DNA from: a virus | Direction: 5' to 3' (one strand) | Length of the DNA stretch: 64,000 bases | Virus record (IMG/VR): IMGVR_UViG_3300020196_000016 | Location: 1 to 64,000 of that record | Part shown: positions 1 to 64,000 of the stretch, piece by piece | How positions within the stretch are numbered: position 1 is the first letter of the stretch | Layout of the letters: each line of letters opens with the position of its first letter | Program-made: the position numbers and the translations under genes | Notes under the pieces: generated by a model | Told to the model about the DNA's origin: nothing | The model's input: the letters and a program-made list of their open reading frames with translations, nothing else | Database searches by the model: none

Positions 1-673
1 GACCGGGATTAGCACAACGATGACGAGCACGGAAAGATTTACGACGTTTTGGATTGCTCTTTTTAATTCTCATCTTTTTATCGCCAAAGTTAACTTTCTT
101 TACATTTCCAGTTTTTGGATCACGAACAAATACTTTAAATTTCTTTACATCACCACGCATTGGTTTACCGAGAGGAACATTTCTGCCTTTATATTTTGCT
201 TCAGTAATTAATTTATCAGTTCTGCAGTATTTGCATTCATTACATGTTTTTTCTTCTTCAACTTCTTCACATCCAACTTCAAGCATACAAGATTTACCAC
301 CTTCTTCCATGCCTTCATGTTCACCCATAGCTTCTTCTAATTCTTCTTCTGTTAATTCTTCTTCAACACTTACTGATTGTAGTCCAGTTGTTCCTTCGTC
401 TCTTTCTCCAGCAGCATTTTCTTCAACTTTACCGGTTGTTCCGACAGGTCCAGAAGAAACAGATTTTGCCGCATTTTCTTGGGCCGCTTCAGCGGCAGCT
501 TGTGCCTGCAATCTAACTATTTGAGTTTGTAAAGATTTAATCTCATTCTCGTTATTTTTTTTTGCTGAATTTATTTGATTTTGTAATGCTTGAATGGCGT
601 CTTTAGTTTCTTTTGAACCTTCATTTAAAATGTTATTTTTAAACTTTTTCCACTCAGTTAAATAATTTTTCAT
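1..673 (-). CDS. Probable virion/head-associated protein, C terminus cut by window edge
   Basis: The frame is open from ATG at 673 to the left edge, so the 3' end is missing. The N terminus (MKNYLTEWKKFKNN) is followed by a Lys/Gln/Asn-rich helix likely to be a coiled coil (residues about 25-60), an Ala-rich linker, a strongly acidic stretch, a cysteine cluster (CNECKYC) and a basic tail ending KRRKSFRARHRC. That tail resembles the FRARHxC end of virion-associated proteins in marine tailed phages. The SD (AGGAAG) lies in the last codons of the upstream gene, 2 bp away. The virion role is inferred from composition and that tail. Confidence 0.7.
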   Translation of the reverse strand, partial: MKNYLTEWKKFKNNILNEGSKETKDAIQALQNQINSAKKNNENEIKSLQTQIVRLQAQAAAEAAQENAAKSVSSGPVGTTGKVEENAAGERDEGTTGLQSVSVEEELTEEELEEAMGEHEGMEEGGKSCMLEVGCEEVEEEKTCNECKYCRTDKLITEAKYKGRNVPLGKPMRGDVKKFKVFVRDPKTGNVKKVNFGDKKMRIKKSNPKRRKSFRARHRCANPG

Positions 674-675
674 CT

Positions 676-2337
676 TCATTCTTCCTTTTTAGATTTCCAA
701 GAAACTTGTTTTGAACTCTTTTTATTCTTCATGCCTTTTTTGGTACACGCTGAAGGTGTTGGACGGCATGCTGGATATTTGCCTCTTTTTTCACCACTTT
801 GACGGCCACATGTTTTACATGTTTTACGACCGGTTTTTTTATCTTTACGACAAGTATTGCAATCTACCCAACCCTTGCTTTTACCTTTTCCACCTCTACG
901 AGAGAACCAACCATGAAGACCTTGACTTTTCTCTTTGTCAAAAGTTGTTTCATTTAGTGTATCTTCTTTATTATAAAAATAAACTTTTAATTCTGCTTGT
1001 TTCCAAAAAGGATTATTTTTATCCAATTCGTTTGCCAATAAATATAAAGCAGAAGTTCTATGAGCACCATCATTAATATTGTTATCTATAAAAATAATTG
1101 GTGGTAAATTTTTTACACTCTCTGGATTATTTTTTAGATATTTAGCATATTCTAAAACTTTTGTTGTTACAGCCCAGCTATAATCTCCTAACCTGCGCCG
1201 AGTCCACCGCCGCCATCGCCGCTGGCCTCGTCGCAATTTATAATCTTTTAATACATCTTTATAATATGGAATATCTGGATGTTGTGAGATAAGTTCGCCT
1301 ATTGTCATCTTTTTTTTAACAGGTTTTGCATCTGATTTAAATTCTTTAGGTTTACCGCTAGATTCACCTGGTTGTGGAACTTCTTCAGCTAATTCTTCTA
1401 ATAATTCTTCATCTAATTCTAATTCTTCTTCAAGTTCTTCTTCTTTTATATTGCCTTTTTTCTTGCGACATCTTACAAGATATCCGGAAGCATATGCGCT
1501 CGGCCAAACTTTATACTTTGCTCTTGCTTTATAATAGCAAGCATCTTTTTTACCTTCTTCTATCATGTTTTGAAAATTTAATATCTCTTCTTCAATACTC
1601 ATATCGCTATCATATGCTTGAAATTTAAGATTTGATAAAGTTTCTAAGTATCCTTGATTACGTAACATTTTAAATACAAGATTTTCTGTGGAATATTCCT
1701 CACCAGATTCTAATCCTGCTTGACGATACTTTCTTATCTTTTCTTTTAGTGTTTCTACGCCTTTAATTGCGTTTTCTAGATCTTTTTGACCTACCATCTG
1801 TGAAAGTTTAGAAATTTGATCTATAAAATATTGAGTTTTAACAACTACATCATTATAGTTTATATCTTTTTTGTTTGTTTCTGGTTTATTTATCCATTTA
1901 TCGTTCATAACAGAATAAATTCCAGTGGAGTGATGTGGTTCGTTTACATCTTGAATATAAAGCTCGACTTCATGACCCATAATCATAATATTATGATTTT
2001 TATTCCAAATTTGTTTCTTAGCGTCAAAATAATCTTTAAATGCTTTTATATATTCTTCTGGAATTTCATCAAAATCAACTAATACATGTAAGTCGATATC
2101 TGAAAATTGATTCCAGTTATAATTTGCTATTGAACCGGTTAAGATTATATCTTTTATTTTTAATGGATGCTTAAAACCACGAATAAAATCGTGAGCTATT
2201 TGTTTTAACTTGATAGTGATGTTTGGATTTAATTTATTTTGTTTTAAATCCCAAATTTTGGGATATAGATCGCTTTTCGGTGTTAAAACCGAAGGGTCTA
2301 CATTTGGTTTGACGGCATTTTCTTCAAAATTATTCAT
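676..2337 (-). CDS. Modular protein: nucleotidyltransferase-like domain, ParB-like segment, DUF5872-like C terminus
   Basis: This is a 553-residue multidomain protein. Residues about 55-150 look like a minimal nucleotidyltransferase: G-S at 68-69 followed by D-I-D at 80-82, the metal-binding pair of the KNTase/poly(A) polymerase fold. A middle segment has D-G-A-H-R-T-S-A, like the ParB/sulfiredoxin catalytic loop. The last ~80 residues (GWVDC, CKTCGR, YPACRPT) resemble DUF5872, common in large phages. An acidic Glu-rich linker separates the modules. Nucleotides 1186-1235 encode an abrupt GC-rich Arg/Trp run unlike its surroundings. Function unknown; a toxin- or modification-like enzyme or virion protein is possible. 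Its start overlaps the upstream stop by ATGA. Confidence 0.75.
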   Translation of the reverse strand: MNNFEENAVKPNVDPSVLTPKSDLYPKIWDLKQNKLNPNITIKLKQIAHDFIRGFKHPLKIKDIILTGSIANYNWNQFSDIDLHVLVDFDEIPEEYIKAFKDYFDAKKQIWNKNHNIMIMGHEVELYIQDVNEPHHSTGIYSVMNDKWINKPETNKKDINYNDVVVKTQYFIDQISKLSQMVGQKDLENAIKGVETLKEKIRKYRQAGLESGEEYSTENLVFKMLRNQGYLETLSNLKFQAYDSDMSIEEEILNFQNMIEEGKKDACYYKARAKYKVWPSAYASGYLVRCRKKKGNIKEEELEEELELDEELLEELAEEVPQPGESSGKPKEFKSDAKPVKKKMTIGELISQHPDIPYYKDVLKDYKLRRGQRRWRRWTRRRLGDYSWAVTTKVLEYAKYLKNNPESVKNLPPIIFIDNNINDGAHRTSALYLLANELDKNNPFWKQAELKVYFYNKEDTLNETTFDKEKSQGLHGWFSRRGGKGKSKGWVDCNTCRKDKKTGRKTCKTCGRQSGEKRGKYPACRPTPSACTKKGMKNKKSSKQVSWKSKKEE

Positions 2338-2552
2338 TTTTCTATCTTTTTAGTTTTTTTATAGTAATTAGGGTCTTCGCTTAAATGATCCTTTGCTATT
2401 TCTTTTGCTATTTTTCTATCTTTTGTGTGTTCTAATTTATGTTCGATAGCATCTTCTAAATCTTTCGCATCAAAATCGCTATCTGGGCGATTATCGCCTT
2501 TACCACCCTTTAATTTTTGTTTATCTTTTATAACAATTTTAATTTTTTCCAT
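2334..2552 (-). CDS. Small DUF5661-like protein
   Basis: 72 residues, Lys/Asp-rich. The C-terminal half carries E-H-K-L-E-H-T-K-D and I-A-K-E-I-A-K-D-H-L followed by D-P-N-Y-Y, which matches the helical DUF5661-type motif found in phage proteins. The stop overlaps the start of the next gene by ATGA, so the two are probably translationally coupled. Function unknown. Confidence 0.7.
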   Translation of the reverse strand: MEKIKIVIKDKQKLKGGKGDNRPDSDFDAKDLEDAIEHKLEHTKDRKIAKEIAKDHLSEDPNYYKKTKKIEK

Positions 2553-2558
2553 AATTTC

Positions 2559-3155
2559 TCACTTTTTTGGTGGTAGAACGCGCTTTGTTTTTCCGAAAAC
2601 CGGTGTATCGTCGTTTTTTACTTCGATAATCTCCCAAATTGTTCCACAAACAGCATCACAACCATATAAATTTGCTGATTTAACTTGAAAATCTTCAATA
2701 TTTTCAATAAGGTTTGGATTTTTGTAATCACACCAATAAAATTTTTCATCATTTCCTTGAAAAACACATACAGCATGCGATTGATATGTATCATCAGGCC
2801 ATCTTCCCTTCATTGTGAAGATAGAAAACCAAACTTTTTTTGCTAAATTTGATTTTTTTATAGCAGCACACCAATAAATTGCATGATCGTCGCAATCACC
2901 AAATGATTTTTCTTGTTGAAGACGACATTGAATTACTCTTGGATGTATTAGATAGTCATTTATTACATTCGCAATATTATCGTGCTTATATAATTTTCCA
3001 TAATTTAGTGTTTTTATTATTTGTTCTGTATTGAAGAATAGTGGAACAACGCAATTTGGAAGATTTTGTGAAATCTTCATCGTTAAAGAAAAATAAAGTT
3101 TGGTAAACCAAGCAAAGTTATACGCAAATTGTATAAACTTGTCTTTTAAATTCAT
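2559..3155 (-). CDS. Transglutaminase-like cysteine peptidase family protein
   Basis: 198 residues. The segment G-D-C-D-D-H-A supplies a nucleophile-type Cys, S-H-A-V-C-V-F supplies the His, and Y-W-C-D-Y the Asp. This Cys-His-Asp order is that of bacterial transglutaminase-like peptidases. The first 30 residues are hydrophobic and aromatic but not a convincing signal peptide. The N terminus overlaps the end of the Nudix gene by 4 bp. A role in processing virion or host proteins is inference. Confidence 0.65.
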   Translation of the reverse strand: MNLKDKFIQFAYNFAWFTKLYFSLTMKISQNLPNCVVPLFFNTEQIIKTLNYGKLYKHDNIANVINDYLIHPRVIQCRLQQEKSFGDCDDHAIYWCAAIKKSNLAKKVWFSIFTMKGRWPDDTYQSHAVCVFQGNDEKFYWCDYKNPNLIENIEDFQVKSANLYGCDAVCGTIWEIIEVKNDDTPVFGKTKRVLPPKK

Positions 3156-3568
3156 TTTAAATCCTCAAACGCAGCAAATATTATACTTGGTAAGTCTGAA
3201 ATTACTTTATATTTAGATAAATCTTTTAGATTTACCCAAGCGAAATCATCGTGTTCAAAATCCAGTTTTGGTTCTCCAGTATATTTTGTTGTATAAAAGA
3301 AAGCGTGTTTTTTCTGTTTACTTACTTGTGGTAAAAACACCAAATCTGTTGGTGAAACATTTAAACTTGCTTCTTCTTTACACTCTCTTGACGCTGCTTC
3401 TTTTGGATTTTCTTCTGGTTCTAATTTTCCACCAGGAAGTCCATAGTGTCCCGGCATCCAAGCATCAGTTTGAGACCGCCTTAAAATTAAAACACTACCA
3501 TCTTTTATTATTACAACATGTGCGCTTGTAAAATTGTTATCTGTTATTTTTACAAGAATTTTAGACAT
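3152..3568 (-). CDS. Nudix hydrolase
   Basis: 138 residues with a complete Nudix box: G-G-K-L-E-P-E-E-N followed by R-E-C-K-E-E-A, fitting GX5EX7REUXEE. Members hydrolyse nucleoside diphosphates linked to another moiety, such as damaged dNTPs, ADP-ribose or RNA caps. The substrate cannot be read from sequence. Preceding residues V-L-I-L-R-R-S form the usual first strand. It is the first gene of an overlapping group with the transglutaminase-like gene and the DUF5661-like gene. Confidence 0.88.
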   Translation of the reverse strand: MSKILVKITDNNFTSAHVVIIKDGSVLILRRSQTDAWMPGHYGLPGGKLEPEENPKEAASRECKEEASLNVSPTDLVFLPQVSKQKKHAFFYTTKYTGEPKLDFEHDDFAWVNLKDLSKYKVISDLPSIIFAAFEDLK

Positions 3569-3610
3569 AAAAAACCTCGATATACTAAATAAATAGTTTA
3601 TCGAGGTTTG

Positions 3611-3802
3611 TTAAGTGATGGCTTTTTTAAGCCATTCTATGTTGACGTCTTTTAGATATATGTTATCTGTTTGAATTAATACATCATATAATTTTAAAAG
3701 ATTTTTTGCTTTTACTATTATTCCTAATTTTGCCGGTGAATAATTTATAAGATAAACCAAATCACCAACTTCAAATTCAGTCCTTATCTTTTTGGCCGTC
3801 AT
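3611..3802 (-). CDS. GDL-family small protein
   Basis: 63 residues. F-E-V-G-D-L-V near the N terminus and K-L-G-I-I-V in the middle match the GDL pattern described in the summary. It lacks the P-V-x-K end and stops W-L-K-K-A-I-T. It overlaps the 3' end of the upstream gene by 26 bp, so an internal start at a shorter form cannot be excluded. Confidence 0.65.
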   Translation of the reverse strand: MTAKKIRTEFEVGDLVYLINYSPAKLGIIVKAKNLLKLYDVLIQTDNIYLKDVNIEWLKKAIT

Positions 3803-4352
3803 CGTTCATATCAGTATAATAAGAATAATCCATATCAGTATTATTTGTATACTCAAATGTATAGCTTGATGGTTCATCGTCGTAATATGTATCGTATTTA
3901 TCTTCTTGATTTGAGTCTGCGGGTGTTTTTAAATCCCATTCATTTGGAACGTCTTTTTTATCTTTTTTAGTTTCCGCAACTGGATCGGGAGCAAAAATCT
4001 TTTTTAACATGTCATCTGTTGTTTTCTTTTTAAACTTTTCCCATTCTTGTAATTCTTTTCCAGCAGCAGCCATATTGTGTCGCAAATTAGCAAGAGATTG
4101 AGAAGACATAATTAAATGATCTGATTTGAACCATTCATAATAACTACCAGCAGCTAAATTTTCCAATCCATCTGGAAACTTAACTTTTACAGCATATAAA
4201 AATTTACCTGGTCGCTCTTCATCATCGCTAATAAAATCAATAACACCAATTTTATCTAAATAATGTTGATATATATCTCTTGAATTATACCAGTGGTCCC
4301 AGCGTAGATCTGGTGTTGGAGTTATTTGAACCCAATCTCCTACTTTAAACAT
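3777..4352 (-). CDS. GDL-like domain with acidic C-terminal extension
   Basis: 191 residues. The N terminus M-F-K-V-G-D-W-V and K-I-G-V-I-D-F give a GDL/SH3-like module. A helical segment follows (residues ~95-125), then a low-complexity Asp/Tyr-rich tail containing D-M-D-Y-S-Y-Y-T-D-M. The start has a good SD (AGCGGAG, 6 bp) that lies in the end of a tiny upstream ORF. Function unknown; the acidic tail suggests DNA mimicry or a flexible virion tail. Confidence 0.7.
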   Translation of the reverse strand: MFKVGDWVQITPTPDLRWDHWYNSRDIYQHYLDKIGVIDFISDDEERPGKFLYAVKVKFPDGLENLAAGSYYEWFKSDHLIMSSQSLANLRHNMAAAGKELQEWEKFKKKTTDDMLKKIFAPDPVAETKKDKKDVPNEWDLKTPADSNQEDKYDTYYDDEPSSYTFEYTNNTDMDYSYYTDMNDDGQKDKD

Positions 4353-4447
4353 TATTCTTCTCCGCTAATAATAAAAAATAAAAATATTAAATGAGGTACC
4401 ATTATTGTTGATAATAAGATTATTAAATATACATCAATAAGGTCCAC
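4352..4447 (-). CDS. Possible tiny membrane peptide (GTG start)
   Basis: A 31-residue hydrophobic ORF starts with GTG and ends in TAATG, sharing one base with the next start codon. The SD of the next gene lies in its last codons (I-S-G-E-E). Residues ~5-28 are almost entirely Leu/Ile/Phe/Val, one membrane span. The tight coupling supports a real gene, but its own SD is weak. Confidence 0.4.
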   Translation of the reverse strand: MDLIDVYLIILLSTIMVPHLIFLFFIISGEE

Positions 4448-4450
4448 ATA

Positions 4451-4768
4451 TTAAATATGTGTTTTATATGTGCGTTTACATTCAGGACACTTAGAAATAA
4501 TATTATTTTCACCATCTGTTAAGAGGGAATAAGTTTCTCTAGAACAATCAAGGCAAATTGGGTTTGCAAATGCTTGCTGTTTTTTCATTAATTCTTCTGG
4601 TGAATCTATAAAAAAATCATCTGTTGAAAATTCATTTTCTAAGTATTCGTGCCAATATTTCTGCATTTTTTCTTCCTCATCTTTATCCATTTTAATTCTC
4701 GTAAATTGATCTGGTGAAATAGAAATTTTATATGATGTTAGAATTGCGGCTAAGAGATCATTAAACAT
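4451..4768 (-). CDS. Zinc-ribbon protein
   Basis: 105 residues from the ATG at 4768; a GTG four codons upstream is the alternative. The C terminus has C-L-D-C about 20 residues before C-P-E-C, a four-Cys zinc ribbon. The N-terminal part is helical and charged. No enzymatic motif is visible. It sits between UvdE and the tiny membrane peptide. Confidence 0.7.
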   Translation of the reverse strand: MFNDLLAAILTSYKISISPDQFTRIKMDKDEEEKMQKYWHEYLENEFSTDDFFIDSPEELMKKQQAFANPICLDCSRETYSLLTDGENNIISKCPECKRTYKTHI

Positions 4769-4786
4769 TTTAATTATCACTCTCTA

Positions 4787-5716
4787 TTAATTAATAATAC
4801 CAAAGTCTTTTCTCATTTTTAAAACCGCTAAATTTTTTCCTTTTGCTTCTACATCAACATCAATTTTATTTTCCAGAATTAGTTCTTTCTGCTTTTCTGG
4901 AATATAGTGAATATTATAACTATGTTTTCGGCGCTCTGTAAAGGAGCCTTCTTCCATTCCCGGTTCAGTATTACTCAAATGCTGAAGAGGTTTAATGTTT
5001 CCCCAAGTTTTCATAGTTTCAATACACGCTGTAGAAATGTCCATGTTACCAGTGTTGAACGTATGGTGGTGGCTGTCCCACACAATCGGCGTTCCGGTTT
5101 TCTCATGGATTTTAATCAATTCTGGAACACTATAAGAACTTTCATCGTTCTCAAGCGTTAATCGTTTACGCGTTGATTCGGGCAAAGAAAGAATACTGTT
5201 GATTGCTCGTTCAATGTTTCCACGCTTGCCGCCATGTATGTTGATGGCGTAATAAGGTGAATGTTCAAAACCCATTTGATCAAACATCCAAGCGTGGTAG
5301 TTTAATTCTTTGATTGCGTTTTTAATTACATCATCACTATCACTGCTGATAACTGCAAACTGACCGGGATGACAAGTTACACGAATATCGTTCTTCTTGA
5401 AAAGATTTCCAAGAAGCTTAAATTTACTCAACAATACTTCGCTTGTCTTCGCAATATCTTCACAGAACTCAAAGAGTGGGAGAACATTGCTGGACATACG
5501 AAACGATTTAATATTTGCTGCATTAAGCTTAGGAACCAGCTTCAACAATTCATTTACATTGTTGATATAGGTTTCAAGGATTTGCTGTTGGCCGTATTTA
5601 CCTTTTTTATACGCACCCAACTGCAATAATTTTTCTTCAATTGAATTTTCATAAACAATAGAACCATCACGTTTTGTGCACGGCTCCAACCACTGACAAC
5701 AGATTGATAGACTCAT
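4787..5716 (-). CDS. uvdE: UV DNA damage endonuclease UvdE
   Basis: 309 residues, a TIM-barrel endonuclease that nicks DNA 5' to UV photoproducts and other lesions. Family landmarks visible: S-I-C-C-Q-W-L-E-P start, R-M-S-S-N-V-L-P, C-H-P-G-Q-F, A-I-N-I-H-G-G, L-T-L-E-N-D-E and W-D-S-H-H-H, the last supplying metal ligands. I chose the ATG at 5716 (MSLSICC) because GGAGG lies 4 bp upstream; an upstream start would add 11 residues with no SD. Length matches phage and Bacillus-type UvdE. A likely role is phage genome repair. Confidence 0.93.
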   Translation of the reverse strand: MSLSICCQWLEPCTKRDGSIVYENSIEEKLLQLGAYKKGKYGQQQILETYINNVNELLKLVPKLNAANIKSFRMSSNVLPLFEFCEDIAKTSEVLLSKFKLLGNLFKKNDIRVTCHPGQFAVISSDSDDVIKNAIKELNYHAWMFDQMGFEHSPYYAINIHGGKRGNIERAINSILSLPESTRKRLTLENDESSYSVPELIKIHEKTGTPIVWDSHHHTFNTGNMDISTACIETMKTWGNIKPLQHLSNTEPGMEEGSFTERRKHSYNIHYIPEKQKELILENKIDVDVEAKGKNLAVLKMRKDFGIIN

Positions 5717-5767
5717 GCTGCCTCCAAAGTCAGAGGCTAACACGTCCAAACAAGGAGCGCAACCAAA

Positions 5768-6034
5768 CTACTTCTGGACTGGATAGTGTTGAATATAACC
5801 GTCTAAAATCATTTTTCTTAAAGAAGAATTTAAGACTGTTGTACTTCTCATTAAATCAACTGGAGTATCAGCACCATCGATAACCCATTCAACAGTTGAA
5901 ATATTATTTTGAATATTTACTATAATTCCTCTTCTTCGAATCATTTGCTCTATTTTTACAGGATTGGGAATTTGCTGAATCAACAAATCACCAACACTTA
6001 TATTACGAAAACTATAAGATGATGACATAATCAT
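5768..6034 (-). CDS. GDL-family small protein
   Basis: 88 residues: I-S-V-G-D-L-L, then R-R-G-I-I-V and T-V-E-W, ending H-Y-P-V-Q-K, the full family pattern well outside the main array. It is coupled by ATGA to the coiled-coil gene upstream. Several ATGs near the start leave the exact N terminus open by up to 3 residues. Confidence 0.72.
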   Translation of the reverse strand: MIMSSSYSFRNISVGDLLIQQIPNPVKIEQMIRRRGIIVNIQNNISTVEWVIDGADTPVDLMRSTTVLNSSLRKMILDGYIQHYPVQK

Positions 6035-6222
6035 GCTTTAAAAGTATTCATGCTGATCTCAGCTAGTACTTTAATCTTTTCTACAGCTATCTTTAATATC
6101 TCATCTACAGTTTCTACATTAGCTTTATCTTTATCGTATTCTTTTCTTATTTCTTCCCATTTTTGTTCTAATTCTTCTAATTGAAGCTGTAAATCAAGTT
6201 GTCTGAAAGGTGAAGGTTTCAT
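6031..6222 (-). CDS. Small coiled-coil protein
   Basis: 63 residues, almost all heptad-like helix (L-Q-L-Q-L-E-E-L-E-Q-K-W-E-E-I). It is followed by a second helix K-I-A-V-E-K-I-K-V-L-A. The start codon follows GAGGTACC. It overlaps the next gene by 4 bp. No family recognised. Confidence 0.65.
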   Translation of the reverse strand: MKPSPFRQLDLQLQLEELEQKWEEIRKEYDKDKANVETVDEILKIAVEKIKVLAEISMNTFKA

Positions 6223-6233
6223 TTAGGTACCTC

Positions 6234-6470
6234 TTATAATTTAACTTTAAAATAACCAAATATTTCGTTTTCAACTCTCCATTTTATAATGGATTCAAAT
6301 ATTTCAGTTTCAAGAGCCATATCATTCCACAATATAGAATAAACATATTCAATATCTAATCGATCATATCTTACTTTTGTTATGATACCAGAAGACAAAG
6401 TCATACCATCGATATGCTCTGTAAACAAATCTCCAACGTTATAAAGTGGTTTTGTTGTCTTTCTCTTCAT
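6234..6470 (-). CDS. GDL-family small protein, diverged
   Basis: 78 residues: Y-N-V-G-D-L-F, S-G-I-I-T and I-L-W are present, but the C terminus (F-G-Y-F-K-V-K-L) has drifted from P-V-x-K. It overlaps the upstream paralog by 32 bp in another frame. Confidence 0.68.
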   Translation of the reverse strand: MKRKTTKPLYNVGDLFTEHIDGMTLSSGIITKVRYDRLDIEYVYSILWNDMALETEIFESIIKWRVENEIFGYFKVKL

Positions 6471-6729
6471 TACATTTTATTATCTTCAATATATATTTAT
6501 TATCGATTTTTAATTTTAATTTATTACGCATGGTTGTTTCTGAAAGTTCATCAAGTTGTTTATGGCGTGCCCAAAGTATTTTATAATTTTTTATATTTTT
6601 TCCATATAAAGAATTATATTCTTCATGAATATCGTAAACGATACCAATATCGTGGTGTTCTAAATTTAGATCCACGGGGCAATAATGAATTAAATCTCCA
6701 ACGTTGATAACAGATTTTTTTTCTTTCAT
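6439..6729 (-). CDS. GDL-family small protein, diverged
   Basis: 96 residues from MKEKKS, preceded by GAGG at 6 bp. A start 4 codons upstream with AAGGTG is equally possible. I-N-V-G-D-L-I, D-I-G-I-V and Y-K-I-L-W-A-R mark the family; the C terminus is lengthened and Lys-rich. Adjacent paralogs on the 3' side suggest a local duplication. Confidence 0.65.
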   Translation of the reverse strand: MKEKKSVINVGDLIHYCPVDLNLEHHDIGIVYDIHEEYNSLYGKNIKNYKILWARHKQLDELSETTMRNKLKLKIDNKYILKIIKCNEEKDNKTTL

Positions 6730-6772
6730 AGCGCGCCTCATAAGCGCACCTTACATCTAACGAGCCAATATG

Positions 6773-7069
6773 TCAATCTTCTCCGAAATCTTCTTCATCA
6801 TCATCCGGAGAGACTTGATCTTCTTCCATATATTGTGTTACGCTATTGATATAATCATTAGCAAGACTTATATAGGAAGAAACCCATCCAGGAAGTTCAT
6901 CATCTTTTTGAATCAACTTATAAAGAACCAAGCTGTTTTTAATTAAATTACGAATTTCTCCGCGAGCCATTCTGCCTTCATGATCGTGCGGTTCTTTTCT
7001 TGGTTCTCTTTCGGCAACATCTAGCTCTTGATCGATCATTTCTAATAATATTTTATTATCTACCTTCAT
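6773..7069 (-). CDS. Conserved phage protein, possible virion component
   Basis: 98 residues. H-D-H-E-G-R-M-A-R-G-E-I followed by L-P-G-W-V-S-S-Y-I-S-L-A-N-D-Y-I is reminiscent of a small helical protein next to structural genes in marine myoviruses. The C-terminal tail is acidic (DDDEEDFGED). The next upstream gene is 9 bp away. Function inferred only by resemblance. Confidence 0.65.
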   Translation of the reverse strand: MKVDNKILLEMIDQELDVAEREPRKEPHDHEGRMARGEIRNLIKNSLVLYKLIQKDDELPGWVSSYISLANDYINSVTQYMEEDQVSPDDDEEDFGED

Positions 7070-7078
7070 ATTTGTTCC

Positions 7079-7570
7079 TTATTTAAACGGCCAGAAATCT
7101 TGTACGCCAAGCATTCGATCTAATTTATTTGCTTCTGCTCTTATTTCTTCTCTGGTTTTTTGATTACTTGGATCGTCAGCAGCCTTACCCATCATTAAAC
7201 CTTTGAGATAAGTGGATTCAATATTAATCATGTGTTCTAATTGCTTAACAAGACTCGGTTGACCGGTTAAGCGAAGTTTTATATCTTTACCAAGAACCCT
7301 TGCTGAAACAATTTTATATATTTTTTCAGCAAAATCGTTGAGTGCTTTTTTACGAACTTTTTCATCATTCATATCAACAATTCCACCAGCTTCTTCGCCT
7401 TCTTCCATTCTTTTTGGACAGCCTACTGTTCCACGGCGTTCGCCTACGGCGAGATTATCTGAGCCTGGTTTATGAGTATTGTTTGTAAAATATTGACTAT
7501 CTTCTAGCTTCATTTCATCGTTATATTCTATTACGTTGCCTCTTTGATATGGTTCTTTATAATGTCTCAT
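7079..7570 (-). CDS. Hypothetical phage protein
   Basis: 163 residues. The N-terminal third is polar (RHYKEPYQRGNVIEY); the C-terminal two thirds are helical, with K-A-L-N-D-F-A-E-K-I-Y-K-I-V and L-D-R-M-L-G-V-Q-D-F-W-P-F. SD GGAGAT lies 5 bp before ATG. It heads the leftward operon and faces the rightward gene at 7629, so the 58 bp between them should hold divergent promoters. No family recognised. Confidence 0.65.
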   Translation of the reverse strand: MRHYKEPYQRGNVIEYNDEMKLEDSQYFTNNTHKPGSDNLAVGERRGTVGCPKRMEEGEEAGGIVDMNDEKVRKKALNDFAEKIYKIVSARVLGKDIKLRLTGQPSLVKQLEHMINIESTYLKGLMMGKAADDPSNQKTREEIRAEANKLDRMLGVQDFWPFK

Positions 7571-7628
7571 TTAATATCTCCGATAAGTTCATTAATAATT
7601 ATGCTAATCTAATTATAATAACACAAGA

Positions 7629-8021
7629 ATGAAAAAATTAGCATCTCCAAGAGCAAATAAAAGCATAAAAAGAATATATCTTGTAATATACGATCAACAA
7701 GAATTTTATGGATATGACGCAAACGCTCCAATAAAAGCTTTTAAAATAAAAAAGAATGCTGATTTATATGTAGCAAGCAGAAACTTCGAATTCCAAACTG
7801 TTTGTATGATGGATGATGAAGATTATGAAAACTATGTTCTTTCAAACAATTATTCAGATTATATTGTATCTGTAAGCGATTTTAGAGACGCGCATGGATA
7901 TATCAAAGAAGAAATATTGAGATTAGAAAAAAACAGAATACCAGTTAACATATGGGAAATATTAGAAAATATTAAACCATTTAAAATATTACCAATTGAA
8001 TATATAACAGAAACAAAATAG
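7629..8021 (+). CDS. Hypothetical protein, only plus-strand gene in the AT-rich part
   Basis: 130 residues, with amino acid use and AT-rich codons like its neighbours. I-Y-L-V-I-Y-D-Q-Q-E-F-Y-G-Y-D reads like an alpha/beta start. It ends exactly where the leftward gene on the other side ends, a tail-to-tail junction with no spacer. A TAATTATAAT -10-like box is 15 bp upstream; the SD is weak. Function unknown. Confidence 0.65.
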   Translation: MKKLASPRANKSIKRIYLVIYDQQEFYGYDANAPIKAFKIKKNADLYVASRNFEFQTVCMMDDEDYENYVLSNNYSDYIVSVSDFRDAHGYIKEEILRLEKNRIPVNIWEILENIKPFKILPIEYITETK

Positions 8022-9389
8022 CTATATATCAATCTGGTCGATAACGTGTGTGCTGCTAAATGATAATTCGCGATAAAACTTTTTCACGAATTCCTTGGTT
8101 ATTTTGGCAATTTCTTTTTTGGAATCTTTATCTCGCAACAACTTCTCAAATTCATCACGAATAATCTTGCGAAGTTCATCTTTTGAAATCTCTTCGTTAA
8201 TAAGTGAACTTTCTTTAAGAACAATTTTTATTTTATTCATGATGATGTTTTCCTGTACACTTCTATTGTATCTTTGGGCCAATGGAATATCTAATTTATC
8301 TAACGAAGGCATTTCACCTTTTATAGAATTATATAGAAGCCCAGAAGCATAATCATATAATTCACGAGTGTTTGGTGATTTTTTTATGCTTTTCAATAAA
8401 TCACTTGGCAGAACATAAGCTTGCAATTTATTTGCTGCAGCAAATTTAGATTCTTCAGCTGTAAGCTGCGAATCAATAAATAATTTAAGCAATATCTTTA
8501 CAGCTTGTGGAAAGATAGATAATTTATCGGGATTCTTTTGTTTAAATCTTTCAACATAAGAAAGAAATTTATCTGCTTCATCTTGAAGATCTGTTTGCAT
8601 TTCAATATGTTGAAGATGATGTGACGTATCTCGTTCATCGCTTGATGTATTATCTAATACATCACGCGGAGGAAGACCAATCTTCCAATCACCAGCACCA
8701 AGAACGTTTGACATTGTATTTTGAAATAAATGCTGCAATTCATGACGAACACTGGTTTTGGTATCTTCTAATTCTGTATCAATATTTTCTATTATTGCTG
8801 GTATGCTTCGTGAGCCAACAGAAAGACCAGGTTCAGCTTCACCACGTGGTGTTTCAGTTGGAACAAAGAAAGAAGAATTAAATGTAACAATTATTTCATC
8901 AATATCCGATTTATATAATCCAGCATAATCTTTTTTTGTTGTTGTTCCTCTTGAGCCAAACTCAATAACAAATTGAATATCATTAACATCTTTGTTTTTA
9001 AAATAACGTTTTAAACGGTTTTTAAACGCTGCTGGTTTTATTCTGCCACGCAGATAGGTTTCAAGTTCTGGCCAAGCAACAAGGGCCATTATAAATTGTT
9101 CTATGGATATAGCTTCAATGACTTCACCATTCTTTATAACAGTATTAACATCTAAATCTCCAGTAAACCCAACTTGTCCAATGTCGCCAATTTCTTTTGC
9201 ATATTTTTTTTCAATTTCTTTTAAAAGTTTCCCATATCTTGTTGATAGCCTGGGATTAGAACTAGATTGTTTATTTATAAAATCAATAACAAGTTTTACA
9301 TAAGCAGCACGATAAGCACGTGTTACCTCATCAACAGTTTCTTGTGGAACTGGAAGTGTTCTGCTTTCTATTAGTTTAATTTTGATCAT
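8022..9389 (-). CDS. HExxH-type metallopeptidase-like protein with virion-type C-terminal helix
   Basis: 455 residues. V-R-H-E-L-Q-H-L-F-Q in the middle is an HExxH zinc site with F-G-S-R-G-T upstream, as in minor zincin-like phage proteins. The last ~60 residues (K-D-E-L-R-K-I-I-R-D-E-F-E-K-L-L) form a charged amphipathic helix that recurs at the ends of phage structural proteins. ATG at 9389 overlaps the upstream stop by 4 bp. Likely a virion-associated peptidase; a purely structural role is possible. Confidence 0.7.
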   Translation of the reverse strand: MIKIKLIESRTLPVPQETVDEVTRAYRAAYVKLVIDFINKQSSSNPRLSTRYGKLLKEIEKKYAKEIGDIGQVGFTGDLDVNTVIKNGEVIEAISIEQFIMALVAWPELETYLRGRIKPAAFKNRLKRYFKNKDVNDIQFVIEFGSRGTTTKKDYAGLYKSDIDEIIVTFNSSFFVPTETPRGEAEPGLSVGSRSIPAIIENIDTELEDTKTSVRHELQHLFQNTMSNVLGAGDWKIGLPPRDVLDNTSSDERDTSHHLQHIEMQTDLQDEADKFLSYVERFKQKNPDKLSIFPQAVKILLKLFIDSQLTAEESKFAAANKLQAYVLPSDLLKSIKKSPNTRELYDYASGLLYNSIKGEMPSLDKLDIPLAQRYNRSVQENIIMNKIKIVLKESSLINEEISKDELRKIIRDEFEKLLRDKDSKKEIAKITKEFVKKFYRELSFSSTHVIDQIDI

Positions 9390-10516
9390 TTCTTTTTAAC
9401 TGTATAAGATAGGGAGTTTGCTTTTTCTTTACCGCTAACATCTGGGTCATCTGGATTTTGGCTATAAACAGCATATGGTTGTGGTTCAAGCTTTAGCCAA
9501 TTTGTTCCAGTGTGTTTAAATCTTGTTCCGCGAAGTTCTGGATTTCTTTCTAATTGCGGATCTGTTTCAAAAAATTCAATACGATTTCCGAAACCAAATC
9601 CATATTCTTTTCCTTGACTGTCAGTTACAGTATATGCATTGTTTAACATTTTTGCAAACTCTGGATATCCACCTTGTTGCAAGGCCGAATCATTGTGGTA
9701 TAGTTTGCTAAGGTAGTTGATGATACCAGCTTTTTGAAATTTGCCTTTTGGATAATAATCATATCCTTCTACTGTAACTGGTTCAGTTATTTGTAAAGGA
9801 TTCTCGACGTTCTTTACAACTGGTCTTGGTGATGCAACAGCGTATCTTGGAATAACAACTGATTTATCTTTCTCACCAATAAATTGTTTTATATCTCTCG
9901 TGAAATTAACATCATCTTTATTTGCAACTGTTAAAACGCCATTTATTTCAGCAGTTATACCAGCTTGCTTATCTTCTGCATTAACGTTATATAATATTTG
10001 TTTTAATTTTTTTTCTGCTTCAACTTTGAGTTTTCTTTTCTTTTCATTACTTGTCGACATGTTTGCAACAGCATTTGTTAATAATTCTGATTCACCGTAT
10101 ATAAAAATACGGTCAATTTCTTTTTTTATTTCTTCTTCGGATGCAGTTGAACCAACAAGTTTTGCAAATTCGGGTATATCTGCAATTATTCCTGTTAATG
10201 ATTGTTTCATTTTTGCCAACTTAAGGGCATATGCACGATGACGACCTTCGTGATAAACAACTTCTGCATTACCAGAATCGTCTACATTAACTGATAGTTG
10301 AACTTCACCAGCTTTTTTTGGGTCAAAGTCACCTTCAATTCTTTTGCCTTCAAATGCTTCATCTTTGATCATTTTCATTAATTCTGCATCTGTTGTTAAT
10401 GCGAGATAATCACCAACACGGAATTTAACTGGAACTCTTACATTTTCAAGCAATAATTGCCGTTTTGGTTTAGCAAAGCTATGCCAAGCATTATAAAACT
10501 GTTTGTAATTTGTCAT
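9386..10516 (-). CDS. Protein with ParB-like H-E-G-R-H-R motif
   Basis: 376 residues. Residues ~25-115 hold F-R-V-G-D-Y-L then Y-H-E-G-R-H-R-A-Y-A-L, similar to the ParB/sulfiredoxin catalytic loop that binds nucleotide. The remainder has charged helices and a Tyr/Pro-rich C-terminal region. It is the first gene left of the GC-rich island; the bases upstream are AT-rich and turn GC-rich near 10,640. Function unknown. Confidence 0.65.
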   Translation of the reverse strand: MTNYKQFYNAWHSFAKPKRQLLLENVRVPVKFRVGDYLALTTDAELMKMIKDEAFEGKRIEGDFDPKKAGEVQLSVNVDDSGNAEVVYHEGRHRAYALKLAKMKQSLTGIIADIPEFAKLVGSTASEEEIKKEIDRIFIYGESELLTNAVANMSTSNEKKRKLKVEAEKKLKQILYNVNAEDKQAGITAEINGVLTVANKDDVNFTRDIKQFIGEKDKSVVIPRYAVASPRPVVKNVENPLQITEPVTVEGYDYYPKGKFQKAGIINYLSKLYHNDSALQQGGYPEFAKMLNNAYTVTDSQGKEYGFGFGNRIEFFETDPQLERNPELRGTRFKHTGTNWLKLEPQPYAVYSQNPDDPDVSGKEKANSLSYTVKKK

Positions 10517-10742
10517 ATGAAATAAATAGTCAAAAGCAAAAATCCCGGAAAAATTCCCAGGAAATTTTTTATAAGCCCGATTTTAGGAGATGTTTTATAA
10601 TTTTTGGAAATTTATAACGCAGTGCGAAAAGCAAAAGTTTACAAAAATTTCCCGTGTGTCGTGGGGGTACTAAGTACAGGAACAGCCCCCACCCGTCCAT
10701 GGGGGACATACATTCCGGTGTGAGGGGGATCACCCCGTTATA
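10517..10742. other. Intergenic junction between AT-rich genome and GC-rich island
   Basis: Composition changes sharply between about 10,600 and 10,660. The right half contains strong G/C inverted repeats: GTGGGGG with CCCCCAC (about 10,658-10,691), an overlapping CCCCC with GGGGG pair, and GGGGTGATCCCC-like bases by 10,735. These are plausible terminators for the leftward gene at 10,743, although T-tracts are poor. Confidence 0.5.
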
Positions 10743-10931
10743 CTACACATTATCAGCGGGAATAAAATCGCAAACCTGATCGGTCAAGTGCTGAAACATA
10801 TCAGCGCATTCGGCAACGGTTGCGTGATCGTCTTCGTCAAAAGCCAAGAGGATACGGTTGTCGACCACCACAAGCGAATACATAAGAGCAATGTTGCAGA
10901 ACTGATCGGTGAGGCGTTGGTTGTTGTCCAT
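10743..10931 (-). CDS. Small acidic island protein, probably leaderless
   Basis: 62 residues, acidic and hydrophobic: I-L-L-A-F-D-E-D-D-H-A-T-V-A-E-C-A-D. The -10 box TACAAC ends 6 bp before ATG, so the transcript should begin at or beside the start codon, and no SD is present. It begins ATG-GAC-AAC-AAC, like the other leaderless genes of the island. Function unknown. Confidence 0.6.
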   Translation of the reverse strand: MDNNQRLTDQFCNIALMYSLVVVDNRILLAFDEDDHATVAECADMFQHLTDQVCDFIPADNV

Positions 10932-10937
10932 ACGTTT

Positions 10938-10966
10938 GTTGTAGCCCGCAGATCAGATCGGGTCAA
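10938..10966 (-). promoter_or_regulatory. Sigma-70-like promoter for 10,931 gene
   Basis: Reading leftward, TTGACC, 17 bp spacer with two GATC sites, TACAAC. Distance to ATG is 6 bp. Confidence 0.65.
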
Positions 10967-11011
10967 CAACAGATCAGGCGATCAGGTGATGCGGCTCACA
11001 ATCTTTTTTTT

Positions 11012-11073
11012 CTTGCAAGATTCATGCCAGCTTGCCCGAGCCGGTTCGGCGGGGCTGGCACGCACCTTGCATG
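11012..11073. promoter_or_regulatory. Dyad element E1 (divergent sigma-54-like boxes)
   Basis: CTTGCAAG, TGCCAGC, CCGAGCCGGTTCGG, GCTGGCA and CTTGCAT form an interrupted palindrome. Rightward TGGCACG-N4-TTGCA and leftward TGGCATG-N4-TTGCA both match the -24/-12 consensus. The leftward arm points to the 10,931 gene. Confidence 0.7.
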
Positions 11074-11106
11074 CCGCCCGCCGTTGTGATTTAGATCAAG
11101 GTGTGA

Positions 11107-11454
11107 TCACGGTCGCTTGCTGGGCGCACCCGTGGCAACCAAGCCCATACCGGGGGCAAGCGTACAGCGAAGGGCAGCACGCGCAATCTCCAAGCCCGCA
11201 GCCGTAAGTTGCAGATTATTGGGATGCCCCTTGACAAGCCGACGAGCGCGCAAGCTGTCGAGGATACCGGGGCGAGCCATGAGCGGGTGACGCAGCGCAA
11301 GGAGATCAACGCTGGGGCGCAGACCGTTTTGTGCAGCGAAAGCGATATCAGCGATCACAGCAACCTGACGCGGGCCACACGTCGTGGTCGAACCGTAGTT
11401 GTGGCGAGCGAGGGTTTCGATCTTCTTGCGACGAGCGGCGACATTCTGCGACAT
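11107..11454 (-). CDS. Winged-helix-like small protein
   Basis: 115 residues, Arg/Ala/Leu-rich. P-G-I-L-D-S-L-R-A-R-R-L-V-K-G followed by L-Q-L-T-A-A-G-L-E-I-A-R looks like the recognition helix and wing of a MarR/PadR-type winged helix. The N-terminal part R-R-K-K-I-E-T-L-A-R-H-N-Y may be a tetramerisation or DNA-contact helix. Its promoter lies 84 bp upstream, giving a leader, unlike neighbouring leaderless genes. A DNA-binding regulator of the island is a reasonable guess. Confidence 0.6.
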   Translation of the reverse strand: MSQNVAARRKKIETLARHNYGSTTTCGPRQVAVIADIAFAAQNGLRPSVDLLALRHPLMARPGILDSLRARRLVKGHPNNLQLTAAGLEIARAALRCTLAPGMGLVATGAPSKRP

Positions 11455-11537
11455 TGTCTTGTCTCTCTGTTCGGGTTCTCTGACTCTGGCGCTACTTGCG
11501 GTGCCGGGGTCCGCTTACTTGTTCCGGCTATGCGCTT

Positions 11538-11566
11538 ATCGTACACGGTGATCGCTAATCCGTCAA
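11538..11566 (-). promoter_or_regulatory. Sigma-70-like promoter for 11,454 gene
   Basis: Leftward TTGACG, 17 bp spacer containing GCGATCAC, TACGAT. It predicts a leader of about 75 nt. Confidence 0.65.
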
Positions 11567-11642
11567 CCATGACGAACGCGCAGATCACTTCGCCTTGTGT
11601 GCTCCGTCACACCGTCAGGTCTTGCGGGGGCTGGAATGATCT

Positions 11643-11732
11643 GTTAGTGTTCGTTTTCTTTTTTCTGCCCTTGCAAGTTCCATGCCAAGGTGCCCGAGCC
11701 GGTTCGGCGGGGCTGGCATGCCTTTTGCATGC
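11643..11732. promoter_or_regulatory. Dyad element E2 with pyrimidine-rich flank
   Basis: Left arm CCTTGCAAG/TGCCAAGG, centre CGAGCCGGTTCG, right arm GCTGGCATG-N4-TTGCATG. The flank and left half (11,643-11,708) are identical over 66 bp to 12,365-12,430 in element E3. The leftward sigma-54-like box TGGCATG-N4-TTGCA points to the 11,454 gene. Confidence 0.7.
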
Positions 11733-11753
11733 TGCCTGCCGTTGTGAGTTAGA

Positions 11754-12023
11754 TCACCACCAAGGAGGGAAGTCGGGCAAGGTGCGCATCAAGCGCATGT
11801 TTTCCATGTTGAGCTGCGTCACAGCGATCAAATGAGCGGCGTCACCGTCCCGGTTGTTTTCATCGGCCAGCGAGCGGTTGATCTCGCCCCGTTCGCTGTG
11901 ACGCACCGCACGACGGACACGGCGCTTTGCGAAACGACGAGCACCGGGGGTCGACCAGCACATCGGGCAGAGACAAGCGGAATGACCAGCGAGGTTTGTC
12001 AAGTGTCGGGTGTTGTCGTTCAT
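11754..12023 (-). CDS. Small Arg-rich Cys-motif protein, probably leaderless
   Basis: 89 residues from ATG at 12,023. C-L-C-P-M-C near the N terminus is a possible metal site, followed by A-R-R-F-A-K-R-R-V-R-R-A-V-R, a strongly basic helix suited to nucleic acid binding. The -10 box TAGAGA ends 7 bp before ATG and there is no SD. It opens M-N-D-N-T-R, sharing the A-A-C-A-C-C-C-G-type 5' end seen in sister genes. Confidence 0.6.
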   Translation of the reverse strand: MNDNTRHLTNLAGHSACLCPMCWSTPGARRFAKRRVRRAVRHSERGEINRSLADENNRDGDAAHLIAVTQLNMENMRLMRTLPDFPPWW

Positions 12024-12030
12024 GGTTTGA

Positions 12031-12059
12031 TCTCTATCAGAGTGATCGGGTTGTGTCAA
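12031..12059 (-). promoter_or_regulatory. Sigma-70-like promoter, leaderless gene
   Basis: Leftward TTGACA, 17 bp spacer with CCGATCAC, TAGAGA, ending 7 bp before ATG at 12,023. Confidence 0.65.
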
Positions 12060-12274
12060 CGGACAACGAGAACGGATCGCAGCCGCCCCTTGTGACGGAA
12101 GGTGCGCGAGGCGCAGACAGCGTTGTGATCGTCATCGTCCTCGTCAGCGTGCAAGTAAGCAACGAACGCAGCGCGATCCGCAACGGGATCACTATCCGAC
12201 AGATCCTCATCATCGGTCCAAACGCGGTTGGCTTCGTCCGGGGACAGCAGCGAGAGCGGGATCGTGGTGTTCAT
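12056..12274 (-). CDS. Small acidic island protein, probably leaderless
   Basis: 72 residues from ATG at 12,274. The middle is very acidic (W-T-D-D-E-D-L-S-D-S-D and H-A-D-E-D-D-D-D-H), the C terminus basic. -10 box TACCGT ends 6 bp before ATG; no SD. Its stop lies beside the promoter of the next gene. Such acidic DNA-mimic-like peptides are common among phage early proteins, but the function here is unknown. Confidence 0.6.
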   Translation of the reverse strand: MNTTIPLSLLSPDEANRVWTDDEDLSDSDPVADRAAFVAYLHADEDDDDHNAVCASRTFRHKGRLRSVLVVR

Positions 12275-12280
12275 ACTGCA

Positions 12281-12309
12281 ACGGTAGCGGGAGATCACCG
12301 GGCTGTCAA
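12281..12309 (-). promoter_or_regulatory. Sigma-70-like promoter, leaderless gene
   Basis: Leftward TTGACA, 17 bp spacer with GGTGATCT, TACCGT, 6 bp before the start codon. Confidence 0.6.
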
Positions 12310-12364
12310 CCATCTCGCAGGTACTTGTTGTGTGCTGGATCACTTGCAGTGTGCCCCTCGCGGT

Positions 12365-12452
12365 GTTAGTGTTCGTTTTCTTTTTTCTGCCCTTGCAAGT
12401 TCCATGCCAAGGTGCCCGAGCCGGTTCGGCCGGGTTGGCACAGTTTTTGCTC
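12365..12452. promoter_or_regulatory. Dyad element E3 with pyrimidine-rich flank
   Basis: Same 66 bp left flank and arm as E2; the right arm TTGGCACA-N4-TTGCT is the least canonical -24/-12 match. It sits upstream of the 12,274 gene, in the leftward direction. Confidence 0.65.
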
Positions 12453-12483
12453 CTATGACCTGAATCACACAATGTGCTATTGA

Positions 12484-12512
12484 CAAAAAGAAGCCCACCG
12501 ATTAGGTGGGCT
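12484..12512 (-). terminator. Rho-independent terminator
   Basis: Leftward AGCCCACC, 5-base loop, GGTGGGCT, then TTCTTTTT. It follows the 12,814 gene, whose stop is at 12,554. Confidence 0.75.
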
Positions 12513-12553
12513 CCCGTGCTATTGCTGTCCCTTGCGGGCTATGTATCTGCCGA

Positions 12554-12814
12554 TCAGTCGTTCTTATCCCAACCACGGGGAGCGACGATGCTATCGTGCG
12601 GAAACTCGCCGCAGATCGGGTGATCCAGATAGACCGACATGTCGCGGAGGATGCGATCCGACGACCCATCATCGTACCACGAAAGTTCGTACTCCAGATC
12701 ATCATCCGACAAGTCGGTGTCGCAGAAGGTGATCATGTCATCCTTCCAGACCCACGAATCATCCATCATGTAAGCAACGGGAATGTCAGCGAGCGAGCGG
12801 GTGTTGTTTGCCAT
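12554..12814 (-). CDS. Small acidic island protein, probably leaderless
   Basis: 86 residues, rich in Asp/Trp/Tyr: Y-M-M-D-D-S-W-V-W-K-D-D and D-L-S-D-D-D-L-E-Y-E-L-S-W. The first codons M-A-N-N-T-R resemble the MPNNT and MNDNT starts of sister genes. -10 box TACAGT is 6 bp from ATG. It forms a divergent pair with the 13,203 gene across element E4 and has its own terminator. Confidence 0.65.
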   Translation of the reverse strand: MANNTRSLADIPVAYMMDDSWVWKDDMITFCDTDLSDDDLEYELSWYDDGSSDRILRDMSVYLDHPICGEFPHDSIVAPRGWDKND

Positions 12815-12820
12815 GCGCTA

Positions 12821-12849
12821 ACTGTATCGGGTGATCTCTCTGCCGTCAA
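12821..12849 (-). promoter_or_regulatory. Sigma-70-like promoter, leaderless gene
   Basis: Leftward TTGACG, 17 bp spacer with GAGATCAC, TACAGT, 6 bp before ATG. Confidence 0.65.
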
Positions 12850-12903
12850 GTCTGGTGCCGGTGTTGTGTGTGATACAGGACACTTGCGCTGTGCGGCTGG
12901 ACT

Positions 12904-12995
12904 TGTTAGTGTTCGCTTTTTTTCTTTTCTGCCCTTGCAAGATTCATGCCAGCTTTGCCGAGCCGGTTCGGGCCGGCTGGCACGGAAGTTGCAAG
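12904..12995. promoter_or_regulatory. Dyad element E4 between divergent genes
   Basis: CTTGCAAG, TGCCAGC, CCGAGCCGGTTCGG, GCTGGCACG-N4-TTGCAAG, with a TTAGTGTTCG and T-rich flank on the left. Both arms are perfect TGGCA-type -24 and TTGCA -12 pairs. It lies midway between the leftward 12,814 gene and the rightward 13,203 gene. Confidence 0.7.
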
Positions 12996-13113
12996 ACCCC
13001 TGCCGGTGATACAGATCACAGCGGGGCGCACACTATCAGATCACACCGGGGCAGTCAATAGGTTCCTGCGTGATAGGGCTCACAGCGTAGGGTGATCTCC
13101 ACGAGCGAGACGC

Positions 13114-13142
13114 TTGACGGATTAGTGATCGCCCGGTATGAT
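13114..13142 (+). promoter_or_regulatory. Sigma-70-like promoter for 13,203 gene
   Basis: TTGACG, 17 bp spacer with GTGATC, TATGAT; a leader of about 55 nt follows, ending in the SD GAGG. Confidence 0.75.
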
Positions 13143-13202
13143 GACGCATCGCCGGTCGCGGTCCCGGTGAGACAGCAAACCAGATCGCTTGTGAGGCACG
13201 CT

Positions 13203-13601
13203 ATGTCGCAGAATGTCAATCCCGTTCGCAAGGTTCGCGTCACGTCGCAGCAAGTGGCTTTTCTCATGCTGACCGAGGGTACTGCTGCTGTGCAGAAGCT
13301 GCACAACACGCCCGGTCACGAGATCGCGGCTGCAACCTTTGACGGTGCGGTGGATCTGCTCGCTTCGCAGACCGAGGCCCGCAACGCTCTGGAAGCTCTG
13401 CGTCCGGAACTGCTGGGTGATTCGGAGCCCGGTGAGCGTGGTCGTCCCGCTGCAAAGATCGGTGAGGACCGCAACTATAAGGTCCAGCAGGTTGGCGACG
13501 GTGATCCCTTTATCCGTCTGCCCGTGAGCCTTCTCGGTGCTGTCAAGGGCGATGTGGTATCGGTCACGTTTGGCCGCGACGGGATCACGGTAAAGACTTG
13601 A
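13203..13601 (+). CDS. Island paralog A, 132-residue conserved protein
   Basis: Start ATG at 13,203 has GAGG 7-8 bp upstream; the frame extends further 5' but without SD. It is about two thirds identical to the gene at 14,455. The C terminus is best conserved: Y-K-V-Q-Q-V-G-D-G-D-P-F-I-R-L-P-V, then V-S-V-T-F-G-R-D-G-I-T-V, a beta-rich module. The N terminus has A-R/R-K-V-R-V-T and L-T-E-G-T, helix-turn-like. A regulator of the island is possible. No family recognised. Confidence 0.75.
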   Translation: MSQNVNPVRKVRVTSQQVAFLMLTEGTAAVQKLHNTPGHEIAAATFDGAVDLLASQTEARNALEALRPELLGDSEPGERGRPAAKIGEDRNYKVQQVGDGDPFIRLPVSLLGAVKGDVVSVTFGRDGITVKT

Positions 13602-13650
13602 AGTCAAGCGGTTAGGGGTGATCCGCATCACAAAACCCCCGGTGGATGGT

Positions 13651-13712
13651 GTTGCATGTTTCATGCCACCCCGTCCGAGCCGGTTCGGCAGAGTTGGCAT
13701 GGGTTGTGCATG
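13651..13712. promoter_or_regulatory. Dyad element E5 between convergent genes
   Basis: TTGCATG, TGCCACC, CCGAGCCGGTTCGG, GTTGGCATG-N4-GTGCATG. It lies between the 3' ends of the rightward 13,203 and leftward 13,906 genes. A sole promoter role would be odd here, so it may also bind a protein or end transcription. Confidence 0.6.
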
Positions 13713-13726
13713 CCGTCTGCCGCTAT

Positions 13727-13906
13727 CTAATCAAACTGCCACAACCAAAGGCCCCGTTCAAGATAAGAGCAAGCCGCATGCATGGCCTGCTTTTTATCAT
13801 CTTCGAACGGTGCATGACGGGCGAGGTGAAACGCCATAGCGATACACTCTTCGCGGGTTATTTCTTCGTTGTTAGGCTTTGACGGTGGGAGAAGAAAGCG
13901 AAGCAT
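13727..13906 (-). CDS. Small helical island protein
   Basis: 59 residues, too short for many gene callers. E-E-I-T-R-E-E-C-I-A-M-A-F-H-L-A-R-H-A looks helical, ending in a Trp-rich tail (G-L-W-L-W-Q-F-D). It starts 11 bp after the stop of the next upstream gene and has no promoter of its own, so it is the second gene of a two-gene operon. Function unknown. Confidence 0.6.
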   Translation of the reverse strand: MLRFLLPPSKPNNEEITREECIAMAFHLARHAPFEDDKKQAMHAACSYLERGLWLWQFD

Positions 13907-13917
13907 GGTTTATCCTT

Positions 13918-14091
13918 TCACTCGTCGTTCAGTTCATCAAGCAGATAAGCGGCATAATCGTCCATCCAATGCAGCTTTGCCATGGCCACTTCCTTTTCAT
14001 CATGAGTGTAGCCTTCCGCGAGTTCCATCAGATAACCATCGCGAATCAGGGTTTGGATGGACGGGGTCTTGCGAGCGGTGTTGTTCGGCAT
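13918..14091 (-). CDS. Small island protein, probably leaderless
   Basis: 57 residues beginning M-P-N-N-T-A-R-K. S-I-Q-T-L-I-R-D-G-Y-L-M-E-L-A-E-G is a likely helix, and the C terminus is acidic (Y-A-A-Y-L-L-D-E-L-N-D-E). The -10 box TAGAAA ends 6 bp before ATG. It forms a divergent pair with the 14,455 gene around element E6, the same design as 12,814/13,203. Confidence 0.6.
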   Translation of the reverse strand: MPNNTARKTPSIQTLIRDGYLMELAEGYTHDEKEVAMAKLHWMDDYAAYLLDELNDE

Positions 14092-14097
14092 GAGTTA

Positions 14098-14126
14098 TTT
14101 CTAACACCCGATCACACCCGCGTCAA
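14098..14126 (-). promoter_or_regulatory. Sigma-70-like promoter, leaderless operon
   Basis: Leftward TTGACG, 17 bp spacer with GTGATCGG, TAGAAA, 6 bp before ATG at 14,091. Confidence 0.65.
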
Positions 14127-14150
14127 CAGCAGATCTATTTTTTTTCTTCC

Positions 14151-14213
14151 CTTGCACAGATCATGCCAGCTTTCCCGAACCGGTTCGGCCGGGTTGGCAC
14201 GGAAGTTGCAAGG
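14151..14213. promoter_or_regulatory. Dyad element E6 between divergent genes
   Basis: CTTGCAC, TGCCAGC, CCGAACCGGTTCGG, GTTGGCACG-N4-TTGCAAG. The rightward box is identical in its spacer (GAAG) to that of E4. It is flanked on the left by a T-rich run. Confidence 0.7.
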
Positions 14214-14348
14214 GGAGCCTGTGTGATGCTTGTCACAGCTTGTCACAGATCACAGCGGGGGCGCATACTATCAGATCGCACCCGGCCAGTCAAGGGGGAT
14301 CGGTGTGACCCTGCACACGCGATCTTGTGAACTCCCGCTGCGTTAGTG

Positions 14349-14377
14349 TTGACGGATCGGGTGATCGCGGGTATGCT
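14349..14377 (+). promoter_or_regulatory. Sigma-70-like promoter for 14,455 gene
   Basis: TTGACG, 17 bp spacer with two GATC sites, TATGCT. A leader of ~70 nt ends in SD AAGGAAAAG. Confidence 0.72.
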
Positions 14378-14454
14378 GTTCCTGTCCCGAGCGGTTGACG
14401 GCCACCGGGGACGCTAACTAACCGACCGTCGTTGCCAGAGACAAGGAAAAGACC

Positions 14455-14853
14455 ATGACCCAGAATACCGCTCCCGCTCGCAAGGTTCGCGTGACCGCCC
14501 AGACCGTTGCGTTTCTCGCCCTCACGGAGGGCACGGACGCTGTTAGCCGTCTGCATGCTACCCCCGGATCGGAGATTGCTCCCGCTACGTTTGACGCTGC
14601 CGTCGAACTTCTCGCAAGCCAGCCGGAAACCGCTGCCGCTCTTGCGGGTATGCGTGCCGATCTGTTCGGGGATGATGCGCCCGGTGAGCGTGGGCGCCCC
14701 GCTGCCAAGGTTGGCGAGTCCCGCACCTATAAGGTCCAGCAGGTTGGCGACGGTGATCCGTTCATCCGTCTGCCGGTTTCGCTCCTCGCCGCTGTCAAGG
14801 GGGGAACGGTCACGGTGACGTTCGGTCGTGACGGGATCACCGTCCGGGCGTGA
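14455..14853 (+). CDS. Island paralog B, 132-residue conserved protein
   Basis: Same length and about two thirds identical to the 13,203 gene. The block P-G-E-R-G-R-P-A-A-K then Y-K-V-Q-Q-V-G-D-G-D-P-F-I-R-L is nearly unchanged. AAGGAAAAG precedes ATG. Differences concentrate in the middle, where Ala replaces charged residues. The duplicated unit includes the divergent small gene and the dyad element, so the whole promoter-gene cassette appears to have been copied. Function unknown. Confidence 0.75.
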   Translation: MTQNTAPARKVRVTAQTVAFLALTEGTDAVSRLHATPGSEIAPATFDAAVELLASQPETAAALAGMRADLFGDDAPGERGRPAAKVGESRTYKVQQVGDGDPFIRLPVSLLAAVKGGTVTVTFGRDGITVRA

Positions 14854-14860
14854 TCTGCGG

Positions 14861-14890
14861 TTGACAAGCCGATAGCCCCCCGGCTACAAT
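14861..14890 (+). promoter_or_regulatory. Sigma-70 promoter of the small RNA
   Basis: TTGACA, 18 bp spacer, TACAAT: the best -35/-10 pair in the island. It fires away from the 14,455 gene into the region with no long ORF. Confidence 0.75.
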
Positions 14891-14960
14891 AGGGGGCACG
14901 GTAAGCCGGTTTAGCTTCCCCCGGCGATGTAGCAACGGAAGCCAGAAACGAGGAGTCGCG

Positions 14961-15020
14961 GTGATCAGACTGTACGATTTAGGGGTGCGGCTTGCCGCCG
15001 CCAACCCATGCGACCGTTAG
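14961..15020 (+). CDS. Possible 19-residue leader peptide
   Basis: GTG start after GAGGAG and 5 bp, then I-R-L-Y-D-L-G-V-R-L-A-A-A-N-P-C-D-R and TAG. The stop lies inside the TGCGAC/GTCGCA stem, so ribosome position could affect RNA folding. No long gene follows before the terminator. Confidence 0.3.
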   Translation: MIRLYDLGVRLAAANPCDR

Positions 15021-15046
15021 GGTCAGTGTCGCATGATGCTTAGGGG

Positions 15047-15077
15047 AACCCGGCCAGAGTGTGCCGGGTTTCTGTTT
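15047..15077 (+). terminator. Rho-independent terminator
   Basis: AACCCGGC, 8-base loop, GCCGGGTT, then TCTGTTT. It closes the small RNA unit. Confidence 0.72.
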
Positions 15078-15118
15078 GTCAAGTGGGGATGTGTGATACA
15101 GATCACAACGGCAGGAAC

Positions 15119-15180
15119 CTAGCAAGTTCCATGCCAGCCCCGCCGAGCCGGTTCGCCAAAGTTGGCACGGGTCTTGCAAG
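15119..15180. promoter_or_regulatory. Dyad element E7
   Basis: CTAGCAAG, TGCCAGC, CGAGCCGGTTCG, GTTGGCACG-N4-TTGCAAG. It is directly followed by E8 without any gene between, so here the elements are in tandem. Confidence 0.65.
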
Positions 15181-15204
15181 TCAACCGGTCATCGGTTTAC
15201 TGTA

Positions 15205-15265
15205 TAGCACGAACCATGCCAAGGCTCACAAACCGGTTCGGCCACCTTGGCACGATCTTTGCAAG
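15205..15265. promoter_or_regulatory. Dyad element E8
   Basis: TGCCAAGG and CCTTGGCA are perfect inverted arms around AACCGGTTCGG; the right side continues CACG-N4-TTGCAAG. The left outer TTGCAA is degenerate (GTGCTA leftward). The arms differ from E1 at matching positions on both sides, evidence that the dyad itself is selected. Confidence 0.65.
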
Positions 15266-15310
15266 CGTTTTTTTCATGATACACCGTGACCCGGATCACG
15301 CGATCCCCCA

Positions 15311-15339
15311 TTGACAGCATGGTGGGCATGCGTTATGCT
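15311..15339 (+). promoter_or_regulatory. Sigma-70-like promoter without obvious gene
   Basis: TTGACA, 17 bp spacer, TATGCT. A short G/C inverted repeat and CAACC...GGTTG hairpin follow by 15,420, so any product would be a very short RNA. Confidence 0.5.
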
Positions 15340-15446
15340 ATGCGATCCCCCGGGTGATCCCTGTGTGACCGGGCGCACACCGGCAATCAACCGACTGGGT
15401 GGTTGTTTAGCTTGTATAGTGTATGATGAACCGGTGATTATCTATT

Positions 15447-15497
15447 GTGTATAGTGTATAGCGGGAGATAGGTGAATATCTCTCTATACTATACTCT
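15447..15497. repeat. Large AT-rich inverted repeat
   Basis: TATAGTGTATAG and AGATA on the left pair with TATCT and CTATACTATA on the right around a 6-base centre. Additional direct copies of TGTATAGTGTAT lie just upstream (about 15,413-15,425). It may be a protein-binding site, cruciform or origin-associated structure. Confidence 0.6.
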
Positions 15498-15597
15498 ATA
15501 CCTTCTTTATGTTCTTTATATATCCTATACTGGATATACTATTTCTATATCTGCCGGATTTTCTGTATATCAACCGCTAGATATAGGGCAATCGACC

Positions 15598-15626
15598 AGT
15601 ATAGCGCGTTGGGCCGATCATGTCAA
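15598..15626 (-). promoter_or_regulatory. Consensus sigma-70 promoter, leftward
   Basis: TTGACA, 17 bp spacer with TGATCGG, TATACT. It points into the large inverted repeat and the gene-free end of the island, so its product is unknown. Confidence 0.65.
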
Positions 15627-15651
15627 TCGGCTAACGTTATCCGTTTTTGTC

Positions 15652-15680
15652 TTGATCTACCGGTACCGGTGTGGTATAGT
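15652..15680 (+). promoter_or_regulatory. Sigma-70-like promoter, rightward
   Basis: TTGATC, 17 bp spacer containing the palindrome CCGGTACCGG, TATAGT. It is back to back with the leftward promoter, with 25 bp between the two -35 boxes. Confidence 0.55.
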
Positions 15681-16161
15681 GGCGATGATGTGCCGGTTAT
15701 ACACAATATTTTATACTATCTACATTTTTTTGTATTTTTATTGGGTATTTTCTCTAACGGCTGACTAATTATTTATCTGGTTGTGTGGGGCTTTAATACC
15801 GCCACATTACAGAGTTTTTTTCTTTATTGCTTTATTCCAGCTATATACCGAACAACTTATATCTATATATAGCTATATCCAACAGTTCAGCACACTTAGA
15901 ACTTTTTCAATTAAATTTTAACTGTTTTTTTATCTAAATTTGAATCAAATTTTTTTGGTGTAGCTACCTCTTTATTTAGTTCAAATTTTTATTGTGGTTT
16001 TATTTGGTTCTTTATATATCGTTCTATATCTCTATAGGTTCTCTTTGTTATTAATATCTTTTTTTTATATCCCTTTTATTGCTTTATTTGTTAAAAAAAT
16101 TTGGGTCGGTTTTCGTTCTCGATTCTTTCTCTATATCTCTTTATTTATTTCTATTTTTCAA

Positions 16162-16392
16162 TCAAAAATTTTTTATGGGGGGTGGAGGTAGGTGCTTCCA
16201 TGGTTTATTTATATCCATTAGTAATCCTGCTAATTCATAATGGGCATATACATACCGGTTTTGTTCTTTAAAGAATTTTATATATATTCTTTTTTTATTG
16301 TCTCTGGATAGTTTTACTTCTGTTATATATCCTATCTCTCCTTCTGAATCTATTAGGATATCTCCTGGTGTAAATGTTGTTGGTTTATTCAT
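16162..16392 (-). CDS. GDL-family small protein, last of the array
   Basis: 76 residues: F-T-P-G-D-I-L-I, I-G-Y-I-T and Y-I-K-F-F are family strands. The C terminus reads W-K-H-L-P-P-P-P instead of W-K-H-I-P-V-x-K, consistent with loss of constraint where no gene follows to be coupled. Confidence 0.65.
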   Translation of the reverse strand: MNKPTTFTPGDILIDSEGEIGYITEVKLSRDNKKRIYIKFFKEQNRYVYAHYELAGLLMDINKPWKHLPPPPIKNF

Positions 16393-16401
16393 ATATGTTT
16401 A

Positions 16402-16641
16402 TTATTTCTTTATTGAATATCTCTCTAATATCTTTCTATCTATAAACTTATCTAACTCCTCTTCATCATAACTTTCCTTTATATATTCTCCTACTGGAAG
16501 GTTTACCCATGATTCTAATAGGTACATGGTTGAACCATCCCAGTCATACCATATCTTTATTACTGTTGATAGTTCTTCTTTATCATACTTCCATACCATT
16601 ACATCTCCGATATTGTATTTGGTATGTTCTTTAAACTTCAT
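16402..16641 (-). CDS. GDL-family small protein, diverged
   Basis: 79 residues: Y-N-I-G-D-V-M-V-W, central S-T-V-I-K-I-W-Y-D and an acidic helix E-S-Y-D-E-E-E-L-D-K-F-I. The end is Y-S-I-K-K, a trace of P-V-K-K. It overlaps the upstream paralog by 11 bp. Confidence 0.68.
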   Translation of the reverse strand: MKFKEHTKYNIGDVMVWKYDKEELSTVIKIWYDWDGSTMYLLESWVNLPVGEYIKESYDEEELDKFIDRKILERYSIKK

Positions 16642-16879
16642 TGTTTATCTTTTTGTCTATCATATACTCTTTTATATAATGTTTTTTATTCTCCATTCCC
16701 GCAAATATAATTGTGTATATTCCACCTGTAATATTATCAGTTGATGGTGTTGCTTTTATTATTATTCCTATTTTGCCCATATAGTATTCTTTATATAAGA
16801 ACTTCTCTATATCCAACTGTTCATCTGGTTCTGGATAGCTATCTATTGTTTTTATTATATCTCCCGGTTTATACTTCAT
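16631..16879 (-). CDS. GDL-family small protein
   Basis: 82 residues: K-Y-K-P-G-D-I-I, K-I-G-I-I-I-K-A and I-Y-T-I-I-F-A-G-M-E-N-K-K-H. The same A-G-x-E-x-K-K-H block is in the next gene upstream, showing recent duplication. Start overlaps the upstream stop by ATGA. Confidence 0.7.
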   Translation of the reverse strand: MKYKPGDIIKTIDSYPEPDEQLDIEKFLYKEYYMGKIGIIIKATPSTDNITGGIYTIIFAGMENKKHYIKEYMIDKKINNEV

Positions 16880-17112
16880 TCTATGTTCTCTTTTATCTTG
16901 TATTCTATCTCTTCTTCATATACAAGATGTTTTTTTCCTTCTATGCCCGCAACTAATACTTGGTATATAACAACAGGATATTTTGTTGCTTTGGCTATAT
17001 CATATACCGGATCAGTTGTCCCCAGTATTATTCCCACTTTGTCTCGGAATATCACATAGTCATTATAATTCATTTTCTTTATCTTGACTATGTCTCCCAC
17101 TTGATATTTCAT
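16876..17112 (-). CDS. GDL-family small protein
   Basis: 78 residues: Y-Q-V-G-D-I-V-K, K-V-G-I-I-L-G and V-A-G-I-E-G-K-K-H. It lacks P-V-x-K and ends in a Glu/Lys-rich helix. Its 5' end is overlapped by 50 bp by the neighbouring paralog in another frame. Confidence 0.7.
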   Translation of the reverse strand: MKYQVGDIVKIKKMNYNDYVIFRDKVGIILGTTDPVYDIAKATKYPVVIYQVLVAGIEGKKHLVYEEEIEYKIKENIE

Positions 17113-17287
17113 ATATTCTTTCTATTATTAATCTTTCTAATACCCATATTGGTTCATTTGGTTTTCCACATATAAGAATTCTATAATCAACTTCTTCATT
17201 CCACATTCTGCTTTTTATTATTATTCCTATCTTCTCCTCATATTGTGTATTGATTGTCTTTACAATATCACCTATCTGATATTTCAT
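17063..17287 (-). CDS. GDL-family small protein with run-on C terminus
   Basis: 74 residues: Y-Q-I-G-D-I-V, K-I-G-I-I-I-K, I-W-V-L-E-R-L-I. The last ~17 residues (S-S-G-R-H-S-Q-D-K-E) are read from the start region of the next gene in a different frame. A lost stop or frameshift has probably extended it. Confidence 0.65.
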   Translation of the reverse strand: MKYQIGDIVKTINTQYEEKIGIIIKSRMWNEEVDYRILICGKPNEPIWVLERLIIERIYEISSGRHSQDKENEL

Positions 17288-17319
17288 TTTCTTTCGCCAT
17301 CATTATTCTTCTATCTAAA

Positions 17320-17385
17320 TCACTTTCTATATCCCAATACATAATCAATATAAACAATATCACCAATATTATATTTGTGTTTCAT
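17320..17385 (-). pseudogene. Truncated remnant of a GDL-family gene
   Basis: M-K-H-K-Y-N-I-G-D-I-V-Y-I-D-Y then a stop after 21 codons. It keeps the ATGA overlap with the gene upstream but lacks the rest of the fold; the 34 bp to the next start are non-coding. It is a decaying copy inside the array. Confidence 0.6.
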
Positions 17386-17603
17386 TTTATCACCGGATAA
17401 TGGATATAATCATTTAATTGACTTCTGAGATAGAAAAGTTCACCACATTCAATAGCAAACTTACCAAACCATTTTATAATAATTTCTTCTGGTTCTTCAA
17501 ATTCACTATTATATTCAACTCTTACAACATAACCTATTGCTGGATAATGTGTTGTTGGTTCTTTTTTAGATATAAATAAATTACCAACACTTATTTTTTT
17601 CAT
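17382..17603 (-). CDS. GDL-family small protein
   Basis: 73 residues: I-S-V-G-N-L-F (Asn for Asp), A-I-G-Y-V-V, I-I-I-K-W-F and end I-H-Y-P-V-I-K. Coupled on both sides by ATGA overlaps. Confidence 0.72.
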   Translation of the reverse strand: MKKISVGNLFISKKEPTTHYPAIGYVVRVEYNSEFEEPEEIIIKWFGKFAIECGELFYLRSQLNDYIHYPVIK

Positions 17604-17815
17604 TCTTTTACCGGATAATGAATAAATTGTTTTGTTATAACATAATGCTCAATAGCATCGGCATCAAGATGTTGTATTTTTGTCTTGCCTTCTGGATAAT
17701 ATATTATAACTTTGTAATATTCTGTTGATAGTGTTTTATTCTCTTCTTCCAGAATGAGAATTGATATTGTTTCATGTTTTTCTACAACAAACAAATCACC
17801 AATATTATATTTCAT
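17600..17815 (-). CDS. GDL-family small protein
   Basis: 71 residues: Y-N-I-G-D-L-F-V, Y-Y-K-V-I-I-Y and end I-H-Y-P-V-K-E. The G-I-I strand is replaced by I-S-I-L-I-L-E. ATGA overlaps at both ends. Confidence 0.72.
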   Translation of the reverse strand: MKYNIGDLFVVEKHETISILILEEENKTLSTEYYKVIIYYPEGKTKIQHLDADAIEHYVITKQFIHYPVKE

Positions 17816-18021
17816 TTCTTCACCGGTATATGCTCTACATTACCGTTTAGTATATCATCTAATTCTTCTTCTGTCCAATATGTATCACGATATCCTACTT
17901 GTTCCGGATATGTGAGCCAATAATATTTGATACCATTTTCCTCATCTATCTTATAAAGATGGGATCGTAGTTCTGTATCAAAATTACGGTCAATAAATAT
18001 ATCACCAATATTATATTTCAT
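17812..18021 (-). CDS. GDL-family small protein
   Basis: 69 residues: Y-N-I-G-D-I-F-I-D, I-K-Y-Y-W-L-T-Y and W-T-E-E-E-L-D-D-I, ending V-E-H-I-P-V-K-K. Coupled at both ends. Confidence 0.72.
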   Translation of the reverse strand: MKYNIGDIFIDRNFDTELRSHLYKIDEENGIKYYWLTYPEQVGYRDTYWTEEELDDILNGNVEHIPVKK

Positions 18022-18233
18022 ATTGCTTTCAATTCTTTCTGGAAAATACGATATGGTAAATCTGGTTGTCCTTGAATAATAACTTCATATTCAGGTTCGT
18101 TGATATGGTATGTGTGATTTAGTTGTAATGTTATATAACATAACCTTCCACGGATTGGTTCATACACATAAGGACTGTTTAAGATCCGCACGATATCTCC
18201 AACAGAAAATTTGTGTTTTCTTCGTCTCGTCAT
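18018..18233 (-). CDS. GDL-family small protein
   Basis: 71 residues from the ATG at 18,233, which overlaps the upstream stop as TAATG. An upstream ATG would start inside the neighbour's P-V-K codons. Basic N terminus T-R-R-R-K-H-K then F-S-V-G-D-I-V; E-V-I-I-Q-G strand. No P-V-x-K. Confidence 0.7.
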   Translation of the reverse strand: MTRRRKHKFSVGDIVRILNSPYVYEPIRGRLCYITLQLNHTYHINEPEYEVIIQGQPDLPYRIFQKELKAI

Positions 18234-18457
18234 TATTTCACCGGACAATGGATCGCATTATTTCTCTTTACCCAAGCGTCTATTACATCTGACTTATAAT
18301 AATCTAAATATTGCGATGGACGATTGGACCACATTATACCGACCAATTGGATATCGGGCAATATATCTTTTTGAACTTCCATAACTGTTCCAGTTTGCCA
18401 GTCCTCTTTATTGAGAAAACAAGTTTCAACAATCAAATCACCAACGCTATATTTCAC
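18233..18457 (-). CDS. GDL-family small protein
   Basis: 74 residues: Y-S-V-G-D-L-I-V, T-G-T-V-M-E-V, V-G-I-M-W and end I-H-C-P-V-K. Next start is reached through TAATG. Confidence 0.72.
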   Translation of the reverse strand: MKYSVGDLIVETCFLNKEDWQTGTVMEVQKDILPDIQLVGIMWSNRPSQYLDYYKSDVIDAWVKRNNAIHCPVK

Positions 18458-18684
18458 GGTTTCACCTTTACCAGTGTATAAATCCCTTCTTCAATGAGTT
18501 CAGTAATTTTTTCTTCTAAAACCCATGTTGATTTTCCAATTGGTTTTCCATTAAGAAAAATTATTTTATAAAAAGCACCATTTTCACCTTCATTTAATAG
18601 TTCGCTTGGACCATAACTATAACTTGAAACATATAAGAGCGTATCTCCACCAGATAGAAAAAGATCACCAATGTTATATTTCAT
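18454..18684 (-). CDS. GDL-family small protein
   Basis: 76 residues: Y-N-I-G-D-L-F-L, F-Y-K-I-I-F-L-N-G-K-P-I-G-K-S-T-W-V-L-E-E, ending Y-T-L-V-K-V-K-P. The F-L-N-G-K-x-x-G-x-T block is shared with the truncated gene on the other side of the homing endonuclease. It overlaps the endonuclease stop by ATGA. Confidence 0.72.
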   Translation of the reverse strand: MKYNIGDLFLSGGDTLLYVSSYSYGPSELLNEGENGAFYKIIFLNGKPIGKSTWVLEEKITELIEEGIYTLVKVKP

Positions 18685-19466
18685 TTTACAACTGATGTTT
18701 GAACTTCGCTATGTTTTTTGCGTTTTTTTGCTTCACTCAATTTCTTTTTATGTTCTTCGCTAAGTTTTTTACCAATATTTGCTTTCCTCAACTTCTGTTT
18801 TGTTTCTTCGCTCATATTCTTATTTACTTCACTCAATTTCTTTTTATGTTCTTCGCTAAGTTTTTTACCAATATTTGCTTGACTTATTTTCTTTTTTGTT
18901 TCTTGACTGAGTTTTCTGCCAGTCAACGCTTCACTTATTTTCTTTCTTGCTTCTTTGCTGGACATTCTGTCTTTTGCCGCTTCACTTATTTTTTTTCTTG
19001 TCTCTTCGCTAATATTTCTCTTTGCTTCACTTATTTTTCTTTTTGATTGTTCGGTATGTTTTCTGCCTGTCAAAGCGACACTTCTTTTCTTTCTTGTTTC
19101 TTCACTTATGTTTCTGCTTGCTTCGCTCATTTTCTTTCTTGTTTCTTCGCTGTGTTTTACACCAAGAGGAGAACCGGCAACTTTACATATGTTATAGCCT
19201 CTATCGTCTTCATAAGACTTATAATAATCTAAATAAACTTGCTCGTATGCCAATAGGTGTTCTGGGTTTGATACTTCTTCTATTATATCAAATGTGAAAC
19301 TTTGTTCGCCATATTTATTCCAGGCTTTTTGTAAGTGTTCGGAATGATGTTTTCCTTCTTTTAGATAATGCTTATGTTGGGACCATCTTTTATCAATATT
19401 GACTGCCGAACCAATATAAACCTTGTTGTTTTTTATATTTTTTATTAAGTAAATGCCACTTTTCAT
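18681..19466 (-). CDS. GIY-YIG homing endonuclease with NUMOD3 repeats
   Basis: 261 residues. The N terminus G-I-Y-L-I-K-N...K-V-Y-I-G-S-A and R-W-S-Q-H is a complete GIY-YIG nuclease core (residues 4-35). Seven or more NUMOD3 units follow (S-E-E-T-R-K-K-x-S-x-A-x-x-G-R-K), which bind DNA. SD GGGAG precedes ATG. It stands inside the GDL array, and the next gene upstream is truncated, as expected for a mobile gene insertion. It would cut related phage DNA lacking the insert and spread by recombination. Confidence 0.92.
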   Translation of the reverse strand: MKSGIYLIKNIKNNKVYIGSAVNIDKRWSQHKHYLKEGKHHSEHLQKAWNKYGEQSFTFDIIEEVSNPEHLLAYEQVYLDYYKSYEDDRGYNICKVAGSPLGVKHSEETRKKMSEASRNISEETRKKRSVALTGRKHTEQSKRKISEAKRNISEETRKKISEAAKDRMSSKEARKKISEALTGRKLSQETKKKISQANIGKKLSEEHKKKLSEVNKNMSEETKQKLRKANIGKKLSEEHKKKLSEAKKRKKHSEVQTSVVK

Positions 19467-19495
19467 ATAATTCTCCCTTATATGAGTAAGTAGTT

Positions 19496-19678
19496 TTAAA
19501 TTAATGTTCTGCCTTCTTGTTTACCATTGAGAAACTTGATGGTAATATATTTAACTGTTTTACCATCTGGATTGAATTCATCTGTATATTGAATATCAAG
19601 AACATAAATACAAGTTCCATCTTTGGTATACATAAGATCGCCAAGGGATAAATTTATTTTACTGGATAATACTTCCAT
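19496..19678 (-). pseudogene. GDL-family gene truncated beside the homing endonuclease
   Basis: 60 codons: L-S-L-G-D-L-M-Y and Y-I-T-I-K-F-L-N-G-K-Q-E-G-R-T-L-I then stop, missing the last ~20 residues found in paralogs. The native start appears changed to ATA (AAAATAAAT after the upstream stop); the usable ATG lies inside the neighbour's last codons. Probably a damaged copy, though a short product could be made. Confidence 0.55.
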
Positions 19679-19848
19679 AATTTTTCTTCTATGAAATGAT
19701 CAACTTGTTTTCTTTTCCAAGTTAATTCAACTGGCGGATTTTGGTTGAGATATAGGAGAAACTTTACATTATAGACATTTACAGCAACAGCAATCATTTT
19801 TGCTTCGCTGGTTGTTTCTATAAATAAATCTCCTATACTATATTTCAT
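19654..19848 (-). CDS. GDL-family small protein
   Basis: 64 residues: Y-S-I-G-D-L-F-I, V-K-F-L-L-Y-L and W-K-Y-Y-P-V-K. Start overlaps upstream stop by ATGA. Confidence 0.7.
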   Translation of the reverse strand: MKYSIGDLFIETTSEAKMIAVAVNVYNVKFLLYLNQNPPVELTWKRKQVDHFIEEKLWKYYPVK

Positions 19849-20054
19849 TCTATATACTTGCCCACAATATCCTTTTCAACGAAATAATAGAACTCATTTA
19901 CAAAACCACAAACAATCACTTTATATTCGTTTGTATCAGTTATCTTCCAGCGTTCCATGATAAGTACTGGCTTATCCTGAAATCGTTCAAGGTGGAGCAT
20001 TTTACGAATTTTTACAACATCTCCAATAGCATATGCGTAATCAGTTGTGTTCAT
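19845..20054 (-). CDS. GDL-family small protein
   Basis: 69 residues: Y-A-I-G-D-V-V-K-I-R, K-P-V-L-I-M-E-R-W and Y-K-V-I-V-C-G-F, ending D-I-V-G-K-Y-I-E without P-V-x-K. ATGA at both ends. Confidence 0.7.
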   Translation of the reverse strand: MNTTDYAYAIGDVVKIRKMLHLERFQDKPVLIMERWKITDTNEYKVIVCGFVNEFYYFVEKDIVGKYIE

Positions 20055-20284
20055 TTTTTCACCGGATAATACTTCCAGTTTCTGTGTGATATTGTATCTG
20101 GATTGAACATATGTTCTATGTTATCTGGATACATTATTCGTTTTCTCATTCGTATGCCTTTTGTTGGATTGAGAAGAATAAGAATATATTTTTTAGTATT
20201 ACGTTCTTCGTCATACTGAACATCAGCCACATAATACACTTCACTATTAAGCAATACAAATAAATCACCTAAATTAATCTTCAT
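20051..20284 (-). CDS. GDL-family small protein
   Basis: 77 residues: I-N-L-G-D-L-F-V, Y-Y-V-A-D-V and Y-I-L-I-L-L-N-P, ending W-K-Y-Y-P-V-K-K. ATGA overlaps at both ends. Confidence 0.72.
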   Translation of the reverse strand: MKINLGDLFVLLNSEVYYVADVQYDEERNTKKYILILLNPTKGIRMRKRIMYPDNIEHMFNPDTISHRNWKYYPVKK

Positions 20285-20490
20285 TTCAATATGGCTTTAA
20301 AGTGTTCTAAAAATTCTGGTCTTTCTTTAAACTGTTTAAAAAGTTCATTTTTACTCATAAAAACACTTCTTACTTTCATAGTATGGGTATCATAATATTC
20401 AAGTATTAGTTTGGTTCCTTTCTTTCCAACAATAGTAAAAGTTATATTATCTCTTTTTTGAAGAATAAGATCACCAACATTAAAATTCAT
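20281..20490 (-). CDS. GDL-family small protein
   Basis: 69 residues: F-N-V-G-D-L-I-L, F-T-I-V-G-K-K-G and a basic helix R-S-V-F-M-S-K-N-E. C terminus F-K-A-I-L-K lacks P-V. Its 5' end overlaps the upstream gene by 11 bp. Confidence 0.7.
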   Translation of the reverse strand: MNFNVGDLILQKRDNITFTIVGKKGTKLILEYYDTHTMKVRSVFMSKNELFKQFKERPEFLEHFKAILK

Positions 20491-20731
20491 TTTTCACCTT
20501 TGGAACAGGATAATATTGATTTAGATTATGTTTGCGTTTACCTTCTACTATGGAAAGCCATAGATTTATTGTTCTTTCATCCGATTCATCTATTCTTGTT
20601 TCACCGGTTTTCCATTGCCAGAATATCTTATAGTTTAACTTCTTGTTATTATCAATATCTATTATAATACCGATCTTTTCTACGAAAGGTATTACGATCA
20701 GATCACCCCCATTATACTTGGTTTTAATCAT
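20480..20731 (-). CDS. GDL-family small protein
   Basis: 83 residues: Y-N-G-G-D-L-I-V, K-I-G-I-I-I-D and Y-K-I-F-W-Q-W, then Y-Y-P-V-P-K followed by a five-residue extension. The extension overlaps the next start. Confidence 0.72.
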   Translation of the reverse strand: MIKTKYNGGDLIVIPFVEKIGIIIDIDNNKKLNYKIFWQWKTGETRIDESDERTINLWLSIVEGKRKHNLNQYYPVPKVKNEF

Positions 20732-20952
20732 TTGACAACCGGAAAGTATTTGTATTTTCCTGCTTTTATATCTTCAGTCAACTTAACATCAATAATAGCA
20801 TATGGTAGCATGTCTGGAACTTCTTGTTTCTTGCTCACCATTAGATAGATCGCCTTGTCTCCGTACATGTATGTAGTAATATAATGTATAACAGCGATTG
20901 TGCCCTGATCACTAACTAACAGATCACCTATTTTGAACCTAAACTTTCCCAT
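20728..20952 (-). CDS. GDL-family small protein
   Basis: 74 residues: F-K-I-G-D-L-L-V, I-A-V-I-H-Y and end Y-K-Y-F-P-V-V-K. ATGA to the next gene. Confidence 0.72.
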   Translation of the reverse strand: MGKFRFKIGDLLVSDQGTIAVIHYITTYMYGDKAIYLMVSKKQEVPDMLPYAIIDVKLTEDIKAGKYKYFPVVK

Positions 20953-21130
20953 TCTTTGTCAGTCTGCAAATCTCATAATGATCCCACAGCTTCTTCTCCC
21001 AGTTATTCATTTTATCATTTTGCCAGTTAATTTTATAGAGTGTGCAGTATTCTTTTTCCTTGACTTCAGTAATAATGCCAAGTGTATTGCTAACCGGACA
21101 AGCAACGAGATCACCAATTTCATAATTCAT
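20939..21130 (-). CDS. GDL-family small protein
   Basis: 63 residues: Y-E-I-G-D-L-V-A, L-G-I-I-T-E-V and Y-K-I-N-W-Q, a compact classic member, ending R-L-T-K-N-G-K-V. It overlaps the following gene by 14 bp. Confidence 0.72.
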   Translation of the reverse strand: MNYEIGDLVACPVSNTLGIITEVKEKEYCTLYKINWQNDKMNNWEKKLWDHYEICRLTKNGKV

Positions 21131-21354
21131 TATTTCACCACGGGATAGTGTTGGAGAATATCGTCAGCGTAAATAATTCTATCGTTTAGTATATGGACCA
21201 ACTTTTCAAATCTAACAAAATAGGATTTTGCATCCAATGTATGAACACCTAATCCTACAATAAGCCCTACACTATTTTCATGTTTTGGCATAAAACGCCA
21301 AAGTTCTGGTTTTAATACAACTAAATCGCCAACTTGATATTTTGGTTTATTCAT
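21130..21354 (-). CDS. GDL-family small protein
   Basis: 74 residues: Y-Q-V-G-D-L-V-V-L, V-G-L-I-V-G-L and Y-F-V-R-F, ending Q-H-Y-P-V-V-K. Coupled to the small membrane protein upstream by ATGA and to the next gene by TAATG. Confidence 0.72.
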   Translation of the reverse strand: MNKPKYQVGDLVVLKPELWRFMPKHENSVGLIVGLGVHTLDAKSYFVRFEKLVHILNDRIIYADDILQHYPVVK

Positions 21355-21575
21355 ACACGAAACCTACAACAACCTTTCCGGCAAGTAAAAATCTTTTCTT
21401 TGTCCGGAACATGAACAAGAGCGGTTGACCAAGAGGTTTGCTGATCAATCATATATAATCTAACAAGTTCTTTATTTAATTCAATTTGTTGACGAAGCGG
21501 CCCAAGAGCCACTTTCAAATATGTATGATACATGTAATAGCCTATCATTAATATAAGTAGAGTTACAGAGAACAC
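21351..21575 (-). CDS. Small membrane-anchored protein
   Basis: 74 residues. Residues 3-16 are a hydrophobic span (V-T-L-L-I-L-M-I-G-Y-Y-M), followed by a helical region and a Cys-rich basic end (F-T-C-R-K-G-C-C-R). It is not a GDL member but is coupled by ATGA inside the array. Function unknown. Confidence 0.6.
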   Translation of the reverse strand: MFSVTLLILMIGYYMYHTYLKVALGPLRQQIELNKELVRLYMIDQQTSWSTALVHVPDKEKIFTCRKGCCRFRV

Positions 21576-21586
21576 ATTAGTAACTA

Positions 21587-21814
21587 TTATTTACAAACTG
21601 GGAAAACATAAGTTTTTTCATATGATTTGAATGTTTCTATTCTTTCGTTACTTTCAAGAGAATTTATATCTTTGAACCAACGCATTTTAAAAGGATTATC
21701 TTTTGCAGGTTCGTATGCTTCAATATATCCAATATCGCTATCAGATTGTCCCTCTTTAAAAACAATGAGATCACCGACTTGATAATGGCTGTAATCTTTT
21801 GTTGGGATTTTCAT
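21587..21814 (-). CDS. GDL-family small protein
   Basis: 75 residues: Y-Q-V-G-D-L-I-V-F, D-I-G-Y-I-E and F-K-M-R-W, ending Y-V-F-P-V-C-K. Start MKIPTKDYSH lies 2 bp after the upstream stop. Confidence 0.72.
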   Translation of the reverse strand: MKIPTKDYSHYQVGDLIVFKEGQSDSDIGYIEAYEPAKDNPFKMRWFKDINSLESNERIETFKSYEKTYVFPVCK

Positions 21815-21816
21815 AT

Positions 21817-22020
21817 TCAGTCCAGTGTATCAAGTTCAGGAGTTTCAATCTCGTAACGGTTTCCAATATCATCAACAACAAGACACAAATTACCGCATTG
21901 TGAAACATCCTTCACAACACCAAACCTCATCTTGCGAATATAGTGAACTGTCTTTCCAAGTTTCACCTTCTCAAGAATATTCCAAGAAACACGCTTTTCC
22001 ATCATATGGTGACTGATCAT
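21817..22020 (-). CDS. Small protein, possible distant GDL relative
   Basis: 67 residues from ATG at 22,020, preceded by AAAGGAG at 8 bp; a longer frame lacks an SD. K-L-G-K-T-V, R-F-G-V-V-K-D-V and C-L-V-V-D resemble the GDL strands but V-G-D-L is absent. Confidence 0.6.
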   Translation of the reverse strand: MISHHMMEKRVSWNILEKVKLGKTVHYIRKMRFGVVKDVSQCGNLCLVVDDIGNRYEIETPELDTLD

Positions 22021-22053
22021 ACTATTTTCTCCTTTATTGTTGAATGAAACGGC

Positions 22054-22077
22054 AAATGCCCCGAACAAGATCGGGGC
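22054..22077 (-). terminator. Probable hairpin terminator
   Basis: Leftward GCCCCGA, 6-base loop, TCGGGGC, then ATTTGCCGTTT. It follows the 22,303 gene; the T-tract is imperfect. Confidence 0.5.
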
Positions 22078-22099
22078 AAGTGCAAACTAACTTTATTGT

Positions 22100-22303
22100 T
22101 TAGTGAACTGGAATGTTTTTGTGTGTATCCTTGAAAACAAGACAATACATATCAAGATACTTATTCCAGTTTTGTGCATCCTTTACAAGTTGTTCGTTTG
22201 TGGAGTTTTCATCCTCCTGAAGTTTCAAGAAAGTTTGACGCATAAGTGAACATTCAAGACCATTCACAAGATTGATAATACTATTAGCAGTTTGCTTATC
22301 CAT
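22100..22303 (-). CDS. Hypothetical small helical protein
   Basis: 67 residues: S-I-I-N-L-V-N-G-L-E, M-R-Q-T-F-L-K-L-Q-E-D-E. SD AGGAGAT before ATG. Second gene of an operon with 22,780. No family recognised. Confidence 0.6.
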   Translation of the reverse strand: MDKQTANSIINLVNGLECSLMRQTFLKLQEDENSTNEQLVKDAQNWNKYLDMYCLVFKDTHKNIPVH

Positions 22304-22321
22304 ATAGTATCTCCTATCTAA

Positions 22322-22780
22322 TCACTTAGCAAGGTAAATAACATGACCCACAACATACTGATTACCGATGTTGAGATCACAAAGCTGTTCCAAAATCTTA
22401 TTCTTCATCATTTCCATTGCAGCATGGTTATTGGAACGACGAGCATGATGATACAGCTTACCAAGAGAGATAATCGGGTTCTTATCCTTGTTATCCAGTG
22501 TATCAAAATTGTTGATCGTGGCGTTCACATTCTGCTTTGCAGCGAGCTTGACTTCACGATCAGCAATATGCTTATTGGTTTCTTCCATCTGATCCTTTTC
22601 TGCCTTCTTTGACGCAGCAACGGTCGTCAGAGCAGCCATAAAGTAAGACATATTCTCCTTCATAGCCTTCAACGTATCATAATCCATCGCACGCAGATCG
22701 TCCATGGAAACACAAGCAAGAGTTTCAACCGCGTCATTCATCATATTGTTGGTCCCGTTGTTCGTGTTGGTGTTCGTCAT
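22322..22780 (-). CDS. Hypothetical coiled-coil protein
   Basis: 152 residues. The Asn/Thr-rich start is followed by D-D-L-R-A-M-D-Y-D-T-L-K-A-M and a charged coiled coil (K-K-A-E-K-D-Q-M-E-E-T-N-K-H). GGAG lies 8 bp before ATG and a near-consensus promoter 45 bp upstream. Base use is more GC-rich than surrounding GDL genes. Function unknown. Confidence 0.65.
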   Translation of the reverse strand: MTNTNTNNGTNNMMNDAVETLACVSMDDLRAMDYDTLKAMKENMSYFMAALTTVAASKKAEKDQMEETNKHIADREVKLAAKQNVNATINNFDTLDNKDKNPIISLGKLYHHARRSNNHAAMEMMKNKILEQLCDLNIGNQYVVGHVIYLAK

Positions 22781-22824
22781 ATCTTACTCCATTAGTGCTG
22801 GGTGATCTGCCGTGGGTTCGCAGC

Positions 22825-22853
22825 ATTATAGCACGGCAAACGAAAAGACGCAA
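22825..22853 (-). promoter_or_regulatory. Sigma-70 promoter of 22,780 operon
   Basis: Leftward TTGCGT, 17 bp spacer, TATAAT. The ten bases CCGTGCTATAATGC around -10 recur at 24,613, suggesting a copied promoter. Confidence 0.72.
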
Positions 22854-22882
22854 GGATCAAGTGAACGCCGGGATTTAGTTGC

Positions 22883-23362
22883 TTATTTTACAACTGGAAG
22901 GAGTTTCCAACGGAATTTATGAAATGTGGTATTCGAATAGTATTTGTTGAAAAGATAAAAAAGTTCCTTGGTGAAGCTATATTTTTCTACCTGTCCATTA
23001 TCAGACCACATGATTTTAATATAATGATTAGTTTGTTTATCAAACCAAGCACAACGCCTTACACTCTTTCCAATAACAATGCCAACACGCTTTTTATTGC
23101 TATAACGCGTTTCTACACCTTCCTTGCGACCAATAACCATATCACCAATATGGAAATCACCAGCAGTAATAAACTTTGGATCACACAAACCGGGATAGTA
23201 AGTGTATTCCAATCGTTCAACAAGATCGTCAAGTTCATCTACTGAACGACTGATAAGTGTTCCGGCACGAGTTTGTAGATAATAAATCTTATCCTTGTAA
23301 TCAAGAACAATATAAGCCTTGTTCTTCTTGATAAATGTATCACCAAACTTATACTTGCTCAT
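22883..23362 (-). CDS. Double GDL-domain protein
   Basis: 159 residues holding two family modules. First: Y-K-F-G-D-T-F-I to Y-Y-P-G (residues 4-57). Second: F-H-I-G-D-M-V-I, R-V-G-I-V-I-G and Y-I-K-I-M-W, ending L-L-P-V-V-K. The P-V-K of the first became P-G-L-C-D linker, as if two adjacent coupled genes fused. It supports the idea that modules can work as dimers. Confidence 0.72.
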   Translation of the reverse strand: MSKYKFGDTFIKKNKAYIVLDYKDKIYYLQTRAGTLISRSVDELDDLVERLEYTYYPGLCDPKFITAGDFHIGDMVIGRKEGVETRYSNKKRVGIVIGKSVRRCAWFDKQTNHYIKIMWSDNGQVEKYSFTKELFYLFNKYYSNTTFHKFRWKLLPVVK

Positions 23363-23371
23363 AATATTCCT

Positions 23372-23584
23372 TTATTTCACCACCGGGTAATGAATCCAAG
23401 ACTTCCAAACAAGATTACTGGTAATCGTGATAGGATCATAATTATTGATCCTATTTGATCTTACATTTTCTACTCCATCAGACCATTCAACATAAATATT
23501 GTTTTGTATTTGTGTAATTTTTATAATTGTTCCTAAAATATTGCTTTTTGTATCGCGGAACAAATCACCAACTTGATAACTCAT
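23372..23584 (-). CDS. GDL-family small protein
   Basis: 70 residues from MSYQVGD; upstream in-frame codons belong to the neighbour's GGTGGTGAA end. V-G-D-L-F, L-G-T-I-I-K-I, I-Y-V-E-W and end I-H-Y-P-V-V-K. Confidence 0.72.
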   Translation of the reverse strand: MSYQVGDLFRDTKSNILGTIIKITQIQNNIYVEWSDGVENVRSNRINNYDPITITSNLVWKSWIHYPVVK

Positions 23585-23817
23585 TTCACCACCGGAATAT
23601 GTTTCCATCCCCAATATTCAACTTTATCTTTCAATTGTTTTGTACTCATTTGTTTTTTATGTGCATATTTTGCACCATCAAAATACTCAATACAATGTTG
23701 GTATTGTTCGCCTTTACTAAATTGAAAAATTTTTGTAATATAACAAACTGAATCATCCGCCCTTATAAACATATCGCCAACAGAGAAGTATTTTGTTGAT
23801 TTAAATTCTTGGATCAT
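23581..23817 (-). CDS. GDL-family small protein
   Basis: 78 residues: F-S-V-G-D-M-F-I, V-C-Y-I-T-K-I and W-G-W-K-H-I-P-V-V-K. The final codons CCG-GTG-GTG-AAA-TGA contain SD and start for the next gene. Confidence 0.72.
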   Translation of the reverse strand: MIQEFKSTKYFSVGDMFIRADDSVCYITKIFQFSKGEQYQHCIEYFDGAKYAHKKQMSTKQLKDKVEYWGWKHIPVVK

Positions 23818-23823
23818 ATTTTT

Positions 23824-24534
23824 TTACTGAATAATGTTAAGGTGTTTCTTTGCGACAGCCGATGCCTTATTCTTTGCAGCACCGTGAGCAGTAAAGCCAA
23901 TCACATACTTACGATCAGAGCGAGAACAAAGAGCACCATTAACTCCACCGCAGTTAGAGCAGTTAGTCTTTTCATTATATTCAGCAGGACAACGAACAAT
24001 CATATTGCCTGCTGGTGTCTTATCGTTCTTCCAATCGTTTGGCGTATCGTGGGGCATGATCGTGACGACCGGAGCAATATTCAGCGTCAAGTATTCGTCA
24101 GCTTGCGCTGCGTTATTACTTGAAAGGTTGATCGTGAAACCATTATCGTTAGCATACATGATGCCGATATTGTTTTCAAGAATAGTTGGATCCTTGTGGG
24201 TATAAGCAAACCCACGCTTTCCCCTATTAGCATCAACCAACTTCTTCAACATTTCAAGATTAATATTTTCCTTGCTTCCCGGAAGATCGCCAGCAACACC
24301 ATATCGCCAAAGCTGATTAGGCTTGATATTCTTAATCTGCTTCAAGAGAGCAGCAAAAGAAATACCGTTATCGTTCACACGATCCCAATGAATACGAACC
24401 AATCCACCACGAGCATAACAACCACCATTATACAGGTGGCAGGAAGGGGGACAAGTGTTTCGGGAAACAATAACAGCAGGAATGTTTCCAATCTTTTCAT
24501 TCTTGGAACGCGCAGTAAAACCAAACTTAATCAT
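23824..24534 (-). CDS. DUF7227-like protein with Cys clusters
   Basis: 236 residues from ATG at 24,534, preceded by GGAG at 7 bp. The N terminus has C-P-P-S-C-H-L-Y-N-G-G-C-Y-A-R-G-G and the C-terminal half has N-C-S-N-C-G-G-V-N-G-A-L-C, so seven or more Cys could hold zinc or Fe-S. W-R-Y-G-V-A-G-D-L-P-G precedes an alpha/beta core. This arrangement resembles DUF7227 proteins of phages and plasmids, possible radical-SAM relatives. Function unproven. Confidence 0.72.
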   Translation of the reverse strand: MIKFGFTARSKNEKIGNIPAVIVSRNTCPPSCHLYNGGCYARGGLVRIHWDRVNDNGISFAALLKQIKNIKPNQLWRYGVAGDLPGSKENINLEMLKKLVDANRGKRGFAYTHKDPTILENNIGIMYANDNGFTINLSSNNAAQADEYLTLNIAPVVTIMPHDTPNDWKNDKTPAGNMIVRCPAEYNEKTNCSNCGGVNGALCSRSDRKYVIGFTAHGAAKNKASAVAKKHLNIIQ

Positions 24535-24612
24535 AACAAACTCCAATTTTGGATTGTTGATTGGTTGTTTATTTACCAGTTTGTGTTCTGTGATCTACGT
24601 CTGACTTCCCGC

Positions 24613-24641
24613 ATTATAGCACGGAAAGACGAGAAAAGCAA
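24613..24641 (-). promoter_or_regulatory. Sigma-70 promoter of 24,534 gene
   Basis: Leftward TTGCTT, 17 bp spacer, TATAAT, with the same CCGTGC before -10 as at 22,825. Confidence 0.7.
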
Positions 24642-24665
24642 GAGGGAATAAATGGATAACTTGGA

Positions 24666-24872
24666 TTAAGTTTTTACTGGAAAGTATTTCCAACTTCCGT
24701 TTTTTAGATAATTATTGGTCATACAATACGCATCATATGGACCACGAACATATTTGCCTTCTTTATCGGGAAATTCAAGATATAATGTGCCGGGTCGTAT
24801 TTTGACTAAATATAGCATGATAGTAGACATGCTATCTGTATATACAAACAAATCACCAACTTGATATTTCAT
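24666..24872 (-). CDS. GDL-family small protein
   Basis: 68 residues: Y-Q-V-G-D-L-F-V, L-Y-L-V-K-I and W-K-Y-F-P-V-K-T. ATGA overlap upstream. Last gene before the 24,641 promoter. Confidence 0.72.
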   Translation of the reverse strand: MKYQVGDLFVYTDSMSTIMLYLVKIRPGTLYLEFPDKEGKYVRGPYDAYCMTNNYLKNGSWKYFPVKT

Positions 24873-25114
24873 TGTAACACCTGATAATGAACATAACCAT
24901 CTCTTTCAACCATAATTTTAAGAGTTAGATATTCCTTTTGTGAATTAAAAGTTTTACTCAAACCATCTGAATGAGTATAATGATGTTGAAGATCATAAGC
25001 AAAACATTTTAGATGTATTTTATATTCATACCCAATTAATGTTATAATTGCTTGTCCTCCGTTTGATTTATAAACAAGAATATCACCGATACTGAATTTA
25101 ATTGATTGCGCCAT
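24869..25114 (-). CDS. GDL-family small protein
   Basis: 81 residues: F-S-I-G-D-I-L-V, A-I-I-T-L-I-G and end V-H-Y-Q-V-L-Q, a drifted H-Y-P-V-x-K. Starts as TAATG after the upstream stop. Confidence 0.7.
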   Translation of the reverse strand: MAQSIKFSIGDILVYKSNGGQAIITLIGYEYKIHLKCFAYDLQHHYTHSDGLSKTFNSQKEYLTLKIMVERDGYVHYQVLQ

Positions 25115-25254
25115 TATTTCACCAAAGAATAAATGGTATACTTAAAATCATTAATATTTCTCATCGTCTCTCGCTTACACGACTGACCAAATACACCAAA
25201 GACGGCAAGAAAGGTTAGAAACAAAAACCATCCAAATGCTTTACGAACATCCAT
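25114..25254 (-). CDS. Tiny membrane or exported peptide
   Basis: 46 residues. Residues 6-22 are hydrophobic (F-G-W-F-L-F-L-T-F-L-A-V-F-G-V-F-G) then Q-S-C, close to a lipobox, and a polar tail. SD GGTGAAAT precedes ATG. Its own end S-L-V-K-TAATG carries the SD of the next gene, as in GDL members. Confidence 0.6.
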   Translation of the reverse strand: MDVRKAFGWFLFLTFLAVFGVFGQSCKRETMRNINDFKYTIYSLVK

Positions 25255-25259
25255 ATATT

Positions 25260-25451
25260 TCACCCAGAAATGATTTCAGCCCAATGAACAGTTAGATAAT
25301 CTTGTAGTGCTTCTTCATCATCTTTATATACAAAACCAGGACTTACCTTTGCTGCTGTTGCTTTCTGGATTTCAATTGCTTCACGGATTGAAACAATAAT
25401 TTCTTCGAATCCATCTTCATTATCAGCAGGTTGAATATATCGAACTTTCAT
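25260..25451 (-). CDS. Hypothetical small protein
   Basis: 63 residues: I-I-V-S-I-R-E-A-I-E-I-Q-K-A-T-A-A-K helix and Y-L-T-V-H-W-A-E-I-I-S-G end. SD AGGAGAA before ATG. It follows the methyltransferase by 9 bp. No family recognised. Confidence 0.6.
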   Translation of the reverse strand: MKVRYIQPADNEDGFEEIIVSIREAIEIQKATAAKVSPGFVYKDDEEALQDYLTVHWAEIISG

Positions 25452-25460
25452 TATTTTCTC

Positions 25461-26285
25461 CTATGGAATAGAATTAAAAATATGAGCGATAACGTCTGCC
25501 GTCCAACCATTTCCAATCATCTTATAACGATGACAGTCGGCAACGTTGCTGGTATAGTTATCTGGAATAGTTTGGAGTCGTTCACATTCAATTGGAGTTA
25601 GACGACGCTTGAAACCAAGATCAACATAAATACCATCAGTTGGTTGTTTGTAATAACCAGCAATAAGTGTTCCACACTTGTCTTGGGTTCCATCATAAAA
25701 GAAACCACGACCACGCTCTGTATTCATAACCCTATCAATCTTGGCTTGTGAAAGGGCATATTTCCGATCAGCATTTAGTTCAAGAATATCTTTCATCTTG
25801 ATATTTTTATCGTCTGGCTGATTGATGTTTGGAATATTAGTCCAATACAAACGAGGACGATTCTGTGCTGATACAAGTTTACTGTTGATTTCAATAGGTT
25901 GAACACCCAATTCATCAGAAATAATATCTCGCCATTCCCGCTTCATCTTTACATTTTCGAGAAGAAAATAGGTTGGTTTAATTTCTTTCAAGATACGGGC
26001 ATATTCCCAAAACAAACCACTCTTACCATTAAATCCTGTTCCACTTCCAGCAGTTGAAAATGACTGGCAAGGACTTCCACCAATAAGCAAATCAATATTG
26101 GGAAGATTAGAGGAATTAATATCTTTTACATCTCCAAGGTGAATGGTCTTTGGATAGTTATGTTTAGCAACTTTGATTGCGTGTGAATCAATTTCTGCTG
26201 CGTAATAATCGGTGTATTCAATACCAGCACGATTAAGAGCAACTTGACCGCAACTCATACCATCAAAAAGACTTAAAACTTTCAT
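25461..26285 (-). CDS. C5-cytosine DNA methyltransferase
   Basis: 274 residues with the ordered motifs of the family: I (L-F-D-G-M-S-C-G-Q), IV (G-G-S-P-C-Q-S-F-S, catalytic Cys about residue 73), VI (L-L-E-N-V), VIII (Q-N-R-P-R-L-Y-W) and X (G-N-G-W-T-A-D-V-I). The target domain between VIII and IX is short. No restriction partner is adjacent, so an orphan methyltransferase that hides phage DNA from host restriction is likely. Target unknown. Confidence 0.92.
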   Translation of the reverse strand: MKVLSLFDGMSCGQVALNRAGIEYTDYYAAEIDSHAIKVAKHNYPKTIHLGDVKDINSSNLPNIDLLIGGSPCQSFSTAGSGTGFNGKSGLFWEYARILKEIKPTYFLLENVKMKREWRDIISDELGVQPIEINSKLVSAQNRPRLYWTNIPNINQPDDKNIKMKDILELNADRKYALSQAKIDRVMNTERGRGFFYDGTQDKCGTLIAGYYKQPTDGIYVDLGFKRRLTPIECERLQTIPDNYTSNVADCHRYKMIGNGWTADVIAHIFNSIP

Positions 26286-26286
26286 A

Positions 26287-26532
26287 TCACACCTTTGTAA
26301 ATGATTTATTCAGATCACAATAACTTTCATCCCACCTTGAAGGTGTTGCGTTCTTTTGTGAAAGTAAAGTCCATCCAATATGAGTATCACCATATACATC
26401 TTCAAACTCACCATAATGGGTTACAACAAAATAATCACCTTGATCTACATCTTCTTCTAAATCTTCATTCTTTCCAGCAGTAATCCTCATATCATCTTTT
26501 GAACGGAGAATATCACCAACTCGGTATTTCAT
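26287..26532 (-). CDS. GDL-family small protein
   Basis: 81 residues: Y-R-V-G-D-I-L-R, Y-F-V-V-T and G-W-T-L-L, ending N-K-S-F-T-K-V. The start ATG follows TGATG after the upstream P-V-V-K stop. Confidence 0.68.
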   Translation of the reverse strand: MKYRVGDILRSKDDMRITAGKNEDLEEDVDQGDYFVVTHYGEFEDVYGDTHIGWTLLSQKNATPSRWDESYCDLNKSFTKV

Positions 26533-26741
26533 CACTTCACCACAGGATAGTGTTTATAAACATTATAATCAACAAAATATTTTAAATGATATCCAGCGAA
26601 TACTTCTTCTCTGCTTTCTGATGGGATATAGAAAGTGTAATATATATCTTTATCGTCTCTATCTATATCAATAACAATAAAACTCCGGGTTCCTTCTTTG
26701 ACACGGGTATCAATAAACATATCACCAATGTTGTATTCCAT
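26532..26741 (-). CDS. GDL-family small protein
   Basis: 69 residues: Y-N-I-G-D-M-F-I-D, S-F-I-V-I-D-I and Y-K-H-Y-P-V-V-K. The start overlaps the upstream stop as TAATG. Confidence 0.72.
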   Translation of the reverse strand: MEYNIGDMFIDTRVKEGTRSFIVIDIDRDDKDIYYTFYIPSESREEVFAGYHLKYFVDYNVYKHYPVVK

Positions 26742-27088
26742 TAGATACCACTTCTATTCTTGTAATCAACAGCATCAGCAACTTTGACGCAAGAACCTTG
26801 TGTTTTATTGAGGTTTTTATACTTGGTACAGTTCGCAATATTATTAGTCATATTGGAACCCTTATTCTTCAACTTTGTAGCATTAATAAGATATTCTGTA
26901 AGTCGTGGGTCTGAATTAATTTGCAGTTCGCTCGCCGTTTTGTGTCCGTAAATTGGAACACCCGTATATTTTACAGCAGTTTCGCCTTCTTCGCCACATT
27001 CAGCACATTGTGTATATTTACCACGAGCGTTCTTGTCCTTCAACTTTGGATCATATTCAAGACCACAAGTTTCACAACATAGAAACAT
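26741..27088 (-). CDS. Zinc-ribbon protein
   Basis: 115 residues from ATG at 27,088 (GAGG upstream). L-C-C-E-T-C-G-L-E-Y and C-A-E-C-G-E form a four-Cys ribbon in the first 40 residues. The middle is K-L-K-N-K-G-S-N-M-T-N-N and the end has two more Cys. It heads an operon behind the 27,124 promoter. Function unknown. Confidence 0.65.
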   Translation of the reverse strand: MFLCCETCGLEYDPKLKDKNARGKYTQCAECGEEGETAVKYTGVPIYGHKTASELQINSDPRLTEYLINATKLKNKGSNMTNNIANCTKYKNLNKTQGSCVKVADAVDYKNRSGI

Positions 27089-27123
27089 ATAAATACCTCG
27101 TCGGATCTGTGGGGGATCGGGGT

Positions 27124-27152
27124 ATCGTAGCACACTAAACGAAGAAACGCAA
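27124..27152 (-). promoter_or_regulatory. Sigma-70 promoter of 27,088 operon
   Basis: Leftward TTGCGT, 17 bp spacer, TACGAT; GATC lies just downstream. Confidence 0.65.
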
Positions 27153-27169
27153 GCGGAAGTAAATGCGGG

Positions 27170-27388
27170 TTACTTCTTTTTTATATTCTTTGATCTTGGA
27201 AGGTACTTATAATCTTGTTTTAATATCTTGTTATTGAGTTCCCATTTGCTTATTTTTGTTTCTTTGCCTTCCCAAAGAACTTTTATATGCCTTATTAATA
27301 TTCCAACAACAAGACCACTTTTTATCTCTTTTGTATCAACTAATAAATCGCCTATATTGAATATTATTTTTTTAAATACTTGTTTCAT
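27170..27388 (-). CDS. GDL-family small protein
   Basis: 72 residues: F-N-I-G-D-L-L-V-D, L-V-V-G-I-L-I and I-K-V-L-W-E-G, a basic C terminus (Y-L-P-R-S-K-N-I-K-K-K). Last member of the right-hand end of the array. Confidence 0.7.
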   Translation of the reverse strand: MKQVFKKIIFNIGDLLVDTKEIKSGLVVGILIRHIKVLWEGKETKISKWELNNKILKQDYKYLPRSKNIKKK

Positions 27389-27711
27389 TTTCTACCTGTT
27401 TCCCAAATCATTTGGTATTCAAAATTCTCTATCACTTTATCTTTAAGTAGATAAACACGAACATCATATCTGCCTGCTCTTACTGAATCAATACTAAAAC
27501 CTGGAATATCTATTTCTACATCTGTATATCTTGGATCAGTTCCTTTATGTATTGTTCGTTCATTAGAACATAAACCAAGTGATTTATCACTATATCCACA
27601 AACATCTGGATATTTTGATTTTGTTTCAATATCAATAATGATAAGTGAATCAGTTTGTAATGAAATCCAAGCATTATTTACAAGAATTTCTCTTTCTTCT
27701 ATCTTGATCAT
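27385..27711 (-). CDS. Hypothetical protein
   Basis: 108 residues from ATG at 27,711 with GAGGAAAG upstream. Strand-rich: I-K-I-E-E-R-E-I-L-V, D-S-L-I-I-I-D-I-E-T and Y-D-V-R-V-Y-L-L. ATGA overlap with the next gene. No family recognised. Confidence 0.6.
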   Translation of the reverse strand: MIKIEEREILVNNAWISLQTDSLIIIDIETKSKYPDVCGYSDKSLGLCSNERTIHKGTDPRYTDVEIDIPGFSIDSVRAGRYDVRVYLLKDKVIENFEYQMIWETGRK

Positions 27712-27718
27712 TCTTTCC

Positions 27719-27934
27719 TCATTGTTGATTACACATACAAATTTTATGTCCGCAACCATTACAACCCTGCGATTCCTGTTGTTCTAATGTGTTTAATTTT
27801 TGTTCCCAATCAATATATTCCATTATTTCTTTAATAAATTCTTCTTTATTGCCCACTATCGTTTTCAACTTAAATGTTAAACTCTTTTGTCCATAAGAGT
27901 CAAAAACTTTTATCATATATCTATTAGCACTCAC
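27719..27934 (-). CDS. Small protein with Cys-rich tail
   Basis: 71 residues. Start M-S-A-N-R-Y-M-I-K-V-F-D, then a helix, and a C-terminal C-N-G-C-G-H-K-I-C-M-C that could bind zinc. Function unknown. Confidence 0.6.
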   Translation of the reverse strand: MSANRYMIKVFDSYGQKSLTFKLKTIVGNKEEFIKEIMEYIDWEQKLNTLEQQESQGCNGCGHKICMCNQQ

Positions 27935-27941
27935 TTGTTCC

Positions 27942-28235
27942 TCATAATGTTAAAATTCGTGGTCCCCAGTTTGTGATACTATCAAAGTGTTTAGCACTCG
28001 TCAAGATAATACTTTCATAGTGGGAATAGAATATAATATGATCTTCTTTTTCTTCCATCACCCAACTTTGATCTAATAGTTCTCGGAATAGTTTTGCTAC
28101 TTCTTTATAGTTTTGAAATTTAAAACCTATAACGGCATCACCATCTCCACCTTCTTCTATAATAAGAGAATAAATCCAATCAAATAGTTTATGGTTTGTA
28201 TTAAATGTTGTATTCCAAGGGGCAATATCAGTCAT
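27942..28235 (-). CDS. Hypothetical small protein
   Basis: 97 residues, mixed alpha/beta with H-K-L-F-D-W-I-Y-S-L-I and D-H-I-I-F-Y-S-H-Y. Overlaps the upstream gene by ATGA. No family recognised. Confidence 0.6.
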   Translation of the reverse strand: MTDIAPWNTTFNTNHKLFDWIYSLIIEEGGDGDAVIGFKFQNYKEVAKLFRELLDQSWVMEEKEDHIIFYSHYESIILTSAKHFDSITNWGPRILTL

Positions 28236-28462
28236 TTTGGGATATTCGCTTTCACAATATAGTTTTCACAATCTTCTTTTGATGTTGAAGCAAACTCTGG
28301 TGTATATGTTGGAACCTTTTTAAATTCATCATATACAAGTTCCATAAGTTGTTTTAAGTTGCTATATTTATCTGGGTTCTTATAAAATGTATCAAATGCT
28401 GTATTTACAGCAACTTTAACATCTTGAACATAACAAAGTGGTTTTAGTGGAATATCAGTCAT
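28232..28462 (-). CDS. Hypothetical small protein
   Basis: 76 residues, helical: V-A-V-N-T-A-F-D-T-F-Y and L-K-Q-L-M-E-L-V-Y-D-E-F. It opens M-T-D-I like the 28,235 gene. Both ends overlap neighbours by 4 bp. Confidence 0.58.
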   Translation of the reverse strand: MTDIPLKPLCYVQDVKVAVNTAFDTFYKNPDKYSNLKQLMELVYDEFKKVPTYTPEFASTSKEDCENYIVKANIPK

Positions 28463-28704
28463 TTATTCATCCATTCTTCAAGATCAACAATATCATACCA
28501 ATCGCGTTCTTGTCCATTCACAAATAGTTTTTTTCGTGTTTCTTTTGTTTGACCTTTTCTTGGACCCCTTAAAAAGTATTCGTCTATCTCTTCAAATTGG
28601 ATTAGTTCTTCGGCTTCTTTATAAGAAGAATAACAACCAATCCAATCTTCTGTTCCTCTCCCTGGATAATAACCATAACCGGCAATCAATAAAAACTTTT
28701 TCAT
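28459..28704 (-). CDS. Conserved small phage protein
   Basis: 81 residues: A-G-Y-G-Y-Y-P-G-R-G-T-E-D-W-I-G-C-Y-S-S-Y-K-E-A-E-E reads as a known type of small phage protein. The D-W-Y-D-I-V-D-L-E-E-W end looks like a surface helix. Function unknown. Confidence 0.65.
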   Translation of the reverse strand: MKKFLLIAGYGYYPGRGTEDWIGCYSSYKEAEELIQFEEIDEYFLRGPRKGQTKETRKKLFVNGQERDWYDIVDLEEWMNK

Positions 28705-28943
28705 TATGTTTTCTCCAAAAGTTCAATTCTATTTTTAAGATTTTTTATTACTTTCTTTGTAAAACTTATTTCATTTACCATTTTTTCTAATTTTGTTTCT
28801 TGTTGTGCTAATGCTTTTATTGAATCTTCTAAACAAATATTTAATTGAGTTTCAGACCACTTTTCTAACTCTTTGGCTGTTATTTTTTCTGTTAGAAACT
28901 TATTATGAAGTTCTTGTATAAATTCATCGCTAAAAGAAGGCAT
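28704..28943 (-). CDS. Small coiled-coil protein
   Basis: 79 residues; the last 50 form a coiled coil (A-Q-Q-E-T-K-L-E-K-M-V-N-E and V-I-K-N-L-K-N-R-I-E-L). Start overlaps are tight on both sides. Confidence 0.6.
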   Translation of the reverse strand: MPSFSDEFIQELHNKFLTEKITAKELEKWSETQLNICLEDSIKALAQQETKLEKMVNEISFTKKVIKNLKNRIELLEKT

Positions 28944-28945
28944 AG

Positions 28946-29278
28946 TTATTCTTTATCTCCAAACTTTTTCTTTAATCTTTCGTATTCTTTCTTATCTTTT
29001 TCTTCTTTGTGTTGTTTTAGTTTATTTTTAAACCTTTTTGTTTTTTCTAACTCTTTCATTCTTTTTTGGTATTCTTTATCTGTTTCTTCTCTATAACCTT
29101 TTATATGCCATTCTGCTGTTAGGTAGTCATCATCACTATACCAATCAACTATTAAATCGGTCCATTCACCTTTTGTTTCTGCTTCTTTTGCGGATTGAAG
29201 AGAAGAAATAAGATTATCAATACCATCATCAGGATGGATAGTTCTGAATATATCATATACACGAATTTTATTGCTCAT
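28946..29278 (-). CDS. Hypothetical protein with Lys/Glu-rich tail
   Basis: 110 residues. Globular first half (Y-D-I-F-R-T-I-H-P-D-D-G and W-T-D-L-I-V-D-W-Y), then a highly charged helix K-R-F-K-N-K-L-K-Q-H-K-E-E-K-D-K-K. No family recognised. Confidence 0.6.
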   Translation of the reverse strand: MSNKIRVYDIFRTIHPDDGIDNLISSLQSAKEAETKGEWTDLIVDWYSDDDYLTAEWHIKGYREETDKEYQKRMKELEKTKRFKNKLKQHKEEKDKKEYERLKKKFGDKE

Positions 29279-29287
29279 TCTTTATCC

Positions 29288-29482
29288 TCAATAATCATAT
29301 ACTTTACTGATATTAATAAACCATAAATCAAGTTCAGTTATTTCAAGAGCATCATAATAAAACCTATTAAAACCAAGATGTTCCTTTCTTCGGAATTGTT
29401 TTGGAACATAGGTAATACAATAGTTCCAGTTATTGTGTGTAATACCGAAATATTGTTGTTTTATAGAACCAATAAGCTTCAT
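29288..29482 (-). CDS. Hypothetical small protein
   Basis: 64 residues: Y-F-G-I-T-H-N-N-W-N-Y-C-I-T-Y-V and Y-D-A-L-E-I-T-E-L-D-L-W-F. GAGGATAAAG supplies the SD. Function unknown. Confidence 0.55.
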   Translation of the reverse strand: MKLIGSIKQQYFGITHNNWNYCITYVPKQFRRKEHLGFNRFYYDALEITELDLWFINISKVYDY

Positions 29483-29491
29483 TCTTTATCC

Positions 29492-29701
29492 TCAATCATA
29501 ATCCGGATAAGTCCAGATAAGCCAATAATCGCTATAATTTGTTACTCCCGACCAAGTGTTCTTTTTATGAGGGGGAATAAGAACAAATCTTGCACATTCA
29601 ATCTTATTAGTCCATTCGGCAAATTCTTCAAGAGTATCAAATTCAAAAATTTCATCTTCTGGAATATTACCATAACCATTATTAGCAAAAGTAAATTTCA
29701 T
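29492..29701 (-). CDS. Hypothetical small protein
   Basis: 69 residues: M-K-F-T-F-A-N-N-G-Y-G-N-I-P-E-D and Y-S-D-Y-W-L-I-W-T-Y-P-D. It ends in the same Y-D-x-D-style tail as 29,482. Upstream tiny gene stops as ATGA over its start. Confidence 0.55.
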   Translation of the reverse strand: MKFTFANNGYGNIPEDEIFEFDTLEEFAEWTNKIECARFVLIPPHKKNTWSGVTNYSDYWLIWTYPDYD

Positions 29702-29766
29702 TCTTTATCCTTTTTCAACGGGCAAGTATTACATACACAGAACATCCCATCAGGTTTTTTCATCAT
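29698..29766 (-). CDS. Possible 22-residue Cys-rich peptide
   Basis: M-M-K-K-P-D-G-M-F-C-V-C-N-T-C-P-L-K-K-D-K-E. Its three Cys could bind a metal ion. It starts inside the upstream gene and ends ATGA over the next start, the operon's usual coupling. Its SD is weak. Confidence 0.42.
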   Translation of the reverse strand: MMKKPDGMFCVCNTCPLKKDKE

Positions 29767-30034
29767 ACTGAATACATAAACCATATTGGTGACATTCTTT
29801 CATTTTCTTATCAAATTCAGTTTCCACTCTATCTCTAATGGTATTTAAATCTACCGGCGTATGTTCCAATGTAGCATTAAAAAGATAAGACGGATATAGA
29901 TCTGAATATTTAAAGTTTGTTCCACACTCTTCGTTGATTATTTCTACAAATTTACCGAATGAAATATCACCAGTCAAGTATTTTTGTAGAGGACCATTAA
30001 TAAAAGATTTAATAAGTTCTTCTTTGTTCTTCAT
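29750..30034 (-). CDS. Hypothetical small protein
   Basis: 94 residues: F-G-K-F-V-E-I-I-N-E-E-C-G-T-N and V-D-L-N-T-I-R-D-R-V-E-T-E-F-D. Helical. Coupled by ATGA to the GTG gene upstream. No family recognised. Confidence 0.58.
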   Translation of the reverse strand: MKNKEELIKSFINGPLQKYLTGDISFGKFVEIINEECGTNFKYSDLYPSYLFNATLEHTPVDLNTIRDRVETEFDKKMKECHQYGLCIQYDEKT

Positions 30035-30186
30035 TCTCCACCATATTCCTTTGAAAGTTTATACTTATCTCCACTTTTCTCTATGATACCAAGTTGTTGA
30101 AGAAACTTCAACCTTTCTTCAAGAGATAGTTTTTTAAATGTTTCTAAACCTTTTAGGTTTTTTTGGTATAGTTCTTCTTTATTCAC
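30031..30186 (-). CDS. Small helical protein with GTG start
   Basis: 51 residues: L-K-G-L-E-T-F-K-K-L-S-L-E-E-R-L-K-F-L-Q-Q-L then a beta-turn and Y-G-G-E. SD GGTGAAAT lies just before GTG, and the stop overlaps the next ATG. It may be a small helix-turn-helix. Confidence 0.55.
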   Translation of the reverse strand: MNKEELYQKNLKGLETFKKLSLEERLKFLQQLGIIEKSGDKYKLSKEYGGE

Positions 30187-30193
30187 ATTTCAC

Positions 30194-30234
30194 CAAAAAA
30201 GAATATAGGTGTAGATTTTTCACCACACCTATAT
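30194..30234 (-). terminator. Rho-independent terminator
   Basis: Leftward ATATAGGTGT, loop, ACACCTATAT, then TCTTTTTT. It ends the transcript of the 30,589 gene and insulates the small-gene operon that follows. Confidence 0.75.
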
Positions 30235-30274
30235 CCTATATCAATTTTGAATCAACCCAGAAAGCAAAATGCTA

Positions 30275-30589
30275 TCAGGGTGAAGGTGAAGAACTCTCCG
30301 ATGCCACACGATTGTTTTGATCGTTCTGTTCAACGGAAGATACATTCTCCGATGACGAGTTCGTAGGGGAAGCGACAATACCATAGATTTCATTGAAATC
30401 ACTCCGCTTGAAAACACGAGAAGGACGACCGGGCTTTCCTGACTTCACCATAGCAATAGCTTCAATGTTCTTTTCATTAAACTTTTTCTGGATTGTTAGT
30501 CGTGTATGACCTGAAATCTTTTCAGCTTCATCAAGAGTGATCATTGTTTCATTCATATCACTCATTACGATTGTTGGAATCTTACTCAT
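30275..30589 (-). CDS. Helix-turn-helix DNA-binding protein
   Basis: 104 residues from ATG at 30,589, AAAGGAG upstream. I-T-L-D-E-A-E-K-I-S-G-H-T-R-L-T-I-Q-K-K-F is an excisionase/MerR-like helix-turn-helix, followed by the AT-hook-like K-S-G-K-P-G-R-P-S-R and F-K-R-S-D-F. The C terminus is a Ser/Asn-rich tail. With its own promoter and terminator it is a monocistronic regulator, target unknown. Confidence 0.72.
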   Translation of the reverse strand: MSKIPTIVMSDMNETMITLDEAEKISGHTRLTIQKKFNEKNIEAIAMVKSGKPGRPSRVFKRSDFNEIYGIVASPTNSSSENVSSVEQNDQNNRVASESSSPSP

Positions 30590-30632
30590 ATTATTTCTCC
30601 TTTGTTTTAGCAATCACAACTCTGGCAGATCA

Positions 30633-30661
30633 ATTTTAGCATGATCCTTGCTGGCTGTCAA
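30633..30661 (-). promoter_or_regulatory. Sigma-70 promoter of 30,589 gene
   Basis: Leftward TTGACA, 17 bp spacer with GGATCATGC, TAAAAT. Confidence 0.72.
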
Positions 30662-30662
30662 A

Positions 30663-30884
30663 CTAACCGTCAGCGATCTTATCAAGTGTATGCGGGAAGT
30701 GTTGGCCTTCTTTTTCCAATCTTTGCCAAAGAACAACAACATGATTATTTAGAACTTGAATCACAACACCAACATCATCCATATATGGAATATCTTTTGC
30801 TGGTGCTCTAATACCAACTTTCCTCAAATCATCATACGGCTTCAATCTTACAAGACAACCAACATGAAAATGTGTCTTCACCAT
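30663..30884 (-). CDS. GDL-family small protein
   Basis: 73 residues: H-V-G-C-L-V-R-L (Cys for Asp), D-V-G-V-V-I-Q-V and V-V-V-L-W-Q-R-L. No P-V-x-K. It lies downstream of the VWA gene. Confidence 0.65.
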   Translation of the reverse strand: MVKTHFHVGCLVRLKPYDDLRKVGIRAPAKDIPYMDDVGVVIQVLNNHVVVLWQRLEKEGQHFPHTLDKIADG

Positions 30885-30953
30885 ACGGTATTCCTTGGAA
30901 CAGAGATAAGGAAAGTGGAGCGTTGTTTAGACGCTCCACAATCCATTACACGA

Positions 30954-32219
30954 TTACTTACGCTGCTTCACTTCAACAGCGATAACCCGTTCATTGGTCT
31001 TGAAGTACGGGTTTCGTGCATTATCTTCGTCAGTCATCCACATACGCTGACACTTTGACGGAATAGGCTTGGGAGCACACATATCGGTCAAGATAATATG
31101 ACCGTCAAAGTTCCGCTCATTCACAAATTTGGTGGGAGTATCAAAGTTCGTACCACCACAAAGAACACGCTCTGCCTTCTTCTTTTGACCCTTCTTCCAA
31201 ACATAAACCTTATCTTCGGCAACACCATCATCAAATGGAATAACCGTGAACTCTGCAAGTTCAGCCAGATTATCAAGTTCAGCAAAGAACGTGATAAGCA
31301 TATTATCACTCACAGAACCCGACTGGTCAATACTGATCGCAATCTTTGCAGTACGATTCGTCTTGCGACCCGCATGAATATACGGGAAACGACGATTGAT
31401 CTTGCGAACACTATTCTGCTTATCTGCCTTCTGGCTGGTTTTGATAAAATACCGCAAGACCTTCTTCCAGTCAACCTTGGATTGAAGACGCTTGATAATA
31501 TCCTTACGCATGGACTGTGAGATCGTACCCCACGAACCAGAACGATTAGCCTCGTTTGCAGCTTCATTCATAGCTTGACGCAAACGCTCCTTTGCGAGTT
31601 CACGCACTTCTTGTGGAATGGGATTCTTTCCATCTTCACCCCATCCTTCATGGTCGTCAAAGCCACTACCATTACCTTCACCATCTTGTGGCTGTCCGCT
31701 TCCACCACCACCTTCACCATTACCTTGGCCTTCACCTTGACCATTACCTTGACCTTGTTCCTCTTGCTTTTCCTTGATCTTGTCAAAGTAAAAGTCAGCG
31801 GATTCACCGCGAACAAAATCAGGATATGGTGCCTTGCCGGGAAGCAAACACATATCCCAAAGATTCTTAATAGAATCCTTACATTCCTTTGGAAAAATCT
31901 CGCTGTTGATCGCAAGATCAGTAGCATGATTCCACATACGCATTTGCGACTTATCAGGCATACGTCCCGTGACGTGTTCCAGAATAAGATGCATGAACTC
32001 GTGCTTCAACACGATCATAACTTCTTCATCACTCAACTTCTCAAAGAAGTCAGGATTGTAAAGCATCTCAAAGGTTCCCGAATCCGGGTTAATACAAACA
32101 CCGGCAGTCGGAATCCTATTGGTGGGATACTTTTCAATATGACGAGAAAGAGCCGCATAAAACGGTTCTTCCTTGAGATAACGAGCAAGATGACGATTCA
32201 GATCATAGTTAGACGACAT
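30954..32219 (-). CDS. VWA-type protein with putative metallopeptidase domain (DUF2201-like/CobT-like)
   Basis: 421 residues from ATG at 32,219. H-E-F-M-H-L-I-L-E-H (about residue 86) is an HExxH site in the first domain. A Gly/Glu/Gln-rich linker follows (~190-250). The C-terminal VWA-like domain has S-I-D-Q-S-G-S-V-S for D-x-S-x-S and G-G-T-N-F-D-T-P and I-L-T-D-M for the other ligands. Such proteins pair with MoxR/CobS-type ATPases; one lies at 34,767-35,828 in the same orientation. Probably a remodelling or protease complex. Confidence 0.85.
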   Translation of the reverse strand: MSSNYDLNRHLARYLKEEPFYAALSRHIEKYPTNRIPTAGVCINPDSGTFEMLYNPDFFEKLSDEEVMIVLKHEFMHLILEHVTGRMPDKSQMRMWNHATDLAINSEIFPKECKDSIKNLWDMCLLPGKAPYPDFVRGESADFYFDKIKEKQEEQGQGNGQGEGQGNGEGGGGSGQPQDGEGNGSGFDDHEGWGEDGKNPIPQEVRELAKERLRQAMNEAANEANRSGSWGTISQSMRKDIIKRLQSKVDWKKVLRYFIKTSQKADKQNSVRKINRRFPYIHAGRKTNRTAKIAISIDQSGSVSDNMLITFFAELDNLAELAEFTVIPFDDGVAEDKVYVWKKGQKKKAERVLCGGTNFDTPTKFVNERNFDGHIILTDMCAPKPIPSKCQRMWMTDEDNARNPYFKTNERVIAVEVKQRK

Positions 32220-32271
32220 TGTCTTTATCCTATTGTTGCGGGTTTCTATCTGTGATCTACTGCCAGCCCCT

Positions 32272-32300
32272 ATCATAACACGGCACGGGAAAAAAGGCAA
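32272..32300 (-). promoter_or_regulatory. Sigma-70 promoter of VWA gene
   Basis: Leftward TTGCCT, 17 bp spacer, TATGAT. Confidence 0.65.
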
Positions 32301-32324
32301 GCAGATTGTTCGGTTGTTATATAG

Positions 32325-32483
32325 TTATTCTTCGTCCGCTTCTGGATCTACTGGATGACCATACTGTTGAAGCACATTTTCAGCAATAGCCATAATAATA
32401 TCTAATGCTTCTGCTGAAGAATATGTTTCATCCTGTGCAACTTTAAAAATTTCCTGCAATGTTTCTACAACATCATCTTCCAT
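32325..32483 (-). CDS. Hypothetical small acidic protein
   Basis: 52 residues from ATG at 32,483 (GGAGGAATAAT upstream). L-Q-E-I-F-K-V-A-Q-D-E-T and helix A-L-D-I-I-M-A-I-A-E-N-V. Ends acidic. No family recognised. Confidence 0.6.
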   Translation of the reverse strand: MEDDVVETLQEIFKVAQDETYSSAEALDIIMAIAENVLQQYGHPVDPEADEE

Positions 32484-32484
32484 A

Positions 32485-32673
32485 TTATTCCTCCAATAGT
32501 TTGGGTTTATTGAAATTAGTATCAAAAAAAACAGTTTTATTTATTCTTTGTAATAAAACTACTACTTGCATATTGCCGTAATAATCTACTATTTCTTCAA
32601 TAACAAATCCTAATTCTTTTTTACCGTCATACTTTATTTCAACTAGTTTATGCAGATATTTAGATTTCTTCAT
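32485..32673 (-). CDS. GDL-like small protein
   Basis: 62 residues from ATG at 32,673. K-L-V-E-I-K-Y-D-G-K-K-E-L-G-F-V-I-E and M-Q-V-V-V-L-L-Q have the strand pattern of the GDL family without V-G-D-L. It starts 2 bp from the tRNA-Ile gene, so it is probably released by tRNA processing. Confidence 0.5.
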   Translation of the reverse strand: MKKSKYLHKLVEIKYDGKKELGFVIEEIVDYYGNMQVVVLLQRINKTVFFDTNFNKPKLLEE

Positions 32674-32675
32674 AG

Positions 32676-32752
32676 TGGTAGACCAGGTGGGAGTTGCACC
32701 CACGACATTCCGCTTATAAGACGGACTCTCTAACTAACTGAGATACTGGTCC
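32676..32752 (-). tRNA. tRNA-Ile(UAU)
   Basis: 77 nt with full cloverleaf and encoded CCA. Acceptor GGACCAG/CTGGTCT (first pair G-U), T arm GTGGG-TGCAACT-CCCAC. The anticodon loop C-T-T-A-T-A-A gives UAU for codon AUA, frequent in AT-rich genes. Confidence 0.88.
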
Positions 32753-32755
32753 ATA

Positions 32756-33034
32756 TTATAGTTTGTGATAGTTGAAATAAAACTTTTCAAGATCAGTTGT
32801 GTAAATACATTTCATTTTCTGTGAATAGCATTGTACCAACTTTACATCTTTAAGAACATTTACATTTTGCGGAGATACAAGACCCATTACAATAACAACA
32901 TCATCTTTTTCCATTCTAATCAATTCAAAATTATTAGACGGCTTCAAGATATTATATTCATTATGACGAATCCAGAAAGAGCCGGGACAAACACTATTCT
33001 GGAAAGTGCTTTTCATTCTATTCTTGCGTCCCAT
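32756..33034 (-). CDS. Hypothetical small protein
   Basis: 92 residues: basic start G-R-K-N-R-M-K-S, then strands D-D-V-V-I-V-M-G-L-V and V-K-L-V-Q-C-Y-S. It ends 3 bp before the tRNA-Ile gene. A PDZ/SH3-like small beta fold is conceivable. Function unknown. Confidence 0.6.
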   Translation of the reverse strand: MGRKNRMKSTFQNSVCPGSFWIRHNEYNILKPSNNFELIRMEKDDVVIVMGLVSPQNVNVLKDVKLVQCYSQKMKCIYTTDLEKFYFNYHKL

Positions 33035-33041
33035 ATATCAC

Positions 33042-33275
33042 CTATTTTGCTACTGGATATACAATAACTTCTTTGTTTCTTACCCAATCATTTAGCAAAG
33101 AAAAGCCGACTTTATTATCTTTTGTCTGATCGTAATTATCATAATATTCCCAATGAAAAAGATAATATCCTCCACCATACCAATCATTGTTATTGATTCT
33201 ATCAATTATAACACCATTGTATACCAGAAACATTGGATTGTTGACTATCACTAAATCGCCAACATCATATTTCAT
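33042..33275 (-). CDS. GDL-family small protein
   Basis: 77 residues: Y-D-V-G-D-L-V-I, Y-N-G-V-I-I-D-R and Y-L-F-H-W, ending I-V-Y-P-V-A-K. The ATG overlaps the upstream stop as ATGA, so the start MKYDVG is chosen. Confidence 0.72.
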   Translation of the reverse strand: MKYDVGDLVIVNNPMFLVYNGVIIDRINNNDWYGGGYYLFHWEYYDNYDQTKDNKVGFSLLNDWVRNKEVIVYPVAK

Positions 33276-33481
33276 ACAGAAATAACTTTCCACTTTCCGA
33301 ACTTGATAAGTTGCTTGATTGTGGATGGATCAGCACCCCACTCTTTATGATCTCCAACATTCCAAAGCATAATATAGTGATACAGCTTATCGTCCGGGAC
33401 ACGAAGAACAACACCGGTACCACCAGTATCACTTTGGATCAAATCACCAACTTTGATATTGAGATTATTGTTTTCAGTCAT
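33272..33481 (-). CDS. GDL-family small protein
   Basis: 69 residues from MTENNN: I-K-V-G-D-L-I, T-G-V-V-L-R-V and Y-I-M-L-W. C terminus W-K-V-I-S-V. Coupled to the paralog above. Confidence 0.72.
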   Translation of the reverse strand: MTENNNLNIKVGDLIQSDTGGTGVVLRVPDDKLYHYIMLWNVGDHKEWGADPSTIKQLIKFGKWKVISV

Positions 33482-33494
33482 ATTTAACCCAATA

Positions 33495-33833
33495 TTAGAA
33501 GTCAAAATCAAGAGAGCGATTCAAACGAATATTAAACGGAGTTTCCCAAGTTCCCTTTGATGTATAATCATTATCATCTTCACCAAGAACGTGATATGAA
33601 TAATCATCTTGATTAAGATCTTCAAGTTCTTCAATAAATTCATTTACTGCCTTGACTTCCGGATAATCATCATACCACTTTACATCGTGAAACTCAACAA
33701 GTTTCCAGCCATTACATTCATGAATCTTGGAACCATCAATAAAGTTAGCAGCAACACGATCTTCCATTGTCTTGATAAGTTCAGAGAACCTTTCATCTTT
33801 GAGAGCAAGAAGAACATCACTACGATAACCCAT
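33495..33833 (-). CDS. Conserved phage protein (M-G-Y-R-S-D-V start)
   Basis: 112 residues from ATG at 33,833, SD CGGAGATAAT. The start M-G-Y-R-S-D-V-L-L-A-L and V-E-F-H-D-V-K-W-Y are seen in many phage proteins of unknown role. Middle acidic loop D-L-N-Q-D-D-Y-S. Function unknown. Confidence 0.68.
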   Translation of the reverse strand: MGYRSDVLLALKDERFSELIKTMEDRVAANFIDGSKIHECNGWKLVEFHDVKWYDDYPEVKAVNEFIEELEDLNQDDYSYHVLGEDDNDYTSKGTWETPFNIRLNRSLDFDF

Positions 33834-34039
33834 ATTATCTCCGGTAGTTAGTGTTAAAGAAATGGTGGATATATCTAACGCTTTCCACCGAAACGTCTTA
33901 CCAGATATGGTATAATGATATAACGCCAAAGACACTTGACGGGAGAACACAATAATGTAGCCTACTATGCTAGTTGACTCCTATTCACATAGTAAGTATC
34001 ATAAACACAGTCATGTCATAATCATGCTCATGTTTATAC

Positions 34040-34125
34040 TGGTGCCGAGAGTGGGACTTGAACCCACAAGATATTGCTATCAGAAGTTTTTGAGACTTCC
34101 GTGTATACCATTCCACCATCTCGGC
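34040..34125 (-). tRNA. tRNA-Leu(CAA)
   Basis: 86 nt class II tRNA with a long variable arm. Acceptor GCCGAGA/TCTCGGC, encoded CCA, T arm GTGGG-TTCAAGT-CCCAC. The anticodon stem GAAGT/ACTTC frames CAA, reading UUG. A hairpin (ACCCTATCT/AGATAGGGT) lies on its 5' side. Confidence 0.9.
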
Positions 34126-34156
34126 ATAACCCTATCTGTATAAGATAGGGTATTTT

Positions 34157-34419
34157 TTAGGCAAGAGTCAATAGGCAATTCTTAAAAATCTTTACAACAC
34201 GAATATCAGTAAAATCAACTACATCTCCACCCTCAAGAGCCACAATATTATCATCGGTTGTGAAAATCCAAGCAGCACCTTCATCACAAATAATAACATC
34301 ACCTGGCTCTGGTTCAGGAACTTATTGATTTGATTAATTTTAGTAAGCAGATCGTTATCTGCAATACTAACTCGGAATTGAATTTCTTTGAATGACTTAT
34401 TTTTTTGTTTATTGATAAT
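34157..34419 (-). pseudogene. Frameshifted small gene without a normal start codon
   Basis: Two halves in different frames read like one protein: K-S-F-K-E-I-Q-F-R-V-S-I-A...L-T-K-I-N-Q-I-N-K-F, then P-E-P-E-P-G-D-V-I-I-C-D-E-G-A-A-W-I-F-T ending L-L-T-L-A. The junction AATAAGTTCCTGAA would be in frame with one more T. An SD (AAAGGAG) stands 7 bp before ATT, where ATG is expected. Either a decayed gene, an assembly error or unusual ATT initiation plus frameshifting. Confidence 0.5.
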
Positions 34420-34433
34420 ATAATACTCCTTTG

Positions 34434-34583
34434 TTAATAATATACCGACGCCAATTCTGGCCTGACATTCTCAATAACAATCTCATCTTCTGGAACACTT
34501 ACACTAATAACTCGTTCATGCTGAACGGTATCAGTATCACCGTGAACAAAAGAAGCGAGAAGAATAAAAAACTTACTAAACAT
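34434..34583 (-). CDS. Small possibly exported protein
   Basis: 49 residues: M-F-S-K-F-F-I-L-L-A-S-F-V-H-G as a short signal-like segment, then an acidic stretch V-S-V-P-E-D-E-I-V-I-E. SD AAAGGAG precedes ATG. Its stop is next to the SD of the frameshifted gene. Confidence 0.6.
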   Translation of the reverse strand: MFSKFFILLASFVHGDTDTVQHERVISVSVPEDEIVIENVRPELASVYY

Positions 34584-34607
34584 ATCTCTTTCTCCTTTAT
34601 AATACAA

Positions 34608-34683
34608 TGGTGGATCGGGTGGGGGTCGAACCCACGACCAATAGATTAAAAGTCTACTGCTCTACCAACTGAGCTACCAATCC
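34608..34683 (-). tRNA. tRNA-Lys(UUU)
   Basis: 76 nt, canonical cloverleaf with encoded CCA. Acceptor GGATTGG/CCGATCC, D arm GCTC-AGTTGGTA-GAGC, anticodon loop C-T-T-T-T-A-A, T loop TTCGACC. Confidence 0.93.
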
Positions 34684-34715
34684 AAAAAAGAATCCGTTTT
34701 TATCACAGAACGGAT
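34684..34715 (-). terminator. Rho-independent terminator
   Basis: Leftward ATCCGTT, 10-base loop, AACGGAT, then TCTTTTTT. It separates the ATPase gene from the tRNA-Lys gene. Confidence 0.72.
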
Positions 34716-34766
34716 AAACTGTTTAGTGTTTTGCGGTTCAGAGTTTACACTAACAACTCCATTATC

Positions 34767-35828
34767 TCACTTCGGCTTCTTACCAGTCAGCAGTTCCGAA
34801 AGAAACTTGGAAGGCGAAGTTCCATCAACATTGATCTGGTGAAGAGCAGTAGTATTTTCCACCATACCCTTACCAAGAACATGCCACATCTTCATAGCAG
34901 CTTCGGAAGGCAAGCTGATGAAATACCGTGCAAGATTCTCCAACTGATCCTTGGGCATCTTCTTTGCAAGGAAACCCTTGGCCTCAATCTTATCAATAAG
35001 AGCACAATGCTCAATGATACCAAACTTCTTCACCTTATCAAACTTACCATTGACGATAACGTCTTCGGGCGTAACCTGACGATCATACTTCTCCACGAAG
35101 TCGTGAAGGGCAATCGCAGCCTCATAACCAACAAAACCAACTGCGATATTGCGAATATCCTTCATGTTGTTTTCGCTGAACATATCAGCAGAAGTCAACA
35201 CATCATTACAACGCTTCCACGAACGACGAGAAGGATACACCTTATTGGGTTCAAAGTCACCCTTATGCTCAAGGTGTTCACGATTCAGATTGATGAAATC
35301 GTAAACAAACTGATTAGTATTGTTCTTCGCCCAAGTGAGCCAATCTTCCACAGTAGGCGCAAGATCAAAGGTAGTCCACCGATCAAGTTCGGCGGGGTCC
35401 ATCTCACCAACCTGATATTGTGCTCCGCTTTCGCCACCGTTGACAGCGGCAACAATAAGCGTATCGGGATGGAGAGTATGACCGTTCAGCTTACGAGAAT
35501 CAGTAAGTTCAAAGATACCTTGACGAACTTCAATAACTGCACGATCAACTTCATCAAGGAAGAGGAGAACGGCATTATTACACGCCATCTTGAACCAGTC
35601 CGGGGGATTCCACTTGGTAGAATCACCGGAGATCACGGGCAACCCAACAAGATCACCCTCGGTCATCTGTGATGCACGGCGTTCAACAACCGGAAGATTC
35701 CTTTCCGCTGCAATCTGATACACAACTTGCGACTTGCCAATACCGTGACGACCACGGAGAAGAAGCGGCAACTTATTATCCAGAATCGGCTTAGCGATAC
35801 GGAAGAAAGTATTGAAATCGAGCTGCAT
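34767..35828 (-). CDS. MoxR/CobS-type AAA+ ATPase
   Basis: 353 residues. Walker A G-R-H-G-I-G-K-S (about residue 26), Walker B V-L-L-F-L-D-E-V-D, sensor-like A-A-V-N-G-G and arginine L-D-R-W-T-T-F. This is the AAA+ family that works with VWA proteins (CobS-CobT, MoxR, RavA-ViaA). Its likely partner is the VWA protein at 30,954-32,219, both with own promoters. Its base composition is more GC-rich than the surrounding genes. Role in phage unknown. Confidence 0.88.
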   Translation of the reverse strand: MQLDFNTFFRIAKPILDNKLPLLLRGRHGIGKSQVVYQIAAERNLPVVERRASQMTEGDLVGLPVISGDSTKWNPPDWFKMACNNAVLLFLDEVDRAVIEVRQGIFELTDSRKLNGHTLHPDTLIVAAVNGGESGAQYQVGEMDPAELDRWTTFDLAPTVEDWLTWAKNNTNQFVYDFINLNREHLEHKGDFEPNKVYPSRRSWKRCNDVLTSADMFSENNMKDIRNIAVGFVGYEAAIALHDFVEKYDRQVTPEDVIVNGKFDKVKKFGIIEHCALIDKIEAKGFLAKKMPKDQLENLARYFISLPSEAAMKMWHVLGKGMVENTTALHQINVDGTSPSKFLSELLTGKKPK

Positions 35829-35906
35829 TGTTTTCTCTCTCTAGTTTATCGTTATCTGACTTAGATCATCGTGCGGGATTGCCCGGTGATCTTTCCGACC
35901 CGTTGC

Positions 35907-35935
35907 ATCATAGCATGGATCGCGTTCGCTGTCAA
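35907..35935 (-). promoter_or_regulatory. Sigma-70 promoter of ATPase gene
   Basis: Leftward TTGACA, 17 bp spacer with GCGATCCATGC, TATGAT. GATC-containing GC-rich promoter of island type inside AT-rich sequence. Confidence 0.75.
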
Positions 35936-35972
35936 CACACACTAACTTGCTTACAGTATAAAATACAGTAAG

Positions 35973-36047
35973 TGGAGCCAACGACAGGATTTGAACCTGT
36001 ATCTCGCACATTACAAAAGTGGAGTTTTACCGTTAAACTACATTGGC
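35973..36047 (-). tRNA. tRNA-Thr(UGU), weak anticodon stem
   Basis: 75 nt. Acceptor GCCAATG/CGTTGGC, encoded TCCA end, T arm ACAGG-TTCAAAT-CCTGT. Loop T-T-T-G-T-A-A gives UGU. The anticodon stem CCACT/TGTGC has two mismatches, so the molecule may be a partly degenerate tRNA. Confidence 0.78.
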
Positions 36048-36092
36048 GTGATTGGTGTTTTTATTAAGTAGAACACCAAAACTACAATACCA

Positions 36093-36803
36093 TTACTTTT
36101 TCAAATGCTCAACAGCATAGTTAATATCTAAATGATTACCATATTCCGCACAAATACGCTGAACAACTTCTTTATCTTTCACCCATGCTTCTTCATCATC
36201 CAGATCATAGTGACCGGGAGACACAACCTTGAAACCAACGGTATTACGATACCACCGTTCGGTGGGTGCTTCTTTGCCAAGAATAAACCAATTCGGAACA
36301 TGCAAATAGTTTTCTGCAAGACGCTTGCCACCATAATCATAAACATCCAAGAACTGGATTTTTACAACTTGAGAACCACTCTCTTTGTTTGGACTTCTGA
36401 CGTCTTCAAAACTAATATCAATAACAAGAGCCATCTTGTCCTTTAGATCATAATGATAAAACCCATGATTATCATAACCAGAAGTATTATCAACACTAAC
36501 AAGAGCACCGGGAGCAATACCCTTGTCCTTCACAATATTCCTATAGAACTTACGACGATAATCTTGATTGATATCAGCAACCACAATCATATCACTCATG
36601 ATATGAGAACAGGTCTTACGATTATGACCTTCGGTGTTGCAATATGAACACTTGCGGTGTTTCCCTCTTTCCAGTCGTGCCTTTTCATTTTGAGCGGAAT
36701 AACTGTTTGGATTATTCTTGATGTATTCTTTGAGTTTGGGACAACCATTACGGTTATGACCAGATGCTCCACAATAACGACAATGAATTGAACGACGATA
36801 CAT
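36093..36803 (-). CDS. Double zinc-knuckle protein
   Basis: 236 residues with two CCHC knuckles: C-R-Y-C-G-A-S-G-H-N-R-N-G-C (residues 8-21) and C-S-Y-C-N-T-E-G-H-N-R-K-T-C (~53-66). They bind single-stranded nucleic acid. The rest includes a GDL-like A-L-V-S-V-D...M-A-L-V-I-D-I-S-F and V-K-I-Q-F-L-D. So it may combine RNA-binding knuckles with an SH3-like barrel. Own promoter at 36,862. Confidence 0.75.
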   Translation of the reverse strand: MYRRSIHCRYCGASGHNRNGCPKLKEYIKNNPNSYSAQNEKARLERGKHRKCSYCNTEGHNRKTCSHIMSDMIVVADINQDYRRKFYRNIVKDKGIAPGALVSVDNTSGYDNHGFYHYDLKDKMALVIDISFEDVRSPNKESGSQVVKIQFLDVYDYGGKRLAENYLHVPNWFILGKEAPTERWYRNTVGFKVVSPGHYDLDDEEAWVKDKEVVQRICAEYGNHLDINYAVEHLKK

Positions 36804-36861
36804 ATCGTATCCACCTTTCTACTATATTGTTTCTGCTTGTGATCTTGTGTGGGTTTCCAGC

Positions 36862-36890
36862 ATTGTATCACGAACGGTGGAAAACCGCAA
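36862..36890 (-). promoter_or_regulatory. Sigma-70 promoter of zinc-knuckle gene
   Basis: Leftward TTGCGG, 17 bp spacer, TACAAT. Confidence 0.65.
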
Positions 36891-36918
36891 GCACAAAGAT
36901 CGGTTATTGTATTATTAC

Positions 36919-37185
36919 TTAATAAGAAGAATACCAGCGGTATGATTCATGTTCTTCTGCGCTCAAATGAGTTCTTTCATAGATAGATTTTTGTTCCAAG
37001 GAATATACAAAATTATCAACACAAAGTTCTATTGTTATTCCTTTACCTTGGATTTTGCCAGCAGCAGAAATAGGTTTGCCTTCCACGAAACTCTTATTCT
37101 CCAATACAAATTGGCCGTTAACATAATCTAATACAACTCCATCTCCGGTTGATTTGATAAAGTCTTCAATCTTTTTATGGAACAT
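36919..37185 (-). CDS. Hypothetical small protein
   Basis: 88 residues: F-I-K-S-T-G-D-G-V-V-L-D-Y and I-T-I-E-L-C-V-D-N-F-V-Y-S-L. Strand-rich. Start overlaps the upstream GDL gene by 11 bp. No family recognised. Confidence 0.6.
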   Translation of the reverse strand: MFHKKIEDFIKSTGDGVVLDYVNGQFVLENKSFVEGKPISAAGKIQGKGITIELCVDNFVYSLEQKSIYERTHLSAEEHESYRWYSSY

Positions 37186-37435
37186 TCTTTTTTACCCTTA
37201 ACTTTTTTAGTCTATTATGTTTGATAATTGATTTGCCACTTTTTGGAACAAACCTTTGCCAATGAACATTGATAAGCCAACAACTATTACCTTTTTTTAC
37301 TTCTAAAACAACACCAATATCGTCTTTTTCATATTTATAAAAACGAACAAGCTGTAATGCTTTTGCTCTCATTTGCACGAAATCACCAACTTGGAATGGT
37401 GGTATTTCTTCTGAACTTTTATTTGTCTCACTCAT
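37175..37435 (-). CDS. GDL-family small protein
   Basis: 86 residues from MSETNK: F-Q-V-G-D-F-V-Q-M, D-I-G-V-V-L-E-V and L-I-N-V-H-W, then a basic tail (K-H-N-R-L-K-K-L-R-V-K-K). The basic tail suggests nucleic acid contact. Confidence 0.7.
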   Translation of the reverse strand: MSETNKSSEEIPPFQVGDFVQMRAKALQLVRFYKYEKDDIGVVLEVKKGNSCWLINVHWQRFVPKSGKSIIKHNRLKKLRVKKNVP

Positions 37436-37685
37436 TAATTTTATAGCCAATTTCCTCAAAACACTTTTCGTGATTTAGATCTCCACGATATGAACCGGGA
37501 AGTTCACACCAATCAACGATATTTCCCTTTTCATCAGCAGCAAACATATAAGTTTCTGGACCCATGAATGGAACTTGACTTACTGATGTAATAACATATT
37601 TATGACCTTCAATCCTTGGTAATACTTCCCAAAGAAACTGATGATCATTAATACACTTAATTTTATTAGCAACTTTATTCGTCAT
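37428..37685 (-). CDS. Hypothetical small protein
   Basis: 85 residues: K-Y-V-I-T-S-V-S-Q-V-P and E-T-Y-M-F-A-A-D-E-K-G-N-I-V-D-W. It overlaps both neighbours. A small beta-barrel is plausible. Function unknown. Confidence 0.6.
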   Translation of the reverse strand: MTNKVANKIKCINDHQFLWEVLPRIEGHKYVITSVSQVPFMGPETYMFAADEKGNIVDWCELPGSYRGDLNHEKCFEEIGYKINE

Positions 37686-37806
37686 TGTTTACCTTGCCCC
37701 GCTTTCTATTTTTTGACAACCACTTACGATCTTTGTGTTTTCCTGCTCCGTTTTTCTTCCAAGCATGAACAGCAAAAACATTACGAGATTTAATTTTGTT
37801 ATTCAT
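37675..37806 (-). CDS. Small basic protein
   Basis: 43 residues: N-V-F-A-V-H-A-W-K-K-N-G-A-G-K-H-K-D-R-K-W-L-S-K-N-R-K. Such Lys/Arg/His-rich peptides recur in phage early operons. Start reached by TAATG, stop overlaps the next gene by 11 bp. Confidence 0.62.
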   Translation of the reverse strand: MNNKIKSRNVFAVHAWKKNGAGKHKDRKWLSKNRKRGKVNNDE

Positions 37807-38036
37807 TACTTGCTCTCCACGATATTATAATTATCCAGCTTTGTCCAATTTATATCAGTTGTTTCAAAGTTATTCATATTGTGATGCATCAACTTCTTGA
37901 TACAAAACTCAAGAGGAATCTCTTGTGTAACCTTTCCATTATTTGGATCAGTTGTTACAAGAGTTGCCCTTGAAATAGGAACAAGAGAACCATTATAAAG
38001 ACGAACAAAAATAATATCTGGATTATAATTCTTCAT
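37806..38036 (-). CDS. Hypothetical small protein
   Basis: 76 residues: I-I-F-V-R-L-Y-N-G-S-L-V-P-I-S-R-A-T-L-V. It begins like a small barrel; helix I-K-K-L-M-H-H-N-M-N. Stop TAA shares an A with the next start. Confidence 0.6.
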   Translation of the reverse strand: MKNYNPDIIFVRLYNGSLVPISRATLVTTDPNNGKVTQEIPLEFCIKKLMHHNMNNFETTDINWTKLDNYNIVESK

Positions 38037-38038
38037 AA

Positions 38039-38545
38039 CTACTCCGCAGTTTCGGGAATACGATAAGAAACATTAATACCATCAAGCAACTTTTCACGCT
38101 TTGCCATACGGAAAAAGTTTCCCCATCCAAGACTCTGCATTACAAGCCCACCATCACTCTCCTTCATAGTATAAAGTGTCCAGTTACAAGGAAGTGACCG
38201 CATACGACCAATAACCTTCCAATGTTCCCATCGGTTCTTACTATTTGGCAGATTGTGGTGAATAAATTTGGTTACACGAGAACTCCAAGAAAGAAACTGG
38301 AAGTCAAGTTCACTTGAAACAAGAAGTGAATAGATGCCAGTCACATCACCAGCACAAATAGTGTTAGGCTGCTTCTGTTTCTGCCAACTTTCATATCGTT
38401 CAGTACGAACAACAGGCTTTACAAGATCCTCTTTCATCTTTAGATGAAAAAAGTTGAACAGAGACTTTTCATCATTAAAGAAAATGATCTTGTTAGAACC
38501 CCTAACATCAATACAAAGGCTAGAAGGCTTCAAAGCATACTTCAT
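38039..38545 (-). CDS. Hypothetical protein
   Basis: 168 residues, mixed fold with Trp-rich C-terminal half (W-E-H-W-K-V-I-G-R-M-R and S-L-G-W-G-N-F-F-R). SD AAAGGAG. No motif recognised. Confidence 0.6.
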   Translation of the reverse strand: MKYALKPSSLCIDVRGSNKIIFFNDEKSLFNFFHLKMKEDLVKPVVRTERYESWQKQKQPNTICAGDVTGIYSLLVSSELDFQFLSWSSRVTKFIHHNLPNSKNRWEHWKVIGRMRSLPCNWTLYTMKESDGGLVMQSLGWGNFFRMAKREKLLDGINVSYRIPETAE

Positions 38546-38557
38546 ATAGTATCTCCT

Positions 38558-38656
38558 TTATTTATTATCAGCAAAATAGCGATCAAAAAAGATGAAAATC
38601 AACATACAAATTGTTGGAGAATTCAACAAGCAAAGTAGAATAAGAATGTTAAACAT
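38558..38656 (-). CDS. Tiny membrane peptide
   Basis: 32 residues: M-F-N-I-L-I-L-L-C-L-L-N-S-P then I-C-M-L-I-F-I-F-F-D, one membrane span and a short charged end. GGAGG lies 6 bp before ATG. Holin-like or host-membrane modulators have this form, but nothing more can be said. Confidence 0.55.
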   Translation of the reverse strand: MFNILILLCLLNSPTICMLIFIFFDRYFADNK

Positions 38657-38667
38657 ATTTTCCTCCA

Positions 38668-39354
38668 TCAACGAAGAAACTTCATATGGCGTTCTTCAAC
38701 CTCAATAGGCTTCATTTTACCATAGGGAAGAATTGAATAACGCTTTCCACCAGCAGAATGAGAACGTGGAAGAATACCAGCATTATCAATAACAATAGCC
38801 GAGGTCCAAAGTCCGATAGGAGACTTATCAAGAGAAGAAGGAGCAACAGAATCACCAATCTTGAACTTTGGTGCGACCTTTGCGTTCACAACATAACCTT
38901 GGGCGTATTTATTATTCATAAACTTATTCCATTGTTCCTCGCTTGGAACAAACTTATCATCAGACAAAATGCTTTCAACAAGCTTTTGATGATATGGTGA
39001 ACTGGTTGCGCGATAAACACCAGCAACAATCTTCATATTGTCGCGCATTTCATCTGTGAACTTATTAGCAAATTCAGTATGCTTTGCGACAGCAGCATCA
39101 CTAAACTTATCTTCAATCCTCTTGAAAGAATTATACTGTCCCGCAGTAATACGATTGCGGACAGTAGCATATTCATTAATGCTGGTGAGAAAGTTCTTTT
39201 CCCAATCATTAAGTCCCGGCTTCGTGATGAGATCACGAATACGCTGCACAATACCGGGATTCGTCAGTTCTGCTTCATTGACTTCGGGGGTGACTTGCTC
39301 CACTTGAACGGTATAGCGCGAAGGACGAACCGGAAAACGGCGATAATAAGACAT
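38668..39354 (-). CDS. Helical protein with C-terminal GDL-like module
   Basis: 228 residues. Residues ~20-150 are helical (R-I-R-D-L-I-T-K-P-G-L-N-D-W-E-K-N-F-L). Residues ~160-215 contain F-K-I-G-D-S-V-A and T-S-A-I-V-I-D-N, a GDL module used as a domain. Promoter at 39,388 drives it. Function unknown. Confidence 0.65.
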   Translation of the reverse strand: MSYYRRFPVRPSRYTVQVEQVTPEVNEAELTNPGIVQRIRDLITKPGLNDWEKNFLTSINEYATVRNRITAGQYNSFKRIEDKFSDAAVAKHTEFANKFTDEMRDNMKIVAGVYRATSSPYHQKLVESILSDDKFVPSEEQWNKFMNNKYAQGYVVNAKVAPKFKIGDSVAPSSLDKSPIGLWTSAIVIDNAGILPRSHSAGGKRYSILPYGKMKPIEVEERHMKFLR

Positions 39355-39387
39355 AATGATCTCCGCTGGGCTTGTGTAGGTCTGCCG

Positions 39388-39416
39388 ATTGTATCAGAAA
39401 CCGGCGAGGGCGTCAA
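39388..39416 (-). promoter_or_regulatory. Sigma-70 promoter of 39,354 gene
   Basis: Leftward TTGACG, 17 bp spacer, TACAAT. Confidence 0.72.
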
Positions 39417-39490
39417 CCATCGTCGCAAAAGCGGTATATCTTATGTTTTAACTTACAGATGTCTTCTTTAAGCATTTCGATAAAGACATA

Positions 39491-39532
39491 AAAACTTGGA
39501 GCATATATAATTAATAAAAATATATATGCTCC
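39491..39532 (-). terminator. Rho-independent terminator
   Basis: Leftward GGAGCATATATA with TATATATGCTCC, then AAGTTTTTA. It ends the 40,176 gene. Confidence 0.7.
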
Positions 39533-39540
39533 GTAGTTTT

Positions 39541-40176
39541 TCATGGTTTTTTAGTTTCTTTAAATAAACTGCTAAATATTCCTGTTTCTGTTGATGTTTC
39601 TGTTCCTGTTTTTGGTTTTGGTTTTATTACTGTACCGTCAGTAGCAAGTTTTCCTCCGGATATTCCAGAAACTGCTCTTGTAGGTTCATCTCCGGATATA
39701 AATCTGGTTGGTAATTCTGCTACTGGATCTCTTGGTATCTGAAGTTTTATTTTGTCTAATTCTTTTTTTATATTTGAAGTCTTTAACATTATATCATGTA
39801 GTCTATTAAATTCTTCTGGTGATATTTTAGAAACTTCTATAGCAATATGTGAATTATTAATTATATCTACCGCAATTTGTTGTAATTGTTCTATAGTAGA
39901 TTCTTGTTCTAAATTATCTAAATAATTACGAATTTTTAATAATGAATTTTTTGTTGCTTCTGAAAAATTTTTAACATTAAAACCTTCTCTTGGTATTAAT
40001 ATGCTTAATTCTCCTAATAAACGACTAAGTTCTCCAGCTATAGCTGGTTGTTTTTGTATATTAGCTGGACGGCCACCTACTGTACCGCCCCCCTTAGGTC
40101 CTTCTTTTAATAAATTTCTCTGTTTTGTTCTTTGAACTTCTTCATTAATAAGCTTCTTTAATTCGTTTAAATCCAT
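39541..40176 (-). CDS. Hypothetical virion-type protein
   Basis: 211 residues. The start M-D-L-N-E-L-K-K-L-I-N-E-E-V-Q-R is the amphipathic helix found at the N terminus of many phage virion proteins. The middle is helical; the tail is Thr/Gly/Pro-rich low complexity. Role inferred from the start helix only. Confidence 0.62.
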   Translation of the reverse strand: MDLNELKKLINEEVQRTKQRNLLKEGPKGGGTVGGRPANIQKQPAIAGELSRLLGELSILIPREGFNVKNFSEATKNSLLKIRNYLDNLEQESTIEQLQQIAVDIINNSHIAIEVSKISPEEFNRLHDIMLKTSNIKKELDKIKLQIPRDPVAELPTRFISGDEPTRAVSGISGGKLATDGTVIKPKPKTGTETSTETGIFSSLFKETKKP

Positions 40177-40194
40177 TTCTATTCCTCGCTTTAT

Positions 40195-40521
40195 CTATTT
40201 AGAACCTTTTACAACCTTTTGAACTAAAATTAATTCACTCGCATACATCCAAATTGAAGCATTGTTTCCAACGATATTCTTTCCAGTCCATAAAACTAAT
40301 ATTTGTGGTTTTGAAGGAAAAAAATCATCGTTTCTTGCTGGAATTAATTCTCTTAATGTTCCGATCTTTTTTCGTAAATATTCTATATCATACACATCAT
40401 CAAAGCTTATTTTAACATCCATAACTAATCCACAACCAACTTCAAAATCGTAATCTTCAACAAGACGAACAAGATCGCCTATATCAAATTCGCACAGCTG
40501 TTTGTTGATATAGTCAACCAT
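40195..40521 (-). CDS. GDL-family protein, longer form
   Basis: 108 residues: F-D-I-G-D-L-V-R-L, G-L-V-M-D-V-K-I and I-L-V-L-W-T-G-K. A helix and loop are inserted between the strands. Ends L-V-Q-K-V-V-K-G. Confidence 0.68.
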   Translation of the reverse strand: MVDYINKQLCEFDIGDLVRLVEDYDFEVGCGLVMDVKISFDDVYDIEYLRKKIGTLRELIPARNDDFFPSKPQILVLWTGKNIVGNNASIWMYASELILVQKVVKGSK

Positions 40522-40533
40522 ATATTAAATAGG

Positions 40534-41808
40534 TTAACAATCACCACCAATCCAATAGTTTAGTGTATCAATCATTTGTTGTGTGTGATAAGATAAATAA
40601 TCTAAAAATCCTCCACATCTTTGTGTTAAGTCCACCCACAATTGTTGATCTGAAATATCGTAATTAATAAAAGCGCCTATGATATAATTATTTTCTTCGC
40701 ATTGTTGAACTACATTTTCAATACCTTGTTGGATATCAAGAAACATATCTTCCTGCATCAACTCATCACTAAATATCAATATTTTTTTATTATTTGACGA
40801 CCAACTAACATAACCAATTGAATTTGGATCATTTGAGTTGTATGTAGCATCTAATTGTAATTCTACACCACCAGAAAATTGAAAGTTGTTTGCTGCTCTT
40901 ATGGCGGCACATGCTGTTCCAGAATCAGTAAAATCAGATAATACTTTCATTTGATTGAATTCTGTTCCGTCAGCATATCCGATACCTATAACAGCAAATC
41001 TGCTATTTTGTAATACACCTTGTGAACTCCAAGAACAAAGAGCATCGGCAACACTTTCAACAATAAAAGACATAGAACCAGAATAATCAATAATGAGAGC
41101 AAAATCTTTTTGTAATGAATCTGATTCTACTTCATCGGTAATTCCATCACAATCATCGTCATTATCATTACCACATACTTCTGGAATAGGTGTTCTCATA
41201 TTTCTTATGCTGATAACACCATCAACACATTCTTTGTATCCTGCTCTACATTCACCAACATTTATTGTATCTGGATCTCCGGTATAAACATATCTTTCAC
41301 CATCGGTAAAGATTGGATCTTCATAGGTATCTTCGTCAACACTCATATCACAATCGTTATCTTTTCCATCACAAACTTCTTTTCCATAAGTATCCGGATA
41401 AAGACATACCCATTCTCCACTTATACATTTTTGATCGGCATATCTACACACGCCAAATGAGATACAATTATTTTGATTAGAATAATATGGTCTCAATAAT
41501 TCATAGCCAGAAAAATCATCATCAATCAAGCCATTACAATTATCATCTAAACTATTACAATCTTCTTCGTCTGGTTTTACTTCGCCCCAACAAACAAGAT
41601 TTCCACTTTCATCTCTATTTGTTAGGCCAGTGGAACATTCACCAATGTTTAATTTTCTGTATTCTGAACTATTAAAACTCAATAATACAATTTTGCCTTC
41701 TGAATCAACATAACAAGGATTACCTAATGTTTCAACCAAAATTTCTTGATCGCAATTGCAAGAACCAAAAATGGTAAATAATAATAGAAGAAAGCTATTT
41801 CTTTTCAT
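40534..41808 (-). CDS. Exported lipoprotein with MopE-like metal-binding repeats and a VWA-like domain
   Basis: 424 residues. The signal peptide M-K-R-N-S-F-L-L-L-L-F-T-I-F-G-S-C has a lipobox. Three repeats follow: D-D-N-C-N-G-L-I-D-D, D-N-D-C-D-M-S-V-D-E and N-D-D-D-C-D-G-I-T-D-E, the putative metal-binding MopE motif common in Myxococcota and Bdellovibrionota. The C-terminal domain starts F-A-L-I-I-D-Y-S-G-S-M, the D-x-S-x-S adhesion site of VWA folds. It would sit on the host envelope, perhaps blocking superinfection. Host origin is suggested but not shown. Confidence 0.82.
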   Translation of the reverse strand: MKRNSFLLLLFTIFGSCNCDQEILVETLGNPCYVDSEGKIVLLSFNSSEYRKLNIGECSTGLTNRDESGNLVCWGEVKPDEEDCNSLDDNCNGLIDDDFSGYELLRPYYSNQNNCISFGVCRYADQKCISGEWVCLYPDTYGKEVCDGKDNDCDMSVDEDTYEDPIFTDGERYVYTGDPDTINVGECRAGYKECVDGVISIRNMRTPIPEVCGNDNDDDCDGITDEVESDSLQKDFALIIDYSGSMSFIVESVADALCSWSSQGVLQNSRFAVIGIGYADGTEFNQMKVLSDFTDSGTACAAIRAANNFQFSGGVELQLDATYNSNDPNSIGYVSWSSNNKKILIFSDELMQEDMFLDIQQGIENVVQQCEENNYIIGAFINYDISDQQLWVDLTQRCGGFLDYLSYHTQQMIDTLNYWIGGDC

Positions 41809-41983
41809 CTCCCACTCCTGTTATATAATTTTTAACTTCTTCTGTTTGTTTGTTTAACCACTCTTTAATAATCTTATCAGCAGCTTCAGTATATGTTAAG
41901 CCGCCATCACAATAAGTGCAGAAGGATTTCTTGCCGAGACAAATCATACATGTAGATTTAACGTATAATTTGCCGTCATTCAT
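41795..41983 (-). CDS. DnaJ-type Cys-motif small protein
   Basis: 62 residues: C-M-I-C-L-G-K-K-S-F-C-T-Y-C-D-G-G is two C-x-x-C pairs as in a DnaJ zinc centre. The rest is a charged helix. Overlaps the lipoprotein gene start by 14 bp. Confidence 0.65.
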   Translation of the reverse strand: MNDGKLYVKSTCMICLGKKSFCTYCDGGLTYTEAADKIIKEWLNKQTEEVKNYITGVGDEKK

Positions 41984-41985
41984 TT

Positions 41986-42351
41986 TTAGAATCTCTCTGG
42001 TTTGGAGACATATTCTATTTTTACTATCCCCTGTGTTTTTAATAGCTCTTGTCTTATTCTTAATAGAGCATTAACTACATCGACTTTTATATCTGGATCG
42101 GGTGATTTAAACGGATCAACATCAAATTTCATCTCAAGTATATTATAATCTAATAGCTTGGTGTTTTTATGTTGTTTTATGTTGATAATCGTAACGCCCG
42201 TTTTGGCGCGTATATCAGATAATATATCTTCTTTCTTTCTTTTCAAATTACGATCAATAACCATAAGAACATTAATCTTCATTTGACTTGGATCAGCCAA
42301 CTCGTTTAATGTAGTAGAATATTTTTTAAAACTTTCCAATAACTCTTTCAT
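41986..42351 (-). CDS. Conserved hypothetical protein
   Basis: 121 residues from MKELLESF. V-L-M-V-I-D-R-N-L-K-R-K-K-E-D-I-L-S-D-I-R-A-K-T-G-V-T and I-L-E-M-K-F-D-V-D-P-F look like an alpha/beta ferredoxin-like small domain. No enzyme motif. The longer frame lacks an SD. Confidence 0.62.
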   Translation of the reverse strand: MKELLESFKKYSTTLNELADPSQMKINVLMVIDRNLKRKKEDILSDIRAKTGVTIINIKQHKNTKLLDYNILEMKFDVDPFKSPDPDIKVDVVNALLRIRQELLKTQGIVKIEYVSKPERF

Positions 42352-42382
42352 ACAAGTAAATAGCCTTTCATAAGTGAAATAT

Positions 42383-42412
42383 AAAAAAAAAGGCGTGTAC
42401 CAGACACGCCTT
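42383..42412 (-). terminator. Strong Rho-independent terminator
   Basis: Leftward AAGGCGTGT, 5-base loop, ACACGCCTT, then a run of T. It ends the Hsp20 operon. Confidence 0.88.
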
Positions 42413-42459
42413 AGTGTAATTTGTGCCCCGGAGCAAAAACTATACACTATATATAATTA

Positions 42460-42819
42460 TTATCCAATAAATATACTTATTACCTTATCTCTATTGTCTC
42501 TCGGCAACAAAGTGATGGTTAAAATACCATTTTTACAATCTGCCTTAATTTTCTTTGTATCAATACTATCAGTCAATTTCCATTGACGAGTAAACTTTTT
42601 ATTTTCTAAATCAGATGATAATTTTAAAATATTATCTGTAATTTCAAGCTTTAAATCTTCCTTTGAATATCCTGGAATAACAACCTCAATTTTGGTTGAA
42701 CCATCTTTTTCTGTTTTTATAGAATCATAGATAAAAGTATCGTCGGAAATCTGTGTCTGATATGGAAAAGAAAAAGCATCATCTAACATTTTATTTAATA
42801 TTTTTGTTGTGTATAACAT
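42460..42819 (-). CDS. Hsp20 family small heat-shock protein
   Basis: 119 residues with the alpha-crystallin core: I-E-V-V-I-P-G-Y-S-K-E-D-L-K-L-E-I-T and N-G-I-L-T-I-T-L-L-P (the consensus G-x-L-x-x-x-x-P). Holds unfolding proteins as an ATP-independent chaperone. With GroEL it suggests heavy folding demand during phage assembly. Confidence 0.9.
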   Translation of the reverse strand: MLYTTKILNKMLDDAFSFPYQTQISDDTFIYDSIKTEKDGSTKIEVVIPGYSKEDLKLEITDNILKLSSDLENKKFTRQWKLTDSIDTKKIKADCKNGILTITLLPRDNRDKVISIFIG

Positions 42820-42828
42820 AATAAACTC

Positions 42829-43230
42829 CTATATTTTGTCTCCCTCTCCCCAAAAGAGAGGGTTTTGCCGATCATCGGTGATTAGTTGGACTATCACACG
42901 ATCATCTTTATACACAACATCATATTCACCAGTTATTTTAGAGACAAGGGGTTGAAGATTACCATATTTAGGTTTTTGTGGTTTTTTTGTTTTACGAGCA
43001 GGTTCAGGCATATAATTTAAGTGTTCTAAACAACCATCAATTAATGCTTTACTCGTCATGCCTTCATCAAGTAGTTTTTTGTGGTCTACCTTTAGATAGG
43101 CGCAAACAACCCATTTTGTCGTTCCGAAACCTTCAATATTGTATACACTACTGCTATACAATCCATCTCGGGTTTCTTCGTCCGTAGCATATTTAGATTT
43201 TTTAATTGGGATAAAAGAACAGTCAATCAT
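42829..43230 (-). CDS. Hypothetical protein
   Basis: 133 residues: Y-A-T-D-E-E-T-R-D-G-L-Y and W-V-V-C-A-Y-L-K-V-D-H-K-K-L. A basic middle (K-T-K-K-P-Q-K-P-K). Overlaps the glutaredoxin gene end by 4 bp. No family recognised. Confidence 0.6.
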   Translation of the reverse strand: MIDCSFIPIKKSKYATDEETRDGLYSSSVYNIEGFGTTKWVVCAYLKVDHKKLLDEGMTSKALIDGCLEHLNYMPEPARKTKKPQKPKYGNLQPLVSKITGEYDVVYKDDRVIVQLITDDRQNPLFWGEGDKI

Positions 43231-43481
43231 ATTGTTTTGTTTTCTTTCAAATAGTTTTCTAAATCATCAGAACCGCCTATTAATTTAATAGCATTTTGTT
43301 CGTGCTCTAAAATAATAGGAACTGTTTTGTGTCCTGTTTGCTGTTTAATTTCTTGTAAAAATTCCAAGTTCTTATCAACAACAACAACTATAAAAGGCAG
43401 TTTACTTTGTTCGAAAAGAGAAATTGCTTTTTTACAGAAAGGACAATCTGTCTTAACATAAACAGTATATTTTTTACTCAT
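43227..43481 (-). CDS. Glutaredoxin-like protein
   Basis: 84 residues with D-C-P-F-C-K-K-A at the start (C-x-x-C active site), cis-Pro region T-V-P-I-I-L and G-G-S-D-D-L. Reduces disulfides or ribonucleotide reductase. No reductase is seen in this window. Confidence 0.87.
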   Translation of the reverse strand: MSKKYTVYVKTDCPFCKKAISLFEQSKLPFIVVVVDKNLEFLQEIKQQTGHKTVPIILEHEQNAIKLIGGSDDLENYLKENKTI

Positions 43482-43482
43482 T

Positions 43483-43752
43483 TCAATCTTTCAATACTGT
43501 TTTTCTTTTTTGTGTTCCAGATAATAGTTTTTCTACTTCTAGTGGACTTCCAACCACAACAAACGAACCTTTTGTTGTTTCTATTCTAGCCAATTTCATA
43601 TTGGATTCATTTGAAAATTCTTCATTAATAGAAATAATGTGTTCTGGATTTACAAACAAATCTCTATAAATAAAACTGGAATTTACTACATTTCGACCCG
43701 AACTATCTTTCATAGTCGAGCCAACTTTTTGTGCTTCTGTTAATTTAATCAT
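43483..43752 (-). CDS. Hypothetical small protein
   Basis: 89 residues: N-P-E-H-I-I-S-I-N-E-E-F and A-R-I-E-T-T-K-G-S-F-V-V-V-G-S-P-L-E-V-E, a small beta module followed by a helix. The pattern resembles phage single-domain LytTR-like or flagellar FlbD-like proteins. Function unknown. Confidence 0.6.
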   Translation of the reverse strand: MIKLTEAQKVGSTMKDSSGRNVVNSSFIYRDLFVNPEHIISINEEFSNESNMKLARIETTKGSFVVVGSPLEVEKLLSGTQKRKTVLKD

Positions 43753-43754
43753 AT

Positions 43755-43985
43755 TTACCTTTCTGTAAGTTCAATAACTTCGTTTTCTTCAATATATCTC
43801 TCGCCAACATTGTCGACATAAGCTTTGATATAAGATTTGCTGTTTATTGTTTTTCTTTCTAAGAATATTCCTCTACATGGTTTATTCAATATAATTCCAA
43901 CTGGGATTCCATATTGTGGAACTTCATTAGCAACCAATATTCCTTCTCGCAACCATATTGGATCACCCGGAAGAGATATTATCAT
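43755..43985 (-). CDS. Small beta-rich protein, possible GDL relative
   Basis: 76 residues: G-I-L-V-A-N-E-V-P, V-G-I-I-L-N-K and R-Y-I-E-E-N-E-V. The V-G-I-I strand and size fit the GDL fold, but no G-D-L is present. It overlaps the next gene by 23 bp. Confidence 0.52.
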   Translation of the reverse strand: MIISLPGDPIWLREGILVANEVPQYGIPVGIILNKPCRGIFLERKTINSKSYIKAYVDNVGERYIEENEVIELTER

Positions 43986-44301
43986 TTTTTTGATCTTCTT
44001 TCTGCTCTATTTTACCATCAAATATATCATTTAAACCATTCACAACTGAAGCAACATCTCCAACTCTCATATCAATTTTAGAAAGCAGAACACGAACAGT
44101 ATCCATTTCAGTCAATAGTCTTTTTAGTTCTTTTCTATGAGATTCATCGATCAAATCAAGACCGTAAAGATCCCTTTTAATTTGCGATACTTTTACTTGT
44201 AGTAATGAAATATTTGATATCGCATCATCAAGCGTGATAGCAGAAATTTTACTTACATCTTCTAGATCAGAAGAGATTTGTAGTTTTACTTTTTGGCTCA
44301 T
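43963..44301 (-). CDS. Coiled-coil protein next to GroEL
   Basis: 112 residues; nearly all heptads (I-S-L-L-Q-V-K-V-S-Q-I-K-R-D-L and L-L-T-E-M-D-T-V-R-V-L-L-S-K-I). Located where a co-chaperonin could sit but it is not GroES-like (no mobile loop or beta barrel). Function unknown. Confidence 0.6.
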   Translation of the reverse strand: MSQKVKLQISSDLEDVSKISAITLDDAISNISLLQVKVSQIKRDLYGLDLIDESHRKELKRLLTEMDTVRVLLSKIDMRVGDVASVVNGLNDIFDGKIEQKEDQKNDNISSG

Positions 44302-44334
44302 AACACTCCTGTTGTTAAACTAACACAACCACAT

Positions 44335-45909
44335 TCACTTGTCAATGATCGCGAAGTTAGTTGTTATAAGTGTAGTTGCTACACTCGCAGCATTTTGTAA
44401 TGCTATTCTGGATACTTTGGCTGGATCAATAACACCGTTTTCAAGAAGATTACAATACTTTCTTGTAGCAATATTATATCCATCACCCTTCTTTTTAACT
44501 CGTTCAATAATAACATCTGCCGATTCGTCAGCGTTCTTTAACATTTGACGGAGTGGTGCTTCAACAACTTGGGACATAATATTTAAAGCATTCTTTTGCT
44601 GTTCGTTTTCTAAACCAATCTCGCTTGGTTTTAGTTTACTGAATGCTTTAATTAATATAACTCCTCCACCGTCAACTATACCTTCGTCTTGTGCTGACCG
44701 AACAGCTTCAAGAGCATCTTCAATACGGTGTTTTGTTTCAATCATTTCTACTTCTGTTGTTCCGCCAACATGAATTGTGGCAACACCACTAGAAAGACGA
44801 GTAATTCTTTCTTGTATCTTTTCACACTCACCCATATCTTCTGTTATTTTAAATTCTTCACGAAGAGAATCAATACGTTCTGAAATAACCTTTCCATCAC
44901 CTTCACCGCCAACAATTGTTGTCCACAATTTATTTGATTCAATTGTTTTAGCACTACCAAGATCAGCAAGTTTTACATCTGTTAAGCTCTTTCCAGTTTG
45001 TGCTGAAATAAAAGTTGCACCAACAGCAATAGCCATATCCTGGAGAGTGTTAAATCTATCTTTACCATATGATGGTGCTTTGATAGAAGCAACCTTCATG
45101 CTACCACGCATGGCATTTACAATAAGTGCTGCTAATGCTTCACCGAAAATATCATCAGCAACAACAATCAGTGGACGCTTTGCTCGGGCAGCAAGTTCAA
45201 GTGTAGGCATCAACTGGTTTATATCTTCTACACGTTCATCAGTAATAAGAAACATCGGACGTTCATGTTTCATTACACCAAGACGTTCATTTGTAATAAA
45301 TTGTCCAGCAGCAATACCACCCTTGAAACGGAATCCTTCTACAATTTCAAGTGTTGTTTGTAATGATTTACCTTCTTTAATTGTAACTGCGCCGTCTTTG
45401 CCGGTTAGATCAACCGCTTCTGCGATCAACTTACCAATCGTTTTATCACCATTAGCGGAGATGGTAGCAACATTTTCTACATCTTCCAGCTTCATTACAG
45501 GTTTGGACAGCGACTTAATCTTATCTGTTAAGGCTGATACAACTTTATCTATACCGCGCTTTAATTCAATTGGAGAAACACCAGCAGCAAGATACTTTTG
45601 GCTTTCAACAAGAATAGAACGAGCCAATACAGTTGATGTGGTTGTTCCATCACCAGCAGTATTGGCTGTTTCTTCTGCTGCTTGCTTCATAATCTGAACA
45701 GCAACATTTGCAACTGGATCCTCTGATATATTAACAGCGCGGGCAACCGAAACTCCATCCTTGGTTGCGAACGGACGACGATCTTTTTCATGGATGATTA
45801 CTGTTCGACCTCGTGGACCCATTGTTGAAGCCACATTATCAGCCAGCAATTCAATTCCTTCTAATAGTTTTTGATTTAATGCTTGTTCTCGACAAAATAC
45901 TTTACTCAT
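44335..45909 (-). CDS. groEL: Chaperonin GroEL-like
   Basis: 524 residues. Landmarks: G-P-R-G-R-T-V-I-I, D-G-V-S-V-A-R-A-V, ATP-binding A-G-D-G-T-T-T-S-T-V-L-A (residues ~85-96), G-G-G-V at C-terminal hinge. The usual C-terminal GGM tail is absent; it ends A-T-T-L-I-T-T-N-F-A-I-I-D-K. No GroES homolog is visible in the window. Phage-encoded GroEL can work alone or with host GroES. TATAAT promoter is 20 bp upstream of ATG. Confidence 0.93.
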   Translation of the reverse strand: MSKVFCREQALNQKLLEGIELLADNVASTMGPRGRTVIIHEKDRRPFATKDGVSVARAVNISEDPVANVAVQIMKQAAEETANTAGDGTTTSTVLARSILVESQKYLAAGVSPIELKRGIDKVVSALTDKIKSLSKPVMKLEDVENVATISANGDKTIGKLIAEAVDLTGKDGAVTIKEGKSLQTTLEIVEGFRFKGGIAAGQFITNERLGVMKHERPMFLITDERVEDINQLMPTLELAARAKRPLIVVADDIFGEALAALIVNAMRGSMKVASIKAPSYGKDRFNTLQDMAIAVGATFISAQTGKSLTDVKLADLGSAKTIESNKLWTTIVGGEGDGKVISERIDSLREEFKITEDMGECEKIQERITRLSSGVATIHVGGTTEVEMIETKHRIEDALEAVRSAQDEGIVDGGGVILIKAFSKLKPSEIGLENEQQKNALNIMSQVVEAPLRQMLKNADESADVIIERVKKKGDGYNIATRKYCNLLENGVIDPAKVSRIALQNAASVATTLITTNFAIIDK

Positions 45910-45928
45910 TTAAACCTCGGTTTAAAAC

Positions 45929-45956
45929 ATTATATCAACAGATTGTGGGAAGTCAA
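45929..45956 (-). promoter_or_regulatory. Sigma-70 promoter of groEL
   Basis: Leftward TTGACT, 16 bp spacer, TATAAT. Confidence 0.7.
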
Positions 45957-45959
45957 GGG

Positions 45960-47816
45960 TTATTTTTCTTCTGGTGGCTTGCTTTGATCTTCTTCTGCTT
46001 GGAAGGCAGCAACATTTTCGCTTATAGTTTCGGCATTTTGAATTGCCTTGGTTCCAAAATCGCCCTCTTTTGCTTGTTCTTTTGAAGTCGCAAAGAAATT
46101 AACAAGATTTATATTTAATTCTTGAAATGCTTTAAGCGTGTTATTCATGCTTTCTGCTAAACCAGAAGCAATAGATAATTGTTGTTTATTATATTGTTCT
46201 GGATTACCAAGATTTAATGGTATTTTATTTGGAATAAGTTGCCAAATGCCTTTAATTGGTATAGAAAATCTTCCTTGTTTTTTTTCATTTTCTTGTTCGT
46301 CTGAACTTTCTACTTCTTGTAATTGTTCTTCATTTTTTGTAGAAGGTTGATTTTGTGCGGCAGACAAAGCCGTTTCTAAACTAGTTTCATATTGTTTTGC
46401 TTTTTGAAGAATATCTGAAAGTGTTTCTAATTTTTGATTTGGCTCTTTAAGTTTTATCAAATCTTCCAATACGGCTCGACTACCATAAGTTGCTTGTGTT
46501 AAATTAGGAACATTTGTACCTCTAAATTCTGGTATTTTTGATAGAATGTTTAAAATATTTTTCAAACTTTCTATAAAACTTCTTTCTTCTACTGGTATGG
46601 AAACACCGGAACGACTTTTCTGTAAATAATTTATTTTATTCTCTTGGGTTGTTTTTTGTATAACTTCTGATGATGATTTTAACTGTTGTAGTTGTTGTTC
46701 GGCAATATCGGCAGGTATTGTTCTGCGACCCATTTGTATAACATTTTTTATTGGCTCTTTAACTGATGGTGTCTTTTCCGGCGTTAATATTGTTTCATAT
46801 CCTAATTTGGTTAATTTTTCTTCATTTTCTGTATCAACAACAAGAATACCGCAAGCGCCTTCTTTTACTAGAATTAATCCTGTTGGATATGATTTAATAA
46901 TTTTCCATTCATTAGCCGGTAAATGCTGTGGAATATTTGATATAAGTAATTCCGCAAATTCTAATGAATTATTTTCTCTATTAGTAGTTGAAACAATATA
47001 AGTAATCGGTCTTCCTCTAGTGAGGGCTGCCGTATTTAAATTTTTTGCTGATCCTTTAATTGTAAAATTAGAATCCTTACCTGTAAACATCTTTAAGCTG
47101 TAATCCCAAACTTGTCCTTGCGATTCTTTCGTTACGTCCACAATCTGCTGATCTACTGAACCTAAAACCTTTGCTCCGGTTCCGATTAAAGGACGAAGGA
47201 TATATTCAAACAATTTACCCGGCTGTGCTGTAAAATAAGCAAGTTTTTTTAATAAATTTAAAAATATAAGAGCTGATATAGCTTTTCTTATATCTTTTGT
47301 CTCTACTGGATTATCTGCTGCTGTTTGTGTAAATTCATTTATTTTTTGAATTCTTAGTATCCAATTACCTTTTTCTGTTTCAAGATTACGAACTATTCTT
47401 GCTATCAGCTTGTTATCTTCGCTTTCCTCTTTCATTTCAGAGTTTGTGATTAATGAAAATATATCTGGAACTTCTATAGTATAACTCTGTGCTTTTTTTG
47501 TTGCTTCATCTTCTCCAATCAAAGCTTCTGTAGATACCCGTAAATGTGGTTGTTTTCCAAAACCATGCTCTTTTGACATCTCATTATAAGAACTTCTGCT
47601 ATTACCATTAGCATGATGCGCAACGCCTATTCCTTGTCTAACATTCTCAGGAATAGCATTTGAAACATTGTTTTCACCAAATTTCGTACCGTATGGACCG
47701 GTTTGCTCGTTCAATACATTATCGATCTCTTCCAATAATTCATTCCAACCAAATTTATTTGATTTGGTTTTAAACTTTTCATCTATTAGCGCACCTATAT
47801 CCAGCGGTTTTTTCAT
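45960..47816 (-). CDS. Large hypothetical protein
   Basis: 618 residues. N-terminal virion-like K-K-P-L-D-I-G-A-L-I-D-E-K-F; middle segment F-E-Y-I-L-R-P-L-I-G-T-G-A-K-V-L-G-S-V-D and V-W-D-Y-S-L-K-M-F-T-G-K; C-terminal Gln/Glu-rich coiled coil. The middle portion is compact and conserved-looking. Function unknown; virion-injected or internal proteins often have this makeup. Confidence 0.7.
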   Translation of the reverse strand: MKKPLDIGALIDEKFKTKSNKFGWNELLEEIDNVLNEQTGPYGTKFGENNVSNAIPENVRQGIGVAHHANGNSRSSYNEMSKEHGFGKQPHLRVSTEALIGEDEATKKAQSYTIEVPDIFSLITNSEMKEESEDNKLIARIVRNLETEKGNWILRIQKINEFTQTAADNPVETKDIRKAISALIFLNLLKKLAYFTAQPGKLFEYILRPLIGTGAKVLGSVDQQIVDVTKESQGQVWDYSLKMFTGKDSNFTIKGSAKNLNTAALTRGRPITYIVSTTNRENNSLEFAELLISNIPQHLPANEWKIIKSYPTGLILVKEGACGILVVDTENEEKLTKLGYETILTPEKTPSVKEPIKNVIQMGRRTIPADIAEQQLQQLKSSSEVIQKTTQENKINYLQKSRSGVSIPVEERSFIESLKNILNILSKIPEFRGTNVPNLTQATYGSRAVLEDLIKLKEPNQKLETLSDILQKAKQYETSLETALSAAQNQPSTKNEEQLQEVESSDEQENEKKQGRFSIPIKGIWQLIPNKIPLNLGNPEQYNKQQLSIASGLAESMNNTLKAFQELNINLVNFFATSKEQAKEGDFGTKAIQNAETISENVAAFQAEEDQSKPPEEK

Positions 47817-47833
47817 TAATCACACCTCTTAAC

Positions 47834-48547
47834 TCAAATAATTATGTCTGCGAGTCCATATTTGACCGCTTCTTCGGCAGAAAGATAGATATTTACTTTC
47901 TTTTCAAACAATTTCTTGATAAAAGTAACACTCATTTTTGTTTCTGCTGCAAGACACTTGATATACTGTTCTTGTGTATGCTGGATTTCAGCGATTTCAT
48001 TTAGCATTTCATGCTGCGGACCAGCGGTTCCTGCACTTACTTGATGAACCATTACACGACAATGACGACCAATTTTACGCTTTCCTTTGGTTCCACTTGC
48101 AAGGAGAAGTGTTCCAGCACTCATAACTTGACCAAGACCAAGAGTTTCAATGTCACAATCCTTGCGAACCATTCGCATTGTATCATAGATACCAAACATA
48201 TCACTTGCACTTCCACCCGGTGTAGAAATTACAAAATTGATAGGCTGTGATACTTCATCAAATTTTACATCAATACCAGCATCCATATCCTCGTCTGCAA
48301 TAGCTTTCTCAAGCTTCTTTTTCTGTACTGCTGTAAGTGGACGTGGTACGCTTTTCATTCGTGTATCATGGAGGTGGAGAAGGCTATATACAACAAGTTC
48401 TGCCTTCTCTGTATCAAGCTGACCATACAATCCAATCTTACGAGAACCTTTTTGTTCTGGTTCTGAAAGTTGTTTGATTGTATTCATGAAATCATCTTCC
48501 GATAGCACATTATCTTTTGATTTCTTTTCTGTTGGCTTTTTACGCAT
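47834..48547 (-). CDS. clpP: ClpP-like serine protease
   Basis: 237 residues from the ATG at 48,547 (AAAGGAAATAT upstream); a TTG 7 codons earlier is less likely. Catalytic Ser in Q-V-M-S-A-G-T-L-L (about residue 132) and His in M-V-H-Q-V-S-A-G, with I-S-T-P-G-G-S-A-S as oxyanion loop. Either a proteasome-like peptidase or a head-maturation protease; the gene does not lie in a portal-capsid cassette here. The N-terminal ~45 residues are extra and basic. Confidence 0.88.
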   Translation of the reverse strand: MRKKPTEKKSKDNVLSEDDFMNTIKQLSEPEQKGSRKIGLYGQLDTEKAELVVYSLLHLHDTRMKSVPRPLTAVQKKKLEKAIADEDMDAGIDVKFDEVSQPINFVISTPGGSASDMFGIYDTMRMVRKDCDIETLGLGQVMSAGTLLLASGTKGKRKIGRHCRVMVHQVSAGTAGPQHEMLNEIAEIQHTQEQYIKCLAAETKMSVTFIKKLFEKKVNIYLSAEEAVKYGLADIII

Positions 48548-48564
48548 ATATTTCCTTTTGTTAA

Positions 48565-48747
48565 TCAAACTTCAATATCGTCTTCATCATCATCAGCAAA
48601 ATTGTTGTAGGCAACTGTCAGATCGCTTAGTAATTTAGAATGACGATCATCTAAATGTGGTTTTTCTTCTAGCCACTCAATAAATTCAGAAAGAGTTCTG
48701 GCAACTCCATTCCATTGAGCTAAGTTTCCAGCCGTAATCTTTTTCAT
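48565..48747 (-). CDS. Hypothetical small acidic protein
   Basis: 60 residues: W-N-G-V-A-R-T-L-S-E-F-I-E-W-L-E-E, helical, with D-D-D-E-D-D tail. It precedes ClpP. Function unknown. Confidence 0.58.
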   Translation of the reverse strand: MKKITAGNLAQWNGVARTLSEFIEWLEEKPHLDDRHSKLLSDLTVAYNNFADDDEDDIEV

Positions 48748-48756
48748 TTTCTCCTC

Positions 48757-48978
48757 TTAGTTTTTAAGTTTACTGTAATCTTCTCTTGGTAGGAAAGCAG
48801 CTTTACTTGCTTTGTGTGTTAGGTAATTAATAGTTGTTACAAATGGTATGTAATAACCTTTACCTTCAATTATTTCAAGATACTCAACAAAGTCGGAACA
48901 TAAACTATATTCAAGTAGTTCAAAAAATTCATCTTCCGACATTTTGACGCCTTCTTTACCTTCCCACCACCACATCAT
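48757..48978 (-). CDS. Hypothetical small protein
   Basis: 73 residues, or 61 if the internal ATG at 48,942 is used. F-F-E-L-L-E-Y-S-L-C-S-D-F-V-E-Y-L-E and T-H-K-A-S-K-A-A-F-L-P-R. Helical. No family recognised. Confidence 0.52.
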   Translation of the reverse strand: MMWWWEGKEGVKMSEDEFFELLEYSLCSDFVEYLEIIEGKGYYIPFVTTINYLTHKASKAAFLPREDYSKLKN

Positions 48979-48997
48979 ATTAGCATAGTTTCCTCAT

Positions 48998-49210
48998 TTA
49001 ATCAAGTGCTCGTTCTATAACTTCTAAATCTATTGGTGATTCTTCTGACACACAAGTTAATTGCCAACAAACAGTTATAGAATTTTCACCCCATCTGTCT
49101 GCCCTAACATCTAATACAACTCCCAATCCATGTGGAGTTTTTTCATTCCAATTTGGTTTTACTAAATCTCCTACACAAAATAATTCATTTCTAAACTTTT
49201 TGGATTGCAT
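48998..49210 (-). CDS. GDL-family small protein
   Basis: 70 residues: F-C-V-G-D-L-V-K-P, G-L-G-V-V-L-D-V and I-T-V-C-W. C terminus lacks P-V-x-K. Overlaps the next gene by 20 bp. Confidence 0.7.
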   Translation of the reverse strand: MQSKKFRNELFCVGDLVKPNWNEKTPHGLGVVLDVRADRWGENSITVCWQLTCVSEESPIDLEVIERALD

Positions 49211-49436
49211 TTGTTACTACCATCTCCAATGTTTTATCTGTCCTCTGGGTTTTTAGGGTTACAAAGGGATAACCATGTTGATAATATATATTAGTAATTA
49301 GGTATGCATATTCAATTGCATTTCCTTCTCCATCAGTTAACTTGACTAAATCTCCTTTATTGAGATTGTTTTTTCTATCAATCCTCAAATTGAACTGCGA
49401 AAATTTTTCCGTCTGAACCTTTGTGTTTAAATTCAT
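49191..49436 (-). CDS. GDL-family small protein
   Basis: 81 residues: L-N-K-G-D-L-V-K-L, A-Y-L-I-T-N-I and F-V-T-L-K. The N-terminal 28 residues overlap the next gene by 59 bp, so a later start is possible. Confidence 0.62.
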   Translation of the reverse strand: MNLNTKVQTEKFSQFNLRIDRKNNLNKGDLVKLTDGEGNAIEYAYLITNIYYQHGYPFVTLKTQRTDKTLEMVVTNAIQKV

Positions 49437-49623
49437 AGTATTTTTTTATCTTTCCGGAATTACATAAATGTATTGTAACCATTTTAGCGTTTGGTCCCAC
49501 GATAACACCTATCTTTGGTGAAAGCATAGCAGGAATGAATTTCCCGCCATATCCGACAGAGTGAAGAGCAGTGTTCAATCGCTTGATATACTCAAGAAAT
49601 TTATTTATTTTTTCATCTTGCAT
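49378..49623 (-). CDS. Hypothetical small protein
   Basis: 81 residues: F-L-E-Y-I-K-R-L-N-T-A-L, then K-I-G-V-I-V-G-P-N-A-K and I-F-A-V-Q-F-E. The V-G-V-I-V strand is GDL-like without V-G-D-L. Overlaps the upstream gene by 19 bp. Confidence 0.55.
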   Translation of the reverse strand: MQDEKINKFLEYIKRLNTALHSVGYGGKFIPAMLSPKIGVIVGPNAKMVTIHLCNSGKIKKYYEFKHKGSDGKIFAVQFED

Positions 49624-50102
49624 GTGCGAGAATTATGTCCTTTCTGGTTACATAACGAACATGTTCGCTGTCCTTTCTCCTCAACAATAGTAGCAACAGG
49701 AGTTGTTGTTTTGATTGCTACTGATTTACGATGAAAATCACGGCAAGTTGCCGCATTATGACCTGGCTGTTTGCATTTAGAACAAACACGAACAGAAGGC
49801 GCAGCTTGTTCGGCTACGCCTTCTCCTTTTATTTCTTTTTTTGCTCGACCTTCACGATCAAGGACTTTTAGGTTGAAATCCTTGAATTTCTTGATCCATT
49901 CTTCCCACTTTTCTGTATCTGGAAATTTCTTTACAAAGAATAGAATCTGGCCGTCATTGTTCCAGCCTTCTCCAGATTCATTCCAATCTTCTAGTGATTT
50001 TTCTACAATAGAACGATTTTTGCCATCTACGTTATTTACTTGAATACGGTATATGTGGCCTTCATCATCTGCTGTAAATTTCCATGCTGACGCGGTGATC
50101 AT
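49605..50102 (-). CDS. Double zinc-knuckle protein with alpha/beta N terminus
   Basis: 165 residues from ATG at 50,102 with GGAGGTAGG upstream. N-terminal ~95 residues: W-K-F-T-A-D-D-E-G-H-I-Y-R-I-Q-V then a WGR-like W-N-E-S-G-E-G-W-N-N-D-G. C-terminal knuckles C-S-K-C-K-Q-P-G-H-N-A-A-T-C and C-S-L-C-N-Q-K-G-H-N-S-R-T-C. The same knuckle type is at the other end of the 36,803 protein. Likely RNA or ssDNA binding. Confidence 0.75.
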   Translation of the reverse strand: MITASAWKFTADDEGHIYRIQVNNVDGKNRSIVEKSLEDWNESGEGWNNDGQILFFVKKFPDTEKWEEWIKKFKDFNLKVLDREGRAKKEIKGEGVAEQAAPSVRVCSKCKQPGHNAATCRDFHRKSVAIKTTTPVATIVEEKGQRTCSLCNQKGHNSRTCKMKK

Positions 50103-50121
50103 CCTACCTCCAATCTCTGCA

Positions 50122-50150
50122 ATCCTACCACGGGTCGGTCGGGCTGTCAA
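50122..50150 (-). promoter_or_regulatory. Sigma-70 promoter of zinc-knuckle gene
   Basis: Leftward TTGACA, 17 bp spacer, TAGGAT. Confidence 0.68.
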
Positions 50151-50209
50151 CCGCAAAGGAAAAGCCGGGAAAACCCCGGCCTCGCCTGATTTCTTTATTT
50201 AACTGAGAT

Positions 50210-50992
50210 TCAACGTTTATTTTTTGATTCTTTTACAAGGCGGGCAGCAACACGACTTGTTAATCTTTCTACCATTTCTTGCATTTGTTCTTCTTCGTCA
50301 CCTTCTGGTGGCGCGTCACCTTCTGGTGAAGCTTCTTCGTCACCTTCTGGTGAAGCTTCTTTGTCACCTTCATCACCGCGTGAAATATCCATTTGAACTC
50401 CATATTGGGATGCCATATTTTTTAATGTATCCAACATGTTGTTGATTAGATCTTTCATTTTTGAAGCGTGTTCTGGACTTTCACCGGCAGCATCACTTGA
50501 AGTATCAGCGCCTTCTGGTGCTTCTGGAGCATCCATTTCTTCTTCCATTTCAGCTTCGTTATAACCTTCTTCCAGTGATTCACTTACAACTTCGAATTCA
50601 CCACGATTTGGTTTACGATCACTGGCATTTGATTTGCCACCGGTTTCATCAGCGACACTTACATTACCTTTACCAACTGAATGATGTGTTCCTGCTTTTA
50701 GTGGCTTCATTGTTCCCGGTGATTTAACAGATTCAGCACCATCGATTCCTTGTTTTGGCTTTGCAACACCTTTAACTTTTTGTTTTGGTGAACCGGGACG
50801 GCCTTCACTTTCTTTACCTTCTTCTGTTACATCGCCCTCTTCAACAACTTCTTCTTCAAGGGCTTCTTCTTCTAATTGACCTTCTTCTTGTTTATAATCT
50901 GATTCTTTCAAGAATTTATCGGTTAATGGCTGTAGATTAGCCAATTTCATAAAGCTGCGGATTGTGCTTTCTTCTAATAGTTTCTTACTCAT
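50210..50992 (-). CDS. Virion-type acidic protein, possible scaffold/core
   Basis: 260 residues. N terminus K-K-L-L-E-E-S-T-I-R-S-F-M-K-L-A-N-L-Q-P-L is typical of phage prohead proteins. A very acidic middle and Glu/Pro repeats (S-P-E-G-D-E-E-A-S-P-E-G-D) follow, ending in a helix M-V-E-R-L-T-S-R-V-A-A-R-L-V. This pattern fits a scaffold or internal core protein removed by protease during maturation. Direct repeats of ~24 bp lie at 50,290-50,360. Confidence 0.72.
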   Translation of the reverse strand: MSKKLLEESTIRSFMKLANLQPLTDKFLKESDYKQEEGQLEEEALEEEVVEEGDVTEEGKESEGRPGSPKQKVKGVAKPKQGIDGAESVKSPGTMKPLKAGTHHSVGKGNVSVADETGGKSNASDRKPNRGEFEVVSESLEEGYNEAEMEEEMDAPEAPEGADTSSDAAGESPEHASKMKDLINNMLDTLKNMASQYGVQMDISRGDEGDKEASPEGDEEASPEGDAPPEGDEEEQMQEMVERLTSRVAARLVKESKNKR

Positions 50993-51060
50993 TACGTATC
51001 TCCCTTAAAAATAAAGAAATCTAGTTGTAAATAGTACTTTATTTAATGAAATACAAAAAA

Positions 51061-51498
51061 TTATTGTTTATCAACCAATCTTTCCAATAATTTTGATAAA
51101 ATCATTTGATCTTTGCTAATTTCTTTATTTTGTCTCACCATATCTTCAAGCAATTTTGTTTGTATTTCACTATTTTTAGCCAATATATTTATTGCTTTTA
51201 CATTTTCATGAAGGGCTTCTTCTAATGAACGGCGAACATACCAAATTTTAACACCATCTTCGTCATTTTTATCGTGCCAGTCATACATAGTTTTGTTTGT
51301 CTGAACAAGGTTATCTACCTTTATATCTATTTTTTCAACATGATTGCTGATTGACCTAACACTATCAGTCATTTGGTATATTTTATTGTCTGTGTTTTGT
51401 AAGTTCTTTTCTTTTAACCAAGAAAATAATTCTCTCGCTGCTAATGCGACAAGTGTAACCAATAAAGCACCATTTGCTACAATTATATTGTTATCCAT
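51061..51498 (-). CDS. Membrane-anchored coiled-coil protein
   Basis: 145 residues. Residues 6-27 are hydrophobic (I-V-A-N-G-A-L-L-V-T-L-V-A-L-A-A), then a short basic segment and a long heptad helix (residues ~40-145). One-span holin, spanin-like or membrane tether are options. No exact family. Confidence 0.62.
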   Translation of the reverse strand: MDNNIIVANGALLVTLVALAARELFSWLKEKNLQNTDNKIYQMTDSVRSISNHVEKIDIKVDNLVQTNKTMYDWHDKNDEDGVKIWYVRRSLEEALHENVKAINILAKNSEIQTKLLEDMVRQNKEISKDQMILSKLLERLVDKQ

Positions 51499-51549
51499 TG
51501 AGAAACCCTCCGAGAGAAATCAAGGAACAATATAATTAGTTTGTAATTA

Positions 51550-51786
51550 TTAATCCAACAACTTTAGGGTCTTGGTAATTTTCTGAATTGCTTTGTCTTG
51601 TATTTGTTTGATACGAACAAAACTAACACCCATTATATCTCCAATTGTTCGTAAATCCATCTCGCCATTCTGTTCTATAGCAACAAAACAACAGTTTAAA
51701 CTTTCTTGATGTTCAACCCAATAACGACAATCTGTATTGGGACAAACTGTATTTAATTCTACACATTTTTCACTACATTTTTTCAT
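51550..51786 (-). CDS. Cys-rich protein with sigma-70 region 4-like helix-turn-helix
   Basis: 78 residues from MKKCSEKC. First half: C-V-E-L-N-T-V-C-P-N-T-D-C-R-Y-W, four or more Cys, then N-C-C-F-V-A-I. Second half D-L-R-T-I-G-D-I-M-G-V-S-F-V-R-I-K-Q-I-Q-D-K-A resembles sigma factor region 4.2. It may recognise a -35 box as a minimal sigma or anti-sigma partner. Confidence 0.68.
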   Translation of the reverse strand: MKKCSEKCVELNTVCPNTDCRYWVEHQESLNCCFVAIEQNGEMDLRTIGDIMGVSFVRIKQIQDKAIQKITKTLKLLD

Positions 51787-51796
51787 GTTGTTCCTC

Positions 51797-52813
51797 TCAT
51801 ATGTCGCTTGGTGAATAGGAGAAGACAACATCTTCTACGGCAGGACAATTATTTAATATTTCTTGCCTTATGAAATCAAGGAATTTATCTTCGTATTTTA
51901 AATTTTGTAATACATTATTCTTGTATAACTTCCAAGTATCCACTTGTTCCAATATATCAGTTTTATTAATGATTAAATCACTTACACCATTTATATTGGC
52001 TGCTTTGATTAGCATATCAATATTCAAGAAATCAACTTGACGGGGTCTTCCGGTTGTTGCTCCGTATTCCTGGCCCACTTCACGGATTTTATTAAATATT
52101 TCTCCGTCTGGCTGGAATTTCTTTGCCCCAACATAAGTTTGATATGCTTTGGCTACACCATACACATGACGGATTGATGATGGTGGAATTCCATTAGATA
52201 CAGCACCACCAACATTACAAGTTGAGGATGTTACGTATGGATAATCACCCCAATCAATATCTAATCCAAATCCCTGTGCTCCTTCAAATAGGGCAACAAC
52301 GGGCAAAGAAGAATTAAAAAACTCTTCATATATATCAGTTAATTGGTATTGATCTGTTGTTGGTATATTTTCAAATCTAATACCTTTACGATCATATTTA
52401 TCACGATACGCTGGACCATTACCTTTACGGGTTGTTCCTATTGCTGTATCCACACCATCTTCTTCAAGATGTTTATTAGAAATAACATTTACTCGTTTAT
52501 CTATAAACAAATTTCCTTTTACTTTTATCCCAGCTTCTTCTAAATCACCTATCTCTTTTTGTAGAAGAGTGGGACTTACAACACACCCAGGACCAATAAT
52601 GGAACGAACTCCTTTTAATACGCCAGATGGAACAGCGTGAGTTATAACTTTTTTACCTTCGTGATAAATTGTATGACCTGCGTTATGTCCTCCACCAAAT
52701 CGGACACAATGGGTATATTCACTTGATTTTAATAGTGAATGCGTAACCTTGCCTTTACCACTATCACCAAATTGTAAATCAACAACAACATCAGCCAATA
52801 ACTTTTTTTTCAT
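51797..52813 (-). CDS. purA: Adenylosuccinate synthetase (PurA-like)
   Basis: 338 residues, short for the family (~430). V-D-L-Q-F-G-D-S-G-K-G-K aligns with the PurA P-loop W-G-D-E-G-K-G-K and keeps the catalytic Asp. F-G-G-G-H-N-A-G-H-T, G-P-G-C-V-V, G-T-T-R-K-G-N-G-P-A and F-E-G-A-Q-G-F-G-L-D are the other landmark blocks. It joins GTP, IMP (or dGMP in PurZ) and Asp. The retained Asp favours PurA over PurZ. Start M-K-K-K-L-L-A-D-V-V. Confidence 0.9.
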   Translation of the reverse strand: MKKKLLADVVVDLQFGDSGKGKVTHSLLKSSEYTHCVRFGGGHNAGHTIYHEGKKVITHAVPSGVLKGVRSIIGPGCVVSPTLLQKEIGDLEEAGIKVKGNLFIDKRVNVISNKHLEEDGVDTAIGTTRKGNGPAYRDKYDRKGIRFENIPTTDQYQLTDIYEEFFNSSLPVVALFEGAQGFGLDIDWGDYPYVTSSTCNVGGAVSNGIPPSSIRHVYGVAKAYQTYVGAKKFQPDGEIFNKIREVGQEYGATTGRPRQVDFLNIDMLIKAANINGVSDLIINKTDILEQVDTWKLYKNNVLQNLKYEDKFLDFIRQEILNNCPAVEDVVFSYSPSDI

Positions 52814-53148
52814 AAACCTGCCTCTTCATCAAAAAGATCGTAAATGTCGTCTATTTCATCTTTATCTAGACCAAATTTACGCATCTCTATTTTACCTTCT
52901 TCTATCTCCAAGTCAAGCACTTCTTCTTTCCATTGAGCGTATCCTTTGCTCTTGCGATATGCTTTTAAGAATTCACGGAGGTTTGGTTCGTCTTCCAAGA
53001 AACCTTTAATAATAGCAATAAAGAACTCTTTTTTAGTGAGTTCTTCATGCCGTAGTTTTATCATTAGACGAGCATATTCGCCGTCTATTGTTTCAAAACA
53101 TACCTTACAAGGAACAGCTCCAGCAGGAGGCTTTCTTTCTTCACTCAT
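52810..53148 (-). CDS. Hypothetical protein
   Basis: 112 residues: C-K-V-C at residues 14-17, then helices (L-T-K-K-E-F-F-I-A-I-I-K-G-F-L) and an acidic end D-D-I-Y-D-L-F-D-E-E. It overlaps purA by 4 bp and the HNH gene by 8 bp. No family recognised. Confidence 0.62.
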   Translation of the reverse strand: MSEERKPPAGAVPCKVCFETIDGEYARLMIKLRHEELTKKEFFIAIIKGFLEDEPNLREFLKAYRKSKGYAQWKEEVLDLEIEEGKIEMRKFGLDKDEIDDIYDLFDEEAGL

Positions 53149-53803
53149 TTTTGTTTGCTTCTTCTAATAGTTTTTTATAATATTCGCCAACAGCTATTAT
53201 TTCTTCTGGTGTGGCATTATTTTTTATTATATTTGCTTTGCTTGATACAACAATAACATTGTCTTTCACATATCCCTTTTGTGGAATAATACGGTCTAAT
53301 GATGGAGAATTTGGTTGTATTGTTTTTTTGCCGATTCCTACTTCAAGTGGAATGCCAAGAATAGGACATACTGCTGGTATAGTGATATCACTTTCATCTA
53401 TATCAAAGGGTAAGTTTTTTTGTTTTGCTCTGTTACGAGCATGTCGTATCATCTCTTTTTCCGGATTGTTTTGATAGTATAGTTTCTGCTGTTCTTTCAC
53501 TTTTTCCAAATTGTTTTGATAGTATAGTTTCTTGCGTTCTCTCTCTTTTTCCGGATTGTTTTGATAGTATAGTTTCTGCTGTTCTTTCACTTTTTCCAAA
53601 TTGTTTTGACGGTATAGTTTCTGCTGTTCTTTCACTTTTTCCAAATTGTTTTGATAGTATAGTTTCTTGCGTTCTTTATATTTTTCCGCATTGTTTTGAT
53701 ACCATATTTTCTTTTGTTCCTTGAGACACGGCTTACAGACATTTTTGCCTTCATAAAACTCACTATCATCTTTTTCCATATTACATTTAATACAACATTT
53801 CAT
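53141..53803 (-). CDS. HNH-like endonuclease with internal repeats
   Basis: 220 residues. N-terminal C-C-I-K-C and C-K-P-C form a zinc finger. Residues ~30-120 are six or more near-identical 15-residue units (Y-Y-Q-N-N-L-E-K-V-K-E-Q-Q-K-L). The C-terminal nuclease-like part has C-P-I-L-G-I-P-L-E, S-P-S-L-D-R-I-I-P and K-G-Y-V, typical of phage HNH-type proteins with N-x-x-x-x-S-x-K-A-N. Likely a mobile endonuclease. Confidence 0.75.
   Translation of the reverse strand: MKCCIKCNMEKDDSEFYEGKNVCKPCLKEQKKIWYQNNAEKYKERKKLYYQNNLEKVKEQQKLYRQNNLEKVKEQQKLYYQNNPEKERERKKLYYQNNLEKVKEQQKLYYQNNPEKEMIRHARNRAKQKNLPFDIDESDITIPAVCPILGIPLEVGIGKKTIQPNSPSLDRIIPQKGYVKDNVIVVSSKANIIKNNATPEEIIAVGEYYKKLLEEANKNE
53459..53690. 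repeat. 45 bp tandem DNA repeats inside the HNH gene
   Basis: Units ending TTGTTTTGATAGTATAG repeat about five times with alternating CTTTCACTTTTTCC and CTCTCTTTTTCC variants. Unit number is likely to vary between genomes. Confidence 0.72.
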
Positions 53804-53812
53804 ATAAAATCT

Positions 53813-54007
53813 CTATGCTTCCGATGAATTAATAATATCGGCAAACGCATCAATAAATTTATCTCGTAATTTTTCATTCTTTTTAATTTCTTCTTGATTG
53901 TTCTCTTGTATTGAAGCGTGTAAGCGTTCAACGATCTCGTGATACATCATAACACCAAGAAGATTATCAAAACTTTCAAAATCTTTGGAATACTTCTGTT
54001 TTCTCAT
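53813..54007 (-). CDS. Hypothetical small protein
   Basis: 64 residues: M-Y-H-E-I-V-E-R-L-H-A-S-I-Q-E-N-N-Q-E-E-I-K, all helix. Lies between the IMPDH-like gene and the HNH gene. Function unknown. Confidence 0.58.
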   Translation of the reverse strand: MRKQKYSKDFESFDNLLGVMMYHEIVERLHASIQENNQEEIKKNEKLRDKFIDAFADIINSSEA

Positions 54008-54010
54008 ATA

Positions 54011-55048
54011 TCACTTCCGATTCAAAATATGTGTAAAGCTTTCACCTAAACCGGCACTTGTCTGTTGAATAAATTCAACTTTGCCAGCAAGTTCATGAAA
54101 GTTTCTTGCACCGGCATATGAATAACCACTCTGAATATTTCCATGAATATCTTGAAGGATTGGAACAACTGAACCTTTGTGTTTGATAAAAGTTGAAATA
54201 CCTTCTGGTGCTGAACTTTTACCACGCCAATCAGTTTGTGCTTCACGGGAAGCCATACCACGATAGTTCTTCATCTTTACACCATCGCTATTGATAAATG
54301 TTTCTCCTGGACTTTCATCTGTTCCGGCAAGCATACTTCCACACATTACAAAGTGAGCACCAGCAGCAAATGCTTTTACCATATCTCCACTATTTTTAAT
54401 TCCACCATCTACAATAAGTTTTGTTTTTCCACTCTTATATGCTTGTGTCTGCACACAATCAAAAATAGCAGCAAGGTTTGGAACACCAAAACCTGTTTGT
54501 AGGCGTGTTGAACAAATACTTCCACCACCAATACCTACACGAATACTATCGGCTCCCCAATCACTTAAATCTTGGAAACCTTTACCAGTTGCTACATTTC
54601 CAGCCATAAGATGGAACTTATAATGGCTTGGATGATTTTTAATCTTTTCTATTGCTTCTTTTACATTCTGGTGATGACCATGTGCAACATCAACACAAAC
54701 AACATCAACACCCCATTTTATAAGTTCACTTGCTCTCTCATAGAAATCACCAGTTGAACCAACAGCAGCACCAACAAATTTAGCACCAGCTTCTTTTGCG
54801 GCAGTTACAAGTTTGCCTTGTTGTTCAATAGAGTTATAGCGATGAATAATACCAAGACCACCAGCTTTGGATATAGCAACAGCCATATTTACTTCTGTTA
54901 CTGTATCCATTGGAGATGAAATAACTGGAAGTGATAGTTGAATTTTTGGATCTAAATTAATCCTCAAATCAACTTCAGTACGACTTGTAATGGTACTAAA
55001 TTTTGGTATCAACAACATATCATCAAATGTCAGAGCTAATTGGATCAT
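54011..55048 (-). CDS. IMP dehydrogenase/GMP reductase family enzyme
   Basis: 345 residues without CBS domains. T-F-D-D-M-L-L-I-P, S-S-P-M-D-T-V-T-E, catalytic loop G-I-G-G-G-S-I-C-S-T-R, D-G-G-I-K and G-M-A-S-R-E-A-Q are seen. The end S-A-G-L-G-E-S-F-T-H and A-P-E-G-I resemble IMPDH, but the R-Y flap pair is not visible, and M-L-A-G-T-D-E-S-P-G-E mixes both subfamilies. It acts on IMP or GMP to shift purine pools, alongside purA at 51.8 kb. Confidence 0.85.
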   Translation of the reverse strand: MIQLALTFDDMLLIPKFSTITSRTEVDLRINLDPKIQLSLPVISSPMDTVTEVNMAVAISKAGGLGIIHRYNSIEQQGKLVTAAKEAGAKFVGAAVGSTGDFYERASELIKWGVDVVCVDVAHGHHQNVKEAIEKIKNHPSHYKFHLMAGNVATGKGFQDLSDWGADSIRVGIGGGSICSTRLQTGFGVPNLAAIFDCVQTQAYKSGKTKLIVDGGIKNSGDMVKAFAAGAHFVMCGSMLAGTDESPGETFINSDGVKMKNYRGMASREAQTDWRGKSSAPEGISTFIKHKGSVVPILQDIHGNIQSGYSYAGARNFHELAGKVEFIQQTSAGLGESFTHILNRK

Positions 55049-55298
55049 TTTTTTTCTCCATGAGTTCTTGTACTAATTTTGTAGCCTTGTCCCAGCAAAC
55101 TGGGCAATATAAATGTACTTTTTCGGCTTCCTTTTTAACGACAACAAACCAAGACTGAACTTGTTCTCTATTCTTTCTATCAAAAGGAGAGTTACAAGTC
55201 AAGCAACAATCTGGTAGACGATCAAACATATTTAATTTCTGTTTGAGGTCTTTTTGTTTATCTTTGTGTGATTTAGTTTTATCTTTTATTGGTTTCAT
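55023..55298 (-). CDS. Zinc-binding small phage protein
   Basis: 91 residues. F-D-R-L-P-D-C-C-L-T-C-N-S-P-F and Y-C-P-V-C-W provide four Cys for a zinc ribbon; basic N terminus. Small proteins of this type lie near DNA metabolism genes of marine phages. Overlaps the IMPDH-like start by 26 bp. Confidence 0.68.
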   Translation of the reverse strand: MKPIKDKTKSHKDKQKDLKQKLNMFDRLPDCCLTCNSPFDRKNREQVQSWFVVVKKEAEKVHLYCPVCWDKATKLVQELMEKKNDPISSDI

Positions 55299-56725
55299 TT
55301 ATCACTCACAGAGAAAATTTTATCAAAATCACACTCTAAAGAATCACAACATTTTATATTGTTTTTTAAAATATATAATATTTCTGATTCTTTTAGAGAA
55401 GGGTCTGCATCGATAGATAGTTTTTTTAATCTTTCTATGGTTTTCATAACATTATCTTGTAAAATATCAATTCCATAAGTTGTTAATAATATATCTTTTA
55501 CAGATATATTATTTTTTAATCTTTTATTAAAAATACCAACTAAAAAATTACCATCTCCACATGATGGATCTAAAAAAGTTTGACTTTTATCGATCCAATT
55601 TTTAGTATCTAAAAGTTCCAGAATTTCATTAACTAATATTAGTGGCGTATAAACTTCTCCATATTCCTTAATTCTTTGTTGAGAAATAGTTTTACTTTTG
55701 TTTTTATTTTTAATTTGTTTTTTATCTTTATTCAGATAGTCTATTTCTTCGTTTGTTAAATTAAAATATTTAAATATATCTTTATCATTATATTTTTTAT
55801 TCAAAGGAAATAATGGAATAGATGAATATACTATTTCATTTCCAAATCCAGACCATTTTGCTGTTTTAAAAATATACTGCATAAGTCTACAATTTAAAAA
55901 ATTTTTTAAATTTATTCCTTCTTCATCAGAGTCAACTAAAATATAATATCCCATATCTGTACAACCTAGATTTCCAGAATCATAAAATGCTTTAAAATAA
56001 CCACTTCTAGACCACATAACTTTCTTTTTGTTAGAAAAATCTTGTTGTTTAGAAGAATACCAAATTTTATTATTTGTATGAAATACAGGAAATATATGTA
56101 TATCAGTTTTTACTTCTGATAAACTGATATTTATTTTCTTTTTTAAAAGTTTATTTTTCTGAAAAAGTAGATTTTTCTTTTTTTCTTCATCTACGCAATT
56201 TAATATTCTTTCTTCATATTTATGAAGTTTTTTTTGTTTTAATATTTCAGCTCTTCTGATTACGTTATGACATGTCACATAGTCATAATTAATTTTAAAT
56301 TTTGGAATATCTGAAAACATTACTTTTTTATGAATTTGATATGAAATATCACAAAAATCATTTGATATCCATGATATGCTATCATCGATATCGATTTGAT
56401 AGTTTTTATTAAAAGAAACAATATCAGTTTTAATATTGTTTTTTGATTTCTTCATAAAAAAGTGACTGAATGTACTTCCTATATCCGGGAAGTATTTTTT
56501 GGTATCTAAATTTAAATAAATCAAATCTGATTTTTTAAAAAGATCCAAAACTTTATTTGATGGCGAACCCCATGATTGAGGGGTTATCCAGCCAATATGA
56601 CCATTTTCTTCAAGCCAATCATTAAAAGCTTTTAATGTAAAATCGATCCATATTTTATGTTGAGTTTTATTTTTTGTTATATTATTCTGAAATGGTGGAT
56701 TACCAAATATATTATTAAATTTCAC
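55295..56725 (-). CDS. N6-adenine methyltransferase-like subunit, permuted motif order
   Basis: 476 residues. Motif IV N-P-P-F lies at residue ~9 and a target-recognition region follows; motif I D-P-S-C-G-D-G-N-F and E-Y-G-E-V-Y-T-P (motif X) are near residues 365-395. So IV comes before I, a circularly permuted adenine-MTase. Its neighbour (56,729) looks like a restriction endonuclease. Gene is markedly more AT-rich than purA or DnaE, suggesting recent acquisition. Confidence 0.8.
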   Translation of the reverse strand: MKFNNIFGNPPFQNNITKNKTQHKIWIDFTLKAFNDWLEENGHIGWITPQSWGSPSNKVLDLFKKSDLIYLNLDTKKYFPDIGSTFSHFFMKKSKNNIKTDIVSFNKNYQIDIDDSISWISNDFCDISYQIHKKVMFSDIPKFKINYDYVTCHNVIRRAEILKQKKLHKYEERILNCVDEEKKKNLLFQKNKLLKKKINISLSEVKTDIHIFPVFHTNNKIWYSSKQQDFSNKKKVMWSRSGYFKAFYDSGNLGCTDMGYYILVDSDEEGINLKNFLNCRLMQYIFKTAKWSGFGNEIVYSSIPLFPLNKKYNDKDIFKYFNLTNEEIDYLNKDKKQIKNKNKSKTISQQRIKEYGEVYTPLILVNEILELLDTKNWIDKSQTFLDPSCGDGNFLVGIFNKRLKNNISVKDILLTTYGIDILQDNVMKTIERLKKLSIDADPSLKESEILYILKNNIKCCDSLECDFDKIFSVSDK

Positions 56726-56728
56726 TTA

Positions 56729-57871
56729 TCACTCCAATATGTTCTTTAACGAAACCCAAGTATTTATTGATGTATTAATTTCTTTACTTTTTTTAGGTCT
56801 TCTCTGACCCCATTCCAAATCGATTTTTTCTTTAGTATGAAACTGCTTACCATTATACCGATCTTTTGGACAATGCCAAGCACCATTTTTCTGGAGAGTA
56901 AAAGGAACAGAAATTTTTAAATATTCTTTTTCGTGATCATGAAATAAAAATGTTACTGTCTGATTATCATCACACAATATAGATAGAGAACAAAAATCAG
57001 AATTAATTATATTAATAAAATTTTTAAAACATTTATTATTTAATGAAGAAACAAACTCCTGTTTTCCAATTAATAATATTTCTTCTTTTCCATCTAATCC
57101 AGACATTTTAATTAATTTATCTTTTAAAGATTTTTTATCTATACTTGATTCGTTTAGAAGACTATAAACTTTTTTTGCTGCTTGCGTGCCATAATTATTA
57201 CAATCTTCTTTCCATTTTTTCTCTATATTTATCCAATTATTAGCTTCACTATTATTAACATAATAATCACGAATCTGTTCTTTTATTATTTCTAAATCGT
57301 TAATTGTAGTTTTAACATTTTGCAAATTTTTACTATCAAATATAAGATCTCTCATATTTTTAGAATTTGCTCTACCAGGATAAAAAGTTTTATTATTAAT
57401 TGGATTAGTAAATTTTCCAACTCCTTTAGCTGAATCGAGAAAAATATTACATAAAAAAGATACCCAAGTTCCACTACAAACTTGCATACTTTCTTTTATT
57501 CCATTTTGATAATTTTTAAAAGAAAAATCAATTACACTATTATCTTCAAAAAGAACTTGAAAATCTGTTTTTTTAGATTCATTCCTAGCTTGTTTTTCGA
57601 CACAAATAATGTCAAATTTTATATTTTTGTTTTCATAAATTTGATCACAAAATTTTGACAGTATACAATCGACATTTCTTTTATATTCACTTTCATTAAA
57701 TTTTGACTCAATATTTCTAGATTTAATATAATTTAAAAATTCAGTATTTTTCTTATCATAAGAATTTGTAAAATTAATATTATTTTTTTCTAAATATTCT
57801 TGTGATTTTGCGACAAAATATAACTCACAAGCATCTTGAATATAGTGTTCTTCTTTTTGACCTGCACTCAT
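56729..57871 (-). CDS. Putative restriction endonuclease-like partner
   Basis: 380 residues, AT-rich like its MTase neighbour, 3 bp apart. Residues ~95-125 have K-F-D-I-I-C-V-E-K-Q-A and T-D-F-Q-V-L-F-E-D-N-S-V-I-D-F-S-F-K-N-Y, a possible PD-(D/E)xK core (D...DFSFK). C terminus W-H-C-P-K-D-R-Y-N-G. No classic family. Coupled location with a methyltransferase suggests restriction or a related defence module; could also be a nicking or anti-phage effector. Confidence 0.55.
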   Translation of the reverse strand: MSAGQKEEHYIQDACELYFVAKSQEYLEKNNINFTNSYDKKNTEFLNYIKSRNIESKFNESEYKRNVDCILSKFCDQIYENKNIKFDIICVEKQARNESKKTDFQVLFEDNSVIDFSFKNYQNGIKESMQVCSGTWVSFLCNIFLDSAKGVGKFTNPINNKTFYPGRANSKNMRDLIFDSKNLQNVKTTINDLEIIKEQIRDYYVNNSEANNWINIEKKWKEDCNNYGTQAAKKVYSLLNESSIDKKSLKDKLIKMSGLDGKEEILLIGKQEFVSSLNNKCFKNFINIINSDFCSLSILCDDNQTVTFLFHDHEKEYLKISVPFTLQKNGAWHCPKDRYNGKQFHTKEKIDLEWGQRRPKKSKEINTSINTWVSLKNILE

Positions 57872-57891
57872 AAAATCCTTTATAAAATTAA

Positions 57892-58383
57892 TTATAGTTT
57901 ATTACTCATTGAAAATATATCTGGTTGTGATGGTGGTTTCTTTGGATTACCAAACTCAACAACCATTGATGGAAATGGTGCTGAATTCTTCTGTCCTCCA
58001 AATTTTAATCGGCCTTTGATAAAAGAAATGCTCTTCACAAGAACTGGATCCATACAAAATTCATGGAACCACTTTGTGTCTGTTCTTGCTGGCAGCAACA
58101 TTACAACTGTTGTGTTTCCAGAAATAACTTCGTGATATGCTTTACAAACCCAATCATATGTTTTGCTATATGGTGGATTGATAAATACAGTTTCACCTTT
58201 CCAGCTTTGTGCTAATCCATTTTCTTTTATTGTATAATGTTTAGCACATTTATTATTTGTTCCATCACTTGCCGGATCAAGTGTGAAATTATATTTCTGA
58301 TTCAATTTGTCAAACATATTCTGTGGAGTAGTCCATTCATCACTCTTATGACTAAACAATACATCCATATCTTTTTTCAACAT
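57892..58383 (-). CDS. Dam-like N6-adenine methyltransferase (phage family)
   Basis: 163 residues: S-D-E-W-T-T-P, L-D-P-A-S-D, V-F-I-N-P-P-Y-S catalytic motif and V-V-M-L-L-P-A-R-T-D-T-K-W-F. This is the short phage DNA N-6-adenine-methyltransferase family sometimes called Dam. GATC or a different site may be its target. Many GATC sites in the island make it a candidate to mark them. Confidence 0.88.
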   Translation of the reverse strand: MLKKDMDVLFSHKSDEWTTPQNMFDKLNQKYNFTLDPASDGTNNKCAKHYTIKENGLAQSWKGETVFINPPYSKTYDWVCKAYHEVISGNTTVVMLLPARTDTKWFHEFCMDPVLVKSISFIKGRLKFGGQKNSAPFPSMVVEFGNPKKPPSQPDIFSMSNKL

Positions 58384-58901
58384 ACCTCACCAACACTTTC
58401 TTGTTTTAACAAATGCTTTTTTATAAAGGTTTGATTTTCTTTTAAGGAAACCCAACGCAAATTTTCTATATTGTTATTAAGTGGATTGTTATCAATGTGA
58501 TCTACAACACAACTTTCTCTTATGAATTTTCTCGCACTTTCTGGTGTGATATCCCATTCATTTTTTGGAATAGGAGGATAATCATCAATAGATTTAAATG
58601 TTTCTATTACAAGTCTGTGAACTGAAATAGTAATTCTACAAGTTTTAGCTTTCTTACTTTCTCTTCTATATTCAAAATCTTGATATAGATCGATAGGTAT
58701 ACACAGAGCTATTGATTGTCGAGCACCCTTAAAAGAACCTTTTCCAGTTGGAACTTCATTTTGTTTTTTTAAAACAAAACCTTTTTTATTCCTAATCCTA
58801 CCAAGATTAGAAACTTCATATCCCGGTAATACTTTTTTATTCTTTATTGCCGGTTTCCATATTTCTTCTTCACTTATTAGTGTCTGTGCTGCCAAATCCA
58901 T
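58377..58901 (-). CDS. HNH homing endonuclease with NUMOD4 domain
   Basis: 174 residues. NUMOD4-like P-G-Y-E-V-S-N-L-G-R-I-R-N near residue 30 binds DNA; V-V-D-H-I-D-N-N-P-L-N-N-N-I-E-N-L-R-W-V is the HNH core (D-H, N, N). It overlaps dUTPase by 32 bp and the Dam-like gene by 7 bp. A promoter-like sequence lies in dUTPase, so it may have its own transcription. Confidence 0.85.
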   Translation of the reverse strand: MDLAAQTLISEEEIWKPAIKNKKVLPGYEVSNLGRIRNKKGFVLKKQNEVPTGKGSFKGARQSIALCIPIDLYQDFEYRRESKKAKTCRITISVHRLVIETFKSIDDYPPIPKNEWDITPESARKFIRESCVVDHIDNNPLNNNIENLRWVSLKENQTFIKKHLLKQESVGEVC

Positions 58902-59367
58902 TGCTACCTCTGCTACTTATAGCGATATTATCCCGATAAAGTTCGGCGCTGTCAACTGAAATCGGACGAACATGGATTACTGGAAATAATACCGCTTGTG
59001 CGATTTTATCACCGGGTTTAATCATTTGTGGATTTCTTCCAACATTATGTAGGATAATCACAACTTCTCCATCATATCCGGGATCAATTACACCACCACC
59101 AACAAGAAGTTCTTTTTTAGAACTTACACTACTGCGGTTCTTGATTTCAAGACAAAAACCATGTGGAACAGCAAATCGCAGTCCTGTTCGTAATTTCATG
59201 CTTTGACTCGGCATGATTACAATACTTCCAGCTGGCATATTCTTTTCTTCATTATGTTCGCCTAATTTTACATCGGGAGAAAAGAAAAGATCCAATCCAA
59301 CATCACTTGGATTTGCTCTGGTTGGAGGAAAAACATTATCGTGAACTACGGCATATTCTAATAGCAT
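58870..59367 (-). CDS. dut: dUTPase
   Basis: 165 residues from M-L-L-E-Y-A (GGGAG 7 bp upstream, TAATG overlap with the next gene). The five dUTPase motifs are seen: S-D-V-G-L-D-L-F, K-N-R-S-S-V-S, D-P-G-Y-D-G-E-V-V, G-D-K-I-A-Q-A-V and R-G-S-N-G-F-G-S-T. Trimeric enzyme that turns dUTP into dUMP and keeps uracil out of phage DNA. Confidence 0.92.
   Translation of the reverse strand: MLLEYAVVHDNVFPPTRANPSDVGLDLFFSPDVKLGEHNEEKNMPAGSIVIMPSQSMKLRTGLRFAVPHGFCLEIKNRSSVSSKKELLVGGGVIDPGYDGEVVIILHNVGRNPQMIKPGDKIAQAVLFPVIHVRPISVDSAELYRDNIAISSRGSNGFGSTDTNK
58927..58955 (-). promoter_or_regulatory. Possible promoter inside dUTPase gene
   Basis: Leftward TTGACA, 17 bp spacer, GATAAT. It points to the HNH endonuclease start 26 bp away. 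Confidence 0.42.
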
Positions 59368-59555
59368 TACCATTCTCCCTTCTTAAATTCCATATTGTAA
59401 AGACCAAAATCTTCGCTAACGCGAACAAGCATAACAACTGGTTTACATTCATATAAAAGTGTTGAAAAATCAATACCCATCATATTTTCACTAACAACTT
59501 CTTTTTCTGCTTCCATGCGTGCCTTTCTAATTCCAGCAAACAAAATATCGTTCAT
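59367..59555 (-). CDS. Hypothetical small protein
   Basis: 62 residues: I-L-F-A-G-I-R-K-A-R-M-E-A-E-K-E-V-V then V-V-M-L-V-R-V-S-E-D. Stop and dUTPase start share TAATG. Function unknown. Confidence 0.58.
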   Translation of the reverse strand: MNDILFAGIRKARMEAEKEVVSENMMGIDFSTLLYECKPVVMLVRVSEDFGLYNMEFKKGEW

Positions 59556-59731
59556 GAATTTTCCACCTTCTTTTTAAGTTCAGAACACATACGATTTAAA
59601 TTTTCAATATTTCGCATATGTGATTGTGGATCAATATATTGCGGAGAAGTGAGAGCATAATTATATGCTTTCATTGTTCTATCGACATTAATAAAAAATG
59701 AGAGTAGCTTTTCTTTTAATTCTTTATCCAT
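59552..59731 (-). CDS. Small helical protein
   Basis: 59 residues: K-E-L-K-E-K-L-L-S-F-F-I-N-V-D-R-T-M-K-A then H-M-R-N-I-E-N-L-N-R-M. GGGTGAAATAA SD. Stop overlaps next start by 4 bp. It lies 5 bp from the polymerase stop. Function unknown. Confidence 0.6.
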   Translation of the reverse strand: MDKELKEKLLSFFINVDRTMKAYNYALTSPQYIDPQSHMRNIENLNRMCSELKKKVENS

Positions 59732-59736
59732 TTATT

Positions 59737-62700
59737 TCACCCAATTAGTTTAAATGATTTACCGATAGACCTTGTGCTAAATCCCCAATCTTCCTGATAG
59801 TCAAGTTTTGCGACGTATGGATGATTGAGGTGGATTACGTCCTTCTTTGGATCATAACTCCAACATTTAATTTTTGTTACGATGTTTGTTTCATCAATCG
59901 CTTCTACAATCAAATAATGTTTTCCATTCTTTGTTGTTTTCTTTTCAAGACCTTTTGGAATAAACCAGCAAATACCAAGTTCCGCATCATATTCTCCAAG
60001 TGGCGGAACCATCTTTTCAGCAAGTTTCTTTTGGACTTCGTCCGATACAATCATATTGATAGGATACACACCTGTCAACTCCAAAGTGTTGAGAATTTTT
60101 TCGTCTCTTGTAAAATCTCCTTCGGGAGCATAAGTTTTAATATTCTCTGTGAGATTATCTGGCTTGCGAGGACGATCAACAGCAATAGCAGACCAAAAAT
60201 GTTTTGCTCCAGTAAAACGACTATCCATTAAGGATACAAGAGCTTCGCTGCGGCAAAGAGCATCAACATTCTTTTTATTTAGTTTACTATAACTGATTCG
60301 TGGATGAAAAAGGAATTCTTCAATCGTCTTGAAAGGACGATGATCCAGAATTTCTTTAATCGCAGCATCACCTACACCTTTAATAGCTGAAAGCGGCTGT
60401 ATTAAGGTTTTTCCATCTTCACTAATCTCCCATACATTTCCGGACTTATTTACATCAACCGGCTGAACGATAAATCCAGCAGCTTTTACAATATTTACTG
60501 CTTTTTCTTTCTTGCTATCCGGCTGACTATCGAGATAAGCAGCAAGCCATTCACTTGGATAATAGTTATACAACCAAGCACATTGGAATGAAATAATAGA
60601 ATAGGAAACGGCATGAGATTTATTAAAGCCATAGCCAGAGAAGTAAATAAACTTCTGCCATAGTTTCTCACCAATCTCTTTACCAAGTCCCCTATCTATA
60701 CAACCATTAATAAACTTGTCGTGTAGCTTTTCTTTTACTTCTGCTTCTTTTCCTGTGCCTTTCTTGGTCAATACTTTTCGGAGAGAGTTGCCCTCGTCAA
60801 GAGAAATATCACGACCAAGTTTATGAGCGAGAAGAGCAATTTGTTCTTGGAAGACGAGATATCCATATGTTTCGCTTGTCGCCTCTTTGATTAGTTCATG
60901 TTCGTATACAACATCGTCAGGATTATGCTTGCTTTCAGCAAATGATTTATCAACACCGGCTGAAAGTGGACCGGGACGGAAAATAGAGGTAATAGAAGAA
61001 ATATCAACGATATTATTTGGTTTTACACGCTGACAAAAATTCTGTGCTCCACTTTCTGTGAATTGGAATACGCCAGCCCATTTACCGGCATGAAAGATAT
61101 TTTCATACACATTCTTGTCGTTCATATCAAGAACATCTGGATGTAGATTTTTCATATAGAAATCTTTTACATCGTTGAATGTTGGATTCTTGATATTCTT
61201 GTGGCGACGAAGAATATGTTGAACACATTTCTCAATCATGTTAAGAGTTTCAAGACCAAGAACGTCAAACTTAATAAAACCCATAGGTTCAAGGTGACGG
61301 ACGTTTTGACCTTCACTCCAAGGTGTTTGACGAACACCCTTGCTATTGATTAGTGGCATCCATTCATCAAGATTTTCACCAACTACAATACCGCCAGCAT
61401 GACGAGAAGCTGAACGGATTGAACCATGTAGCTGTTCAATATGTGTCTTAATGTGTGGATATGTAGAGAGGAATGTTTGAAGGCTTGGCGAATATTTCAT
61501 CACTTCTTCAAATGTTGGATTATAAATACCAGCAGTAATTCCATGCTCCGCTTTCGCAAGTGGTGTAGCTTCAAGCAACATTTTGTTCGTTACGGCATTT
61601 ACTTCTTGGAAATCAACACCATAGAACTTACTAATATCCTTGATAAGTGAACGCAGTTGTAGTGTATTCCAATTTGTAATTGGAACAACATTATTCTGAC
61701 CCCATTCATCAATAAGGTTCTGCTTTAATCCCATCGCATCGCTTACATCATAATCAATGTCGGGATAATCTGTTGCTGTTTTGGAAAGAAAACGCTCAAA
61801 TTGGAGTCCGTGCTTAATTGGATCAACTTGTGTAATTCCAAGAACATAAGATACAAGAGCACCAGCAGCAGAGCCACGACCGGGACCAGTAATATAACTT
61901 TGATTAGCGCGATCAGAAATCGCTTTCATGGTCAAGAAATATTTAGCAAATCCACGTTCCTTGATCACATCAAGTTCACGCAATAGCCGATCATGATATT
62001 CTTTATTACTCCACTTTTTCATATCTCGCAAACCTGCTTCGGCAAGTTCATCAAGCACTTGTTCAGCAGTTTTATCTTTTGGAAGAATAAAGTTTGGAAG
62101 ACGAACAGTATTATCTGGAATAAAGTTTTCAATACGATTGTGGGCGATATTCCATGTTTCCTCAATTGTATTGAGGATGAAAGCATCATCGTATTTTACA
62201 CCACACTTGGCTGAATACTTTTTATACGCTTCCCACATCTGATCGCCATTCTTGGGATATAGAGTATATTCCATATCATCAACGCTATCAGGAAGTGCAG
62301 TATCCATATTCTTGCTACCAAGAAAGCCAAGTTTCTTATAGATTTCTCGGTCTTTCCAAGCACCGGGAGTTGGATAATGACTATCTCCAGTAGAAATAAC
62401 TTTGATACCGAATTCTTCACAAATTCGGATAATCAATTTATTCAATTTATGCTGTTCCTGGATACCATTCCATTGAACTTCGCCATACCAACGATCACCA
62501 AAAATATCAATCATCTTGCGTGATGTTTCACGCATAGCATTTAAAACAACATCTTCGCCATTTTCCCAGTTTTCCCAAAAGTCATTAGCATACACTCCAC
62601 CCAAACAGGCAGAGGCGGCAATAATACCTTCATTATATTTCTTTAGAAGTTCATAATCAATACGAGGAAAACGATAATAGTTTTCATCTGAAAAACTCTT

Positions 62701-63193
62701 TGAAATAAGAGTGAAAAGATTGTTTAGACCTTTCTGGTTCTGTGCGAGAAGGACGAGATGAGAACGCCGATTGAGAACACTCTTTTTAGTCTTCTTTGTC
62801 TCTTCTTCGTTTTCAACGATTGCGCCTGTGATCTCCTCGTCCTCTTTTTTGCTTTTTGTTGTTTTTTCAATTTCTTCCTTATCTTTCCGCCATTGGGCAA
62901 TAGATGGATGAAAGTACATTTCACAGCCATAAATTGGCTTGAAATCCTTTTCTTCCTTTTTCATCTTCTTGGCATGAAGAACTTGATATGAAAGTCCATT
63001 CATATTTCCGTGATCGGTTAGTGCGAGAGCATCCGAACCATTAGAATATGCGAAATCCATATGTTCATCTGGATAACCCAGACCATCAAAAATGGCACCA
63101 TTAGGAAAAGCCCGAGTGTGCGTGAAGTCCAACGAACTTGATACGCGAAACGAGCTTTTCCTTGATGCCTCCTTTCTCGTTAATAGGGGACAT
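59737..63193 (-). CDS. dnaE: DNA polymerase III alpha subunit (DnaE type), frameshifted at N terminus
   Basis: The main frame (59,737-63,132, 1131 codons) has GPGRGSAAGALVSYVLG, catalytic P-D-I-D-Y-D, F-Q-E-Q-I-A and an HhH (I-K-G-V-G-D-A-A-I). It lacks the usual PHP start. A separate frame from ATG at 63,193 (AGAGG SD) encodes M-S-P-I-N-E-K-G-G-I...F-V-G-L-H-A-H-S-G-F-S then TAA at 63,101, overlapping the main frame. H-A-H is the PHP metal pair, so the frames belong together: a +1 shift at TTT-TCC-TAA would join them. Otherwise a TTG start gives a PHP-less protein. Programmed shift, mutation or assembly error remain open. Confidence 0.9.
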
Positions 63194-63211
63194 ATATTTA
63201 ACCTCTTTTGT

Positions 63212-63397
63212 TTATTTAACTACGGGAAAATATTTTGTGTTTGGATATATTTTAAACATATGATCTAATTCATAAGTCCAAAGTTTCATGCTACGTTTAT
63301 CTGCTTGTAGCACAATATACTTCTTTTTTTCTCGGCTCACAATAGTCCAAACAACGCCATTGTGGACGATAACATCCCCAACTTGATATCTGGACAT
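63212..63397 (-). CDS. GDL-family small protein
   Basis: 61 residues: Y-Q-V-G-D-V-I-V, W-T-I-V-S-R and T-K-Y-F-P-V-V-K, a full classic member beside dnaE. Start overlaps the upstream stop by 1 bp (TAATG). Confidence 0.72.
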   Translation of the reverse strand: MSRYQVGDVIVHNGVVWTIVSREKKKYIVLQADKRSMKLWTYELDHMFKIYPNTKYFPVVK

Positions 63398-63765
63398 TAT
63401 ACTTCGCTTTTGCCAGACCAGTCAATAGTAAGAATTTGTGTTTTGTGATTGGTCACAACAAAAAATTCTTTGTACTTTGTTTTAAACTCTTTTGCTAATT
63501 CAAAAAAACATGCTTTACTCAATTTGCTGCAATCATACTCAAAAGTATTTTTGCCTTGAGCAGCATATTTTTTTATGTAACGAGCCATATCATTAATGTA
63601 TAGAGGAATATTCTTTAATTCGCTTTGACTAATTGGCTTTTCAGCTACAATAAGTGCTTGACGAGCTTTTTTTGCTGTTTCTTTGATTTTATCAAAGTCA
63701 AGATCGTCCTCCATTGTTGGAGTGCGAGCCATTAACTTTTTTTCTTCTACTGTTGCCATTTCCAT
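63397..63765 (-). CDS. Hypothetical protein
   Basis: 122 residues: K-I-K-E-T-A-K-K-A-R-Q-A-L-I-V-A-E-K-P-I-S helix and F-F-V-V-T-N-H-K-T-Q-I-L-T-I-D-W end. GGAGG precedes ATG. No family recognised. Confidence 0.6.
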   Translation of the reverse strand: MEMATVEEKKLMARTPTMEDDLDFDKIKETAKKARQALIVAEKPISQSELKNIPLYINDMARYIKKYAAQGKNTFEYDCSKLSKACFFELAKEFKTKYKEFFVVTNHKTQILTIDWSGKSEV

Positions 63766-63782
63766 AATTCCTCCAAAAGTAA

Positions 63783-64000
63783 TTACTCTTCTAAGTCGGC
63801 TTTATCCACAGCAACTGGACTCCATTCATGATATTTAAAGAACTTTGGCCTATATACTAATTTACTGTTTTCGGAACGCATAAATTCTTGATAGTTTTTC
63901 CACGAATCTATGCGCGAATACCATGCGGTTTGACCCACGTTGTTGCCCTCAAGTGTAGCACATCCGAACACCTTGTCAAGCGGGAAGGAACGAGCACTAT
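63783..64000 (-). CDS. Hypothetical protein, N terminus beyond window
   Basis: The frame is open to the right edge: ...S-A-R-S-F-P-L-D-K-V-F-G-C-A-T-L-E-G-N-N-V-G-Q-T. The GTG inside is probably not the start. A-W-Y-S-R-I-D-S-W and acidic end. No family recognised. Confidence 0.55.
   Translation of the reverse strand, partial: SARSFPLDKVFGCATLEGNNVGQTAWYSRIDSWKNYQEFMRSENSKLVYRPKFFKYHEWSPVAVDKADLEE

Follow-up and report, generated by a model that had tools for sequence, protein, structure and literature searches.

How can a phage make a full-length DnaE-like DNA polymerase from a gene whose reading frame is broken within the N-terminal PHP domain? This question is raised by the dnaE locus of the IMG/VR record IMGVR_UViG_3300020196_000016, an 82.6-kb virus record of which we analyzed a 64-kb stretch (hereafter, the window). 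The minus strand of the window carries 50 of its 51 open reading frames (ORFs) of at least 150 amino acids. The first-pass annotation had described a 30-codon ORF that encodes the HAH of the PHP domain, possesses a good Shine-Dalgarno (SD) sequence and ends in TTT-TCC-TAA, followed by a polymerase that continues in the +1 frame without an SD sequence of its own. A programmed shift, a mutation giving a PHP-less enzyme and an assembly error had been offered as explanations.

Two reading frames of one polymerase gene

Both the short ORF and the polymerase frame that continues from it are present in the sequence as described. The parts of the locus are listed below; the hairpin together with the SD-like sequence at its 5' side is hereafter referred to as the element, and L numbers designate related contigs.

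63202..63208 (-): Shine-Dalgarno sequence AAAGAGG of the short ORF, seen in the sequence, with counterparts 5' of the ATG in L142-L146
63101..63193 (-): frame-0 ORF of 30 codons, N-terminal PHP strand with HAH, conserved in six other contigs
63168..63177 (-): SD-like sequence AGAAAGGAGG within the short ORF, unchanged in every contig that carries the element
63094..63169 (-): 76-nt hairpin of 29 bp, from folding, pairs and covariation
63169-63151 with 63114-63094 (-): helix 1, with the AA of the stop bulged
63146-63143 with 63123-63120 (-): helix 2
63139-63134 with 63130-63125 (-): helix 3
63101..63109 (-): putative shift site UUU UCC UAA, identical in all seven contigs
63094..63103 (-): 10-nt insertion TAATGGTGCC, stop and tip of the 3' arm, by comparison with L002
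59737..63102 (-): +1 frame, DnaE-like DNA polymerase III alpha (remaining PHP, palm, finger and HhH domains)

The short ORF starts at the ATG at 63193 and its 30-residue product, MSPINEKGGIKEKLVSRIKFVGLHAHSGFS, terminates at UUU UCC UAA; it encodes the stretch ...IKFVGLHAHSGFS, with the HAH codons at 63124-63116 on the minus strand. The UCC of the putative shift site is a rare codon, representing 6% of the serine codons in the phage. The polymerase frame stays open across the overlap and down to 59737. It is also open upstream to 63219 and contains an ATG in L142-L146 (MRKE...) for which the window has ACG, and the sole common start codon of this frame before the PHP domain is TTG 63132, which lacks an SD sequence. 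Joining both frames yields a phage DnaE with PHP, palm, finger and HhH domains and with the PHP metal ligands known for the family. These ligands are divided between the frames: HAH lies in frame 0 and the other seven in frame +1, where none of them varies among the 21 polymerases compared. Purifying selection acts on the gene: of the single-change codons between L143 and L144, 154 are synonymous and 5 non-synonymous. Given this selection and the retention of the other PHP ligands, the HAH should be translated, in which case the frame change must lie within UCG GGC UUU UCC.

The very strong SD-like sequence AGAAAGGAGG is present only once in the window, against 0.13 expected. In the linear sequence, the polymerase frame offers no start codon at a spacing that would allow its use, and 61 nt separate the end of its AGGAGG from the UCC downstream. 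It may serve initiation past the hairpin, act as a ribosome tether or keep the region clear.

The break and its hairpin in relatives

The first-pass annotation suggested looking for conservation of the shift among relatives, and the same break, hairpin and shift site were indeed found in six further contigs. The resulting seven contigs form three lineages: the window; L142, L143, L144 and L209; and L145 and L146. Polymerase identity between lineages is 82% (window/L146), 63% (window/L143) and 61% (L143/L146). Unbroken relatives such as L002 (90% identical) encode MTERKLSKIKFVGLHAHSGFSIFDGLGYP in a single frame, and single-frame readthrough was likewise found in the remaining relatives inspected. 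Relative to L002, the window presents ten extra bases, not one, plus a longer N terminus. These ten bases, TAATGGTGCC, are located at the exact homing site, between HAHSGFS and IFDGLG, and the N-terminal extension relative to the unbroken relatives corresponds to the 5' arm and AGAAAGGAGG. Every contig found with either the 5' arm or the 10-nt insertion also has the other, and the unbroken relatives have neither; none of the contigs found carries the 5' part of the element without the break. The frame-0 ATG, the SD sequence and HxH are retained in all element-bearing lineages.

The hairpin, whose 3' arm contains UUU-UCC-UAA, has a folding energy of about -38 kcal/mol (z of about -5.9, ranging from -5.5 to -5.95 across the lineages, with no shuffled sequence equally stable). 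All 29 pairs are maintained, with identical pairing, in the three lineages. Double-sided changes are found at three pairs: GGCAUCA/UGGUGCC becomes GGUUCCA/UGGAACC, and GCGU/ACGC becomes GAGU/ACUC. The latter change also converts HAH to HSH, which some unbroken relatives use. All double changes vanish when the partner is slid by 1-3 bases. This covariation appears good but thin, because there are only three lineages and three pairs with double changes. In unbroken relatives, the 5' ends form different pairs, with folding energies of -19 to -27 kcal/mol. No known RNA family in Rfam matched the element at E-values up to 1.

In each lineage pair, no stretch of the gene surpasses the first 29 codons of the overlap in conservation, with 90% identity against a gene mean of 67% for window/L143, 94% against 78% for window/L146 and 86% against 65% for L143/L146; in a scan of about 1,100 sliding windows, at most one elsewhere attains the value of the overlap. 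Part of this high identity could stem from recent transfer. On the polymerase tree, the element must have been gained or lost three times or more, which fits transfer. Selection within the overlap points to opposite frames in two lineages, because base pairing sets most of the changes. Searches beyond this group yielded little: the element was not found in isolated phages, whose best polymerase matches are about 30% identical or less, and no exact match to the shift site was found in prokaryote genome contigs. No further convincing copies were detected in the window or in the related loci searched, and the hits of a wide pattern scan were mostly due to chance.

Endonuclease genes at the position of the break

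The break coincides exactly with the positions of LAGLIDADG and GIY-YIG homing endonuclease genes in sister phages. In L003, L004, L006 and L007, an endonuclease gene is located between an upstream dnaE remnant and the working polymerase. The remnant is the native dnaE 5' end, which breaks off after HAHSGFS-I in L004, L006 and L007 and after HAHSGFS in L003. The endonuclease is of the LAGLIDADG_3 type in L006, whose polymerase is the closest to that of the window (95%), and of the GIY-YIG type with NUMOD3 in L004; the genes of L007 and L003 are 83% and 87% identical to these. In all four contigs the working polymerase starts at the end of the endonuclease gene with a differently worded 5' end.

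The gene order is identical in L142, L143 and L144, where the nuclease belongs to a third type, Phage_endo_I-like (Pfam, 7e-8; T7 endonuclease I in PDB, 1.7e-5), and the hairpin element forms the working 5' end. L209 also carries this nuclease gene together with the element. In the L142-L144 lineage the remnant reads IPFVNLHGHSTFSI and the element IKFVGLHAHSGFS. Because these two sequences differ, the element was probably brought in by the cassette and not derived from the native gene. The element is present without an adjoining endonuclease gene in the window, L145 and L146, and L002 represents an empty site. Judging from the position of these genes, the endonucleases would be specific for this site and the altered dnaE sequence would be protected from cleavage.

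Three unrelated kinds of endonuclease use one dnaE codon, each ending in a re-worded copy of the dnaE 5' end. To judge from these contigs, this codon is a homing hot spot in the phage group. A small ORF (KYQVG...), with a low-complexity stretch of CTCCCTCGCCCT-like repeats that vary in length, is found between the dnaE remnant and the endonuclease gene (L006:4749-5108, L004:4804-5118, L143:4455-4727) and, in L145, upstream of dnaE (5271-5573). The polymerase of L145 (IMGVR_UViG_3300042305_001857, 5998-10600) contains a further break, at about codon 788, due to a split intein, the halves of which flank a Phage_endo_I-like nuclease ORF (8485-9216) related to the nuclease of L142-L144; the near-identical L146 is devoid of this intein. 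Elsewhere in the window, a 261-aa ORF (18681-19466, minus strand) is 40% identical to the GIY-YIG endonuclease of L004 and probably encodes a GIY-YIG homing endonuclease of this phage.

Decoding across the break

Our preferred explanation, which we consider reasonably probable, is that a homing-linked cassette destroys the target site in dnaE and that the polymerase is produced by programmed forward recoding, most likely a +1 shift at UUU_UCC_UAA. The broader statement, that forward recoding of one kind or the other (+1 shift or bypass) is programmed here, appears highly probable. Ribosomes would initiate at the ATG at 63193 and translate the N-terminal PHP strand with HAH. At UUU UCC UAA, some of them would move forward into the +1 frame by re-pairing from UUU to UUU or from UCC to CCU, and then read AAU GGU GCC AUU. 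The predicted product is a single full-length polymerase, HAHSG-F-S/P-N-G-A-IFDGLGYP, with the junction peptide FVGLHAHSGFSNGAIF for a shift at UCC and FVGLHAHSGFPNGAIF for a shift at UUU. The hairpin would act as the stimulator. When UCC occupies the P site, the ends of helices 3 and 2 fall 24 to 14 nt upstream, where the mRNA leaves the ribosome; helix 1 could not close as long as its 3' arm occupies the ribosome, and its closure would pull the mRNA out behind the ribosome, pushing the ribosome forward. The cassette would persist because the 10-nt insertion and the re-worded 5' end destroy the endonuclease target between HAHSGFS and IFDGLG.

Forward recoding is favored because of precedents for such sites and of the position of the hairpin at the mRNA exit: UUU_Ynn is prone to +1 shifting in bacteria, known +1 sites include stops in the A site, and in T4 gene 60 a similarly placed 5' stem-loop has been proposed to initiate bypassing by pulling on the mRNA (PMC5009743). 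Several points count against a +1 shift: the re-pairing of UCC to CCU is poor, with one mismatch, the product would contain a 3-residue insertion (NGA or NGT) that is found in no unbroken relative, no 3' stimulator was seen at the shift site, and the SD-like sequence lies 61 nt from UCC instead of the 3 nt of known +1 sites. The tRNA genes of the window (Ile(UAU), Leu(CAA), Lys(UUU) and Thr(UGU)) include none for a four-base serine codon; all four lie within 32676-36047 on the minus strand, and none reads serine or phenylalanine codons.

The absence of extra residues between HAHSGFS and IFDG in unbroken relatives would be accounted for by the main rival, a 10-nt bypass, in which ribosomes would take off at UCC before the UAA, skip UAAUGGUGCC and resume at AUU, giving HAHSGFS-IFDGLGYP (junction peptide FVGLHAHSGFSIFDG). 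The insertion is exactly the 10 nt to be skipped, so that the sequence of the relatives would be restored exactly, and the stop adjoining the take-off codon, the 5' stem-loop and the homing link all resemble T4 gene 60. However, the take-off codon UCC matches the landing codon GCC (window, L145 and L146) or ACC (L142-L144 and L209) at two of three positions, a 3' take-off stem-loop is lacking while the stop and the take-off codon pair upstream, and a simple folding estimate, which sets the folding of RNA outside the exit channel against ribosome position and uses T4 gene 60 as yardstick, does not separate the two movements and gives a 10-nt slide no advantage over +1. We regard this as a possible but unlikely route. 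Alternatively, translation could stop at the UAA and the polymerase start separately at AUU 63093-63091, the hairpin bringing AGAAAGGAGG adjacent to it, with the HAH-bearing 30-aa peptide associating non-covalently with the polymerase. Such a split would explain why AGAAAGGAGG and AUU are invariant on either side of the hairpin, and there are phage enzymes, split at homing sites, that reassemble (PMC2988022). Yet AUU is very rare as a start codon, the last GG of the SD sequence is overlapped by the hairpin, translation of the short ORF would unfold the hairpin, and isoleucine is also common at this position among unbroken relatives, all of which makes separate initiation improbable.

The remaining explanations dispense with recoding at the shift site. 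A polymerase without HAH and with an inactive PHP domain could result if translation began internally or changed frame early, near AGAAAGGAGG, with the hairpin as a roadblock. In L142-L146 the polymerase frame, which extends upstream, contains an ATG, but in the window it presents ACG and no ATG, and preservation of the frame-0 ATG, SD sequence and HxH in all lineages, as well as of the other seven ligands, renders it very unlikely. The same ligands and the purifying selection speak against the mutational loss of the PHP domain entertained by the first-pass annotation. Slippage of the RNA polymerase at TTTT would shorten some mRNAs by one base and restore the frame; the TTTT is invariant, but a run of four is far below known slippage runs and the hairpin would be left unexplained, such that we find slippage hardly credible. 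Frame changes in metagenome contigs are commonly erroneous, but seven contigs with two divergent versions of the element, a difference of 10 nt instead of one from unbroken relatives and downstream purifying selection leave next to no probability for a sequencing or assembly artifact or for recent inactivation by mutation; the seven contigs refute the assembly error raised earlier. Conservation and covariation argue instead for the programmed option. The first-pass reading is partly supported in this sense; the hairpin with its shift site, the 10-nt insertion and the location at a homing site formed no part of it.

Among known systems, the nearest parallel is T4 gene 60 with mobA (NC_000866), in which a phage replication gene with an insertion is decoded by a 50-nt translational bypass (PMC5009743, PMC2988022). 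The stop directly follows the take-off codon there, as it follows UCC in all seven contigs here, and the 5' stem-loop at the mRNA exit would have its counterpart in helices 3 and 2. The homing endonuclease gene at the T4 site has counterparts here in relatives, but none adjoins the element in the window, and in both cases the insert is proposed to protect from cleavage. The two differ in insert length (50 nt against 10 nt), in the gene (topoisomerase against polymerase) and in their unrelated sequences; T4 also presents fully matched take-off and landing codons and a 3' take-off stem-loop, whereas here the codons match incompletely and the stop lies in the 3' arm of the 5' hairpin. On these last two points, matched codons and 3' stem-loop, the element falls outside gene 60-type bypassing.

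Other +1 systems are more distant. The prfB (release factor 2) shift shares the direction, a shift at the last codon before a stop and an SD-like sequence within the ORF, but its SD-like sequence lies 3 nt from the shift codon instead of 61 nt and its stop is UGA instead of UAA; with the large hairpin here as a different stimulator, membership was rejected. No gene of the RF-1 release factor family was found in the 82.6-kb record, nor any sign of release-factor autoregulation. The likeness to antizyme noted in the first-pass annotation holds for UCC followed by a stop. It does not extend to the UGA, the 3' pseudoknot or the polyamine link of antizyme: here the stop is UAA, the ribosomes are bacterial, conservation concerns a 5' hairpin with no pseudoknot seen on the 3' side, and in bacteria UUU_UCC is at least as good a +1 site. 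The antizyme type was rejected as well. The +1 frameshifts of Listeria phages PSA, A118 and A500 also concern phage genes, and in tsh the stop lies directly 3' of the shift codon, but they yield a second structural product, use a proline codon, involve a 3' pseudoknot in cps and have no homing link (PMC5009743). Free-standing homing endonucleases of T4-like phages likewise place a nuclease gene inside a conserved replication gene (PMC2988022); here, however, the cassettes bring a substitute 5' end for the target gene, which in one lineage includes a frame change. Overall, we would class the dnaE element as a variant of homing-linked phage recoding. The literature searched, with subscription journals mostly outside its scope, held no description of phage DnaE recoding at a homing site.

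To our knowledge, hardly any phage gene other than T4 gene 60 is known to stay functional through translational recoding at a homing site. The replicative DNA polymerase studied here, with its covarying hairpin, would add an independent example, and the sister phages display occupied, empty and re-worded states of one site. Should the less likely bypass be correct, dnaE would be a second phage gene decoded by programmed bypassing, driven by a 5' hairpin that is a protective part of a homing cassette, and recoding would be a recurring way for essential phage genes to cope with homing endonucleases. If the preferred forward recoding is true, the element would offer a compact natural system for studying forward movement of the ribosome by RNA behind it. 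If this independent example holds, the idea that recoding elements originate as a defense against homing endonucleases becomes directly testable.
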